Assembly (NCBI GenBank): GCA_964019135.1
Contig: OZ025248.1
Coordinates: 74,902,119 to 74,966,118, forward strand
Length of the DNA: 64,000 nucleotides
Origin: Arenicola marina
Lineage: Eukaryota; Annelida; Polychaeta; Arenicolidae
Direction of reading: 5' to 3'
Position numbers and translations under genes: made by a program. Under the pieces are notes generated by a model. It made no database searches and had not been told where the DNA came from. It worked only from the letters and a program-made list of their open reading frames with translations. This document shows, piece by piece, positions 1 to 64,000 of the stretch (position 1 is the stretch's first letter; every line of letters begins with the position of its first letter).

Positions 1-158
1 GACCCTGGGGCTCCCCCCGTCCTGCACACACCATGGGGCTGCTCTGCCCCCGCACTACACACCCTGGGGCTGCCCCGCCCCCCTGCCCCGACCCTACCCT
101 CTCGTGACATGATGGGAAGATAAGAGGACAAGGCTGTCACGTACATTTATATTCCATA
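1..158. other. GC-rich flank beyond the gap with short repeats
   Basis: Two to three degenerate copies of a roughly 30-60 bp motif containing ACCCTGGGGCTGCC. It probably belongs to the FRS2 locus (intron or downstream exon), but no frame can be supported and the gap hides the junction. Confidence 0.4.
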
Positions 159-358
159 NNNNNNNNNNNNNNNNNNNNNNNNNNNNNNNNNNNNNNNNNN
201 NNNNNNNNNNNNNNNNNNNNNNNNNNNNNNNNNNNNNNNNNNNNNNNNNNNNNNNNNNNNNNNNNNNNNNNNNNNNNNNNNNNNNNNNNNNNNNNNNNNN
301 NNNNNNNNNNNNNNNNNNNNNNNNNNNNNNNNNNNNNNNNNNNNNNNNNNNNNNNNNN
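159..358. other. Assembly gap of 200 N
   Basis: Exactly 200 unknown bases, so the size is probably a placeholder. It interrupts the FRS2 gene, and any reading frame carried through it is meaningless. Confidence 0.98.
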
Positions 359-1072
359 GTGTTCCTCGGTCTGGTTGGCGGCGGTGGGCGGCAGGTTGAC
401 CACGATGCCGGCGATGTCTGAGGCCTGCACCAGCCCCTGCCGCGCCGTCGTGATATCCGTATTAACGTACTCATGCCCTCCCCCACCCCCACCCCCCCCT
501 CCGCCGCCGAACACGCCGTTGATATACAAATGCGGGCTATCTTGAGGACTCCCGTCCGTTTGCGGAATTGTCGCATTATCCGCAAGCGAGCTGGGCCGGC
601 CGCCGAGCCCGTCCAGGACCGGCACGCCGCCGGCGCCGCCGCCACCGCGCGAGAGCCCGGCCCCCACCTGCTGCGGCGGGTGCGGGTGGCCGTGCTGGCC
701 CTGGTGCTGCTGATGCTGCTGCTGATGCTGCTGCTGCCCCTCCTCCTGGCCCGTCCGCTGGCGCTGGATGCAGTCCTGCAGCAAGTTGAACAGGGCCTCC
801 GCCCGCCGGCAGCGGAAGGCGTAGATGCCGGGTCCGGTCGGGCAGCGCCGGCCGCTCTCGAAGGAGAACAGCTCGGCGTCGAAGCCGTAGCGGCGCAGGC
901 TCTTCAGCGGCCAGCGGATCGGCTCCCGCTCCCGCTGGTACCAGACCAACTCGGAGTCGGTGATCTCGATCTTGCCCGGGTTGCGCTCCAGACCGTTGTC
1001 GTCCACGTTGATGACCTTGAAGACGCGCGGCGTGCCCTGCTCGGTGACGCCGCGTGAACACGTGCAGCCCAT
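359..1072 (-). CDS. FRS2: FRS2/FRS3-type FGF receptor substrate, N-terminal part
   Basis: Membrane-anchored docking adaptor that binds activated FGF and neurotrophin receptors through a PTB domain and recruits GRB2 and SHP2 when phosphorylated (known for the family). The sequence reads MGCTCS at the N-terminus, fitting the myristoylation signal of FRS2 (Gly2). The IRS-type PTB domain spans about residues 14-112 and includes FKVINVDDNG, RRYGFDAELFSFESGRRC and IYAFRCRRAEALFNLLQ, all close to vertebrate FRS2. A His/Gln-rich stretch follows (about residues 115-135), then a glycine run near residue 190. Two pYxN GRB2-binding motifs are visible: Tyr183 (LYING) and Tyr202 (HEYVNT). The second matches the conserved first GRB2 site of vertebrate FRS2. 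The start codon lies in a good Kozak context (gccATGG). The frame is open for 238 codons and then enters the gap, so the C-terminal part is missing. FRS2 versus FRS3 cannot be separated; a single ancestral gene is likely. Confidence 0.9.
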
Positions 1073-1103
1073 GGCGCAAGGGGCTGGGTCTGGGGCTGGG
1101 GCT

Positions 1104-1119
1104 GGGCGGGGCGGGGCGG
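1104..1119 (-). promoter_or_regulatory. Possible GC-box cluster just upstream of the FRS2 start
   Basis: Overlapping GGGCGGGGC motifs lie about 32-47 bp upstream of the FRS2 ATG in a GC-rich block that ends near 1175. They could be Sp1-type sites in a CpG-rich promoter or 5'UTR. On the minus strand the same stretch reads as a pyrimidine-rich tract with CCCAG, so it could instead be a splice acceptor before the first coding exon. I cannot decide between these. Confidence 0.3.
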
Positions 1120-1199
1120 CTGGCTCAGAGGGTGGCTGGCTGCCCGGTAGCCTGGGACCCCAGCGGCCTCATCTGGTCACGCCTCGACCTGTGATCAAA

Positions 1200-1459
1200 G
1201 CACGACTATGACATACGGCGCACAATATAATAATATCATATCCATATGAAGATATATTACACTTATTTGCTTTGCATGATGTGTGAACAATATTTGTTTA
1301 CAAAATATCTTTAAATTATTCACTCATTCACTCTTTTATAATATAAACGAAAAACTTACTTCAAGTCAGACTCTATGTAACTTAAAAACTTAAAACTTTA
1401 AATAATGTATATATTGATTTTCGATATATATATATGATACCTAGATACAGTGAAATATT
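1200..1459. other. AT-rich intergenic DNA
   Basis: A sharp drop in GC content after the FRS2 upstream block. Only short AT runs, including (AT)n near 1424-1436. No gene seen. Confidence 0.6.
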
Positions 1460-1461
1460 GG

Positions 1462-1575
1462 TGCTTAGGTCAACTGGAAGAGGAGGCCAGATGCAAAGGG
1501 CGCGAACCCACGACGTGTCGGTTCACAGCTAACCCTCCTTGCGAACTGACCTAGGGGCGCTTATGAGATGTGTGC
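1462..1575 (-). mobile_element. tRNA-like SINE head remnant
   Basis: On the minus strand the DNA around 1498-1509 reads GGGTTCGCGCCC, a good RNA polymerase III B box. It is preceded by an A-box-like TTAGCTGTGAAC about 30 bp upstream. This is the layout of a tRNA-derived SINE head or a tRNA pseudogene. No cloverleaf with paired acceptor arms was found, so it is not called as a functional tRNA. Confidence 0.4.
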
Positions 1576-1737
1576 ATGTAATGTAATATACATTGTATTA
1601 AGCTAGATTTATGTGGGCGAGAAGCTAGACAAGGGTGTATCCATAACAAAGGGAAATGCTTCGGATTCTCATTTTGAAGCCAAATGCCCCGCAGAAACCA
1701 AACGGAACAGTGGCGTCATCTGGTGAGAAACCACAAG

Positions 1738-1825
1738 TACAAAGGTCAACCCTCCACTTTGAATTGTCCAAAGCGGCCGGTGCGTGGTTCGACGCCCACT
1801 TGGGCAATACCTGCATGGTGGTGCG
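1738..1825 (+). mobile_element. SINE head (B box) leading into the 75-bp array
   Basis: GGTTCGACGCC at 1786-1796 is a B box. It lies 40 bp upstream of the first GGACAAAG of the array. In the intact-headed SINE at 39.9 kb the B box at 39990 lies 38 bp upstream of the matching GGATAAAG. The shared order and spacing indicate that the array grew from inside a SINE copy. Confidence 0.65.
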
Positions 1826-4199
1826 GGACAAAGATACCAGGTCTGTCTTCTGAAAGAGTAGGCGTTGTCTCCCGGAGATATGTACCTACATGGTGGTGCG
1901 GGATAAAGTTCCCAGGTCTGTCTTCTGAAAGAGTAGGCGTTGTCTCCCGGAGATATGTACCTACATGGTGGTGCGGGATAAAGTTACCAGGTCTGTCTTC
2001 TGAAAGAGTAGGCGTTGTCTTCCGGAGATATGTACCTACATGGTGGTGCGGGATAAAGTTACCAGGTCTGTCTTCTGAAAGAGTAGGCGTTGTCTCCCGG
2101 AGATATGTACCTACATGGTGGTGCGGGATAAAGTTACCAGGTCTGTCTTCTGAAAGAGTAGGCGTTGTCTTCCGGAGATATGTACCTACATGGTGGTGCG
2201 AGATAAAGTTACCAGGTCTGTCTTCTGAAAGAGTAGGCGTTGTCTTCCGGAGATATGTACCTACATGGTGGTGCGAGATAAAGTTACCAGGTCTGTCTTC
2301 TGAAAGAGTAGGCGTTGTCTTCCGGAGATATGTACCTACATGGTGGTGCGGGATAAAGTTCCCAGGTCTGTCTTCTGAAAGAGTAGGCGTTGTCTCCCGG
2401 AGATATGTACCTACATGGTGGTGCGGGATAAAGTTACCAGGTCTGTCTTCTGAAAGAGTAGGCGTTGTCTTCCGGAGATATGTACCTACATGGTGGTGCG
2501 GGATAAAGTTACCAGGTCTGTCTTCTGAAAGAGTAGGCGTTGTCTTCCGGAGATATGTACCTACATGGTGGTGCGGGATAAAGTTACCAGGTCTGTCTTC
2601 TGAAAGAGTAGGCGTTGTCTCCCGGAGATATGTACCTACATGGTGGTGCGGGATAAAGTTACCAGGTCTGTCTTCTGAAAGAGTAGGCGTTGTCTTCCGG
2701 AGATATGTACCTACATGGTGGTGCGGGATAAAGTTCCCAGGTCTGTCTTCTGAAAGAGTAGGCGTTGTCTTCCGGAGATATGTACCTACATGGTGGTGCG
2801 GGATAAATTTACCAGGTCTGTCTTCTGAAAGAGTAGGCGTTGTCTTCCGGAGATATGTACCTACATGGTGGTGCGGGATAAAGTTACCAGGTCTGTCTTC
2901 TGAAAGAGTAGGCGTTGTCTCCCGGAGATATGTACCTACATGGTGGTGCGGGATAAAGTTACCAGGTCTGTCTTCTGAAAGAGTAGGCGTTGTCTTCCGG
3001 AGATATGTACCTACATGGTGGTGCGGGATAAAGTTACCAGGTCTGTCTTCTGAAAGAGTAGGCGTTGTCTCCCGGAGATATGTACCTACATGGTGGTGCG
3101 GGATAAAGTTACCAGGTCTGTCTTCTGAAAGAGTAGGCGTTGTCTTCCGGAGATATGTACCTACATGGTGGTGCGGGATAAAGTTACCAGGTCTGTCTTC
3201 TGAAAGAGTAGGCGTTGTCTTCCGGAGATATGTACCTACATGGTGGTGCGGGATAAAGTTCCCAGGTCTGTCTTCTGAAAGAGTAGGCGTTATCTTCCGG
3301 AGATATGTACCTACATGGTGGTGCGGGACAAAGATACCAGGTATGTCTTCTGAAAGAGTAGGCGTTGTCTTCCGGAGATATGTACCTACATGGTGGTGCG
3401 GGATAAAGTTACCAGGTCTGTCTTCTGAAAGAGTAGGCGTTGTCTTCCGGAGATATGTACCTACATGGTGGTGCGGGATAAAGTTATCAGGTCTGTCTTC
3501 TGAAAGAGTAGGCGTTGTCTTCCGGAGATATGTACCTACATGGTGGTGCGGGATAAAGTTACCAGGTCTGTCTTCTGAAAGAGTAGGCGTTGTCTTCCGG
3601 AGATATGTACCTACATGGTGGTGCGGGATAAAGTTCCCAGGTCTGTCTTCTGAAAGAGTAGGCGTTGTCATCCGGAGATATGTACCTACATGGTGGTGCG
3701 GGATAAAGTTACCAGGTCTGTCTTCTGAAAGAGTAGGCGTTGTCTTCCGGAGATATGTACCTACATGGTGGTGCGGGATAAAGTTACCAGGTCTGTCTTC
3801 TGAAAGAGTAGGCGTTGTCTCCCGCAGATATGTACCTACATGGTGGTGCGGGATAAAGTTACCAGGTCTGTCTTCTGAAAGAGTAGGCGTTGTCTCCCGG
3901 AGATATGTACCTACATGGTGGTGCGGGATAAAGTTACCAGGTCTGTCTTCTGAAAGAGTAGGCGTTGTCTTCCGGAGATATGTACCTACATGGTGGTGCG
4001 GGATAAAATTACCAGGTCTGTCTTCTGAAAGAGTAGGCGTTGTCTTCCGGAGATATGTACCTACATGGTGGTGCGGGATAAAGTTACCAGGTCTGTCTTC
4101 TGAAAGAGTAGGCGTTGTCTCCCGGAGATATGTACCTACATGGTGGTGCGGGACAAAGATACCAGGTCTGTCTTCTGTAGGCGTTGTCTCCCGGAGATA
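1809..4199 (+). repeat. 75-bp minisatellite, about 32 units, SINE-derived
   Basis: Head-to-tail 75-bp units containing TACCTACATGGTGGTGCGGG and AAAGAGTAGGCGTTGTCTCC. Units differ by a few point variants (TCTCCCGG/TCTTCCGG, AAGTTACC/AAGTTCCC, GGGATA/GAGATA). The first, one internal (near 3327) and the last unit carry the GGGACAAAGATACC variant. The last unit is shortened. Because 75 is a multiple of 3 and the unit lacks stops in one frame on each strand, long open frames occur on both strands. The variants are mostly amino-acid changing in both frames, so protein coding is not supported. The unit matches the SINE core: GGATAAAGTTACCAGGTCTG here against GGATAAAGATCCCATGTCTT in the SINE at 40 kb. 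Confidence 0.9.
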
Positions 4200-4708
4200 G
4201 TACCATTTCGTCCCATAGCAGCTTGATAAGTATGAAGGATTAGTTAGAAGTCAGCAGTTATCAATGGCGCAATGATAAATTAGGACTTCAAAACACATGT
4301 TTAGGGGTCGTGTTCCTCGTTAGCCAGGCTGATGGCCGTTATCGATCAATGAACCGGTAGAAGGTTCATTCCGTTACTTGTACGTACGTCAGTGTTCCAC
4401 AATCAATAACATACGCGACAGCAAATATCCGGAGAAATGTAGAGCCGTTGTCGTTTACCAGGGTGGGTTTTCCTTGTCAACAGAAACAAAAGGCATGTGA
4501 AAAATGTCCTCATCCCACGTAGTGGGTGAGTGTGTAGGAGTGGAACGGGAAGTGCCAGCCATGATGAGGTGGTACAATGCACTCAGACACGATCCATTAT
4601 GAGGGGGCGGTGTACTGAGAAACGATGAAAACAAGGGATCACCCGAGCAAACCGAGAAGATATCCATCTTGGTATAACTTCATGGATGGATGGAATCGTT
4701 AGCATCAC
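4200..4708. other. Unique DNA between two minisatellites
   Basis: No convincing gene. A short open frame on the minus strand (4455-4667) has no recognisable features. No clear SINE 3' tail was found after the 75-bp array. Confidence 0.5.
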
Positions 4709-7700
4709 TGCAACCAGGATGAATAGCTAGGGCGCCTCGATATCACACACAACACCCACAGCAAACAGGATGAATACCTAGGGCGCCTCGATATCACACA
4801 CAACACCCACAGCAACCAGGATGAATACCTAGGGCGCCTCGATATCACACACAACATCCACTAAAAGCAGGATGAATAGCTAGGGCGCCTCGATATCACA
4901 CACAACACCCACAGCAACCAGGATGAATACCTAGGGCGCCTCGATATCACACACAACACCCACAGCAACCAGGATGAATAGCTAGGGGACCTCGATATCA
5001 CACACAACACCCACAGCAACCAGGATGAATAGCTAGGGCGCCTCGATATCACACACAACACCCACAGCAACCAGGATGAATACCTAGGGCGCCTCGATAT
5101 CACACACAACACCCACAGCAACCAGGATGAATACCTAGGGCGCCTCGATATCACACACAACACCCACAGCAACCAGGATGAATACCTAGGGCGCCTCGAT
5201 ATCACACACAACACCCACAGCAACCAGGATGAATACCTAGGGCGCCTCGATATCACACACAACACCCACAGCAACCAAGATGAATAGCTTGGGCGCCTCG
5301 ATATCACACACAACACCCACAGCAACCAGGATGAATAGCTAGGGCGCCTCGATATCACACACAACACCCACAGCAACCAAGATGAATAGCTAGGGCGCCT
5401 CGATATCACACACAACACCCACAGCAACCAGGATGAATAGCTAGGGCGCCTCGATATCACACACAACACCCACAGCAACCAGGATGAATACCTAGGGCGC
5501 CTCGATATCACACACAACACCCACTACAACCAGGATGAATACCTAGGGCGCCTCGATATCACACACAACACCCACTACAACCAGGATGAATACCTAGGGC
5601 GCCTCGATATCACACACAACACCCACAGCAACCAGGTCGAATAGCTAGGGCGCCTCGATATCACACACAACACCCACTAAAAGCAGGATGAATAGCTAGG
5701 GGACCTCGATATCACACACAACACCCACAGCAACCAGGATGAATACCTAGGGCACCTCGATATCACACACAACACCCACAGCAACCAGGATGAATACCTA
5801 GGGCGCCTCGATATCACACACAACACCCACAGCAACCAAGATGAATAGCTAGGGCGCGTCGATATCACACACAACACCCACAGCAACCAGGATGAATAGC
5901 TAGGGCACCTCGATATCACACACAACACCCACAGCAACCAGGATGAATACCTAGGGCGCCTCGATATCACACACAACACCCACTAAAAGCAGAATGAATA
6001 GCTAGGGGACCTCGATATCACACACAACACCCACAGCAACCAGGATGAATACCTAGGGCGCCTCGATATCACACACAACACCCACAGCAACCAGGATGAA
6101 TACCTAGGGCGCCTCGATATCACACACAACATCCACTAAAAGCAGGATGAATAGCTAGGGCGCCTCGATATCACACACAACACCCACAGCAACCAGGATG
6201 AATACCTAGGGCGCCTCGATATCACACACAACACCCACAACAACCAGGATGAATACCTAGGGCGCCTCGATATCACACACAACACCCACAGCAACCAAGA
6301 TGAATAGCTAGGGCGCCTCGATATCACACACAACACCCACAGCAACCAGGATGAATAGCTAGGGCGCCTCGATACCACACACAACACCCACTACAACCAG
6401 GATGAATAGCTAGGGCGCCTCGATATCACACACAACACCCACAGCAAACAGGATGAAAACCTAGGGCGCCTCGATATCACACACAACACCCACAGCAACC
6501 AGGATGAATACCTAGGGCGCCTCGATATCACACACAACACCCACAGCAACCAGGATGAATACCTAGGGCGCCTCGATATCACACACAACATCCACTAAAA
6601 GCAGGATGAATAGCTAGGGCGCCTCGATATCACACACAACACCCACAGCAACCAGGATGAATACCTAGGGCGCCTCGATATCACACACAACACCCACAGC
6701 AACCAGGATGAATACCTAGGGCGCTTCGATATCACACACAACACCCACAGCAACCAGGATGAATACCTAGGGCGCCTCGATATCACACACAACACCCACA
6801 GCAACCAAGATGAATAGCTAGGGCGCCTCGATATCACACACAACACCCACAGCAACCAGGATGAATACCTAGGGCGCCTCGATATCACACACAACACCCA
6901 CAGCAACCAGGATGAATACCTAGGGCGCCTCGATATCACACACAACACCCACAGCAACCAGGATGAATACCTAGGGCGCCTCGATATCACACACAACACC
7001 CACAGCAACCAGGATGAATACCTAGGGCGCCTCGATATCACACACAACACCCACAGCAACCAGGATGAATACCTAGGGCGCTTCGATATCACACACAACA
7101 CCCACAGCAACCAGGATGAATACCTAGGGCGCCTCGATATCACACACAACACCCACTACAACCAGGATGAATAGCTAGGGCGCCTCGATATCACACACAA
7201 CACCCACAGCAACCAGGATGAATACCTAGGGCGCCTCGATATCACACACAACACCCACAGCAACCAGGATGAATACCTAGGGCGCCTCGATATCACACAC
7301 AACACCCACAGCAACCAGGATGAATACCTAGGGCGCCTCGATATCACACACAACACCCACAGCAACCAGGATGAATACCTAGGGCGCCTCGATATCACAC
7401 ACAACACCCACAGCAACCAAGATGAATAGCTTGGGCGCCTCGATATCACACACAACACCCACAGCAACCAGGATGAATAGCTAGGGCGCCTCGATATCAC
7501 ACACAACACCCACAGCAACCAAGATGAATAGCTAGGGCGCCTCGATATCACACACAACACCCACAGCAACCAGGATGAATAGCTAGGGCGCCTCGATATC
7601 ACACACAACACCCACTAAAAGCAGGATGAATAGCTAGGGGACCTCGATATCACACACAACACCCACAGCAACCAGGATGAATACCTAGGGCGCCTCGATA

Positions 7701-10700
7701 TCACACACAACACCCACAGCAACCAAGATGAATAGCTAGGGCGCGTCGATATCACACACAACACCCACAGCAACCAGGATGAATAGCTAGGGCGCCTCGA
7801 TATCACACACACCACCCACTAAAAGCAGAATGAATAGCTAGGGGACCTCGATATCACACACAACACCCACAGCAACCAGGATGAATACCTAGGGCGCCTC
7901 GATATCACACACAACACCCACAGCAACCAGGATGAATACCTAGGGCGCCTCGATATCACACACAACATCCACTAAAAGCAGGATGAATAGCTAGGGCGCC
8001 TCGATATCACACACAACACCCACAGCAACCAGGATGAATACCTAGGGCGCCTCGATATCACACACAACACCCACAACAACCAGGATGAATACCTAGGGCG
8101 CCTCGATATCACACACAACACCCACAGCAACCAAGATGAATAGCTAGGGCGCCTCGATATCACACACAACACCCACAGCAACCAGGATGAATAGCTAGGG
8201 CGCCTCGATACCACACACAACACCCACTACAACCAGGATGAATAGCTAGGGCGCCTCGATATCACACACAACACCCACAGCAACCAGGATGAATACCTAG
8301 GGCGCCTCGATATCACACACAACACCCACAGCAACCAGGATGAATACCTAGGGCGCCTCGATATCACACACAACACCCACAGCAACCAGGATGAATACCT
8401 AGGGCGCCTCGATATCACACACAACACCCACAGCAACCAGGATGAATACCTAGGGCGCCTCGATATCACACACAACACCCACAGCAAACAGGATGAAAAC
8501 CTAGGGCGCCTCGATATCACACACAACACCCACAGCAACCAGGATGAATACCTAGGGCGCCTCGATATCACACACAACACCCACAGCAACCAGGATGAAT
8601 ACCTAGGGCGCCTCGATATCACACACAACATCCACTAAAAGCAGGATGAATAGCTAGGGCGCCTCGATATCACACACAACACCCACAGCAACCAGGATGA
8701 ATACCTAGGGCGCCTCGATATCACACACAACACCCACAGCAACCAGGATGAATACCTAGGGCGCCTCGATATCACACACAACACCCACAGCAACCAGGAT
8801 GAATACCTAGGGCGCCTCGATATCACACACAACACCCACAGCAACCAGGATGAATAGCTAGGGCGCCTCGATATCACACACAACACCCACAGCAACCAGG
8901 GTGAATAGCTAGGGCGCCTCGATATCACACACAACACCCACAGCAACCAGGATGAATACCTAGGGCGCCTCGATATCACACACAACACCCACAGCAACCA
9001 GGATGAATACCTAGGGCGCCTCGATATCACACACAACACCCACAGCAACCAGGATGAATACCTAGGGCGCCTCGATATCACACACAACACCCACAGCAAC
9101 CAGGATGAATACCTAGGGCGCCTCGATATCACACACAACACCCACAGCAACCAGGATGAATACCTAGGGCGCCTCGATATCACACACAACACTCACAGCA
9201 ACCAGGATGAATAGCTAGGGCGCCTCGATATCACACACAACACCCACAGCAACCAGGATGAATACCTAGGGCGCCTCGATATCACACACAACACCCACAG
9301 CAACCAGGATGAATAGCTAGGGCGCTTCGATATCACACACAACACCCACAGCAACCAGGATGAATAGCTAGGGCGCCTCGATATCACACACAACACCCAC
9401 AGCAACCAAGATGAATACCTAGGGCGCCTCGATATCACACACAACACCCACAGCAACCAGGATGAATACCTAGGGCGCCTCGATATCACACACAACACCC
9501 ACAGCAACCAGGATGAATACCTAGGGCGCCTCGATATCACACACAACACCCACAGCAACCAGGATGAATACCTAGGGCGCCTCGATATCACACACAACAC
9601 CCACAGCAACCAGGATGAATACCTAGGGCGCCTCGATATCACACACAACACCCACAGCAACCAGGATGAATACCTAGGGCGCCTCGATATCACACACAAC
9701 ACCCACAGCAACCAGGATGAATACCTAGGGCGCCTCGATATCACACACAACACCCACAGCAACCAGGATGAATACCTAGGGCGCCTCGATATCACACACA
9801 ACACCCACAGCAACCAGGATGAATAGCTAGGGCGCCTCGATATCACACACAACACCCACAGCAACCAGGATGAATAGCTAGGGCGCCTCGATATCACACA
9901 CAACACCCACAGCAACCAGGATGAATACCTAGGGCGCCTCGATATCACACACAACACCCACAGCAACCAGGATGAATAGCTAGGGCGCCTCGATATCACA
10001 CACAACACCCACAGCAACCAGGATGAATAGCTAGGGCGCCTCGATATCACACACAACACCCACAGCAACCAGGAGGAATACCTAGGGCGCCTCGATATCA
10101 CACACAACACCCACAGCAACCAGGATGAATACCTAGGGCGCCTCGATATCACACACAACACCCACTACAACCAGGATGAATACCTAGGGCGCCTCGATAT
10201 CACACACAACACCCACAGCAACCAGGATGAATAGCTAGGGCACCTCGATATCACACACAACACCCACTACAACCAGGATGAATAGCTCGGGCGCCTCGAT
10301 ATCACACACAACACCCACAGCAACCAGGATGAATAGCTAGGGCGCCTCGATACCACACACAACACCCACTACAACCAAGATGAATACCTAGGGCGCCTCG
10401 ATATCACACACAACACCCACAGCAACCAGGATGAATACCTAGGGCGCCTCGATATCACACACAACACCAACAGCAACCAGGATGAATAGCTAGGGCACCT
10501 CGGTATCACACACAACACCCACAGCAACCAGGATGAATAGCTAGGGCGCCTCGATATCACACACAACACCCACAGCAACCAGGATGAATACCTAGGGCGC
10601 CTCGATATCACACACAACACCCACAGCAACCAGGATGAATACCTAGGGCGCCTCGATATCACACACAACACCCACAGCAACCAGGATGAATAGCTAGGGC

Positions 10701-11143
10701 ACCTCGATATCACACACAACACCCACAGCAACCAAGATGAATACCTAGGGCGCCTCGATATCACACACAACACCCACAGCAACCAGGATGAATACCTAGG
10801 GCGCCTCGATATCACACACAACACCCACAGCAACCAGGATGAATACCTAGGGCGCCTCGATATCACACACAACACCCACAGCAACCAGGATGAATAGCTA
10901 GGGCGCCTCGATATCACACACAACACCCACAGCAACCAGGATGAATAGCTAGGGCGCCTCGATATCACACACAACACCCACAGCAACCAGGATGAATAGC
11001 TAGGGCGCCTCGATATCACACACAACACCCACAGCAACCAGGAGGAATACCTAGGGCGCCTCGATATCACACACAACACCCACAGCAACCAGGATGAATA
11101 GCTAGGGCGCCTCGATATCACACACAATAATCACTACATCCAG
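4709..11143. repeat. 51-bp minisatellite, about 126 units
   Basis: Units contain AGCAACCAGGATGAATACCT followed by AGGGCGCCTCGATATCACAC and ACAACACCCAC. The main variants are ATACCTAGG/ATAGCTAGG, GGGCGCC/GGGGACC, and marker units ending CACTAAAAGC or CACTACAACC. Minus-strand frames of 60-320 codons arise because 51 is a multiple of 3. The CACTAAAAGC and CACTACAACC marker units put stop codons in that frame. Higher-order copies exist: the block around 5981-6600 recurs 1836 bp (36 units) further right, around 7817-8440, with the same marker order. Terminal units near 11127 are degenerate. Confidence 0.95.
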
Positions 11144-11322
11144 GGTGATATCTCGATTCACTGTCGCGAAAATACCAGATCGGAAAACAAGAAAAAAAAA
11201 CCACTCAAGCCAGACAACTGTGGCAAATACATAAGTCATTGGGAAATATCAGCGGAAATCCAGCCACCGCTATACAACTTCGATCAGGTTCAATTAGGTG
11301 CCGCAGTAGTTATCTCACACTT

Positions 11323-11376
11323 AGCCCTGAAGAACCCAGGCCTGGCCATACCGCTCAGCCTGGGTTCTTCAGGGCT
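11323..11376. repeat. Perfect 19-bp inverted repeat with 16-bp loop
   Basis: AGCCCTGAAGAACCCAGGC at 11323-11341 is the exact reverse complement of 11358-11376. The loop is 11342-11357. No flanking target duplication was recognised. Confidence 0.9.
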
Positions 11377-12156
11377 ACCTCATACTCTCACCTGTTGCAT
11401 TACAATAAAGCCAGTGGGGTTACCCCGTTGCGATCCACACTTCCTGGGGCTACGCCGTCTACTCCGTCCTTTCTGTCACCCATGCGTCAACTTAAACCCA
11501 CGGCAAACGCCGGTATTATAAGATCATTAACTATCCAGACTGAATGCTGCGGTAACATCTTCATATCCCAAAGTATATCAGACAAAACAGATGGCCTGTA
11601 TATCGCGACATCGGCGCTTCATGCACTAGAGTATACCACATCCGTTATCGCACATCGGATCTACAACCCTCCGCCGGAGGCCTGGAGATAGGCATCAGGT
11701 TGGTTGCCCCGCTGTAAAGCACCCGGCGTCGTCTGCTCCAGCAGAAAAAAAGGCGGGAAAACGAGACACACACACCGGGACCCTCGGCGATAGCGTAGAT
11801 AGTGCACCTCGTCACCGCCGGTTTTTGAAAAGCGAGTCAACAAGTCACACCTGCCGGTTGGTTATCCCATCCAGGCCATCAAGCCGGGCGGAGATTAGGG
11901 CGATTATAGAAGTGGTTTGTACTGGGCACGATCGACTAGCAGTCGCTATTGGAGGATCCCGTAATTCTATTAGGCGTTCAACAGTTCAGGTTGGGAGCCA
12001 AGTGGCGTTCAACAGTTGTATACTAACATCAGTAAAGGTATAAACCTGAAGCACTCCGGACCACGTGACGCCATTATACTTGAAATATTAGTTTCGAACA
12101 CGTGCGCGAGATTTCAACGCTAGCTGCCTGCTTCCACAAGAACACTTCACCAACAA

Positions 12157-12300
12157 TACACAAGGGGGACGTAGGTAATTATGCACATGTTGTGGCACCC
12201 TTTGCCCGTAAAATCCGATGCTATATAATATATATATTACAACGCTTCACACTGCACAAGGGGGGCTTACAAAAATTATTATCAACATGTTGTGGCGCTG
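12157..12300. repeat. Diverged direct repeat, two copies about 97 bp apart
   Basis: CACAAGGGGG followed about 35 bp later by ACATGTTGTGGC occurs at 12159-12210 and again at 12256-12296. Between the two lies an AT-rich segment. Possibly a decayed mobile-element end. Confidence 0.5.
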
Positions 12301-15300
12301 ATTTTATACCCGAATATCAGGCTGAATAATAATTTTCATATTAAAACATTAAAACTGTTCGATATGGGGTTGCTTTATAACGTCTTGAAACCACCAATAA
12401 ACGCCTGATATCGTTCACAAATGCTAACAGGATTTAATTACAGTACAGCGTCCAAATGATCCCATACGGCGCAAAGGTCAAACGGCACAGGGGTCACCCA
12501 CCCTTCCTTACCCAGACGTGGTAACTAAGCCTATAGCGTAATGCGATGCATGGCGGGAAACTGAATACGACATTCGGCGTCGACACCCAACGGCAGCCCC
12601 ATATCGAGTATGACACAAAACATAGATCTGACTGCTGCTAGAACGAGGCCTCACTAGGACATACAGCTATAACAAATATACCCGGTATCATCAACATCCT
12701 AGAGACATCCCCCTGTATCATCAACATCCTAGAGACATCCCCCGGGACCATCAACATCCTAGAGACATCCCCCGGTATCATCAACATCCTAGGGACATTC
12801 CCCGGTATCATCAACATCCTAGAGACATCCTCCGATATCATCAATATCCTAGAGACATCCCCCTGTATCATCAACATCCTAGAGACATCCCCCGGGACCA
12901 TCAACATCCTAGAGACATCCCCCGGTATCATCAACATCCTAGGGACATTCCCCGGTATCATCAACATCCTAGAGACATCCTCCGATATCATCAATATCCT
13001 AGAGACATCCCCCGGTATCATCAACATCCTAGGGACATTCCCCGGTATCATCTACATCCTAGAGACATCCCCCGGCATCAACAACATCCTAGAGACATCC
13101 CCCGGGACCATCAACATCCTAGAGACATCCCCCGGTATCATCAACATCCTAGGGACATTCCCCGATATCATCAACATCCTAGAGACATCCCACGGTATCA
13201 TCAACATCCTAGAGACACCCCCCGGCATCATCAACATCTGAGAGACATCCCCCGGTATCATCAACATCCTAGAGACATACCCTGGCCTCATCAACATCCT
13301 AGAGACATCTCCGGCATCATCAACATCCTAGAGACATCCCCCGGCATCATTAACATCCTAGAGACATCCCCCGGTATCATCAACATTCTAGAGACATCCC
13401 CCGGCATCATCAACGTCATAGAGACATCCCCCGGCATCATCAACATCCTAGAGACATCCGCAGGCATCATCAATATCCTAGAGACATCCCCCGGTATCAT
13501 CAACATCCTAGACACATCCCCCGGCATCATCAACATCCTAGAGACATCCCCCGGCATCATCAACATCCTAGGGACATTCCCCGGTATCATCAACATCCTA
13601 GAGACATCCTCCGATATCATCAATATCCTAGAGACATCCCCCGGTATCATCAACATCCTAGGGACATTCCCCGGTATCATCAACATCATAGAGACATCCC
13701 CCGGCATCAACAACATCCTAGAGACATCCCCCGGGACCATCAACATCCTAGAGACATCCCCCGGTATCATCAACATCCTAGGGACATTCCCCGATATCAT
13801 CAACATCCTAGAGACATCCCCCGGCATCCTCAACGTCCTAGAGACATCCCCCGGCATCATCAACATCCTAGAGACATCCCCCGGCATCCTCAACGTCCTA
13901 GAGACATCCCCCGGCATCCTCAACGTCCTAGAGACATTCCCCGGCATCATCAACGTCATAGAGACATCCCCCGGCATCATCAACATCCTAGAGACATCCC
14001 CCGGCATCATCAACATCCAAGAGACATTCCCCGGCATCCTCAACGTCCTAGAGACCTAGAGACATCCCCCGGCATCATTAACATCCTAGAGACATCCCCC
14101 GGCATCATCAACGTCATAGAGACATCCCCCGGCATCACCAACATCCTAGAGACATCCCTCGGCATCATCAACATCCTAGAGACATCCCCTGGTATCCTCG
14201 ACGTCCTAGAGACATCCCCCGGCATCATTAACATCCTAGAGACATTCCCCGGCATCATCAACATCCTAGAGACATCCCCTGGCATCCTCAACATCCTAGA
14301 GACATCCCCCGGCATCATCACCATCCTAGAGACATCCCCCGGCATCCTCAACGTCCTAGAGACCTAGAGACATCCCCCGGCATCATTAACATCCTAGAGA
14401 CATCCCCCGGCATCATCAACATCCTAGAGACATCCCCCGGCATCATCACCATCCTAGAGACATCCCCCGGCATCATCAACATCCTAGAGACATCCCCCGA
14501 CATCATCAACATCCTAGAGATCTAGAGACATCCCCCGGCATCATTAACATCCTAGAGACATCCCCCGGCATCATCAACATCCTAGAGACATCCCCCGGCA
14601 TCATCACCATCCTAGAGACATCCCCCGGCATCCTCAACGTCCTAGAGACATTCCCCGGCATCTTCAACGTCCTAGAGACATCCCCCGGCATCATCACCAT
14701 CCTAGAGACATCCCCCGGCATCATCACCATCCTAGAGACATCCCCCGGCATCATCACCATCCTAGAGACATCCCCCGGCATCATCACCATCCTAGAGACA
14801 TCCCCCGGCATCATCACCATCCTAGAGACATCCCCCGGCATCATCACCACCCTAGAGACATTCCCCGGCATCATCACCATCCTAGAGACATCCCCCGGCA
14901 TCATTAACATCCTAGAGACATCCCCCGGCATCATTAACATCCTAGAGACATCCCCTGGCATCCTCAACGTCCTAGAGACATCCCCCGGCATCATCAACAT
15001 CCTAGAGACATCCCCCGGCATCATTAACATCCTAGAGACATCCCCTGGCCTCATCAACATCCTAGAGACATCCCCAGGCATCATCAACATCCTAGAGACA
15101 TCCCCCGGCATCATCAACATCCTAGAGACATCCCCCGGCATCATCAACATCCTAGAGACATCGCCCGGCATCCTCAACGTCCTAGAGATATCCGCTGGCC
15201 TCATCAACATCCTAGAGACATCCCCCGGCATCATCACCATCCTAGAGACATCCCCCGGCATCATCACCATCCTAGAGACATCCCCCGGCATCATCAACAT

Positions 15301-18300
15301 CCTAGAGATATCCGCTGGCCTCATCAACATCCTAGAGACATCCCCCGGCATCATCAACGTCATAGAGACATCCCCCGGTATCATCAACGTCCTAGAGATA
15401 TCCGCTGGCCTCATCAACATCCTAGAGACATCCCCCGGCATCATCAACGTCAGAGAGACATCCCCCGGCATCATCAACATCCTAGAGACATCCCCCGGTA
15501 TCATCAACATCCTAGAGCCCTAGAGACATCCCCCGGCATCATCAACATCCTAGAGACATCCACCGGCACCATCCACATCTGAGAGACATCCCCTGGCATC
15601 ATCAACATCCTAGAGACATCCCCCGGCATCATCAACATCCTAGAGACATCCCCCGGCATCCTCAACGTCCTAGAGACATCCCCCGGCATCCTCAACGTCC
15701 TAGAGACATTCCCCGGCATCATCAACATCCTAGAGACATCCCCCGGTATCATCAACATCCTAGAGACATCCCCCGGCATCATCAACATCCTAGAGACATC
15801 CCTCGGCATCATCAACATCCTAGAGACATCCCCCGGTATCCTCGACGTCCTAGAGACATCCCCCGGCATCATTAACATCCTAGAGACATTCCCCGGCATC
15901 ATCAACATCCTAGAGACATCCCCTGGCATCATTAACATCCTAGACACATCCCCCGGCATCATCACCATCCTAGAGACATCCCCCGGCATCCTCAACGTCC
16001 TAGAGACCTAGAGACATCCCCCGGCATCATTAACATCCTAGAGACATCCCCCGGCATCATCAACATCCTAGAGACATCCCCCGGCATCCTCAACGTCCTA
16101 GAGACCTAGAGACATCCCCCGGCATCATTAACATCCTAGAGACATCCCTCGGCATCATCAACATCCTAGAGACATCCCCTGGCATCCTCAACATCCTAGA
16201 GACATCAACCGGCATCATCACCATCCTAGAGACATCCCCCGGCATCCTCAACGTCCTAGAGACCTAGAGACATCCCCCGGCATCATTAACATTCTAGAGA
16301 CATGCCCCGGCATCATCAACATCCTAGAGACATCCCCCGGCATCATCACCATCCTAGAGACATCCCCCGGCATCATCAACATCCTAGAGACATCCCCCGG
16401 CATCATCAACATCCTAGAGATCTAGAGACATCCCCGGCATCATTAACATCCTAGAGACATCCCCCGGCATCATCAACATCCTAGAGACATCCCCCGGCAT
16501 CATCACCATCCTAGAGACATCCCCCGGCATCCTCAACGTCCTAGAGACATCCCCCGGCATCCTCAACGTCCTAGAGACATTCCCCGGCATCATCAACGTC
16601 ATAGAGACATCCCCCGGCATCATCAACATCCTAGAGACATCCCCCGGCATCATCAACATCCTAGAGACATTCCCCGGCATCCTCAACGTCCTAGAGACCT
16701 AGAGACATCCCCCGGCATCATTAACATCCTAGAGACATCCCCCGGCATCATCCACGTCATAGAGACATCCCCCGGCATCATCAACATCCTAGAGACATCC
16801 CTCGGCATCATCAACATCCTAGAGACATCCCCTGGCATCCTCAACATCCTAGAGACATCCCCCGGCATCATCACCATCCTAGAGACATCCCCCGGCATCC
16901 TCAACGTCCTAGAGACCTAGAGACATCCCCCGGCATCATTAACATTCTAGAGACATCCCCCGGCATCATCAACATCCTAGAGACATCCCCCGGCATCATC
17001 ACCATCCTAGAGACATCCCCCGGCATCATCAACATCCTAGAGACATCCCCCGGCATCATCAACATCCTAGAGATCTAGAGACATCCCCGGCATCATTAAC
17101 ATCCTAGAGACATCCCCCGGCATCATCAACATCCTAGAGACATCCCCCGGCATCATCACCATCCTAGAGACATCCCCCGGCATCCTCAACGTCCTAGAGA
17201 CATCCCCCGGCATCCTCAACGTCCTAGAGACATTCCCCGGCATCATCAACGTCATAGAGACATCCCCCGGCATCATCAACATCCTAGAGACATCCCCCGG
17301 CATCATCAACATCCTAGAGACATTCCCCGGCATCCTCAACGTCCTAGAGACCTAGAGACATCCCCCGGCATCATTAACATCCTAGAGACATCCCCCGGCA
17401 TCATCCACGTCATAGAGACATCCCCCGGCATCATCAACATCCTAGAGACATCCCTCGGCATCATCAACATCCTAGAGACATCCCCTGGTATCCTCGACGT
17501 CCTAGAGACATCCCCCGGCATCATTAACATCCTAGAGACATCCCCCGGCATCATCAACATCCTAGAGACATCCCCTGGCATCATCAACATCCTAGACACA
17601 TCCCCCGGCATCATCACCATCCTAGAGACATCCCCCGGCATCCTCAACGTCCTAGAGACCTAGAGACATCCCCCGGCATCATTAACATCCTAGAGACATC
17701 CCCCGGCATCATCACCATCCTAGAGACATCCCCCGGCATCATCAACATCCTAGAGACATCCCCCGGCATCATCAACATCCTAGAGATCTAGAGACATCCC
17801 CCGGCATCATTAACATCCTAGAGACATCCCCCGGCATTATCAACATCCTAGAGAAATCCCCCGGCTTCATCACCATCCTAGAGACATCCCCCGGCATCCT
17901 CAACGTCCTAGAGATATTTCCCGGCATCCTCAACGTCCTAGAGACATCCCCCGGCATCATCACCATCCTAGAGACATCCCCCGGCATCATCACCATCCTA
18001 GAGACATCCCCCGGCATCATCACCATCCTAGAGACATCCCCCGGCATCATCACCATCCTAGAGACATCCCCCGGCATCATCACCATCCTAGAGACATCCC
18101 CCGGCATCATCACCATCCTAGAGACATCCCCCGGCATCATCACCACCCTAGAGACATTCCCCGGCATCATCACCATCCTAGAGACATCCCCCGGCATCAT
18201 TAACATCCTAGAGACATCCCCCGGCATCATTAACATCCTAGAGACATCCCCTGGCATCCTCAACGTCCTAGAGACATCCCCCGGCATCATCAACATCCTA

Positions 18301-21300
18301 GAGACATCCCCCGGCATCATTAACATCCTAGAGACATCCCCTGGCCTCATCAACATCCTAGAGACATCCCCAGGCATCATCAACATCCTAGAGACATCCC
18401 CCGGCATCATCAACATCCTAGAGACATCCCCCGGCATCATCAACATCCTAGAGACATCCCCCGGCATCCTCAACGTCCTAGAGATATCCGCTGGCCTCAT
18501 CAACATCCTAGAGACATCCCCCGGCATCATCACCATCCTAGAGACATCCCCCGGCATCATCACCATCCTAGAGACATCCCCCGGCATCATCACCATCCTA
18601 GAGACATCCCCCGGCATCATTAACATCCTAGAGACATCCCCCGGCATCATTAACATCCTAGAGACATCCCCAGGCATCCTCAACGTCCTAGAGACATCCC
18701 CCGGCATCATCAACATCCCAGAGACATCCCCCGGCATCATTAACATCCTAGAGACATCCCCTGGCCTCATCAACATCCTAGAGACATCCCCAGGCATCAT
18801 CAACATCCTAGAGACATCCCCCGGCATCATCAACATCCTAGAGACATCCCCCGGCATCATCAACATCCTAGAGACATCCCCCGGCATCCTCAACGTCCTA
18901 GAGATATCCGCTGGCCTCATCAACATCCTAGAGACATCCCCCGGCATCATCAACGTCATAGAGACATCCCCCGGCATCATCAACATCCTAGAGACATCCC
19001 CCGGTATCATCAACATTCTAGAGCCCTAGAGACATCCCCCGGCATCATCAACATCCTAGAGACATCCACCGGCACCATCCACATCTGAGAGACATCCCCT
19101 GGTATCATCAACATCCTAGAGACATCCCCCGGCATCATCAACATCCTAGAGACATCCCCCGGCATCCTCAACGTCCTAGAGACATCCCCCGGCATCCTCA
19201 ACGTCCTAGAGACATTCCCCGGCATCATCAACATCCTAGAGACATCCCCCGGTATCATCAACATCCTAGAGACATCCCCCGGCATCATCAACATCCTAGA
19301 GACATCCCTCGGCATCATCAACATCCTAGAGACATCCCCCGGTATCCTCGACGTCCTAGAGACATTCCCCGGCATCATTAACATCCTAGAGACATCCCCC
19401 GGCATCATCAACATCCTAGAGACATCCCCTGGCATCATTAACATCCTAGACACATCCCCCGGCATCATCACCATCCTAGAGACATCCCCCGGCATCCTCA
19501 ACGTCCTAGAGACCTAGAGACATCCCCCGGCATCATTAACATCCTAGAGACATCCCCCGGCATCATCAACATCCTAGAGACATCCCCTGGCATCCTCAAC
19601 ATCCTAGAGACATCCCCCGGCATCATCACCATCCTAGAGACATCCCCCGGCATCCTCAACGTCCTAGAGACCTAGAGACATCCCCCGGCATCATTAACAT
19701 CCTAGAGACATCCCCCGGCATCATCAACATCCTAGAGACATCCCCCGGCATCATCACCATCCTAGAGACATCCCCCGGCATCATCAACATCCTAGAGACA
19801 TCCCCCGGCATCATCAACATCCTAGAGATCTAGAGACATCCCCCGGCATCATTAACATCCTAGAGACATCCCCCGGCATCATCAACATCCTAGAGACATC
19901 CCCCGGCATCATCACCATCCTAGAGACATCCCCCGGCATCCTCAACGTCCTAGAGACATTCCCCGGCATCCTCAACGTCCTAGAGACATCCCCCGGCATC
20001 ATCACCATCCTAGAGACATCCCCCGGCATCATCACCATCCTAGAGACATCCCCCGGCATCATCACCATCCTAGAGACATCCCCCGGCATCATCACCATCC
20101 TAGAGACATCCCCCGGCATCATCACCATCCTAGAGACATCCCCCGGCATCATCACCATCCTAGAGCCATTCCCCGGCATCATCACCATCCTAGAGACATC
20201 CCCCGGCATCATTAACATCCTAGAGACATCCCCCGGCATCATTAACATCCTAGAGACATACCCCGGCATCCTCAACGTCCTAGAGACATCCCCCGGCATC
20301 ATCAACATCCTAGAGACATCCCCCGGCATCATTAACATCCTAGAGACATCCCCTGGCCTCATCAACATCCTAGAGACATCCCCAGGCATCATCAACATCC
20401 TAGAGACATCCCCCGGCATCATCAACATCCTAGAGACATCCCCGGCATCATCAACATCCTAGAGACATCCCCCGGCATCCTCAACGTCCTAGAGATATCC
20501 GCTGGCCTCATCAACATCCTAGAGACATCCCCCGGCATCATCACCATCCTAGAGACATCCCCCGGCATCATCACCATCCTAGAGACATCCCCCGGCATCA
20601 TCAACATCCTAGAGACATCCCCTGGCCTCATCAACATCCTAGAGACATCCCCCGGCATCATCACCATCCTAGAGACATCCCCCGGCATCATTAACATCCT
20701 AGAGACATCATCCGGCATCATTAACATCCTAGAGACATCCCCCGGCATCCTCAACGTCCTAGAGACATCCCCCGGCATCATCAACATCCTAGAGACATCC
20801 CCCGGCATCATTAACATCCTAGAGACATCCCCTGGCCTCATCAACATCCTAGAGTCATCCCCAGGCATCATCAACATCCTAGAGACATCCCCCGGCATCA
20901 TCAACATCCTAGAGACATCCCCCGGCATCATCAACATCCTAGAGACATCCCCCGGCATCCTCAACGTCCTAGAGATATCCGCTGGCCTCATCAACATCCT
21001 AGAGACATCCCCCGGCATCATCAACGTCATAGAGACATCCCCCGGTATCATCAACGTCCTAGAGATATCCGCTGGCCTCATCAACATCCTAGAGACATCC
21101 CCCGGCATCATCAACGTCATAGAGACATCCCCCGGCATCATCAACATCCTAGAGACATCCCCCGGTATCATCAACATCCTAGAGCCCTAGAGACATCCCC
21201 CGGCATCATCAACATCCTAGAGACATCCACCGGCACCATCCACATCTGAGAGACATCCCCTGGTATCATCAACATCCTAGAGACATCCCCCGGCATCATC

Positions 21301-24300
21301 AACATCCTAGAGACATCCCCCGGCATCCTCAACGTCCTAGAGACATCCCCCGGCATCCTCAACGTCCTAGAGACATTCCCCGGCATCATCATCATCCTAG
21401 AGACATCCCCCGGCATCCTCAACGTCCTAGAGACATCCCCCGGCATCCTCAATGTCCTAGAGACATTCCCCGGCATCATCAACGTCATAGAGACATCCCC
21501 CGGCATCATCAACATCCTAGAGACATCCCCCGGCATCATCAACATCCTAGAGGCATCCCCCGGTATCATCAACATCCTAGAGACATCCCCCGGCATCATC
21601 AACATCCTAGAGACATCCCCTGGCATCCTCAACGTCCTAGAGACATCCCCCGGTATCATCAACATCCTAGAGACATCCCCCGGCATCATCAACATCCTAG
21701 AGACATCCCCCGGCATCCCCAACGTCCTAGAGACATCCCCCGGCATCATCAACGTCCTAGAGACATTCCCCGGCATCATCAACGTCATAGAGACATCCCC
21801 CGGCATAATCAACATCCTAGAGACATCCCCCGGCATCCTCAACGTCCTAGAGACCTAGAGACATCCCCCGGCATCATTAACATCCTAGAGACATCCCCCG
21901 GCATCATCAACATCCCAGAGACATCCCCCGGCATCCTCAACGTCCTAGAGACATCCCCTGGCATCATCAACATCCTAGAGACATTCCCCGGCATCCTCGA
22001 CGTCCTAGAGACATCCCCCGGCATCATTAACATCCTAGAGACATCCCCCGGCATCCTCGACGTCCTAGAGACATCCCCCGGCATAATCAACATCCTAGAG
22101 ACATCCCCCGGCATCATCAACATCCTAGAGACATTCCCCGGCATCCTCAACGTCCTAGAGACCTAGAGACATCCCCCGGCATCATTAACATCCTAGAGAC
22201 ATTCCCCGGCATCCTCAACGTCCTAGAGACATCCCCTGGCATCATCAACATCCTAGAGACATTCCCCGGCATCCTCGACGTCCTAGAGACATCCCCCGGC
22301 ATCATTAACATCCTAGAGACATCCCCCGGCATCATCAACATCCTAGAGACATCCCCCGGCATCCTCAACGTCCTAGAGATATCCGCTGGCCTCATCAACA
22401 TCCTAGAGACATCCCCCGGCATCATCAACATCCTAGAGACATTCCCCGGCATCCTCGACGTCCTAGAGATATCCGCTGGCCTCATCAACATCCTAGAGAC
22501 ATCCCCCGGCATCATCACCATCCTAGAGACATCCCCCGGCATCATCACCATCCTAGAGACATCCCCCGGCATCATCACCATCCTAGAGACATCCCCCGGC
22601 ATCATTAACATCCTAGAGACATCCCCCGGCATCATTAACATCCTAGAGACATCCCCCGGCATCCTCAACGTCCTAGAGACATCCCCCGGCATCATCAACA
22701 TCCTAGAGACATCCCCCGGCATCATCACCATCCTAGAGACATCCCCCGGCATCATCACCATCCTAGAGACATCCCCCGGCATCCTCAACGTCCTAGAGAC
22801 ATCCCCCGGCATCATCAACATCCTAGAGACATCCCCCGGCATCATCACCATCCTAGAGACATCCCCCGGCATCATCACCATCCTAGAGACATCCCCCGGC
22901 ATCATCACCATCCTAGAGACATCCCCCGGCATCATTAACATCCTAGAGACATCCCCCGGCATCATTAACATCCTAGAGACATCCCCCGGCATCCTCAACG
23001 TCCTAGAGACATCCCCCGGCATCATCAACATCCCAGAGACATCCCCCGGCATCATTAACATTCTAGAGACATCCCCTGGCCTCATCAACATCCTAGAGAC
23101 ATCCCCAGGCATCATCAACATCCTAGAGACATCCCCCGGCATCATCAACATCCTAGAGACATCCCCCGGCATCATCAACATCCTAGAGACATCCCCCGGC
23201 ATCCTCAACGCCCTAGAGATATCCGCTGGCCTCATCAACATCCTAGAGACATCCCCCGGCATCATCAACGTCATAGAGACATCCCCCGGTATCATCAACG
23301 TCCTAGACATATCCGCTGGCCTCATCAACATCCTAGAGACATCCCCCGGCATCATCAACGTCATAGAGACATCCCCCGGCATCATCAACATCCTAGAGAC
23401 ATCCCCCGGTATCATCAACATCCTAGAGCCCTAGAGACATCCCCCGGCATCATCAACATCCTAGAGACATCCACCGGCACCATCCACATCTGAGAGACAT
23501 CCCCTGGTATCATCAACATCCTAGAGACATCCCCCGGCATCATCAACATCCTAGAGACATCCCCCGGCATCCTCAACGTCCTACAGACATCCCCCGGCAT
23601 CCTCAACGTCCTAGAGACATTACCCGGCATCATCAACATCCTAGAGACATCCCCCGGTATCATCAACATCCTAGAGACATCCCCCGGCATCATCAACATC
23701 CTAGAGACATCCCTCGGCATCATCAACATCCTAGAGACATCCCCCGGTATCCTCGACGTCCTAGAGACATTCCCCGGTATCATTAACATCCTAGAGACAT
23801 CCCCCGGCATCATCAACATCCTAGAGACATCCCCTGGCATCATTAACATCCTAGACACATCCCCCGGCATCATCACCATCCTAGAGACATCCCCCGGCAT
23901 CCTCAACGTCCTAGAGACCTAGAGACATCCCCCGGCATCATTAACATCCTAGAGACATCCCCCGGCATCATCAACATCCTAGAGACATCCCCTGGCATCC
24001 TCAACATCCTAGAGACATCCCCCGGCATCATCACCATCCTAGAGACATCCCCCGGCATCCTCAACGTCCTAGAGACCTAGAGACATCCCCCGGCATCATT
24101 AACATCCTAGAGACATCCCCCGGCATCATCAACATCCTAGAGACCTAGAGACATCCCCCGGCATCATCACCATCCTAGAGACATCCCCCGGCATCATCAA
24201 CATCCTAGAGACATCCCCCGGCATCATCAACATCCTAGAGATCTAGAGACATCTCCCGGCATCATTAACATCCTAGAGACATCCCCCGGCATCATCAACA

Positions 24301-27300
24301 TCCTAGAGACATCCCCCGGCATCATCACCATCCTAGAGACATCCCCCGGCATCCTCAACGTCCTAGAGACATTCCCCGGCCTCATCAACATCCTAGAGAC
24401 ATCCCCCGGCATCATCAACATCCTAGAGACATTCCCCGGCATCATCACCATCCTAGAGACATCCCCCGGCATCATCACCATCCTAGAGACATCCCCCGGC
24501 ATCATCACCATCCTAGAGACATCCCCCGGCATCATAACCATCCTAGAGACATCCCCCGGCATCATCACCATCCTAGAGACATCCCCCGGCATCATTAACA
24601 TCCTAGAGACATCCCCCGGCATCATTAACATCCTAGAGACATCCCCCGGCATCATTAACATCCTAGAGACATCCCCCGGCATCATTAACATCCTAGAGAC
24701 ATACCCCGGCATCCTCAACGTCCTAGAGACATCCCCCGGCATCATCAACATCCTAGAGACATCCCCCGGCATCATTAACATCCTAGAGACATCCCCTGGC
24801 CTCATCAACATCCTAGAGACATCCCCAGGCATCATCAACATCCTAGAGACATCCCCCGGCATCATCAACATCCTAGAGACATCCCCGGCATCATCAACAT
24901 CCTAGAGACATCCCCCGGCATCCTCAACGTCCTAGAGATATCCGCTGGCCTCTTCAACATCCTAGAGACATCTCCCGGCATCATCACCATCCTAGAGACA
25001 TCCCCCGGCATCATCACCATCCTAGAGACATCCCCCGGCATCATCAACATCCTAGAGACATCCCCTGGCCTCATCAACATCCTAGAGACATCCCCCGGCA
25101 TCATCACCATCCTAGAGACATCCCCCGGCATCATTAACATCCTAGAGACATCATCCGGCATCATTAACATCCTAGAGACATCCCCCGGCATCCTCAACGT
25201 CCTAGAGACATCCCCCGGCATCATCAACATCCTAGAGACATCCCCCGGCATCATTAACATCCTAGAGACATCCCCTGGCCTCATCAACATCCTAGAGTCA
25301 TCCCCAGGCATCATCAACATCCTAGAGACATCCCCCGGCATCATCAACATCCTAGAGACATCCCCCGGCATCATCAACATCCTAGAGACATCCCCCGGCA
25401 TCCTCAACGTCCTAGAGATATCCGCTGGCCTCATCAACATCCTAGAGACATCCCCCGGCATCATCAACGTCATAGAGACATCCCCCGGTATCATCAACGT
25501 CCTAGAGATATCCGCTGGCCTCATCAACATCCTAGAGACATCCCCCGGCATCATCAACGTCATAGAGACATCCCCCGGCATCATCAACATCCTAGAGACA
25601 TCCCCCGGTATCATCAACATCCTAGAGCCCTAGAGACATCCCCCGGCATCATCAACATCCTAGAGACATCCACCGGCACCATCCACATCTGAGAGACATC
25701 CCCTGGTATCATCAACATCCTAGAGACATCCCCCGGCATCATCAACATCCTAGAGACATCCCCCGGCATCCTCAACGTCCTAGAGACATCCCCCGGCATC
25801 CTCAACGTCCTAGAGACATTCCCCGGCATCATCATCATCCTAGAGACATCCCCCGGCATCCTCAACGTCCTAGAGACATCCCCCGGCATCCTCAATGTCC
25901 TAGAGACATTCCCCGGCATCATCAACGTCATAGAGACATCCCCCGGCATCATCAACATCCTAGAGACATCCCCCGGCATCATCAACATCCTAGAGACATC
26001 CCCCGGTATCATCAACATCCTAGAGACATCCCCCGGCATCATCAACATCCTAGAGACATCCCCTGGCATCCTCAACGTCCTAGAGACATCCCCCGGTATC
26101 ATCAACATCCTAGAGACATCCCCCGGCATCATCAACATCCTAGAGACATCCCCCGGCATCCTCAACGTCCTAGAGACATCCCCCGGCATCATCAACGTCC
26201 TAGAGACATTCCCCGGCATCATCAACGTCATAGAGACATCCCCCGGCATAATCAACATCCTAGAGACATCCCCCGGCATCATCAACATCCTAGAGACATT
26301 CCCCGGCATCCTCAACGTCCTAGAGACCTAGAGACATCCCCCGGCATCATTAACATCCTAGAGACATCCCCAGGCATCATCAACATCCTAGAGACATCCC
26401 CCGGCATCCTCAACGTCCTAGAGACATCCCCTGGCATCATCAACATCCTAGAGACATTCCCCGGCATCCTCGACGTCCTAGAGACATCCCCCGGCATCAT
26501 TAACATCCTAGAGACATCCCCCGGCATCATCAACATCCTAGAGACATCCCCCGGCATCCTCAACGTCCTAGAGATATCCGCTGGCCTCATCAACATCCTA
26601 GAGACATCCCCCGGCATCATCAACATCCTAGAGACATTCCCCGGCATCCTCGACGTCCTAGAGATATCCGCTGGCCTCATCAACATCCTAGAGACATCCC
26701 CCGGCATCATCACCATCCTAGAGACATCCCCCGGCATCATCACCATCCTAGAGACATCCCCCGGCATCATCACCATCCTAGAGACATCCCCCGGCATCAT
26801 TAACATCCTAGAGACATCCCCCGGCATCATTAACATCCTAGAGACATCCCCCGGCATCCTCAACGTCCTAGAGACATCCCCCGGCATCATCAACATCCTA
26901 GAGACATCCCCCGGCATCATCAACATCCTAGAGACATCCCCCGGCATCATCAACATCCTAGAGACATCCCCCGGCATCCTCAACGTCATAGAGACATCCC
27001 CCGGCATCATCAACATCCTAGAGACATCCCCCGGCATCATCAACATCCCAGAGACATCCCCCGGCATCATCAACATCCTAGAGACATCCCCCGGCATCAT
27101 CAACATCCTAGAGACATCCCCCGGCATCCTCAACGCCCTAGAGATATCCGCTGGCCTCATCAACATCCTAGAGACATGCCCCGGCATCATCAACGTCATA
27201 GAGACATCCCCCGGTATCATCAACGTCCTAGACATATCCGCTGGCCTCATCAACATCCTAGAGACATCCCCCGGCATCATCAACGTCATAGAGACATCCC

Positions 27301-30300
27301 CCGGCATCATCAACATCCTAGAGACATCCCCCGGCATCATCAACATCCTAGAGCCCTAGAGACATCCCCCGGCATCATCAACATCCTAGAGACATCCACC
27401 GGCACCATCCACATCTGAGAGACATCCCCTGGTATCATCAACATCCTAGAGACATCCCCCGGCATCATCAACATCCTAGAGACATCCCCCGGCATCCTCA
27501 ACGTCCTACAGACATCCCCCGGCATCCTCAACGTCCTAGAGACATTACCCGGCATCATCAACATCCTAGAGACATCCCCCGGTATCATCAACATCCTAGA
27601 GACATCCCCCGGCATCATCAACATCCTAGAGCCCTAGAGACATCCCCCGGCATCATCAACATCCTAGAGACATCCACCGGCACCATCAACATCCTAGAGC
27701 CCTAGAGACATCCCCCGGCATCATCAACGTCCTAGAGACCTAGAGACATCCCCCGGCATCATCAACATCCTAGAGACATCCCCCGGTATCATCAACATCC
27801 TAGAGCCCTAGAGACATCCCCCGGCATCATCAACATCCTAGAGACATCCACCGGCACCATCCACATCTGAGAGACATCCCCTGGTATCATCAACATCCTA
27901 GAGACATCCCCCGGCATCATCAACATCCTAGAGACATCCCCCGGCATCCTCAACGTCCTACAGACATCCCCCGGCATCCTCAACGTCCTAGAGACATTAC
28001 CCGGCATCATCAACATCCTAGAGACATCCCCCGGTATCATCAACATCCTAGAGACATCCCCCGGCATCATCAACATCCTAGAGACATCCCTCGGCATCAT
28101 CAACATCCTAGAGACATCCCCCGGTATCCTCGACGTCCTAGAGACATTCCCCGGTATCATTAACATCCTAGAGACATCCCCCGGCATCATCAACATCCTA
28201 GAGACATCCCCTGGCATCATTAACATCCTAGACACATCCCCCGGCATCATCACCATCCTAGAGACATCCCCCGGCATCCTCAACGTCCTAGAGACCTAGA
28301 GACATCCCCCGGCATCATTAACATCCTAGAGACATCCCCCGGCATCATCAACATCCTAGAGACATCCCCTGGCATCCTCAACATCCTAGAGACATCCCCC
28401 GGCATCATCACCATCCTAGAGACATCCCCCGGCATCCTCAACGTCCTAGAGACCTAGAGACATCCCCCGGCATCATTAACATCCTAGAGACATCCCCCGG
28501 CATCATCAACATCCTAGAGACCTAGAGACATCCCCCGGCATCATCACCATCCTAGAGACATCCCCCGGCATCATCAACATCCTAGAGACATCCCCCGGCA
28601 TCATCAACATCCTAGAGATCTAGAGACATCTCCCGGCATCATTAACATCCTAGAGACATCCCCCGGCATCATCAACATCCTAGAGACATCCCCCGGCATC
28701 ATCAACATCCTAGAGACATCCCCCGGCATCATCAACATCCTAGAGATCTAGAGACATCTCCCGGCATCATTAACATCCTAGAGACATCCCCCGGCATCAT
28801 CAACATTCTAGAGACATCCCCCGGCATCATCACCATCCTAGAGACATCCCCCGGCATCCTCAACGTCCTAGAGACATTCCCCGGCATCCTCAACGTCCTA
28901 GAGACATCCCCCGGCATCATCACCATCCTAGAGACATCCCCCGGCATCATCACCATCCTAGAGACATCCCCCGGCATCATCACCATCCTAGAGACATCCC
29001 CCGGCATCATCACCATCCTAGAGACATCCCCCGGCATCATCACCATCCTAGAGACATCCCCCGGCATCATCACCATCCTAGAGACATTCCCCGGCATCAT
29101 CACCATCCTAGAGACATCCCCCGGCATCATTAACATCCTAGAGACATCCCCCGGCATCATTAACATCCTAGAGACATACCCCGGCATCTTCAACGTCCTA
29201 GAGATATCCGCTGGCCTCATCAACATCCTAGAGACATCCCCCGGCATCATCACCATCCTAGAGACATCCCCCGGCATCATCACCATCCTAGAGACATCCC
29301 CCGGCATCATCAACATCCTAGAGACATCCCCTGGCCTCATCAACATCCTAGAGACATCCCCCGGCATCATCACCATCCTAGAGACATCCCCCGGCATCAT
29401 CACCATCCTAGAGACATCCCCCGGCATCATTAACATCCTAGAGACATCATCCGGCATCATTAACATCCTAGAGACATCCCCCGGCATCCTCAACGTCCTA
29501 GAGACATCCCCCGGCATCATCAACATCCTAGAGACATCCCCCGGCATCATTAACATCCTAGAGACATCCCCTGGCCTCATCAACATCCTAGAGACATCCC
29601 CAGGCATCATCAACATCCTAGAGACATCCCCCGGCATCATCAACATCCTAGAGACATCCCCCGGCATCATCAACATCCTAGAGACATCCCCCGGCATCCT
29701 CAACGTCCTAGAGATATCCGCTGGCCTCATCAACATCCTAGAGACATCCCCCGGCATCATCAACGTCATAGAGACATCCCCCGGTATCATCAACGTCCTA
29801 GAGATATCCGCTGGCCTCATCAACATCCTAGAGACATCCCCCGGCATCATCAACGTCATAGAGACATCCCCCGGCATCATCAACATCCTAGAGACATCCC
29901 CCGGTATCATCAACATCCTAGAGCCCTAGAGACATCCCCCGGCATCATCAACATCCTAGAGACATCCACCGGCACCATCCACATCTGAGAGACATCCCCT
30001 GGTATCATCAACATCCTAGAGACATCCCCCGGCATCATCAACATCCTAGAGACATTCCCCGGCATCCTCAACGTCCTAGAGACATCCCCCGGCATCCTCA
30101 ACGTCCTAGAGACATTCCCCGGCATCATCATCATCCTAGAGACATCCCCCGGCATCCTCAACGTCCTAGAGACATTCCCCGGCATCATCAACGTCATAGA
30201 GACATCCCCCGGCATCATCAACATCCTAGAGACATCCCCCGGCATCATCAACATCCTAGAGACATCCCCCGGTATCATCAACATCCTGGAGACATCCCCC

Positions 30301-32078
30301 GGCATCATCAACATCCTAGAGACATCCCCTGGCATCCTCAACGTCCTAGAGACATCCCCCGGTATCATCAACATCCTAGAGACATCCCCCGGCATCATCA
30401 ACATCCTAGAGACATCCCCCGGCATCCTCAACGTCCTAGAGACATCCCCCGGCATCATCAACGTCCTAGAGACATTCCCCGGCATCATCAACGTCATAGA
30501 GACATCCCCCGGCATAATCAACATCCTAGAGACATCCCCCGGCATCATCAACATCCTAGAGACATTCCCCGGCATCCTCAACGTCCTAGAGACCTAGAGA
30601 CATCCCCCGGCATCATTAACATCCTAGAGACATCCCCAGGCATCATCAACATCCCAGAGACATCCCCCGGCATCCTCAACGTCCTAGAGACATCCCCTGG
30701 CATCATCAACATCCTAGAGACATTCCCCGGCATCCTCGACGTCCTAGAGACATCCCCCGGCATCATTAACATCCTAGAGACATCCCCCGGCATCATCAAC
30801 ATCCTAGAGACATCCCCCGGCATCCTCAACGTCCTAGAGATATCCGCTGGCCTCATCAACATCCTAGAGACATCCCCCGGCATCATCAACATCCTAGAGA
30901 CATTCCCCGGCATCCTCGACGTCCTAGAGACATCCCCCGGCATCCTTAACATCCTAGAGACATCCCCCGGCATCATCAACATCCTAGTGACATCCCCCGG
31001 CATCCTCAACGTCCTAGAGATATCCGCTGGCCTCATCAACATCCTAGAGACATCCCCCGGCATCATCAACGTCATAGAGACATCCCCCGGCATCATCAAC
31101 GTCCTAGAGATATCCGCTGGCCTCATCAACATCCTAGAGACATCCCCCGGCATCATCAACGTCATAGAGACATCCCCCGGCATCATCAACATCCTAGAAA
31201 TATCCCCCGGCATCATCAACATCCTAGAGACATCCCCCGGCATCCTCAACGTCCTAGAGACCTAGAGACATCCCCCGGCATCATTAACATCCTAGAGACA
31301 TCCCCCGGCATCATCAACATCCTAGAGACATCCCCCGGCATCATCACCATCCTAGAGACATCCCCCGGCATCATCAACATCCTAGAGACATCCCCCGGCA
31401 TCATCAACATCCTAGAGATCTAGAGACATCCCCCGGCATCATTAACATCCTAGAGACATCCCCGGCATCATCAACATCCTAGAGACATCCCCCGGCATCA
31501 TCACCATCCTAGAGACATCCCCCGGCATCCTCAACGTCCTAGAGACATTCCCCGGCATCCTCAACGTCCTAGAGACATCCCCCGGCATCATCACCATCCT
31601 AGAGACATCCCCCGGCATCATCACCATCCTAGAGACATCCCCCGGCATCATCAACATCCTAGAGACATCCCCCGGCATCATCACCATCCTAGAGACATCC
31701 CCCGGCATCATCACCATCCTAGAGACATCCCCCGGCATCATCACCATCCTAGAGACATTCCCCGGCATCATCACCATCCTAGAGACATCCCCCGGCATCA
31801 TTAACATCCTAGAGACATCCCCCGGCATCATTAACATCCTAGAGACATACCCCGGCATCCTCAACGTCCTAGAGACATCCCCCGGCATCATCAACATCCT
31901 AGAGACATCCCCCGGCATCATTAACATCCTAGAGACATCCCCTGGCCTCATCAACATCCTAGAGACATCCCCAGGCATCATCAACATCCTAGAGACATCC
32001 CCCGGCATCATCAACATCCTAGAGACATCCCCCGGCATCATCAACATCCTAGAGACATCCCCCGGCATCCTGAACGTC

Positions 32079-32145
32079 CTAATGGCCCAATTTAGCCTGT
32101 ATGTGCACAAAAGTGGCCTAAAACACCAACATTCCTGAACGTCCT
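32079..32145. other. Non-repeat insert of about 50 bp inside the 30-bp array
   Basis: An ATGGCCCAATTTAGCC... segment ending CCAACAT breaks the array. It is bounded on both sides by TCCTGAACGTCCTA (14 bp). The normal units read CCTCAACG at this point, while both flanks read CCTGAACG. This resembles a small insertion with target duplication, or a slippage product. Confidence 0.7.
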
Positions 32146-34975
32146 AGAGATATCCGCTGGCCTCATCAACATCCTAGAGACATCCCCCGGCATCATCACC
32201 ATCCTAGAGACATCCCCCGGCATCATCACCATCCTAGAGACATCCCCCGGCATCATCACCATCCTAGAGACATCCCCCGGCATCATTAACATCCTAGAGA
32301 CATCCCCCGGCATCATTAACATCCTAGAGACATCCCCCGGCATCCTCAACGTCCTAGAGACATCCCCCGGCATCATCAACATCCTAGAGACATCCCCCGG
32401 CATCATTAACATCCTAGAGACATCCCCTGGCCTCATCAACATCCTAGAGACATCCCCAGGCATCATCAACATCCTAGAGACATTCCACGGCATCATCAAC
32501 ATCCTAGAGACATCCCCCGGCATCATCAACATCCTAGAGACATCCCCCGGCATCCTCAACGTCCTAGAGATATCCGCTGGCCTCATCAACATCCTAGAGA
32601 CATCCCCCGGCATCATCAACGTCATAGAGACATCCCCCGGTATCATCAACGTCCTAGAGATATCCGCTGGCCTCATCAACATCCTAGAGACATCCCCCGG
32701 CATCATCAACGTCATAGAGACATCCCCCGGCATCATCAACATCCTAGAGACATCCCCCGGTATCATCAACATCCTAGAGCCCTAGAGACATCCCCCGGCA
32801 TCATCAACATCCTAGAGACATCCACCGGCACCATCCACATCTGAGAGACATCCCCTGGTATCATCAACATCCTAGAGACATCCCCCGGCATCATCAACAT
32901 CCTAGAGACATCCCCCGGCATCCTCAACGTCCTAGAGACATTCCCCGGCATCATCAACATCCTAGAGACATCCCCCGGCATCCTCAACGTCCTAGAGACA
33001 TCCCCCGGCATCCTCAATGTCCTAGAGACATTCCCCGGCATCATCAACGTCATAGAGACATCCCCCGGCATCATCAACATCCTAGAGACATCCCCCGGCA
33101 TCATCAACATCCTAGAGACATCCCCCGGTATCATCAACATCCTAGAGACATCCCCCGGCATCATCAACATCCTAGAGACATCCCCTGGCATCCTCAACGT
33201 CCTAGAGACATCCCCCGGTATCATCAACATCCTAGAGACATCCCCCGGCATCATCAACATCCTAGAGACATCCCCCGGCATCCTCAACGTCCTAGAGACA
33301 TCCCCCGGCATCATCAACGTCCTAGAGACATTCCCCGGCATCATCAACGTCATAGAGACATCCCCCGGCATAATCAACATCCTAGAGACATCCCCCGGCA
33401 TCATCAACATCCTAGAGACATTCCCCGGCATCCTCAACGTCCTAGAGACCTAGAGACATCCCCCGGCATCATTAACATCCTAGAGACATCCCCAGGCATC
33501 ATCAACATCCCAGAGACATCCCCCGGCATCCTCAACGTCCTAGAGACATCCCCCGGCATCATCAACATCCTAGAGACATTCCCCGGCATCCTCGACGTCC
33601 TAGAGACATCCCCCGGCATCATTAACATCCTAGAGACATCCCCCGGCATCATCAACATCCTAGAGACATCCCCCGGCATCCTCAACGTCCTAGAGATATC
33701 CGCTGGCCTCATCAACATCCTAGAGACATCCCCCGGCATCATCAACATCCTAGAGACATTCCCCGGCATCCTCGACGTCCTAGAGACATCCCCCGGCATC
33801 ATTAACATCCTAGAGACATCCCCCGGCATCATCAACATCCTAGTGACATCCCCCGGCATCCTCAACGTCCTAGAGATATCCGCTGGCCTCATCAACATCC
33901 TAGAGACATCCCCCGGCATCATCAACGTCATAGAGACATCCCCCGGCATCATCAACGTCCTAGAGATATCCGCTGGCCTCATCAACATCCTAGAGACATC
34001 CCCCGGCATCATCAACGTCATAGAGACATCCCCCGGCATCATCAACATCCTAGAAATATCCCCCGGCATCATCAACATCCTAGAGACATCCCCCGGCATC
34101 ATCAACATCCTAGAGCCCTAGAGACATCCCCCGGCATCATCAACATCCTAGAGACATCCCCCGGCACCATCCATATCTGAGAGACATCCCCTGGTATCAT
34201 CAACATCCTAGAGACATCCCCCGGCATCATCAACATCCTAGAGACATCCCCCGGCATCCTCAACGTCCTAGAGACATCCCCCGGCATCCTCAACGTCCTA
34301 GAGACATTCCCCGGCATCATCAACATCCTAGAGACATCCCCCGGGATCCTCAACGTCCTAGAGACATCCCCCGGCATCCTCAACGTCCTAGAGACATTCC
34401 CCGGCATCATCAACGTCATAGAGACATCCCCCGGCATCATCAACATCCTAGAGACATCCCCCGGCATCATCAACATCCTAGAGACATCCCCCGGTATCAT
34501 CAACATCCTAGAGACATTCCCCGGCATCATCAACATCCTAGAGACATCCCCCGGCATCCTCAACGTCCTAGAGACATCCCCCTGTATCATCAACATCCTA
34601 GAGACATCCCCCGGCATCATCAACATCCTAGAGACATCCCCCGGTATCATCAACATCCTAGAGACATCCCCCGGCATCCTCAACGTCCTAGAGACATCCC
34701 CCGGCATCCTCAACGTCCTAGAGACATTCCCCGGCATCATCAACGTCATAGAGACATCCCCCGGCATAATCAACATCCTAGAGACATCCCCCGGCATCAT
34801 CAACATCCTAGAGACATTCCCCGGCATCCTCAACGTCCTAGAGACCTAGAGACATCCCCCGGCATCATTAACATCCTAGAGACATCGCCCGGCATCATCA
34901 ACGTCATAGAGACATTCCCCGGCATCCTCGACGTCCTAGAGATATGCCCCGGCATCATCAACATCCTAGAGACAT

Positions 34976-35478
34976 CCCCCGGCATCATCAACATCCTAGA
35001 GACATCCCCCGGTATCATCAACATCCTAGAGACATCCCCTGGTATCATCAACATCCTAGAGACATCCCCTGGTATCATCAACATCCTAGAGACATCCCCC
35101 GGTATCATCAACATCCTAGAGACATCCCCTGGTATCATCAACATCCTAGAGACATCCCCCGGTATCATCAACATCCTAGAGACATCCCCTGGTATCATCA
35201 ACATCCTAGAGACATCCCCCGGTATCATCAACATCCTAGAGACATCCCCTGGTATCATCAACATCCTAGAGACATCCCCTGGTATCATCAACATCCTAGA
35301 GACATCCCCCGGTATCATCAACATCCTAGAGACATCCCCTGGTATCATCAACATCCTAGAGACATCCCCTGGTATCATCAACATCCTAGAGACATCCCCC
35401 GGTATCATCAACATCCTAGAGACATCCCCTGGTATCATCAACATCCTAGAGACATCCCCTGGTATCATCAACATCCTG
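34976..35478. repeat. Homogeneous right-edge sub-array of the 30-bp repeat
   Basis: About 17 units that differ almost only at one base (CCCCCGGTATC or CCCCTGGTATC), without the AATCCGC, CTCAACG or 38-bp variants seen elsewhere. This implies a recent local expansion at the array edge. Confidence 0.85.
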
Positions 35479-36138
35479 TGGGCATCTAGACGCAGGTGTG
35501 AGGTGAGAGACGAGTAATTGACTTTCATTAGAACCTGGCAGGCTCAGATCGTGCCAAGAGGCGGGAGGGGGTGTGAGATGGCGGGGAGACGGGGCGGTGG
35601 TCGGTCGGGGATATAAACATGTTAGGTACGTGCGCGAAGTGAATCCCCGGCGGACATCATGACAACAGATAAAATGTCAATGAACAAAAGGCAAACAGAC
35701 AAAATGTCAAAATCGTGGAAAAGGGATGAAATATCTTAATAGACTAAATGGCTATACAGCTTATGGAGATTAGTGATTGGTTGTTAAAAGGGCGGCGGTA
35801 CAAAAATTTGCTGGTCCAAAAGCCAAAAAAACTAGAATTTAACTATGGCCACATTGATTCGTAGAACCAGTGAGTGATGTGAGGTTACCAAGGAAGTGTG
35901 TTCTTCAGCAGGACATGTCGAACTGAGTTTTAAAAAAGTAGACTTTATGAACAGTATTGTAAGGTCAGTCAGGAGAATTATTGAGTTTTATGATCAATAA
36001 AAAATCCCTCGTTGCCGGACTCCTCAAATGCAAGGCTGCAATAAGCCATTTTTTAAAGGGCAGTAAGTGCCAAAAAATGTGTTATAGTGGATATTTTGTG
36101 GGCTGATAAATTCGGGGTCTTCAATATTTATGCCTAAC
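35479..36138. other. Intergenic DNA
   Basis: Leaves the 30-bp array at a GTGGGCATCTAGACGC sequence. AT-rich, no gene, no clear repeat recognised. Confidence 0.5.
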
Positions 36139-36722
36139 TACCGTAAACTGCCTATTTGAAGCCGCACCCCAACTTTGGCCTTAAAACCGGGTTGGCAGGC
36201 ACCCAGAACCATTTCCGGAAAACTACATATTTTAAGCCTCACCCAGACTTTGGTCTCCCGCCCCCCCCCCCCTGCTCTATCCCTGCTTAATCCTGTCCCG
36301 CCAACGAAACCAATTAATTGTTTATACAAGCAGTCGCGACTACTAACAACATTCACCTCTCCCTCTCCGATCGCAGCTCTTATCAAGAGTCACACCAGTG
36401 GCTGGCTCTCCTGGTTCTTACTGCATGTTTATGAATCACTGTCGTATCTACACAGTATCAAGTTTCTCCTCCTTTCAGTCTCCTCTAGCACAATTAACTT
36501 ATTGCATTTTGTGCGAGGCCGGCCGCAGCCGTATCAATTTCTCCCGACTTGCATGACATTATGATGCAGTACATTATTTTGGCAACACCAGTAATTTTCG
36601 AATCCCCCCCCCCCCCTCCGTCTCGCCACGCCCACTTTAAATCAGCAAAAGGCCGTACCCTGACTTGCGACTCAAACCTGGGAAGTGGAACTGCTGCGGC
36701 TTCAAATAGGCATTTTACGGTA
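36139..36722. mobile_element. TA-target DNA transposon remnant (MITE) with 26-bp TIRs
   Basis: The left end CCGTAAACTGCCTATTTGAA continuing GCCGCA is the reverse complement of the right end TGCGGCTTCAAATAGGCATT continuing TTACGG, with one mismatch in 26 bp. A TA flanks each end, consistent with a TA target duplication. The inside (about 530 bp) has C-runs and no transposase, so it is a non-autonomous copy. An internal open frame (36175-36564 +) shows no transposase features. Superfamily not assigned. Confidence 0.75.
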
Positions 36723-37517
36723 TCTCATAAATGCATCTTAGATATTAATATGTGATACATCTTCATCACATTTTTGTCGAATCGAGAAATCTTTATCACC
36801 AGCCCCTGCTATCAAACGATAGGCTATTCACATATATCCATGGCCCTCTGGTACATCCTGCAAATGGTTGGCTATATAGCTAAAATAAGTCAGTCCCTAG
36901 ATGGCGCCCTGCTTCATAAGTTTACGCGCAGAGAGAACTTAAAGCTGCTCATGCAGCAATTTTTTACTTAAATTACATTTTTTGAAATATTTTAGAAACA
37001 CATTCAGAACACTTTATCTGACTGTATAAATGTAACCTTCATGAGAAATAGATCTGTCCTTCCATTATGAAAGGCATAGAAACTGCTGCAATGTGCAAAA
37101 GAAAGCCACTTTTTCATACAGGATGCACTAATTTTGCCAAAAAAAGGGGCTTAACAACATATCTGGGTTTTTATTGCATATAGTAGCCTAGGTATACTTC
37201 TATGCTAAAAATATAAATACATCATTTCTCATGAAAATAGTTTCTACATTTTTGAAGAAAATTATTGCTGGATAAGTAACTTTGATTAATTTATTAATAT
37301 GATATCATGTACTGGATGCAAGAAAATGGCTACATGCTGGTGGGTAAGAGATTTTACCCAAAGATTCTAATTGCCACACCAAGGAAAACGGTCTCGAAAT
37401 AGGTAAACAAGAGCAGACTGGCCCAGCTTCAGTTACTGATCTAGTTCCATATCGTCTTGTTCCATATCTACTGCAACATTTTGAAAATCAGACATTTATG
37501 TTGTGCTACAGTTAGTC
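36723..37517. other. AT-rich intergenic DNA
   Basis: No gene or clear repeat recognised; scattered short open frames only. Confidence 0.5.
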
Positions 37518-38050
37518 TAGCCTCAGGAGACCCACTCTGTTCCGCAGTTAGGTCTCGGTTCCAGCCTTACTTGATTTACGAAGCACCAACATCCGAAACC
37601 GGGCGCCATACTTGTTTTTGGTGCGTGCTGGTGCCTGTGAATGCAGCCTGGTTCCCAAACTTTGAATTCTCTGTGAGAGAGGGCGCTGCTATTGTCTTTA
37701 ACTGCAAAGTGCCCATCTGACAGCGCCATCTAGCGAAGAGGCGTAGGCTGGGAACCAAGTTGCATTCACCAGGTACCAGCATGCGCCATAACAAATATGG
37801 CACCCTGTTCGGATGTTGGTGGTCTGTAAAACGTCTTGCAAACACACATACAGGTGATCCATCTTTTTGATTGTTTGGAAGAATTTGATAGCTAAACGAT
37901 TGATCTATAAAAAAATATGATATTTAACCCCAGTGTGCCTCCAGATGATTCAAAATTTCCAAATACGCCTATTCTGCTTAAAAGTCTTCGTGCGAAACCC
38001 AGGCTGGAACCGAGACCCAACGACGGAACAGAGTGGGTCTCCCGAGGCTA
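37518..38050. mobile_element. Inverted-repeat element with 49-bp outer arms
   Basis: 37518-37566 (TAGCCTC..GGTTCCAGCC) and 38002-38050 (GGCTGGAACC..GAGGCTA) are inverted copies with few mismatches. Between them sits a second, inner inverted-repeat element. No transposase. Probably one fold-back element carrying another, or a long composite hairpin. Confidence 0.7.
37584..37821. mobile_element. Inner fold-back element, arms of about 72 bp
   Basis: The left arm 37584-37656 (CACCAACATCCGAA..CTGGTTCCC) pairs with the right arm 37750-37821. The 93-bp centre holds GAGAGAGGGCGCTGCTATTG. A diverged relative forms the middle of the fold-back element at 40.3-40.6 kb, sharing the AACAAATATGGC, AGGTACC and AGAGGGCGCT motifs. 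Confidence 0.7.
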
Positions 38051-38358
38051 CAGTTAGTACAGCTACACTAGACTCTGTGTAGGTACGCGACATATCTAAC
38101 TTGGGACCTGACCACGTTTAATTTGTTGAACTATGCTACAGTCTGGGGAATCGAGATTATTATTAATGTTGATCTCTTACAGTAATAAGTCAGGCTTATT
38201 CCTTAGGCTTAGATGCACAGGCGCTTTGATCCGCAGCTTACAGTTGGCGCGTTTAATATCTGCCACCTCGCTTTCGTAAATATTTTTATCCATGCACCAT
38301 TTGCAGCCACGATTTATGCATTTATTTGCTCCATTACATAAGACCCTTGTAATTTTAA
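38051..38358. other. Intergenic DNA
   Basis: Nothing recognised. Confidence 0.4.
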
Positions 38359-38663
38359 CTTACTTGAAAGCGTATCTTGTTTAATAACAGCAGAATATGA
38401 TAGTCTCCAGCATAAAGTATAGCAGACGAATGTGTGTTGACAGATACTTTTTTATTACATCGTAAGGTGAAGGTCATATTACTGCGTTTTCATTGGTTAA
38501 AAAAAGTAAGCTTACTTGAAAGCGTATCTTGTTTAATAACAGCAGAATATGATAGTCTCCAGCATAAAGTATAGCAGACGAATGTGTGTTGACAGACGCC
38601 TTTTTATAACGTTGTAAGGTGAAGCTCATATTACTGCGTTTTCATTAGTTAAAAAAAGTAAGC
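38359..38663. repeat. Tandem duplication, two copies of 152 bp
   Basis: CTTACTTGAAAGCGTATCTT begins at 38359 and again at 38511. The copies differ at a handful of positions (for example ACATCGTAAGG versus ACGTTGTAAGG) and both end in a GTTAAAAAAAGTAAG run. Confidence 0.85.
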
Positions 38664-39150
38664 CTACTGAATGGTCTAATATCATGCACTAGAAAAGGGG
38701 ACAGAGCATTAGGTGCCCATGCACATTGTTTAGACTAGCAGTAATTTTAGTATCTCAAAGCAAAAGCAATGCAAAAAGGAATGAGTTTGTAGCTTCAATA
38801 TTCATATATATGAGAGGAACTATAAACGTATGTAAACTTAATTCAAGTTACGGCTTGACATTGACACAACCTAACCCTCCAGCCCAAAATGCCAGCAATA
38901 CTATCGCCCACAGACATGACAGATGACAAGGTAAACAGAGCGACGGCCATAGCGAAACTTGTCTGCTTCGTTTGCGTGAAACTCATAATGTTGGCATCAT
39001 GTTAATTCTTTTGACAACAGGACTGTGAGTACGCCAAATTCTGTTGGGTCTTTGGTTAAAGTTGACAAATATTAACTGATTTTAGGCTTGCCAATGAAAC
39101 ATTTCGTGTCAAATTGGAAAACGAGGCAGCAAATAATTTCCATGCCGACT
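38664..39150. other. Intergenic DNA
   Basis: No gene recognised. A 66-codon open frame at 38726-38926 has no features of note. Confidence 0.4.
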
Positions 39151-39281
39151 ATAGAACCCACATCCAACCAAAGCAAGCACCAGCCAGGACCCACATCATC
39201 TCTAATTTTGGTGTAGACCCCAATTTTTAGGGATGACATGGGTCCTGGCTGGTGGTGTTTGCTTTGGTTTGGAGGTTCTCG
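39151..39281. repeat. Imperfect 48-bp hairpin
   Basis: GAACCCACATCCAACCAAAG..ACATCATC (39151 onward) and GATGACATGGGTCCTGGCTG..GAGGTTC (ending near 39281) are inverted with about 85% identity and a spacer of about 30 bp. Fold-back type; family unknown. Confidence 0.7.
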
Positions 39282-39787
39282 ACAACGGATCACGGCGGGT
39301 GAAAGCCTGTGGCTGTGGTCTAACGTCGAGTCACGACATCAGCTTTTGGCTCAGGACATCGCGGTCATCGATTCACACGAGTTCTTAAATGAAACCGTTG
39401 CAACTTTTTACGCCGTAATTTCGTCACGTTTTGTGATCCATATCGACAAGTGACTTACCACATGAGTAAACGAAATCCCTATGATATAGATCCATTTCTC
39501 AAACTGATAAGAAATTTCTCAAATTCCTAAGAAGTCATCACAACATCTGTTATTCACCAACGACTATCCCAGTACCGAGCCTCGTTCTGATAGAAGGGAA
39601 TTCCGACCCAGAGGCAAGCTTCTTCTCTAGGTGGCGCTGCAAACGGTGAGGGGTTGCATTATGATTATGTCAAAGTATACTACATCAAGGATAGCATATA
39701 ATCATAATATATACACTATCCTTGACTACATGTACTCACAATTTGCTAAGGATCACCTCTTTGCAGAGATATCTGAGTGTATAACAG

Positions 39788-39909
39788 GTGACTGTGTAAT
39801 TCTACTATAATACAAAGATGTTTGCCTTTACCATGCATGGTGGCACACGAGTAACACATTGAACACAAGGTTTATGATTATCTGTATGACAGTAGAATTA
39901 CACAGTCAC
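39788..39909. repeat. Perfect 19-bp inverted repeat, 84-bp spacer
   Basis: GTGACTGTGTAATTCTACT at 39788-39806 is the exact reverse complement of 39891-39909. It could be the ends of a tiny non-autonomous DNA element. No target duplication identified. Confidence 0.75.
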
Positions 39910-39934
39910 TGGAAGATAAAGAACATAACGATCA

Positions 39935-40890
39935 TCAGTGGGCTAGAGAGCTCGCATTGAGTGCTCTGGTCACCTGAGCGTGGGTCGATGGTTCGAGCCC
40001 TGCTCTGGCCATGTCTGTGTGGTCGCAGGATAAAGATCCCATGTCTTTCTTCGTAAAGAGTAGGAGGTTAACCCCGGAGACATGGCTCCACCTTGGCGCA
40101 AGTGCCCCCAGGCAAGCCCGCTTCTCTAGGGGCACAACGGTAACAGTGTTAAAATCCTTCGACGTTAGTAGGGAATCGACTGTAGCTTTTATTATAATGT
40201 GGGCGCGTACAATAATAGTGCTTATGTATTCTATATACCTTGTTCTATCTCAAGAAAGTGTGTCAACACTAGATTGTTGCAGTCATATTTTCGCGAACAA
40301 ATGTTGGAGCATGCGACTTTTCCCTACCAACCGCCATGCGTATGCAGCGCCACCTGGCGAATCCCGCCACCATTTGTAGCCTGGGTCCCAAACTTTGTAA
40401 CAGTCCATGACCTGTGAAAGAGGGCGCTACTGTTGTCCCTAAGTTCAAAGTGAGCGACTGACAAGGCCCTCTAGCGGAGAGTCATATGCTAACGGAGAGG
40501 AGGAACCAAGTCGCATTCGCAGGTACCGGCATCCGCCCAAAACAAATATGGCGGACGGCTGGTCGGAAACAGTTGTGTGCTCCAACATTTCTTCGCGAAA
40601 ATATAACCGAAACAACCTAGTGTCGACACACTTTATTGATGTCAGATGATAGAACAAGGTATATAGAATACGTAAACACTATGATTGTTCGAGCACACGT
40701 AGTAATAAAAGCTACAGTCGATTCCCTACTAACGTCGAAGGATTTTAACATTGTTACCGTTGTGCCCCTAGAGAAGCGGGCTTGCCTGGGGGCACTTGCG
40801 CCAAGGCTCCACCCTCCCGGCCTTCCTTCTCCCATTGACGCGATATGACCGAAAGGGGTTAAAGCGTCCTGAATAACCAACCAACCAACC
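39935..40890 (+). mobile_element. tRNA-derived SINE (copy A), split by a fold-back insertion
   Basis: The head starts at GTGGGCTAGAGAGCTCGC (A box) with B box GGTTCGAGCCC at 39990-40000. The core includes GTGTGGTCGCAGGATAAAG, AAAGAGTAGGAGG and CCCCGGAGACATGGCTCCAC. The element is interrupted at 40092 and resumes at 40805 with GGCTCCACCCTCCCGG, then CCCATTGACGCGATATGACC and a 3' tail of (AACC)n near 40876-40890. Without the insert it is about 235 bp. Copies B and C lie at 62.8-63.6 kb. Confidence 0.85.
40092..40804. mobile_element. 713-bp fold-back element inside SINE copy A
   Basis: Ends CTTGGCGCAAGTGCCCCCAG and its inverse. The inverted arms run to roughly 240 bp with scattered mismatches (40092-40335 against about 40560-40804). 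The 8-bp GGCTCCAC occurs on both sides (40084-40091, 40805-40812), fitting a target duplication. Eight base pairs suits hAT-type integration, but the ends do not match a hAT consensus I know. No transposase. The centre (about 40320-40560) is related to the element at 37.6-37.8 kb. Confidence 0.8.
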
Positions 40891-40892
40891 AG

Positions 40893-41297
40893 ATGGAATT
40901 GTCTGCCAAACACACGTAATTGTCGGTTCTCTGTTTCATATTTCATTAGCCCCCTGCGGGTTCGGGGGAAAGTAGAATAGGCCCGATGCACCTCCATGTT
41001 TAACATCTGCATGTCGTAAGAGGCGACTAAATGGAGGCGAACCGTATGCCGTGGTTCGCAACCCGTGTCGGGGGAAGACGGGACTCTGCTGGTTGAGTGG
41101 AAACTCGGTTTCTGCAAGATACCAGTTTGACCCTTATTTCTCCTAGACGGGAGGTCAGATTTGGCCCGGTCTGATCAATCGGCTCGTCACGACAAGTCCA
41201 AGGATTCTTGTTCAACAACATCATATCAAAAACATTTTCACCCTATTATTCATACAACCGTATGCAATGAGTCTTTTGAGACACCTCATATTTCAGT
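40893..41297. other. Intergenic DNA with an unclassified repeat-like block
   Basis: The stretch with CCCCTGCGGGTTCGGGGG at 40951-40968 and GTCGTAAGAGGCGACTAA near 41013-41030 looks like a dispersed repeat end. GTTCG within the GC-rich block recalls a B box. Not enough to classify. Confidence 0.35.
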
Positions 41298-41604
41298 AGC
41301 TCTGACATCAAAACCGCCACAAAGGTGAAGGTTTTGAATAGCACAACACTTTTTGATGTAGGAAACAAGCATGGCAGCGTGCGCAAACTGAACTCTTAAA
41401 TGACATATATTTCAGATATTTTACCGGCTTTCGATTTCAGTAAAGGCGCCGGGAGTAAGAATACAGTTTGTAGATTGCAAAAATGCCAATATTTTAACAA
41501 TTAGTTGACGCATTTAGCGCCGGGAGCTTTCGAAAGAAGTCTACACAGAACAGTGTTGTGCTGTTCAAAACCTTCATCTTGGTGGTGGATTTGATGTCAG
41601 AGCT
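41298..41604. mobile_element. Inverted-repeat element with 53-bp arms
   Basis: 41298-41350 (AGCTCTGACATCAAAACC..GCACAACACT) pairs with 41552-41604 (AGTGTTGTGCTGTTCAAAAC..TGTCAGAGCT). The spacer of about 200 bp has two copies of GCGCCGGGAG. No coding capacity. Non-autonomous DNA element or fold-back. Confidence 0.65.
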
Positions 41605-41824
41605 AATAGTTCAGTTGCTCTGAACAAGATCCTGTTAGGACGGTGGCTTGGGCTAATCAAGTGGCAAATACCTTTTTTTTCCAACAGAAGAATAAGTATT
41701 TGTTATGCGAGTATACCGTCTGTGTATCCTTGGCACTGGGTGCTGGAGTACCGCACCGAATCAGTGTCCCGAGAGGGCTCCGAGGTTGGTGGGGACCACG
41801 GACGGTGAAATATTTAAACCCAAC

Positions 41825-43126
41825 ATGAGTGCCCAAGAAAAAACCCCCACACCTGCAGAAACAAAAGCACGAGAAGAACGATCCAATAAGAAACTTCGAA
41901 CAAGCTCTCCTACACCTGAACCAAATCAACAAAACGACAATTTTTCAAGATTTTTGATGGCACACGCCACAAATCCAGATTTACCTCTTTCGAAATTGTC
42001 ACCATTTGCACTGGATAAGGCCATCCAAAGTCTGGCCGGAGAACCAAAGGATGTCAAACGACTCCGCTCCGGTGACCTCCTCATCGAGGTCACACGGAAG
42101 AGTCATGCTGACAACCTCCTCTGAGCCACGACCCTCCTCCATATCCCAGTTACAATAACTCCTCACCGTACCCTCAACAATAGCCGAGGTGTCATCCGGT
42201 GCAGAGACCTACAAATGTGTTCTGACACAGAGATAGTTACCGAGTTGGCCTCACAGAATGTCATGGAGGCCAAACGGATATCAATCACGAAAAATGGAGA
42301 AAGAATTCCAACAAATACCATTATTCTCACATTTGCATCCCACATCCCTCCTACAACAATAAAAGCTGGATACCTTCGTGTACCAGTCGATATCTATATA
42401 CCAAAGCCACTACGCTGTTTCCAATGCCAACGCTTCGGCCACGGAAAGAACAACTGCAAGAGGCAAGTCACTTGTGCTCGCTGTGGCGACGAGGGCCATG
42501 AAGACACCTCCTGCAGCAAACCGAGTCACTGCGTAAATTGCAAAGGCAGTCACTACGCATACTCAAAACAGTGTCCAATGTGGCAAAAAGAAAAAGAGGT
42601 ACAGACAGTAAAAACTAAAAACTCCATATCCTATCCCGAAGCGAGAAAAATAATAGAAAGTAAAACTGCAAATGTAACTGGAAACAAAACATTCGCTGAA
42701 GTGACGGGCTCGACCCAAACCAAATCCAATGAGACAACACCAAAACCAAACATGGTTTCCATAGGAATAAACACTGTTTATTCCTGGCCACCAGATGCAG
42801 AATTCACAATTACAACAGAAACCCCAGAGGAGACAGGAACATCCAGCCAGACAGAGCCCATAATAGAAATTCAAACAAAGACACCTGCAAAGAAACCTTC
42901 TGCAAAACCCACTACAAAACCCACTACAAAACCCACCACCCACAAACTGAACAAAGCGAAACCAGCAAACCTAAACCGACCACCCAAGGGATCAACGGAT
43001 CCCATCAAAGTACATAACAAATACTCGCAACTAGAGGAGGAGGACGATGAGGAAATGGAGACAGACACACAGGAAAGGGGGGGTGACAAAAGAAAACACA
43101 AGGCAGATACGCCACCCATATCATGA
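41825..43126 (+). pseudogene. LINE ORF1 (zinc-knuckle RNA-binding protein)
   Basis: Nucleic-acid chaperone that coats LINE RNA (known for the family). I start it at the ATG at 41825 (MSAQEKTP) rather than the in-frame ATG at 41705, because the intervening bases look like LINE 5'UTR. The frame is continuous to 43126 except for one TGA at 42122-42124, about 100 codons in. Coding resemblance continues straight through it (LHIPVTITPHRTLNNSRGV). Three knuckles follow: CFQCQRFGHGKNNC, CARCGDEGHEDTSC and CVNCKGSHYAYSKQC. The C-terminal part is rich in Lys, Pro and Thr (KPTTKPTTKPTT), then acidic (LEEEDDEEMETD). ORF2 begins 3 bases after the stop. Confidence 0.85.
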
Positions 43127-43129
43127 ACC

Positions 43130-46100
43130 ATGGCTTCCATTATACAATGGAATTGTCGAGGTATGAGAGCCAATCGTGACGAAATCCTCTTGCTAAAGCA
43201 GGACCACAACCCCATAGCGTTTTGTCTCCAAGAAACATTCATCAAAAACCAAGGCGATATAACAATTAGTATACATCATATGATAATCTAGGACTTAATA
43301 CGGGAGATAAAATCACAGGCGGAGTTAGTATCCTTATAAAGGAGAAAACTCCACACAGCCAAATACCCTTACAGACCAACCTACAAGCTATTGCCATACG
43401 AATAACATTACACAAAACCATAACCCTGTGCTCTATCTCTATTCCACCTAATTTACCGCCGTATATACTTCTTGGAGATTTCAATGCCCATCATACGATA
43501 TGGGGTTGTAAAGACATACAACCCAAGGGCCGCCTGCTGGAGGACTTTATCTTAAAAAACAATACCGTTCTGCTCAACGATGGCTCAATAACTTATACAC
43601 ACCCCGGGAATGGTGCCAAAACGGCTATAGACCTAACTATAGCCCATCCCAGTCTATGCCTTGATTTCAATTGGAAAGTGGAAGATGATCTTCACGGCAG
43701 TGACCACTTCCCTATCCTTCTTACTAGCCAATTTCCCGCTCCAGATGAAAATATTGCTCACTGGAAGCTAAATAAGGCTGACTGGACTACTTTTAAAAAA
43801 ATGTGCTTTGAAAAACTCACAACAGCCAACTTCCAAGGTATACCAGACCCAATAGCCCTCTTCAGCGAAACACTTCATAAAATAGCTGAAGACACCATTC
43901 CCAAAACCTCGACCAATCTCAAAATACAAAAGAAGCCATGGTTTAGCGATGAATGCCGTGAGGCCGTACAACAACGAAAACAGGCTCAGCGAGAACTCCA
44001 AATACATCCTACTCCAGGAAATATCCTCAAATATAAACAAGTGCAGGAAAACTAACAACACTTCACCAGGGCCTGACAATATCCCATACCAAGTCATGAA
44101 ACAACTACCCGATCCATCCTTGGAACTTCTTCTCGACATGTTCAACTTCATTTGGCAAACCGGGCAAATACCCCCATCGTGGAAAAAGGCGATAGTCATT
44201 CCTATCCCTAAGCCTGGGAAGGATCACACCAATCCTTCTTCCTACCGACCAATAGCTCTTACAAGTTGTATATGTAAAACACAGAAACAATGATAAATAA
44301 CCGCCTTACATATTATCTGGAAACAAATAATATCATCACTAAGTTCCAGAGTGGCTTTCGACAAAACAGAAATACCACCGATAATTTAATAAGATTGGAG
44401 ACTTATATACGCGAGGCATTCATCAAAAAAGAACACGTGGTGGCAGTATTCTTTGACCTTGAAAAGGCATATGACACCACATGGAAATATGGTATTTTAA
44501 AAGACCTCCATGATATGGGACTCACAGGGTCATATGCCAAATTTTATTCAAGAATTCCTAAACAGACGTCTATTTCAGACAAGGGTCGGAACTACCCTCT
44601 CCGAAGTATACGATCAGGAGATGGGGGTTCCCCAAGGCAGTATCTTATCTGTAACCCTTTTTTTTTATTAAAATCAACAGCATCATAAAATGTCTCACTA
44701 ATAACTTAGATCCTTCTCTCTTTGTTGATGACTTTTTTGGCCTGTTTCAGGTCCAAACATATGCACACAATAGAAAGGCAACTACAAATGAACCTCAATA
44801 AGTTACAACAATGGTGCGATGAGAATGGATTTAAATTTTCAAAACCTAAAACAGTGTGAATGCACTTTTGTCAACTCCGGAAACTCCATCCGGAACCTGA
44901 ACTTAAAATGAACGGGGATCAAATACCAGTTGTGCCAGAAACAAAATTTCTCGGCCTTTTATTCGATAAAAAACTGACTTTTATACCCCATATCAAACAA
45001 TTAAAACAGAAATGTACCAAAGCACTTAATATAATTAAAGTTCTATCTAATACAGAAAGAGAGACATTATTTAATATCTACAGAGCCCTGATACGGTCAC
45101 GGCTGGATTATAGGTCGATGATTTACGGATCAGCACGCAAATCATATTTGCAGATGCTGGACCCTGTGCACAACCAAGCACTTCGTTTATGTCTGGGAGC
45201 TTTCCGCACATCTTCTGCGGAAAGCCTCTACGTGGAGTCTGCTGAGCCATCTCTATATACTACCGTAGAGATAAATTAGCACTACAATACGCACTTAAGC
45301 TCAAAACAAATCCCAATAATCCTACCTTTGAAGACATATTCCATCCAAAGTTTACAACACTATTTGAAAACAAACCGAAGACAATGCCCACCTTTGGAAT
45401 TCGAGTCAATCACCTTTTGACAAGATACAATATCAATTTCAACGATATACGAACCTGGCACCTTCCAGAAATCCCACCATGGGAAATGGAATCACCAAAA
45501 GTTCTTTTAGAACTAGCAACTTACAACAAATCTGACACAGACCCATCACAATTTTTAGAACTTAAACATACTATTCACAATCAACACCCCAACCATTTCT
45601 CTATATATACCGATGGCTCAAAAGACTCTCACAGGGTGGCCGCTGCAGCTGTGGCTGGTGAACACCAGTGCAGCAACCGCCTCCCAGACCAATGTTCTAT
45701 ATACTCCGCAGAAGCAATAGCTCTACTGATGGCACTTGAATATATAGAAAAATCACTACATGATAAATTTATCATCTATTCAGATTCATTATCCTGTATA
45801 CAAGCCATAAAATATCAAAAATATGAAAATCCCTTAATACAAGATATACTCATAAAATGTCATGATTTAACAGCAATGGAAAGGCGGTAGTGTTCTGCTG
45901 GATCCCTAGCCATATAGGCATAGAGGGCAACAGTCTAGCTGCCGCCAAAGAGGCTCTGAGTGACAACGTCCTTCCAGTCCAGTTTCCATACTCGGACTTG
46001 AAGCCGTACATCCAAAATGAAATTACTAAAAATTGGCAGTCGTCCTGGGACGAGCAATCCTCCAACAAATTGCAACGGCTTCAGTCTACTGTGGGTACCA

Positions 46101-46381
46101 AACGGCCAAGAATCCGGGGTAGGCGGAGGGACGTTGTCATTCAGAGACTCCGAATTGGACATACGTACCTTACCCATTGCTATCTCCTCAAAGGAGAACC
46201 ACCTCCCGAGTGTGTTCCCTGTCAGGAACCCCTGACTGTGGAGCACATTCTGTTGAGGTGTGTTGATTTTCAACAAACAAGGGATCAATATTACAGAGCA
46301 GAAACTATGAAAGAACTATTTAATAATATACCACAGCAAAAGATTTTAGATTATTTATCTGCAATAAATCTAGTCAAGTGA
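43130..46381 (+). pseudogene. LINE ORF2 (endonuclease, reverse transcriptase, RNase H)
   Basis: Enzyme for target-primed reverse transcription (family knowledge). Endonuclease: QWNCRGMRANRDEILL at the start, LQETFI, LLGDFNAHHTIWG near 43471 and GSDHFPI near 43699. Reverse transcriptase: SPGPDNIPYQ, YRPIAL, SGFRQNRNTTDNLIRLETYI, FFDLEKAYDTTW and catalytic FVDD near 44720. RNase H: IYTDGSKD, the E of YSAEAIALL, IYSDSLSCIQAI and WIPSHIGIEGN near 45900. A cysteine/histidine end (CVPCQ..HILLRC) follows. The frame changes at least six times: stop near 43288, then frame switches near 44050, 44285, before 44860, near 45270-45384 and near 45888. Two stretches look deleted: about 20 codons before LLGDFNAHH and roughly 100 codons before TNNTSPGPDN. 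Confidence 0.88.
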
Positions 46382-46501
46382 ATATAATATATCTAGTCAA
46401 CGTTGACAGCCAAACAGTGCAAACGATTTTAGATCATTTATCTACAATAAATCTAGTCAAATACATATGATATATATTCAACGTTTACTGCCAAACAGTG
46501 C
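46342..46501 (+). repeat. 83-bp tandem duplication across the LINE stop codon
   Basis: GATTTTAGATTATTTATCTG at 46342 recurs as GATTTTAGATCATTTATCTA at 46425, and both copies end in GCCAAACAGTGCA. The duplicated block spans the last codons of ORF2 and the first 3'UTR bases. Confidence 0.8.
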
Positions 46502-46777
46502 ATTTTGCTGTAATTATTAATCTCAAAAGCTTGGTTTTAAAAACCAACTCATGGTTTTATATTCTGACAATTTATTGTCTTTATCGTTCGCCATTCTTCA
46601 CGTTCATGGTTTTATGACAATCTGCTCAATCATATTACTTGATATCCTCAGGGTTTTATTAATTTATTAATCGATTCCACAAAGACTGCATTCATGGTTT
46701 TATTCATATCACATGTATTGATTTTCAGGGTTTTAATATTGACTCTTGACTTATTTAGAATAACCTTAAAGCAATAT

Positions 46778-46809
46778 GGCACGATATAGCCTTCCAGGCT
46801 GAAAGTGCC
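46778..46809 (+). other. 3'-terminal stem-loop of the LINE
   Basis: GGCAC..AGCCT-TCC-AGGCT..GTGCC folds into a two-part stem just before the (AATCA)n tail. This is the position where a LINE reverse transcriptase recognises its RNA. Function inferred from position. Confidence 0.6.
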
Positions 46810-46889
46810 GTTAGGCCCCAATCAAATCAAATCAAATCATATTTCATTACCTAATAAGAAATTAAACATTTAATCGGCTAAACAAAGTT

Positions 46890-47715
46890 TCGCTACCCAC
46901 CCCCACACCCATCCACCAGAACCATACACTCATCCCTCCCACCGCCTTGACCCACAATCGTCAGACTGATATACCCCCCCCCCCCCGCCCATCCACACCC
47001 ACCGTGCATGGGGGGGGCACAGGGGCACGTGCCCCCCTTTCCGACCCTAAGCCTGCTAAGGTATCTGTGCCCTGTGTGGAACAAATGATTGTGCCCCGCA
47101 CTCTTCAGGAATTCTTGAACACGCCCTAGCAGCACCAATTTGGTGGACTCCTCCCCCCCCCCCCTCCCCGTTCACCCACACCAACCAAATGTTAATGGAC
47201 TCATTTCTGCCCAGCCCCAACACCAACCGAGACCCATCAGAGTAGTAAACCACTGCCCTCTTCCCCCGCTCACTGGCACCAACCAAACTTACGCACTCTT
47301 GCCCGCACCTGCACGCCCCCCCCCCCCCCGAAGCCCGCTGACCCTCACATGACTCCATGAACTCCTGCCCCGCTCCATTTCCCCCGACCACCGAAGCCCG
47401 CCAGACCGATGTACCCTTGCCCCCCCCCCCCCATTCCCGCCAGACTGATGTACCCCTACCCCTCCCCCACCGTTCCCCACCAACACTACCATAATCCTGC
47501 CCCCCCCCCCCTCGCCCGCCGACATCACCACTCCTGCCCCACCTTCCAACACCCACCAGACTCAAGCTTTCTTGCCCCCCCCGCCCATCGACAGACACGT
47601 GCTTTGCTGGCCCCTGCCCCCCCCCGATCCTAGCACCCACCAGACTCTCCTGACCCGTGCACCTCCCCCCCCCCGTCCCAAGAGCCACCGGACTCATGCT
47701 ATCATGACCCCCGCC
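46890..47715 (+). repeat. C-rich degenerate repeat tract
   Basis: Long C runs with ACCAGACT-like motifs every 40-60 bp, for example near 46916, 46965, 47404, 47447 and 47553. It reads as an old, diverged flank of the minisatellite that follows. Open frames here are low-complexity artefacts. Confidence 0.7.
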
Positions 47716-48722
47716 CCCACGTCCTGACATTCACCAGACTATCCTGAAACCTGCCTCCCATCCCCCCGTCCTAACACCCACCAGACTCTCCTGGAACCTG
47801 CCTCCCATCCCCCCGTCCTAACACCCACCAGACTATCCTGGAACCTGCCTCCCATCCCCCCGTCCTAACACCCACCAGACTATCCTGGAACCTGCCTCCC
47901 ATCCCCCCGTCCTAACACCCACCAGACTATCCTGGAACCTGCCTCCCATCCCCCCGTCCTAACACCCACCAGACTATCCTGGCCCCTGCCTCCCATCCCC
48001 CCGTCCTAACACCCACCAGACTCTCCTGGCCCGTGCCCCCCGTCCTAACACCCACCAGACTCTCCTGGCCCGTGCCCCCCGCCCTAACACCCACCAGACT
48101 CTCCTGGCCTGTGCCCCCCGTCCTAACACCCACCAGACTCTCCTGGCCCGTGCCCCCCGTCCTAACACCCACCAGACTCTCCTGGCCCGTGCCCCCCGTC
48201 CTAACACCCACCAGACTCTCCTGGCCCGTGCCCCCCGTCCTAACACCCACCAGACTCTCCTGGCCCCTGCCTCCCATCCCCCCGTCCTAACACCCACCAG
48301 ACTCTCCTGGCCCGTGCCCCCTGTCCAAACACCCACCAGACTCTCCTGGCCCGTGCCCCCCGTCCTAACACCCACCAGACTCTCCTGGCCCGTGCCCCCC
48401 GTCCTAACACCCACCAGACTCTCCTGGCCCGTGCCCCCCGTCCTAACACCCACCAGACTCTCCTGGCCCGTGCCCCCCGTCCTAACACCCACCAGACTCT
48501 CCTGGCCCGTGCCCCCCGTCCTAACACCCACCAGACTATCCTGGCCCGTGCCCCCCGTCCTAACACCCACCAGACTCTCCTGGCCCGTGCCCCCCGTCCT
48601 AACACCCACCAGACTCTCCTGGCCCGTGCCCCCCGTCCTAACACCCACCAGACTCTCCTGGCCCGTGCCCCCCGTCCTAACACCCACCAGACTCTCCTGG
48701 CCCGTGCCCCCCGTCCTAACGT
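47716..48722 (+). repeat. C-rich minisatellite, 47-bp units then 39-bp units
   Basis: The first part (to about 48002) has units of about 47 bp: CCGTCCTAACACCCACCAGA, then CTATCCTGGAACCTGCCTCC and CATCCCC. From about 48002 the unit is 39 bp (CTCTCCTGGCCCGTGCCCC after the same start), roughly 18 copies, with one 47-bp reversion near 48240-48287. The 8-bp difference is the CTCCCATC-type insertion. 39 bp is a multiple of 3, giving open frames on both strands (VLTPTRLSWPVPP, 13 residues). Confidence 0.93.
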
Positions 48723-48990
48723 CTACCGGACCTGACCTATCTTTCGAATGCCCTAAGATACCGACTTCCAAATTCACAAAAAGATGCGGAATGGTCATTT
48801 TCAGGCTACGTTCCTAGATGGGCCATGTAGGTCAAAGTCAAAGTGGCAGGATTTTTTTTGAAATTCGTTTAACCATTGAAAGATCGAACAAAATCACGTT
48901 CACAACACAACGGCAACAAGACAGACAAATAAAACATTGCACAGAGTATACCTTTAATTTAGTATTTCGGTGTAGGTTTTGTTTGAGGGG
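48723..48990. other. Unique spacer between C-rich and G-rich tracts
   Basis: Ordinary composition, no gene. It separates two blocks with opposite strand bias. Confidence 0.6.
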
Positions 48991-49830
48991 AGGGAGTGAT
49001 TGGGTCGTTCTGCGTCTGAGGCGGGGGAGGGGTGGGGAGGAAGATATGGAGAGGGGCTTCTTTGGGGGGTGTGTGTGAAGGGGAGGGAGTTGTTCGCCCC
49101 GTGTGTATGTGAGGGGAGCGGGGGGGGGGGGGTCCGTCCAGGGTGTGTGTGTGAAGGAGAGGTTGTCCTGGATGTGCATGAAAAAGGGGGCGTCCCGTGC
49201 GAGGGGGTCCGTCCGGTGTGTGTGTAAACGATGTGGGGTGGTTGTCTTGGGTGCGTAGGGCGTGATCCGTTGTAAGTGAGGGGGGGGGGGAGGCGGAGGA
49301 AGTTCGTCCAGAGTGTGTAGGATGGGGGAGATTGCATCCTTGGTGTACCGTGAGTGGGTGTGGGGGAGGGGGGGGTCTGTCCCGGGTGTTAATATATTTC
49401 TTGACATTGTATGTCAGTCAAGGGCGCGTATGAGGGGGATAGTGGGGATTGCGTCCTGGGTGCACGTGAGCGCGGGGGGGAGGGGGGGGGGGTCCGTCAA
49501 GGGTGTGTGAGAACGGGGAGGGGGTGGTTGTCCTAGGGGTGCGTAAGGGGAGGGCGTGCTGGTTGTATGTAAGGGAAGGGGGGGCCGTTAATTCGGACTG
49601 TACGCGTAACGGGGTGCGGGTAGGTGTCCTGGGTGTGGGTGAGGGGGGCCGGACGGGGGGAGTCATGGGCTTTTGATGGGGTTGGATCAGTCCCAGGTGT
49701 GTGAAGGGTAGGGGGAGGGGGTACGCTCTTTGAGTACGTGAGGGAGAGCCTTCTGTTGGTTTGTAAAGGGAAGAGGGTGGTTGCCCTGGGTTTTGCATGA
49801 GGGGAAGGGGCGTTTTTTCGACATATGACC
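48991..49830 (-). repeat. G-rich degenerate repeat tract
   Basis: G runs of 4-14 with GGGTCCGTCCAGGGTGTGTG-like motifs spaced about 45-60 bp (near 49129, 49206, 49372, 49491). The plus strand is G-rich, opposite to 46.9-48.7 kb. Strong potential for G-quadruplexes. No gene. Confidence 0.7.
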
Positions 49831-50989
49831 CAATGATGCACTGTTTGACATTTTTTATTTTAATTCTTTAATTTTAAACGGTTTCGTGTAAGTTTGTAAC
49901 TTCAATTAATTTATTACAATCAAGGCTTCCGCCGTGTATCAGATAATGTGAACATACTACAATTAATGCGGTTGTCAGTTGTTGCCGATTCTGCATGACG
50001 TGTCTACGAGACCTATCGGTTCTTGCAGTCAATGATCTATTCGACTAGCCAACTATTATTTCCACTGCAATGTTGGCGCAGTTTCAACAGTTCGATTGCC
50101 AGCTTTTCATCTGCGCTCAGACAGCGATTGTTCCTGCAGAAGTACGTTGCAGCGTTGTAATAGATCTGGCTATTATCACGGCCGCCACGACAGAGCCAAG
50201 GATGCCTCATCCTGCTGTAGCGGTTGATTCATAGAACCCGTTGACAGGAGGCAGTTGTATCGTTAGTGGTGGACGTCAGGAAGACTAGATGCCGCCCGGA
50301 ATAATCCGAAAACACCTTTCATCCACTGTATATTAAAAGAATGTGGAACATTTTCATTCAAAAAAATTTTTCAAGCAATATTCAATATTTAAATGCGGGT
50401 AAATGCAATACCGTATTAAGTATATAACTAAATTTGATGTGTTGGTCAGGCATAGCCATAGATGCGATAATAACAAATAACCCTAAGTTTCCATACGTCT
50501 TATGACTGTGGTCTGTACTAGGGTCTTATGTACCGCCATTCCACAAGCTTGGTTATGGTTAAGGCAAGGGGTTAGGGGATTAGAGAAGGTTAGGGGTTAG
50601 GGGTTAGCGGATTATGGGTTAGGGTCAGGGACACGGGTCAAATGTTAGGGTACGCAGAGCGAAGTAACATAGCAAGTGGAATAGCGATGAGAGAAAATGA
50701 GACAGACATACGTCTGCTCTAAAGTTGCGGACACAATTAAGTTGTTCATTCATTCTGCTCTTCACCGGCAACGGCAAAAAACAAGCACCATAGACTGTCA
50801 ATTTACAACGATTCTGAATTATTTAAATTCAAATAATATTTACTTGATAGATACTAACACCACACATCTTGTATTTACGGGCTTGCGAGGACTAGTATCG
50901 ACAGTATAGTCAAACTATACTCCTCTTTTAATACTTCTCCCTCCGGAAGCCCGCAGCTCCTGGTTTTCTATGACCGCAAACACCTGCAA
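49831..50989. other. AT-rich intergenic DNA
   Basis: No supported gene. Contains a telomere-like patch at 50545-50650, listed separately. The open frame at 50697-50909 (+) has no recognisable domain. Confidence 0.5.
50545..50650 (+). repeat. Degenerate telomere-like motifs
   Basis: GGGGTTAGGG, GGTTAGGGGTTAGGGG and GGGTTAGGGTCAGGG are scattered over about 100 bp, interrupted by GATTAGAGAA and similar. This is an impure interstitial TTAGGG-like patch, not a true telomere. Confidence 0.6.
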
Positions 50990-51947
50990 TACAAGAGGAT
51001 CAATACGAAAATTACAGCACATTCGACGATTCATTACTCCGTGCCACATATACAATACACTACAGCATGATCCATTACTTCATACCGTCTTTGTGAGAGT
51101 ACAGCATGATATTCTTACTGTTATGATGAATCTCATTGAAAAATGGTTTACGAGCTCTATTTACGACTTTATATTAAAAGGATCCCCTGTAAGGCCTAAC
51201 ACCACCGCAATGTTCCGGGTCCTTGTCGCCTTTGGCCGCTACTATCTGTAATAATGACAGCACAATTCGCAGATTAGTTCACATTCCACCAGTCTTAACC
51301 GAGACATCCCTTCACTGTCTCGATCGTTATGGGGATCTTACCATTAAGATTATAAGCTCGTAAACGATAGCAGGATTCATTACTCCGTGCCATATATACA
51401 ATACACTACAGCATGATCCATTACTTCATACCGTATATCTGAGAGTACAGCACGATATTCTTACTGTCATGATGAATCTCATTGAAAAATGGTTAAAAGG
51501 ATCCCCTGTTACAGTAAGGCCTACCACCGCCGCAATGTTCCAGGTCCTGGTCGATTTCGGCCGCTATCATCTGTAATAATGAAAGCACAATTCGAAGATT
51601 AGTTCACATTCCACCAGTCTTTACCGAGACATCCCTTCACTGTCTCGATCGTTATGGGGATCATACCATTAGGATTATAAGCTAGTAAACGATAGCCGGA
51701 TTCATTACTCCGTGCCATATATACAATACACTACAGCATGATCCATTACTTCATACCGTATATCTGAGAGTACAGCATGATATTCTTACTGTCATGATGA
51801 ATCTCATGGAAAAATGGTTTACGAGCTCTATTTACCACTTTATATTAAAAGGATACCCTGTAAGGCCTAACACCACCGCAATGTTCCAGGTCCTGGTCGC
51901 CTTTGGCCGCTACCATCTGTAATAATGACAGCACAATTCGCAGATTA

Positions 51948-52772
51948 CCGTCATTTACGTATGTTTTGGAACACCAAAAATGTCCCTATGTTTTGGAACA
52001 CCCCCAATTTTGGAAAAAATCATTATTTTTTGTGGCTGTATGTTTTGGAACACCACAGATGGTGGGTAATGTTTTTGTATCAATGATTTAGAACACCCTA
52101 ATTTTCCGAAAATAGATCTATTTATTTAAGTCGCGGCCGTGATGATATAAGACATATAACATTGAAATCGGTCTCAATAGTTTATTGATCGGTCCCAATA
52201 GTTTATTCGCGGTGGCCACGGTACCCGCGCGTTCATTGTATATATGTCTGGACTGCCTGACTGACCGCCTCTCCCCCCCCCCCCCCCCACCCCACCCATG
52301 ACTCGTGTACATTGTTTATGTCTGGGCTGCCTGACTGCTCTGTCTGCACCAACCTCCACCCCTGCCTAGACATGTGACGCGTATTTCTCCGCTTCTCTTC
52401 TCTCCATCAGAGCTGGTTGACCGACACTAATCTAAGTTTGTGACACCCCCCACCCCTCCCCTCCTTCTCGACCGGTCCCCTTACCCTCGTGCCAGGCTTT
52501 GTTTGACAGGAAGCAAGGAAGCCAAATACTGTGTGATGACCTTACCCCACCCTGCCCCTTACATGCGTCCTGTGGTGGCTACGGCTACGGAAGCTTTTGG
52601 GCTGACTGACCGTACAAGCCCCCTACCCCCCCCCCCCCTCCGCCCCATCCCCAAAAAAAGTATCAAAGTTTTGGAACAGTTGCAAAATTAATTCATTTTT
52701 TTGACTGTATGTTTTGGAACACCCAGGTTTGTAGTTATTTTTCGGGTGTTCCAAAACATACGTAAATGACGG
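51948..52772. mobile_element. TA-target DNA element in satellite, copy 1
   Basis: The ends CCGTCATTTACGTATGTTTT and inverse form TIRs of about 28 bp, extending to GGAACACC. The uninterrupted satellite reads CAGATTAGTTCAC. Here it reads CAGATTA-CCGTC..GACGG-TAGTTCAC, so the 2-bp TA is duplicated. TATGTTTTGGAACACC recurs at 51960, 51987, 52039 and 52708 and inverted at 52745, like subterminal transposase-binding sites. No transposase: non-autonomous. The centre is C-rich. Confidence 0.88.
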
Positions 52773-54514
52773 TAGTTCACATTCCACAAGTCTTTACCGA
52801 GACATTCCTTCACTGTCTCGATCGTTATGGGGATCATACCATTGAGATTATAAGCTCGTAAACGATAGCCGGATTCATTACTCCGTGCCATATATACAAT
52901 ACACTACAGCATGATCCATTACTTCATACCGTATGTCTGAGAGTACAGCATGATATTCTTACTTTCATGATGAATCTCATTGAAACATGGTTTACGAGCT
53001 CTTTTTACGACTTGATATTTTAAGGATCCCCTGTACAGTAAGGTCTACCACCGCCGCAATGTTCCAGGTCCTGGTCGATTTCGGCCGCTGTCATCTGTAA
53101 TAATGAAAGCACAATTCGAAGATTAGTTCACATTCCACCAGTCTTTACCGAGACATCCCTTCACTGTCTCGATCGTTATGGGGATCATACCATTAAGATT
53201 ATAAGCTCGTAAACGATAGCCGGATTCATTACTCCGTGCCATATATACAATACACTACAGCATGATCCATTACTTCATACCTTATATCTGAGAGTACAGC
53301 ATGAAATTCTTACTGTCATGATGAATCTCATTGAAACATGGTTTACGAGCTCTATGTACGACTTGATATTAAAAGGATCCCCTGTAAGGCCTAACACCAC
53401 CGCAATGTTCCAGGTCCTGGTCGCCTTTGGCCGCTACTGTCTGTAATAATGACAGCACAATTCGCAGATTAGTTCACATTCCACAAGTCTTTACCGAGAC
53501 ATTCCTTCACTGTCTCGATCGTTATGGGAATCATACCATTGAGATTATAAGCTCGTAAACGATAGCCGGATTCATTACTCCATGCCATATATACAAAACC
53601 CTACAGCATGATCCATTACTTCATACCGTATATCTGAAAGTACAGCATGATATTTTTACTGTCATGATGACTCTCATTGAAACATGGTTTACGAGCTCTA
53701 TTTACGACTTGATATTAAAAGGATCCCCTGTAAGGCCTAACACCACCGCAATGTTCCAGGTCCTGGTCGCCTTTGGCCGCTACTATCTGTAATAATGACA
53801 GCACAATTCGCAGATTAGTTCACATTCCACAAGTCTTTACCGAGACATTCCTTCACTGTCTCGATCGTTATGGGTATCATACCATTAAGATTATAAGCTC
53901 GTAAACGATAGCCGGATTCATTACTCCGTGCCATATATACACTACACTACAGCATGATCCATTACTTCACACCGTATATCTGAGAGTACAGCATGATATT
54001 CTTACTTTCATGATGAATCTCATTGAAACATGGTTTACGAGCTTATTTTACGACTTGATATTTTAAGGATCCCCTGTACAGTAAGGTCTACCACCGCCGC
54101 AATGTTCCAGGTCCTGGTCGATATCGGCCGCTGTCATCTGTAATAATGAAAGCACAATTCGAAGATTACTTCACATTCCACCAGTCTTTACCGAGACATC
54201 CCTTCACTGTCTCGATCGTTATGGGGATCATACCATTAAGATTATAAGCTCGTAAACGATAGCCGGATTCATTACTCCGTGCCATATATACAATACACTA
54301 CAGCATAATCCATTACTTCATACCGTATATCTGAGAGTACAGCATGATATTCTTACTGTCATGATGAATCTCATTGAAACATGGTTTCCGAGCTCTATTT
54401 ACGACTTGATATTAAAAGGATCCCCTGTAAGGCCTAACACCACCGCAATGTTCCAGGTCCTGGTCGCCTTTGGCCGCTACCATCTGTAATAATGACAGCA
54501 CAATTCGCAGATTA

Positions 54515-55338
54515 CCGTCATTTACGTATGTTTTGGAACACCAAAAATTTCCCTATGTTTTGGAACACCCCCAATTTTGGAAAAAATAATGATTTTTTGT
54601 GGCTGTATGTTTTGGAACACCACAGATGATGGGTAATTTTTTTGTATCAATGATTTAGAACACCCTAATTTTCCGAAAATAGATCTATTTATTTAAGTCG
54701 CGGCCGTGAAGATATAAGACATATAACATTGAAATCGGTCTCAATAGTTTATTGATCGGTCCCAATAGTTTATTCGCGGTGGCCACGGTACCCGCGCGTT
54801 CATTGTTTATATGTCTGGGCTGCCTGACTGACCGCCTCCCCCCACCCCCCGTCCCACCCATGACTCGTGTACATTGTTTATGTCTGGGCTGCCTGACTGC
54901 TCTGTCTGCACCAACCTCCACCCCTGCCTAGACATGTGACGCGTATTTCTCCGCTTCTCTTCTCTCCATCAGAGCTGGTTGACCGACACTAATCTAAGTT
55001 TGTGACACCCCCCACCCCTCCCCCTCCTTCTCAACCGGTCCCTTTACCCTCGTGCCAGGCTTTGTTTGACAGGAAGCAAGGAAGCCAAATACTGTGTGAT
55101 GACCTTACCCCACCCTGCCCCTTAAATGCATCCTGTGGTGGCTACGGCTACGGAAGCTTTTGGGGTGACTGACCGTACAAGCCCCCTACCCTTCCCCCCC
55201 CCCCTCCGCCCCATCCAAAAAAAAAGTATCAAAGTTTTGGAACAGCTGCAACATTAATTAATTTTTTTGACTGTATGTTTTGGAACACCCAGGTTTGTAA
55301 TTATTTTTCGGGTGTTCCAAAACATACGTAAATGACGG
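54515..55338. mobile_element. TA-target DNA element in satellite, copy 2
   Basis: Nearly identical to copy 1 over its whole length and at the same base of the monomer, 2567 bp downstream. Differences are limited to scattered substitutions and C-run length. The shared position means the satellite block carrying the element was duplicated, rather than the element inserting twice. Confidence 0.88.
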
Positions 55339-56709
55339 TAGTTCACATTCTACAAGTCTTTACCGAGACATCCCTTCACTGTCTCGATCGTTATGGGGAT
55401 CATACCATTGAGATTATAAGCTCGTAAACGATAGCCGGATTCATTACTCCGTGCCATATATACAATACACTACAGCATGATCCATTACTTCATACCGTAT
55501 ATCTGAGAGTAAAGCATGATATTCTTACTGTCATGATGAATCTCATTGAAACATGGTTTACGAGCTCTATTTACGACTTGATATTAAAAGGATCCCCTGT
55601 AAGGCCTAACACCACCGCAATGTTCCAGGTCCTGGTCGCCTTTGGCCGCTACTATCTGTAATAATGACAGCACAATTCGCAGATTAGTTCACATTCCACA
55701 AGTCTTTACCGAGACATTCCTTCACTGTCTCGATCGTTATGGGAATCATACCATTGAGATTATAGGCTCGTAAACGATAGCAGGATTCATTACTCCGTGC
55801 CATATATACAATACACTACAGCATGATCCATTACTTCATACCTTATATCTGAGAGTACAGCATGATATTCTTACTGTCATGATGAATCTCATGGAAAAAT
55901 GGTCTACGAGCTCTATGTACGACTTGATATTAAAAGGATCCCCTGTAAGGCCTAACACCACCGCAATGTTCCAGGTCCTGGTCGCCTTTGGCCGCTACTA
56001 TCTGTAATAATGACAGCACAATTCGCAGATTAGTTCACATTCCACAAGTCTTTACCGAGACATTCCTTCACTGTCTCGATCGTTATGGGTATCATACCAT
56101 TAAGATTATAAGCTCGTAAACGATAGCCGGATTCATTACTCCGTGCCATATATACAATACACTACAGCATGATCCATTACTTCACACCGTATATCTGAGA
56201 GTACAGCATGATATTCTTACTTTCATGATGAATCTCATTGAAACATGGTGAACGAGCTCTACTTAGGACTTGATATTAAAAGGATCCCCTGTACAGTAAG
56301 GCCTACCACCGCCGCAATGTTCCAGGTCCTGGTCGATTTCGGCCGCTATCATCTGTAATAATGAAAGCACAATTCGAAGATTAGTTCACGTTCCACCAGT
56401 CTTTACCGAGACATCCCTTCACTGTCTCGATCGTTATGGGGATCATACCATTAGGATTGTAAGCTCGTAAACGATAGCCGGGTTTATTACTCCGTGCCAT
56501 ATATACAATACTGTTAAAGTGCCTTCTGACACCACTTTTTGGTTCTCTCGTCGGGCCGCGTAGTAAAATTCAACACATGTCGTTCTTTTCTCAGCTTTAT
56601 TTCACAATAATATTCCATGCCACACGATCCGTCTATCTCTCTCTCTGTCTCTCTCAAGTCTCTCCCGTTCTCCTGGTCTTCCCTTATTTATACGTCTCTC
56701 TCTCGCCCC

Positions 56710-57310
56710 TCCCCTAAGTTGGGGGTACCACCCCAACCCAGGGATTTACCCCCTCGCTAAGTTGGGGGTACCACCCCAACTTGGGGCCTCTCCCCTCCAC
56801 TAAGTTGGGCGTACGACCCCAACCCAGAGATTCACCCCCTCGCTAAGTTGGGGGTACCACCCCAACTTGGAGCCTCTCCCCTTCACTAAGTTGGGGGTAC
56901 CACCCCAACCCAGGGATTCACCCCCTCGCTAAGTTGGGGGTACCACCCCAACTTGGGGCCTCTCCCCTCCACTAAGTTGGGGGTACCACCCCAACCCAGG
57001 GATTCACCCCCTCGCTAAGTTGGGGGTACCACCCCAACTTGGGGCCTCTCCCCTCCACTAAGTTGGGGGTACCACCCCAACCAAGGGATTCACCCCCTCG
57101 CTAAGTTGGGGGTACCACCCCAACTTGGGGCCTCTCCCCTCCACTAAGTTGGGGGTACCACCCCAACCCAGGGATTCACCCCCTCGCTAAGTTGGAGGTA
57201 CCACCCCAACTTGGGGCCTCTCCCCTCCACTAAGTTGGGGATACCACCCCAACCCAGGGATTCACCCCCTCGCTAAGTTGGGGGTACCACCCCAACCCAG
57301 AGCTTCCCCC
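56710..57310. repeat. Tandem GGTACC-palindrome array, about 14 half-units
   Basis: Alternating half-units of about 42 bp: CTAAGTTGGGGGTACCACCC plus CAACTTGGGGCCTCTCCCCT, and the same start plus CAACCCAGGGATTCACCCCC. Each half-unit is centred on an imperfect palindrome (GTTGGGGGTACCACCCCAAC). It lies within the left part of the LTR element. Confidence 0.9.
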
Positions 57311-58950
57311 CTCTCCCTATCCGAGAGCATCCGCCCGCCTGCGCTGATCACTCCTGCCTGCTGCCCCCGCCTTGACCCCGGTTTATGACCCCGCTGCCCA
57401 CCACCGCTCTACCTACTATTGCTACTCTCCCATGATAACCCCCACCCCCGTCTAGCCCTACCAAATCCCTCTACACTATCTCCCACTAGCCTTGGCATCT
57501 CCCGATGACATGACACATACACACATGCTCTATACAATTAACAATGTTCGTTCGGAAAAATGTCTCAGCGTCTTTGAGCCGCGCTGTCGGTCACACAGTC
57601 AGATCAGTAGACCGGCCTATGTCCACCGCCTGCTGTCGTTGAAGGGGGTTGTATCTCTCAAACTTTAATCTGACCTCACACCTGATGGCGGTCCTGGGCC
57701 CGGGGGAAGGGCTGTCCCGCCGCCGCGTTTCATCCTGCGCCGCTCCCTGAAGCAGCTCGTACCCGCATTATCAATGGCATCTAGTGTGGATCTCCCACCA
57801 ACGGGCAGACCTGGGCCTTCCAACCGCTGGTCCGCGCCATCCCGCTTCCGTTGCTGGCTTCCGTTCTCGGCCGATCCCCCACGTAAGGCTGGTGCCGACC
57901 CTCGGGGTGCCACATCACGCTTTATGCGCCTCAAACCCCGCCAAATAGATCCACCACACCTCCGGACTCGACTAAACGAACCCTCCTCCTGGCCAACTCT
58001 CGCCTTCCGGCCGCTGGGTCCCACCCACCGACCTAGGCAGCTCAGCCAGACCACCACCATAGCCACTACACGCGCCCACCCAGAGCGCGCCACCTTCCCA
58101 TCGCCGACCCGTATTGCCGATGCCTGAGACACGCTGACCCTCTGAGCTCCTAGCGGCTTCACCTCACCCAACTCACAGGATGACGACCGTGGTCGGTGCC
58201 TTTGCAAACCAACATCACATCCGCCGCAAGGTAACTCGATCAGCACCTGGTCTCCATCGAAGCAATCACACTCGCTCGGGTCGCACGGTATCCGTGACAA
58301 CGCATCTGCGTCGCCGTGCTTTTTTCCTTGGCGATGGACTACATCCCGCTGCCTTGTCCTTCTCGACATATTGCAGACCGGCGCCTTATCCGTCGTTAGT
58401 GAAAATCTCCCACTTAAAGATTGATGCAGGTACTCGGACATTCCGCCCTTTTCCCCACGCGTCACTCTTCGACATCCAGCCCGGTCCCGCGGCAGCACAG
58501 GTTTACTCCTCGGCTCGTGGCTCTCCTTCGCGGTGGATCTCCCACCTAAAGCCGGAGTAGGCCCACGGGGTGTCACATCGCGCTCTCTGCGCGTCATACC
58601 CCGCCACTTAACCTGACTCCAACGACAGAGCCGCCACACCCAGCCACCTCCCTGTGCGCCACTCCTCACAACCTCCTGGCCGCCAAATCTAACCCAGGAC
58701 ATGACGCCGCACCACCACACAAACACAAACAGCACAACAAACACAAACATCACAACAAACACACTTCTCCTGACGGGGCGCGCCTCGTCTGCGCCGTACG
58801 CCCGCGTTTTCGGCACCTGAGACACGCCGACCCTCCGTGCCTTTAGTGGTATATCCTCGTCTACTTCCCTGAAGGACGACCCCAACTCGTACCTTCCTAC
58901 ACAATCCTTCGCAACCAGGGCCGACGACTGGCCGGTAGGGCCGGCCCCTT

Positions 58951-60342
58951 CTAGTTTCCCTGGTGGAAGGTGGAGCCGCTGGCCGGCCGCTCGCCGCGCC
59001 GCTCGCCGCGCCGCTCGCCGATCTCCTCGCCGCCACTTCCTCTCGGACAGGAGCGGGCGTAGTGACCCAGCTCCTGACAAGCAAAGCACCGCACCTCGGC
59101 CATCGGGGCACCCGTCCTCGGCCGACTGCTCACCCCTTGCCATGCACCTTGCTTCAGCAGCCTGTCTAGCTGCTGCAGCTTGGCGTCCAACATGTTGGTG
59201 AGCTGTTGGCCAAACTGTTGGAGACGGGCCTCGGTGACTGTAGTTGGGCCCTCAACTCCTGGCTTTACGGCGCGTACCTTCTGAGCACACCCAGCCTCGT
59301 CTTTGAGGCTGATGTACGTCTCGAAGGCCTGCTGTGCTTCCTCGATGGTCGCCGGATCTTTCATGCCGATGGAGAGCGCCATCTGATGGTCTGGAAGGCC
59401 TTTCAGGAAATACCTCAGGGCAATCGCATCAATCTTACTGAGGTCGGCCGTCGGGTAACCCTTCAGTGTAAGGCGCTTGACGTCGGCCACGTAATCCGCC
59501 GGCCTCTCGTTCGGCCCCAGCCTCCTGCCCTCCAACTCCGCTAGGTAGGAGGACGCCGTGCGCCGCTCCTTATACCTGGCCGCCAACGCCTCCTCCAGCT
59601 GAGAATAGTGACTGGTGACGGCGGCGGGCAGCTGCTCGAACGCGAATTCAGCAGCCTCGCCCCTCAGGCTATTCCGCAGCCTGAAGAGCTTTTCCGCCTC
59701 GTCCCATCCGCATACCGAAGCCGTAGATCGGAAGGGTTGGACGAAGCTTTCCCATGACTTGCCTCCGTCGAAGCACGTCGGCTTGGGCAGAGGCACACTG
59801 TAGGCCACCCGCCCGGCAGGCGGAGCAATCCCCGCCCCCGCCATCGGCTGATGACGCGGTGGCGGAGATAGCGGCGGCGGCTGATGGCGCGGCGAAGGCT
59901 GCAGGACCGAGGCCGGCTGAGAGGGCTCTGAGGACGAAGGCGACCCGGCACGACCCAGCCGCTGATCCTTCAGCTCTCTCGCCCGCTGCTCCACCGCCAG
60001 GGCCCTCTGCAGCACGGCATCCATCTGGCGGCGGTGGCTGTCATCCTCGGCCACCCGTCGCTTCCGCTCCTCGTCAAACGCCTCCTCGGCCTCCTGCGCA
60101 CGCCGACGGGATTCAGTGAGGGTGTCCTGCCATGCCTTCTCAGCATCCGTGACCGTGCGCTTCGCCTCGTTGGCGACCCGCTCCATCTCCGTAGCTTTGT
60201 TCTCAGCCGCGGAGATAGCGGTTGCCGCTTCCAACAGTTGACGCCGAAGGCTCTCCATCTCTTCTCGCTGGGCTTGATTTCCCGCTGCCGCCTCCTCGCC
60301 AGCCTCATCCACGGACCCTGACTTATCCTTTTTGGGCAGCAT
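58951..60342 (-). pseudogene. gag region of the fossil LTR element
   Basis: About 463 codons: a coiled-coil-like, Glu/Arg/Ala-rich N-terminal third, a Pro-rich linker, a capsid-like middle, and one CCHC zinc knuckle (CFACQELGHYARSC) near the end. This is the usual layout of Ty3/Gypsy Gag. It is part of a broken element and is described here only as a fossil. Confidence 0.75.
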
Positions 60343-60399
60343 CTTCGATCTTCGTTATGTCAGCCCCTTCCGCAGATGAACACAAGGTCAGCACACACC

Positions 60400-60675
60400 G
60401 GCTTCGTGGATGACCAACTGAACATTCATGTCCTTGTGATTCTTCAATAGATGTACGAAGATGCGCATCGCTATCTTGCAAATGTCGGTAAATTCTCGTT
60501 CCACGCAAGGACATTCGTGCGGAAATTCCAGCCCAGGCAGCAAAGCAAAGCATTCGCTGCACTCAAACGCGTTGATGACCAACATGTTCCTGCTTATCAT
60601 CAAGTAAAAACCAATCCAACAGTATCCAGTGCGTGTTAAAGATCCTGTATGGCATATGATCATACACAGATCCTA
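60400..60675. other. Flank right of the LTR element's gag region
   Basis: No clear terminal repeat or gene recognised. Small overlapping frames are not supported. Confidence 0.4.
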
Positions 60676-60925
60676 TGTCATAGCTATATGCAGCTTATGA
60701 CAATGTGTGTCCCCCCTCGCCAACTCACTTAACCCACCTAAATCGTTGATCCCGTGCTAAGCTAAAGGGACCCCTGGTCATAGCTATATTCAGTCCATGA
60801 CAACATGCCCCCCCCCCCATCCACCTCCCAATGTCCCTTAAACCACGTGGATTGGTAATTCCATCCTAAGCTAAGATGACATTTGGTCATAGCTATATTC
60901 AACCCATGACAATTTGTCCCCCCAT
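60676..60925 (+). repeat. Three copies of a roughly 105-bp repeat
   Basis: GTCATAGCTATATTCAGYCCATGACAA begins near 60676, 60776 and 60886. Each is followed by a C-run, and the copies at 60776 and 60886 are preceded by CCTAAGCTAA or CTAAGCTAA. Each copy starts with a small inverted repeat (GTCATA..TATGAC in the first). Confidence 0.7.
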
Positions 60926-61379
60926 GAAAAGATTTCGTAATTATACGTTGAAAATTTGACGTTATTATTATATAGACCTACATGCATTTGTAGAACATTG
61001 CGAACCATGCATACAAGCAATAAATATTTATACTGACCTCACTCGTGGCACTGTCTCACTTCATTTTGTCCGTCCGCCTTGGTTGAAGAACTTGCAAAGT
61101 TTGAATTCTGCCGCCAAGTGAAGGTGCTATAACAGCTTAGCAACATCCGGGTGTTACTGGTTGTATTCATCTAGTTTGTCTCGGAAGGTTAAACAGCTCC
61201 GTCTTTTGGCGGGAAATTATAGTTCAGCCCGGCACAAACCGTCCTTCGGTGTGCTCGTGTACCAATGCTTTCGAATAGCTCACGTGTTATTCGCGCTGTA
61301 CATTTACTAAATAATCCCATTGTTTTTATCGTCATGCAGCGTGACACGCGCTGCTCTGGACGCGTGGATTAAGGGCGTG
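60926..61379. other. Intergenic DNA
   Basis: AT-rich, no gene or repeat recognised. Confidence 0.4.
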
Positions 61380-61871
61380 ATCGATTCGCCTCTTCCAACG
61401 TCCACCTCTTCCGGAAGAGTGCATGCAGTACGATCGTTTTGCCTCTTCTATTCCGAGAAGACCTCTTCTGCTCTTCCGCCCAGGTAGGTGGAAGAGAGAA
61501 GAGGTAGAGGCTATTCCAAGATGGCGGAAGCTAACTATGCAATATTCGCTCAGTGTGACAAAATAGGTTTTAGGGGAAATACATGAATGAAACAATGAAT
61601 AAAATTCTGTGAAACACATGTAAGACCTTTTATTTTGTTATTTGAAAGATATGTGTCAGGTATATGAGGGCCCATATATGCAGTTACCCATGTATCTATC
61701 TGTTGAAGTTGGGTGATAATATATGGACGTGGGCGATAAATTGTGAGCTATAAGTGAGTTTCCGTTGGCCATATTGAAACTACTCTTCCAACTCGTCAGA
61801 AGCGATCGATTCATCGCTCATATTCTCTATTCTTGGATGAGCTCTTCTCTTCCTGGAAGAGTTGAATCGAT
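61380..61871. mobile_element. CTCTTCC-rich inverted-repeat element
   Basis: The ends ATCGATTCGCCTCTTCC (61380-61396) and GGAAGAGTTGAATCGAT (61855-61871) are inverted with 15 of 17 matches. CTCTTCC or GGAAGAG recurs about ten times, mostly within 100-120 bp of the two ends. No coding capacity. Target duplication not clear. Likely a non-autonomous DNA element with subterminal repeats. Confidence 0.6.
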
Positions 61872-62398
61872 TAGACTCTAACTCTCCCTAGTCCTGTTAA
61901 CTCTTGACTCAGGCGCCAAAACGCGTATCAATGGTTGATTGCACGTGGCCTTTACCGGCGAAACAAGCAGTGCTGGATTGGCATCCGCTGGATAGGGTAT
62001 GTCGGGCTGACGACATCTCACTCAGAAGCCCCCTCACTGTATTCCGTCGCAGCTTTATCGCAAAAACATACCACTAGTCGCATTTATTTGTACGAGGGAA
62101 AGCAGACAACCGTGACGTAAACCCTATACAGTTGATAACAACTTGTTTACCATCCATTATTGATGACACTGCTCCATATTTTATTATAACATAATTCAAC
62201 CCAACGTATACTTAAATCGCCAAAATTGAAGAATATAAGGGGTGTTGGAAGTATATTCTAGCAAACGCTTTCTAACAATCAATAGCAACGCAGATAAATA
62301 AATGGCTTCAATCTCATTTGCTTCTGTTACATAAAAAATATTGGAAAGTTTTAATCAGCATTATTATAGTTTATAAATCAACATTTAAGAGGGATATG
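61872..62398. other. Intergenic DNA
   Basis: No gene or clear repeat recognised. Confidence 0.4.
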
Positions 62399-62462
62399 CA
62401 GGGGCGGATCTAGGAATTTGCCAAGGGGGGGGTGCAACCCCCCCCCCCTAGATACGCCCCTG
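62399..62462. mobile_element. 64-bp hAT-like miniature element
   Basis: CAGGGGCGGATCTAG (62399-62413) and CTAGATACGCCCCTG (62448-62462) are near-perfect TIRs starting CAGGGGCGGAT, an end type common in hAT elements. GGATATG occurs on both sides (62392-62398 and, overlapping the last base, 62462-62468), fitting a 6-8 bp target duplication. Only G and C runs lie between. Confidence 0.75.
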
Positions 62463-62864
62463 GATATGGGTCTCCGTTGAACTCACAACCAAGCTTCTAC
62501 AAACAAAACATCCATCGGTCACCAACATCACTGTTCATTACGGTCAACCAGACGCCATACCAGGCCAGCGTCATCAAATAGCTGGCGACTGACTCCGTGT
62601 TAGACAAGAAACTGGTAAGAGCGATTAATTTCACCTGTACCGTGGTCCGCCGCCCAAGCGACTAGTTACGAGTAGCTAGTTGTTCAATTGTTGCTCACTT
62701 CAACTGGCAAGTTTGTTGGTTGTAGTCTTTATATCCATTGTGGCAGTGCCTCCATAAAAACCTCCAGTGGGCTAGAGCGCTTGCCTTGAGTGCTCTCGCC
62801 ACCTCAGAGCCTAACGGCACGTGGATCGGTAGTTCGCGCCCCGCTGTGGCCAGGTCTGTGTGGT

Positions 62865-63124
62865 TGGTTGTTTTTTGAGGACGCTTTAACCATTTTTGGT
62901 CATATCGCGTCAATGGGAGAAGAAATGGAGAGTGGAGACATGTCCCCGGCTTAAGCCCCAACTCTTTACGAAGAAAGATATGGGATCTTTATCTTGCGAC
63001 CACACAGACATGGCCATAGGTAGCAGGGCTCAAACCACCGATCCACGTTCCGTTAGGCTCTCAGGTGGCCAGAGCACTCAAGGCGAGCCCTCTAACCCAA
63101 TGAGCTCTCGCGCCGGCCCCCATT
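62865..63124 (-). mobile_element. Uninterrupted SINE copy C, inserted in copy B
   Basis: 260 bp on the minus strand with head, core (CAAGATAAAGATCCCATATC), GACATGTCTCCACTCTCC, ATTGACGCGATATGACC and an A/C-rich 3' tail (AAAAAACAACCA). Flanked by an 11-bp direct repeat GTCTGTGTGGT (62854-62864, 63125-63135). It shows the uninterrupted SINE order at the place where copies A and B carry inserts. Confidence 0.88.
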
Positions 63125-63202
63125 GTCTGTGTGGTCCCAGGATAAAGATCCTATGTCCTTCTTCTCAAAGAGTAGGGGATTACCCCCTTGGACATGGCTC
63201 CA

Positions 63203-63550
63203 TTGGGAGCAGTACAACTCCCCCTCGACCATTCCCCCTCGGACAATGCCCGCCTAGGACAAGTCCCCCCTGGACAACTCCCCTCCGCCCCCCCCCCCCA
63301 CCCCGGACAACTCCCGCCCCCCCTCCCCCCTCCCCCGGACGGCAACTCCCTCCCGGACAACTCCGTACCGGACCTCTACCTTCCGGATAATTTCCCCCTA
63401 GCGGAATTGTCTCGGTGCGGGGGTTGTCTGGGGAGGAATTGTCCGGAGAAACCTGCCCGGGGGGGACACTTGGGGGGGGGGGACTTGTCTGACGGGGATT
63501 GTGGGGGGGGGGGGAATTGTCCGGGGTGGGGGGGTAGTTGTCCTAGAACC
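63203..63550. repeat. 348-bp G/C-rich insert in SINE copy B
   Basis: Flanked by GGCTCCA at 63196-63202 and 63551-63557. The left half repeats GGACAACTCCCC-like motifs (GGACAAGTCCCC, GGACAACTCCCG). The right half carries the same motif inverted (GGGGACTTGTC, GGAATTGTCC, AGTTGTCC), making a rough giant hairpin. No coding evidence. Confidence 0.75.
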
Positions 63551-63617
63551 GGCTCCACTCTCCCTTTCTTCTCTCATTGACGCGATATGACCAAAAGTGG
63601 TTAAAGCATTCTGAATG

Positions 63618-64000
63618 TACAACTAGCACTATATTTTGCACTTATATTAGAACAATTAAGCAAAAGGAAGTCGGAATTTGTGTAATATCTTCTTACATTT
63701 ACGTCCCGCGTGAATAGTATTGTCAGGAGTAATATATGTATACATGGATTTTCGGCTTGCCATAGTTTCTGCCCCACGCGGATTACGATGGCATATGAGC
63801 ACGAGTGGGCGCATGTCTTTGGGCTAGGTTCGGTATCCCGCCTGGGACCCCCATCCGCAACACGCGACAGGGAACTTCCGGGTGTGCCGTCAGGGATATG
63901 CCTATTCCAATGAAATGCACAGCCCGTTCACATCCGGTGCACGTAGGGGTAATGGAACCAACCTACTCTCATCACCTTTCAGTCAACCGCCATCTTCTCC
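63618..64000. other. Intergenic DNA at the right window edge
   Basis: No gene or repeat recognised. The open frame at 63710-63913 (+) has no recognisable features. Confidence 0.4.

What the first reader, a model, noticed from the sequence alone, without database searches (positions are those of the whole stretch)
1738..4199. A SINE body amplified into a 32-copy minisatellite
The 75-bp unit aligns with the core of the tRNA-headed SINE seen at 40 and 63 kb (GGATAAAG, AAAGAGTAGG, CCGGAGA.ATG in the same order). A B box lies 40 bp before the first unit, against 38 bp in the SINE. In SINE copy A the matching segment is bounded by CATG at 40010 and 40081, 71 bp apart, so a first duplication through this microhomology is plausible. 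The birth of a tandem array from inside a SINE is rarely this legible.
Basis: partly seen in the sequence, partly recalled or inferred. Interest (0 to 1): 0.72.

Follow-up and report, generated by a model that had tools for sequence, protein, structure and literature searches.

The report
Minisatellite grown inside a SINE copy

Summary
The array is real: 32 units of about 75 bp at 1808-4200. A second family in the same genome (here "SINE-II": same core, another tRNA-like head) fits better: 53/68 ungapped, z 14.6. Flank and first unit form one collinear SINE-II alignment with a B box. The array is bounded by TACC...TACC rather than CATG. An exact-motif search gave 26 tandem places; of 25 tested, 17 (this array included) look SINE-derived, two barely, and 7 keep SINE sequence on both sides. 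A head word also forms arrays, so the core is not shown to be a hotspot. New member of a known kind (Alu, B1 and squamate SINE-derived repeats).

The parts
1768..1807 (+). Remnant of the parent SINE-II copy (second half of the tRNA-like head), directly 5' of the array
   Evidence: 35/40 ungapped identity to SINE-II consensus 59-98, 0 of 1000 shuffles reach the score; no match to SINE-I (507 of 1000 shuffles reach it); BLAST alignment runs from 1768 to 1882 through unit 1 (79% over 115 bp, E 2e-19)
1786..1796 (+). B box (GGTTCGANNCC; motif recalled)
   Evidence: exact match to the pattern; no A-box pattern in 1740-1830
1808..4200 (+). Tandem array, 32 units of about 75 bp, derived from the SINE-II core
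   Evidence: in the genome search the unit was found in tandem only here (4 first-look candidates, lower bound)
1808..1882 (+). First unit; carries a variant (C at column 22, A at column 27) shared only with units 21 and 32
4133..4200 (+). Last unit, 68 bp, with 6-bp and 1-bp losses and the same variant
1808..1811 (+). TACC, left member of the direct repeat that bounds the array
   Evidence: read directly
4201..4204 (+). TACC, right member of the direct repeat that bounds the array
   Evidence: read directly
39935..40091 (+).
   Evidence: 90.5% to SINE-I consensus 18-186; tail match 40798-40878; insertion with inverted ends
62870..63120 (-).
   Evidence: 88% to SINE-I 1-248; fragments 62765-62866, 63124-63204, 63530-63616

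Best explanation
One old copy of a tRNA-headed SINE (SINE-II) suffered a tandem duplication of about 75 bp of its core between two chance copies of the 4-bp word TACC, by slippage or a similar copying error. Once two units existed, the array grew by further slippage or unequal exchange to 32 units, mainly through an inner variant, so that the first and last units still share an older form. The array most likely has no function of its own. Shown: SINE-II similarity of the unit and of the 5' flank, one locus in the search made, TACC at both edges, a variant shared by first, last and one inner unit, and sister SINE copies with about 2 to 13 internal units. Inferred: that TACC pairing caused the first duplication, the mode of growth, and lack of function.
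For: Unit vs SINE-II 53/68 ungapped, score 205 vs shuffle max 102 of 2000. The 5' flank and first unit form one alignment to SINE-II 59-172, 79%, E 2e-19. Of 35 genome matches to the unit, 32 are this array and the other 3 are single SINE-II-like copies at 78-79% (read). TACC bounds the array on both sides, 32 units apart; by my own arithmetic a run of 4 or more shared bases at a random junction has a chance of about 1.6%. Units 1, 21 and 32 share C22/A27, A27 being the SINE state. Sister loci: of 26 places with two exact AAAGAGTAGG words 65-85 bp apart (my grouping), 25 were tested and 17, this array included, score above all 500 shuffles with the search word masked. Of 17 fetched sister stretches (L072-L088), 16 have BLAST hits to a SINE at E <= 0.01, and 7 (L072, L075, L077, L079, L080, L081, L085) have SINE sequence on both sides of the repeats, with TRF copy numbers from 1.9 to 13.1.
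Against: The 3' flank does not clearly continue into a SINE tail: the local score is reached by 373 of 1000 shuffles, the end-free score by 95 of 2000. The first 58 bp of the head are not recognisable (1961 of 2000 shuffles). TACC is only 4 bp, was noticed after the fact, and the SINE-II consensus has no TACC at the left edge, so it would be a private change of this copy. The first unit is not closest to SINE-II overall (14 differences; the full units range from 13 to 16) and C22 is not the SINE state, so 'older edge units' is a weak inference. The SINE-I core also matches the unit strongly. The copy number rests on one assembly.
Confidence: 0.82

Rival explanations
1. One reading: the array arose from a SINE-I copy by a duplication through CATG at the two ends of the core.
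For: The SINE-I core also resembles the unit (55/75 with gaps, score 191 vs shuffle max 120), and in that alignment the CATG words pair. A SINE-I dimer of 71 bp with its junction at CATG exists at C19:19.52 Mb (L072).
Against: The 5' flank matches SINE-II (0 of 1000 shuffles) and not SINE-I (507 of 1000); the unit aligns to SINE-II without gaps and to SINE-I with two. The array's edges carry TACC. A genome search for the SINE-I CATG junction (26 letters, up to 3 mismatches) gave 18 places, of which only the C19 one reads to me as a core-to-core junction; the others were judged by eye from the printed text.
Confidence: 0.06
2. A dimeric or multimeric SINE-II subfamily spread by retroposition, and this array grew from a copy that was already dimeric when it inserted.
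For: At C3:4.06 Mb (L073) an 81-bp SINE-II array joins similar points of the SINE (TTTACC next to ATGGTGCAGG).
Against: The unit search found no dispersed copies beyond 3 single ones (lower bound). The two units differ in length, and the C3 unit keeps the stretch before TACC that is missing here (read).
Confidence: 0.07
3. Chance or convergent similarity between an unrelated minisatellite and the SINE core.
For: Minisatellites are common in this window; four others and three longer repeats were tested and show no SINE similarity.
Against: z 14.6 for the unit and an independent match in the flank.
Confidence: 0.01
4. Assembly artefact: the locus has far fewer units in the real chromosome.
For: Not testable here; no reads.
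Against: Units carry distinct variants (12 variable columns), so the array is not simply one unit copied by the assembler.
Confidence: 0.04

Closest known systems
SINE-derived satellites (sSat) of squamate reptiles, Vassetzky et al. 2023, PMC10702118 (parts 1-4 of 5 of the text read)
   Same: Tandem arrays of about 70-290 nt (67 in snakes) cut from part of a tRNA-derived SINE, longer terminal units that keep more of the SINE, few to hundreds of units, different segments amplified at different loci, independent origins.
   Different: The major reptile sSats sit at many loci with one dominant unit; here the arrays that I read mostly have their own break points. The authors say it is uncertain whether the phenomenon is restricted to squamates; the host here is not named.
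Alu- and B1-derived minisatellites (Jurka and Gentles 2006; Bois et al. 1998; seen only as cited in PMC9659126 and PMC6947457, passages read)
   Same: Minisatellites grown from inside SINE copies.
   Different: Other SINE families and other units.
TE-derived tandem repeats of the human genome, Ahmed and Liang 2012, PMC3389668 (abstract and outline seen)
   Same: At least 7,276 tandem repeats (23% of minisatellites/satellites) derived from transposable elements.
   Different: A survey; its abstract says the postulated start mechanisms explain only 6% of cases.
Minisatellite birth between short direct repeats, Haber and Louis 1998 (seen as cited in PMC6947457, passages read)
   Same: Unit flanked by very short repeats; first duplication by slippage or unequal exchange.
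   Different: 5-10 bp repeats are described there; here 4 bp.

Membership tests
tRNA-derived SINE (parent element) | B box (and A box) of an RNA polymerase III promoter in the head | tested here: met
   GGTTCGANNCC in both consensuses; in the head the A-box pattern was found only in SINE-II; ARAGORN calls no intact tRNA in either. Box patterns are recalled.
tRNA-derived SINE (parent element) | Target-site duplications around dispersed copies | tested here: inconclusive
   SINE-I: 8 of 10 near-full-length copies have an exact direct repeat of 8-22 bp near the ends at p <= 0.02; those of L099 and L102 are not clearly placed as target-site duplications, L104 (6 bp, p 0.33) and L108 have none to speak of. 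Not tested for SINE-II, the proposed parent.
tRNA-derived SINE (parent element) | Many dispersed copies | tested here: met
SINE-derived tandem repeat | Tandem unit corresponds to part of a SINE, beyond chance | tested here: met
SINE-derived tandem repeat | A terminal unit continues into more of the SINE on at least one side | tested here: met
   5' side, 1768-1882; 3' side inconclusive (95 of 2000 shuffles)
Major squamate sSat (such as the snake type) | Same unit at many loci, homogenised between loci | tested here: not met
   Unit found at one locus in the search made; the reptile paper also reports low-copy loci without this feature, so I do not take it as defining for the wider class.
Major squamate sSat (such as the snake type) | Subtelomeric preference | tested here: inconclusive
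   This array lies about 2.1 Mb from the end of a 77.0-Mb contig; sister places lie on many contigs; no statistics done.
Minisatellite born between short direct repeats | Short direct repeat at both edges of the unit | tested here: met
   TACC at 1808 and 4201, but only 4 bp against the 5-10 bp described

The most novel reading that the evidence does not exclude
This genome holds a graded series of minisatellite births from two SINE families that share a core: SINE copies with about 2, 3, 7, 9 and 13 internal units, a C3 array of at least 3.9 kb whose 30-bp unit is cut exactly between two CCATGTCT words of SINE-I, and at least two different SINE-I copies that broke at nearly the same two points. 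If the break points are predicted by short direct repeats in the SINE consensus, the start of tandem arrays becomes a countable, testable event here.
Probability: 0.4. Interest if true: 0.5.

Novelty: new member of a known kind. Interest (0 to 1): 0.34.

Why it matters
How the first duplication of a minisatellite happens is rarely seen, because arrays tend to overwrite their own origin. A high-copy SINE gives many equal starting points, so break points and array lengths can be compared across copies of known starting sequence. The reptile study left open whether SINE-derived satellites occur outside squamates (human and mouse SINE-derived minisatellites are cited in reviews).

Tried and rejected

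Core as hotspot: not shown. A head word of SINE-I (GAGTGCTCTGG) at 56-86 bp spacing gave 325 places, control 1; only the first places are listed, in 7 clusters on C1-C3. Core words gave 100 (control 30) and 1295 (control 1); in the latter all listed places after the first 10 lie in one C3 array. Raw counts are not normalised by copy number.

Higher-order structure in the array: lags 1-12 of unit similarity do not stand out (58 or more of 500 permutations reach the observed value at each lag).

Other repeats of the window as SINE-derived: four minisatellites (51, 30, 39, 43 bp) and three longer repeats tested, none beyond its shuffles (lowest 16 of 200).

Rfam: no family at gathering score in the window. 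ARAGORN: no tRNA in the window.

Known SINE superfamilies: one paper search (MetaSINE, Meta-domain) was seen as a listing only and gave no core sequence; the core was not compared with named domains.

Paper searches on SINE-derived satellites and minisatellite origin gave the reptile paper and reviews in the listings; I cannot say whether this genome's arrays are in print, since its name is withheld.

Test flaws: two of the 8 negative places (C1:33.98 and C1:34.00 Mb) were cut wrongly, so their rows mean nothing; the printed unit of the first was retested (313 of 500 shuffles reach it), the second prints the same unit and was not retested. C1:20.81 Mb, negative, was reached by 13 of 500 shuffles. 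L087 (100 vs max 93) and L088 (116 vs max 111) are borderline positives; shuffles keep single-letter composition only. One of the 26 places (C13:32.88 Mb, same printed text as C3:39.62 Mb) was not tested. All these places were found with a core word, so their segments are biased to the core.

Full report
Observation. The window holds a tandem array of 32 units at 1808-4200: 31 units of 75 bp and a last one of 68 bp. The full units are 97.8% alike on average and vary in 12 of 75 columns. The window lies at C1:74902119-74966118 of an unnamed 867-Mb genome in 762 contigs, about 2.1 Mb from the end of a 77.0-Mb contig.

Two SINE families share the core. Copy A and 20 of the other 39 were aligned: this is SINE-I, about 250 bp, with a B box, a tail of ACCA repeats and, in 8 of 10 copies tested, an exact direct repeat of 8-22 bp near the ends. 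A search with the unit gave 35 matches: the 32 units of this array and 3 single copies at 78-79%. The three belong to a second family with the same core and a similar 3' part but another head. A search with one of them gave 40 scored matches (2098 candidates); 20 of these plus the three were aligned to give SINE-II.

The parent is most likely SINE-II. Against SINE-II the unit aligns over 68 bp without a gap, 53 identical, score 205 against a maximum of 102 in 2000 dinucleotide shuffles; against SINE-I it needs two gaps (55 of 75 columns, score 191, shuffle maximum 120). The flank decides: the 40 bp before the array are 35/40 identical to SINE-II 59-98 (0 of 1000 shuffles), while SINE-I does no better than shuffles (507 of 1000). 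BLAST joins flank and first unit in one alignment, 1768-1882 to SINE-II 59-172, 79%, E 2e-19; its SINE-I match there is weaker (71% over 104 bp, E 2e-11). The rest of the head is not recognisable (1961 of 2000 shuffles), and the 3' flank is inconclusive (373 of 1000; 95 of 2000).

Junction. The array begins with TACC (1808-1811) and is followed by TACC (4201-4204); the bases before and after differ, so the shared word is 4 bp. A shared run of 4 or more at a random junction has a chance of about 1.6% by my arithmetic, so this is suggestive only. The SINE-II consensus has TACC on the right, 9 bp further out, and none on the left (read). In the SINE-II alignment the unit's ATG lies on the ATG of TATG; in the gapped SINE-I alignment its CATG lies on SINE-I's CATG.

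Growth. Units 1, 21 and 32 share two variants (C22, A27), of which A27 is the SINE state and C22 is not; the other 29 units carry T at both. This suggests that the outer units keep an older form and the inner ones descend from a variant. Against it, the first unit is not closest to SINE-II overall (14 differences; the full units range from 13 to 16). No repeat period above one unit stands out.

Sister loci. Two exact AAAGAGTAGG words 65-85 bp apart gave 100 matches (control 30), which I group into 26 places. Seventeen further places were fetched as stretches L072-L088; 16 of these 17 have BLAST hits to a SINE consensus at E <= 0.01, L084 has none. With the search word masked, 17 of 25 places tested, this array included, score above all 500 shuffles, two of them barely; 8 do not, two of which were cut wrongly (retests). 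Seven have SINE sequence on both sides in BLAST: L072 (2.0 units of 71 bp), L081 (3.1 of 36), L077 (2.4 of 68), L085 (6.7 of 35), L080 (9.1 of 40), L075 (13.1 of 85) and L079 (1.9 of 84, more complex) (copy numbers). L081 and L085 join nearly the same two points of SINE-I in different copies. A search for the SINE-I CATG junction with up to 3 mismatches gave 18 places (control 0), of which only L072's reads as such a junction by eye.

No core hotspot shown. A second core word gave 1295 matches (control 1); of the listed ones, all after the first 10 lie in one array on C3 from 5130750 to at least 5134689, with a 30-bp unit that equals, but for one base, the SINE-I segment between two CCATGTCT words (the words start at 40009 and 40039 of copy A). 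Its edges could not be read, and one search did not settle them. A head word gave 325 matches with a control of 1, so the head forms arrays too. None of these counts is normalised by copy number.

Fold. The SINE-I core folds better than shuffles, the SINE-II core and the unit do not, so a hairpin is not part of the explanation for this array.

Known context. SINE-derived satellites of squamates (PMC10702118, parts 1-4 of 5 read) match in most respects: part of a tRNA-headed SINE, units of about 70-290 nt, longer terminal units, few to hundreds of units. That paper leaves open whether they occur outside squamates. A review (PMC9659126, passages) cites minisatellites from Alu and B1, and 7,276 human tandem repeats from transposable elements (PMC3389668, abstract and outline). 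Another review (PMC6947457, passages) gives the short-direct-repeat model of Haber and Louis. The window's array is therefore a new member of a known kind, with a corrected parent and junction.

Noticed in passing
window 40092-40804: SINE-I copy A is interrupted by an insertion of about 713 bp whose two halves are inverted copies (about the first 104 bp differ at one base), flanked by the 8-bp direct repeat GGCTCCAC: a foldback-like DNA element.
   Followed up: partly
G000:C3:5130750-5134689 and beyond: A 30-bp satellite CAGGATAAAGATCCCATGTCTGTGTGGTCA, listed over 3.9 kb (1239 reverse matches genome-wide, not all listed), nearly equal to the SINE-I segment between two CCATGTCT words. Edges not read.
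   Followed up: partly
G000:C1:1709974 and C2:17473660; also C3:12012259, C3:16371055, C3:56354582: Tandem arrays at 60-67 bp steps found with a SINE-I head word; the text printed for the first two reads like the SINE-I head by eye, the other three are known by position only.
   Followed up: no
L073 (G000:C3:4062600-4063800): An 81-bp SINE-II array of about 9 units that joins points similar to those of the window's array, with alternating unit variants.
   Followed up: partly
L091-L094, L097 and window 47620-48720: A group of SINE-I copies shares flanks beyond the SINE; the 3' flank holds text close to CCCCCCGTCCTAACACCCACCAGACTCTCC of the window's 39-bp array, so a SINE seems to ride inside a larger repeat related to that array (by eye).
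   Followed up: no
window 62765-63616: Four SINE-I pieces in both orientations, with C- and G-rich GGACAA-type repeats between them at about 63220-63543.
   Followed up: no
window 4706-11127 and 12681-35477: Two large minisatellites (51 bp x 126; 30 bp x about 748) with no SINE similarity; the second fills about a third of the window.
   Followed up: partly
window 51189-56511: 346-bp repeats in two blocks of 5.0 and 3.4 copies (52773-54514, 55339-56511) and a 325-bp block of 1.9 copies at 51189-51819 whose printed units share text.
   Followed up: no
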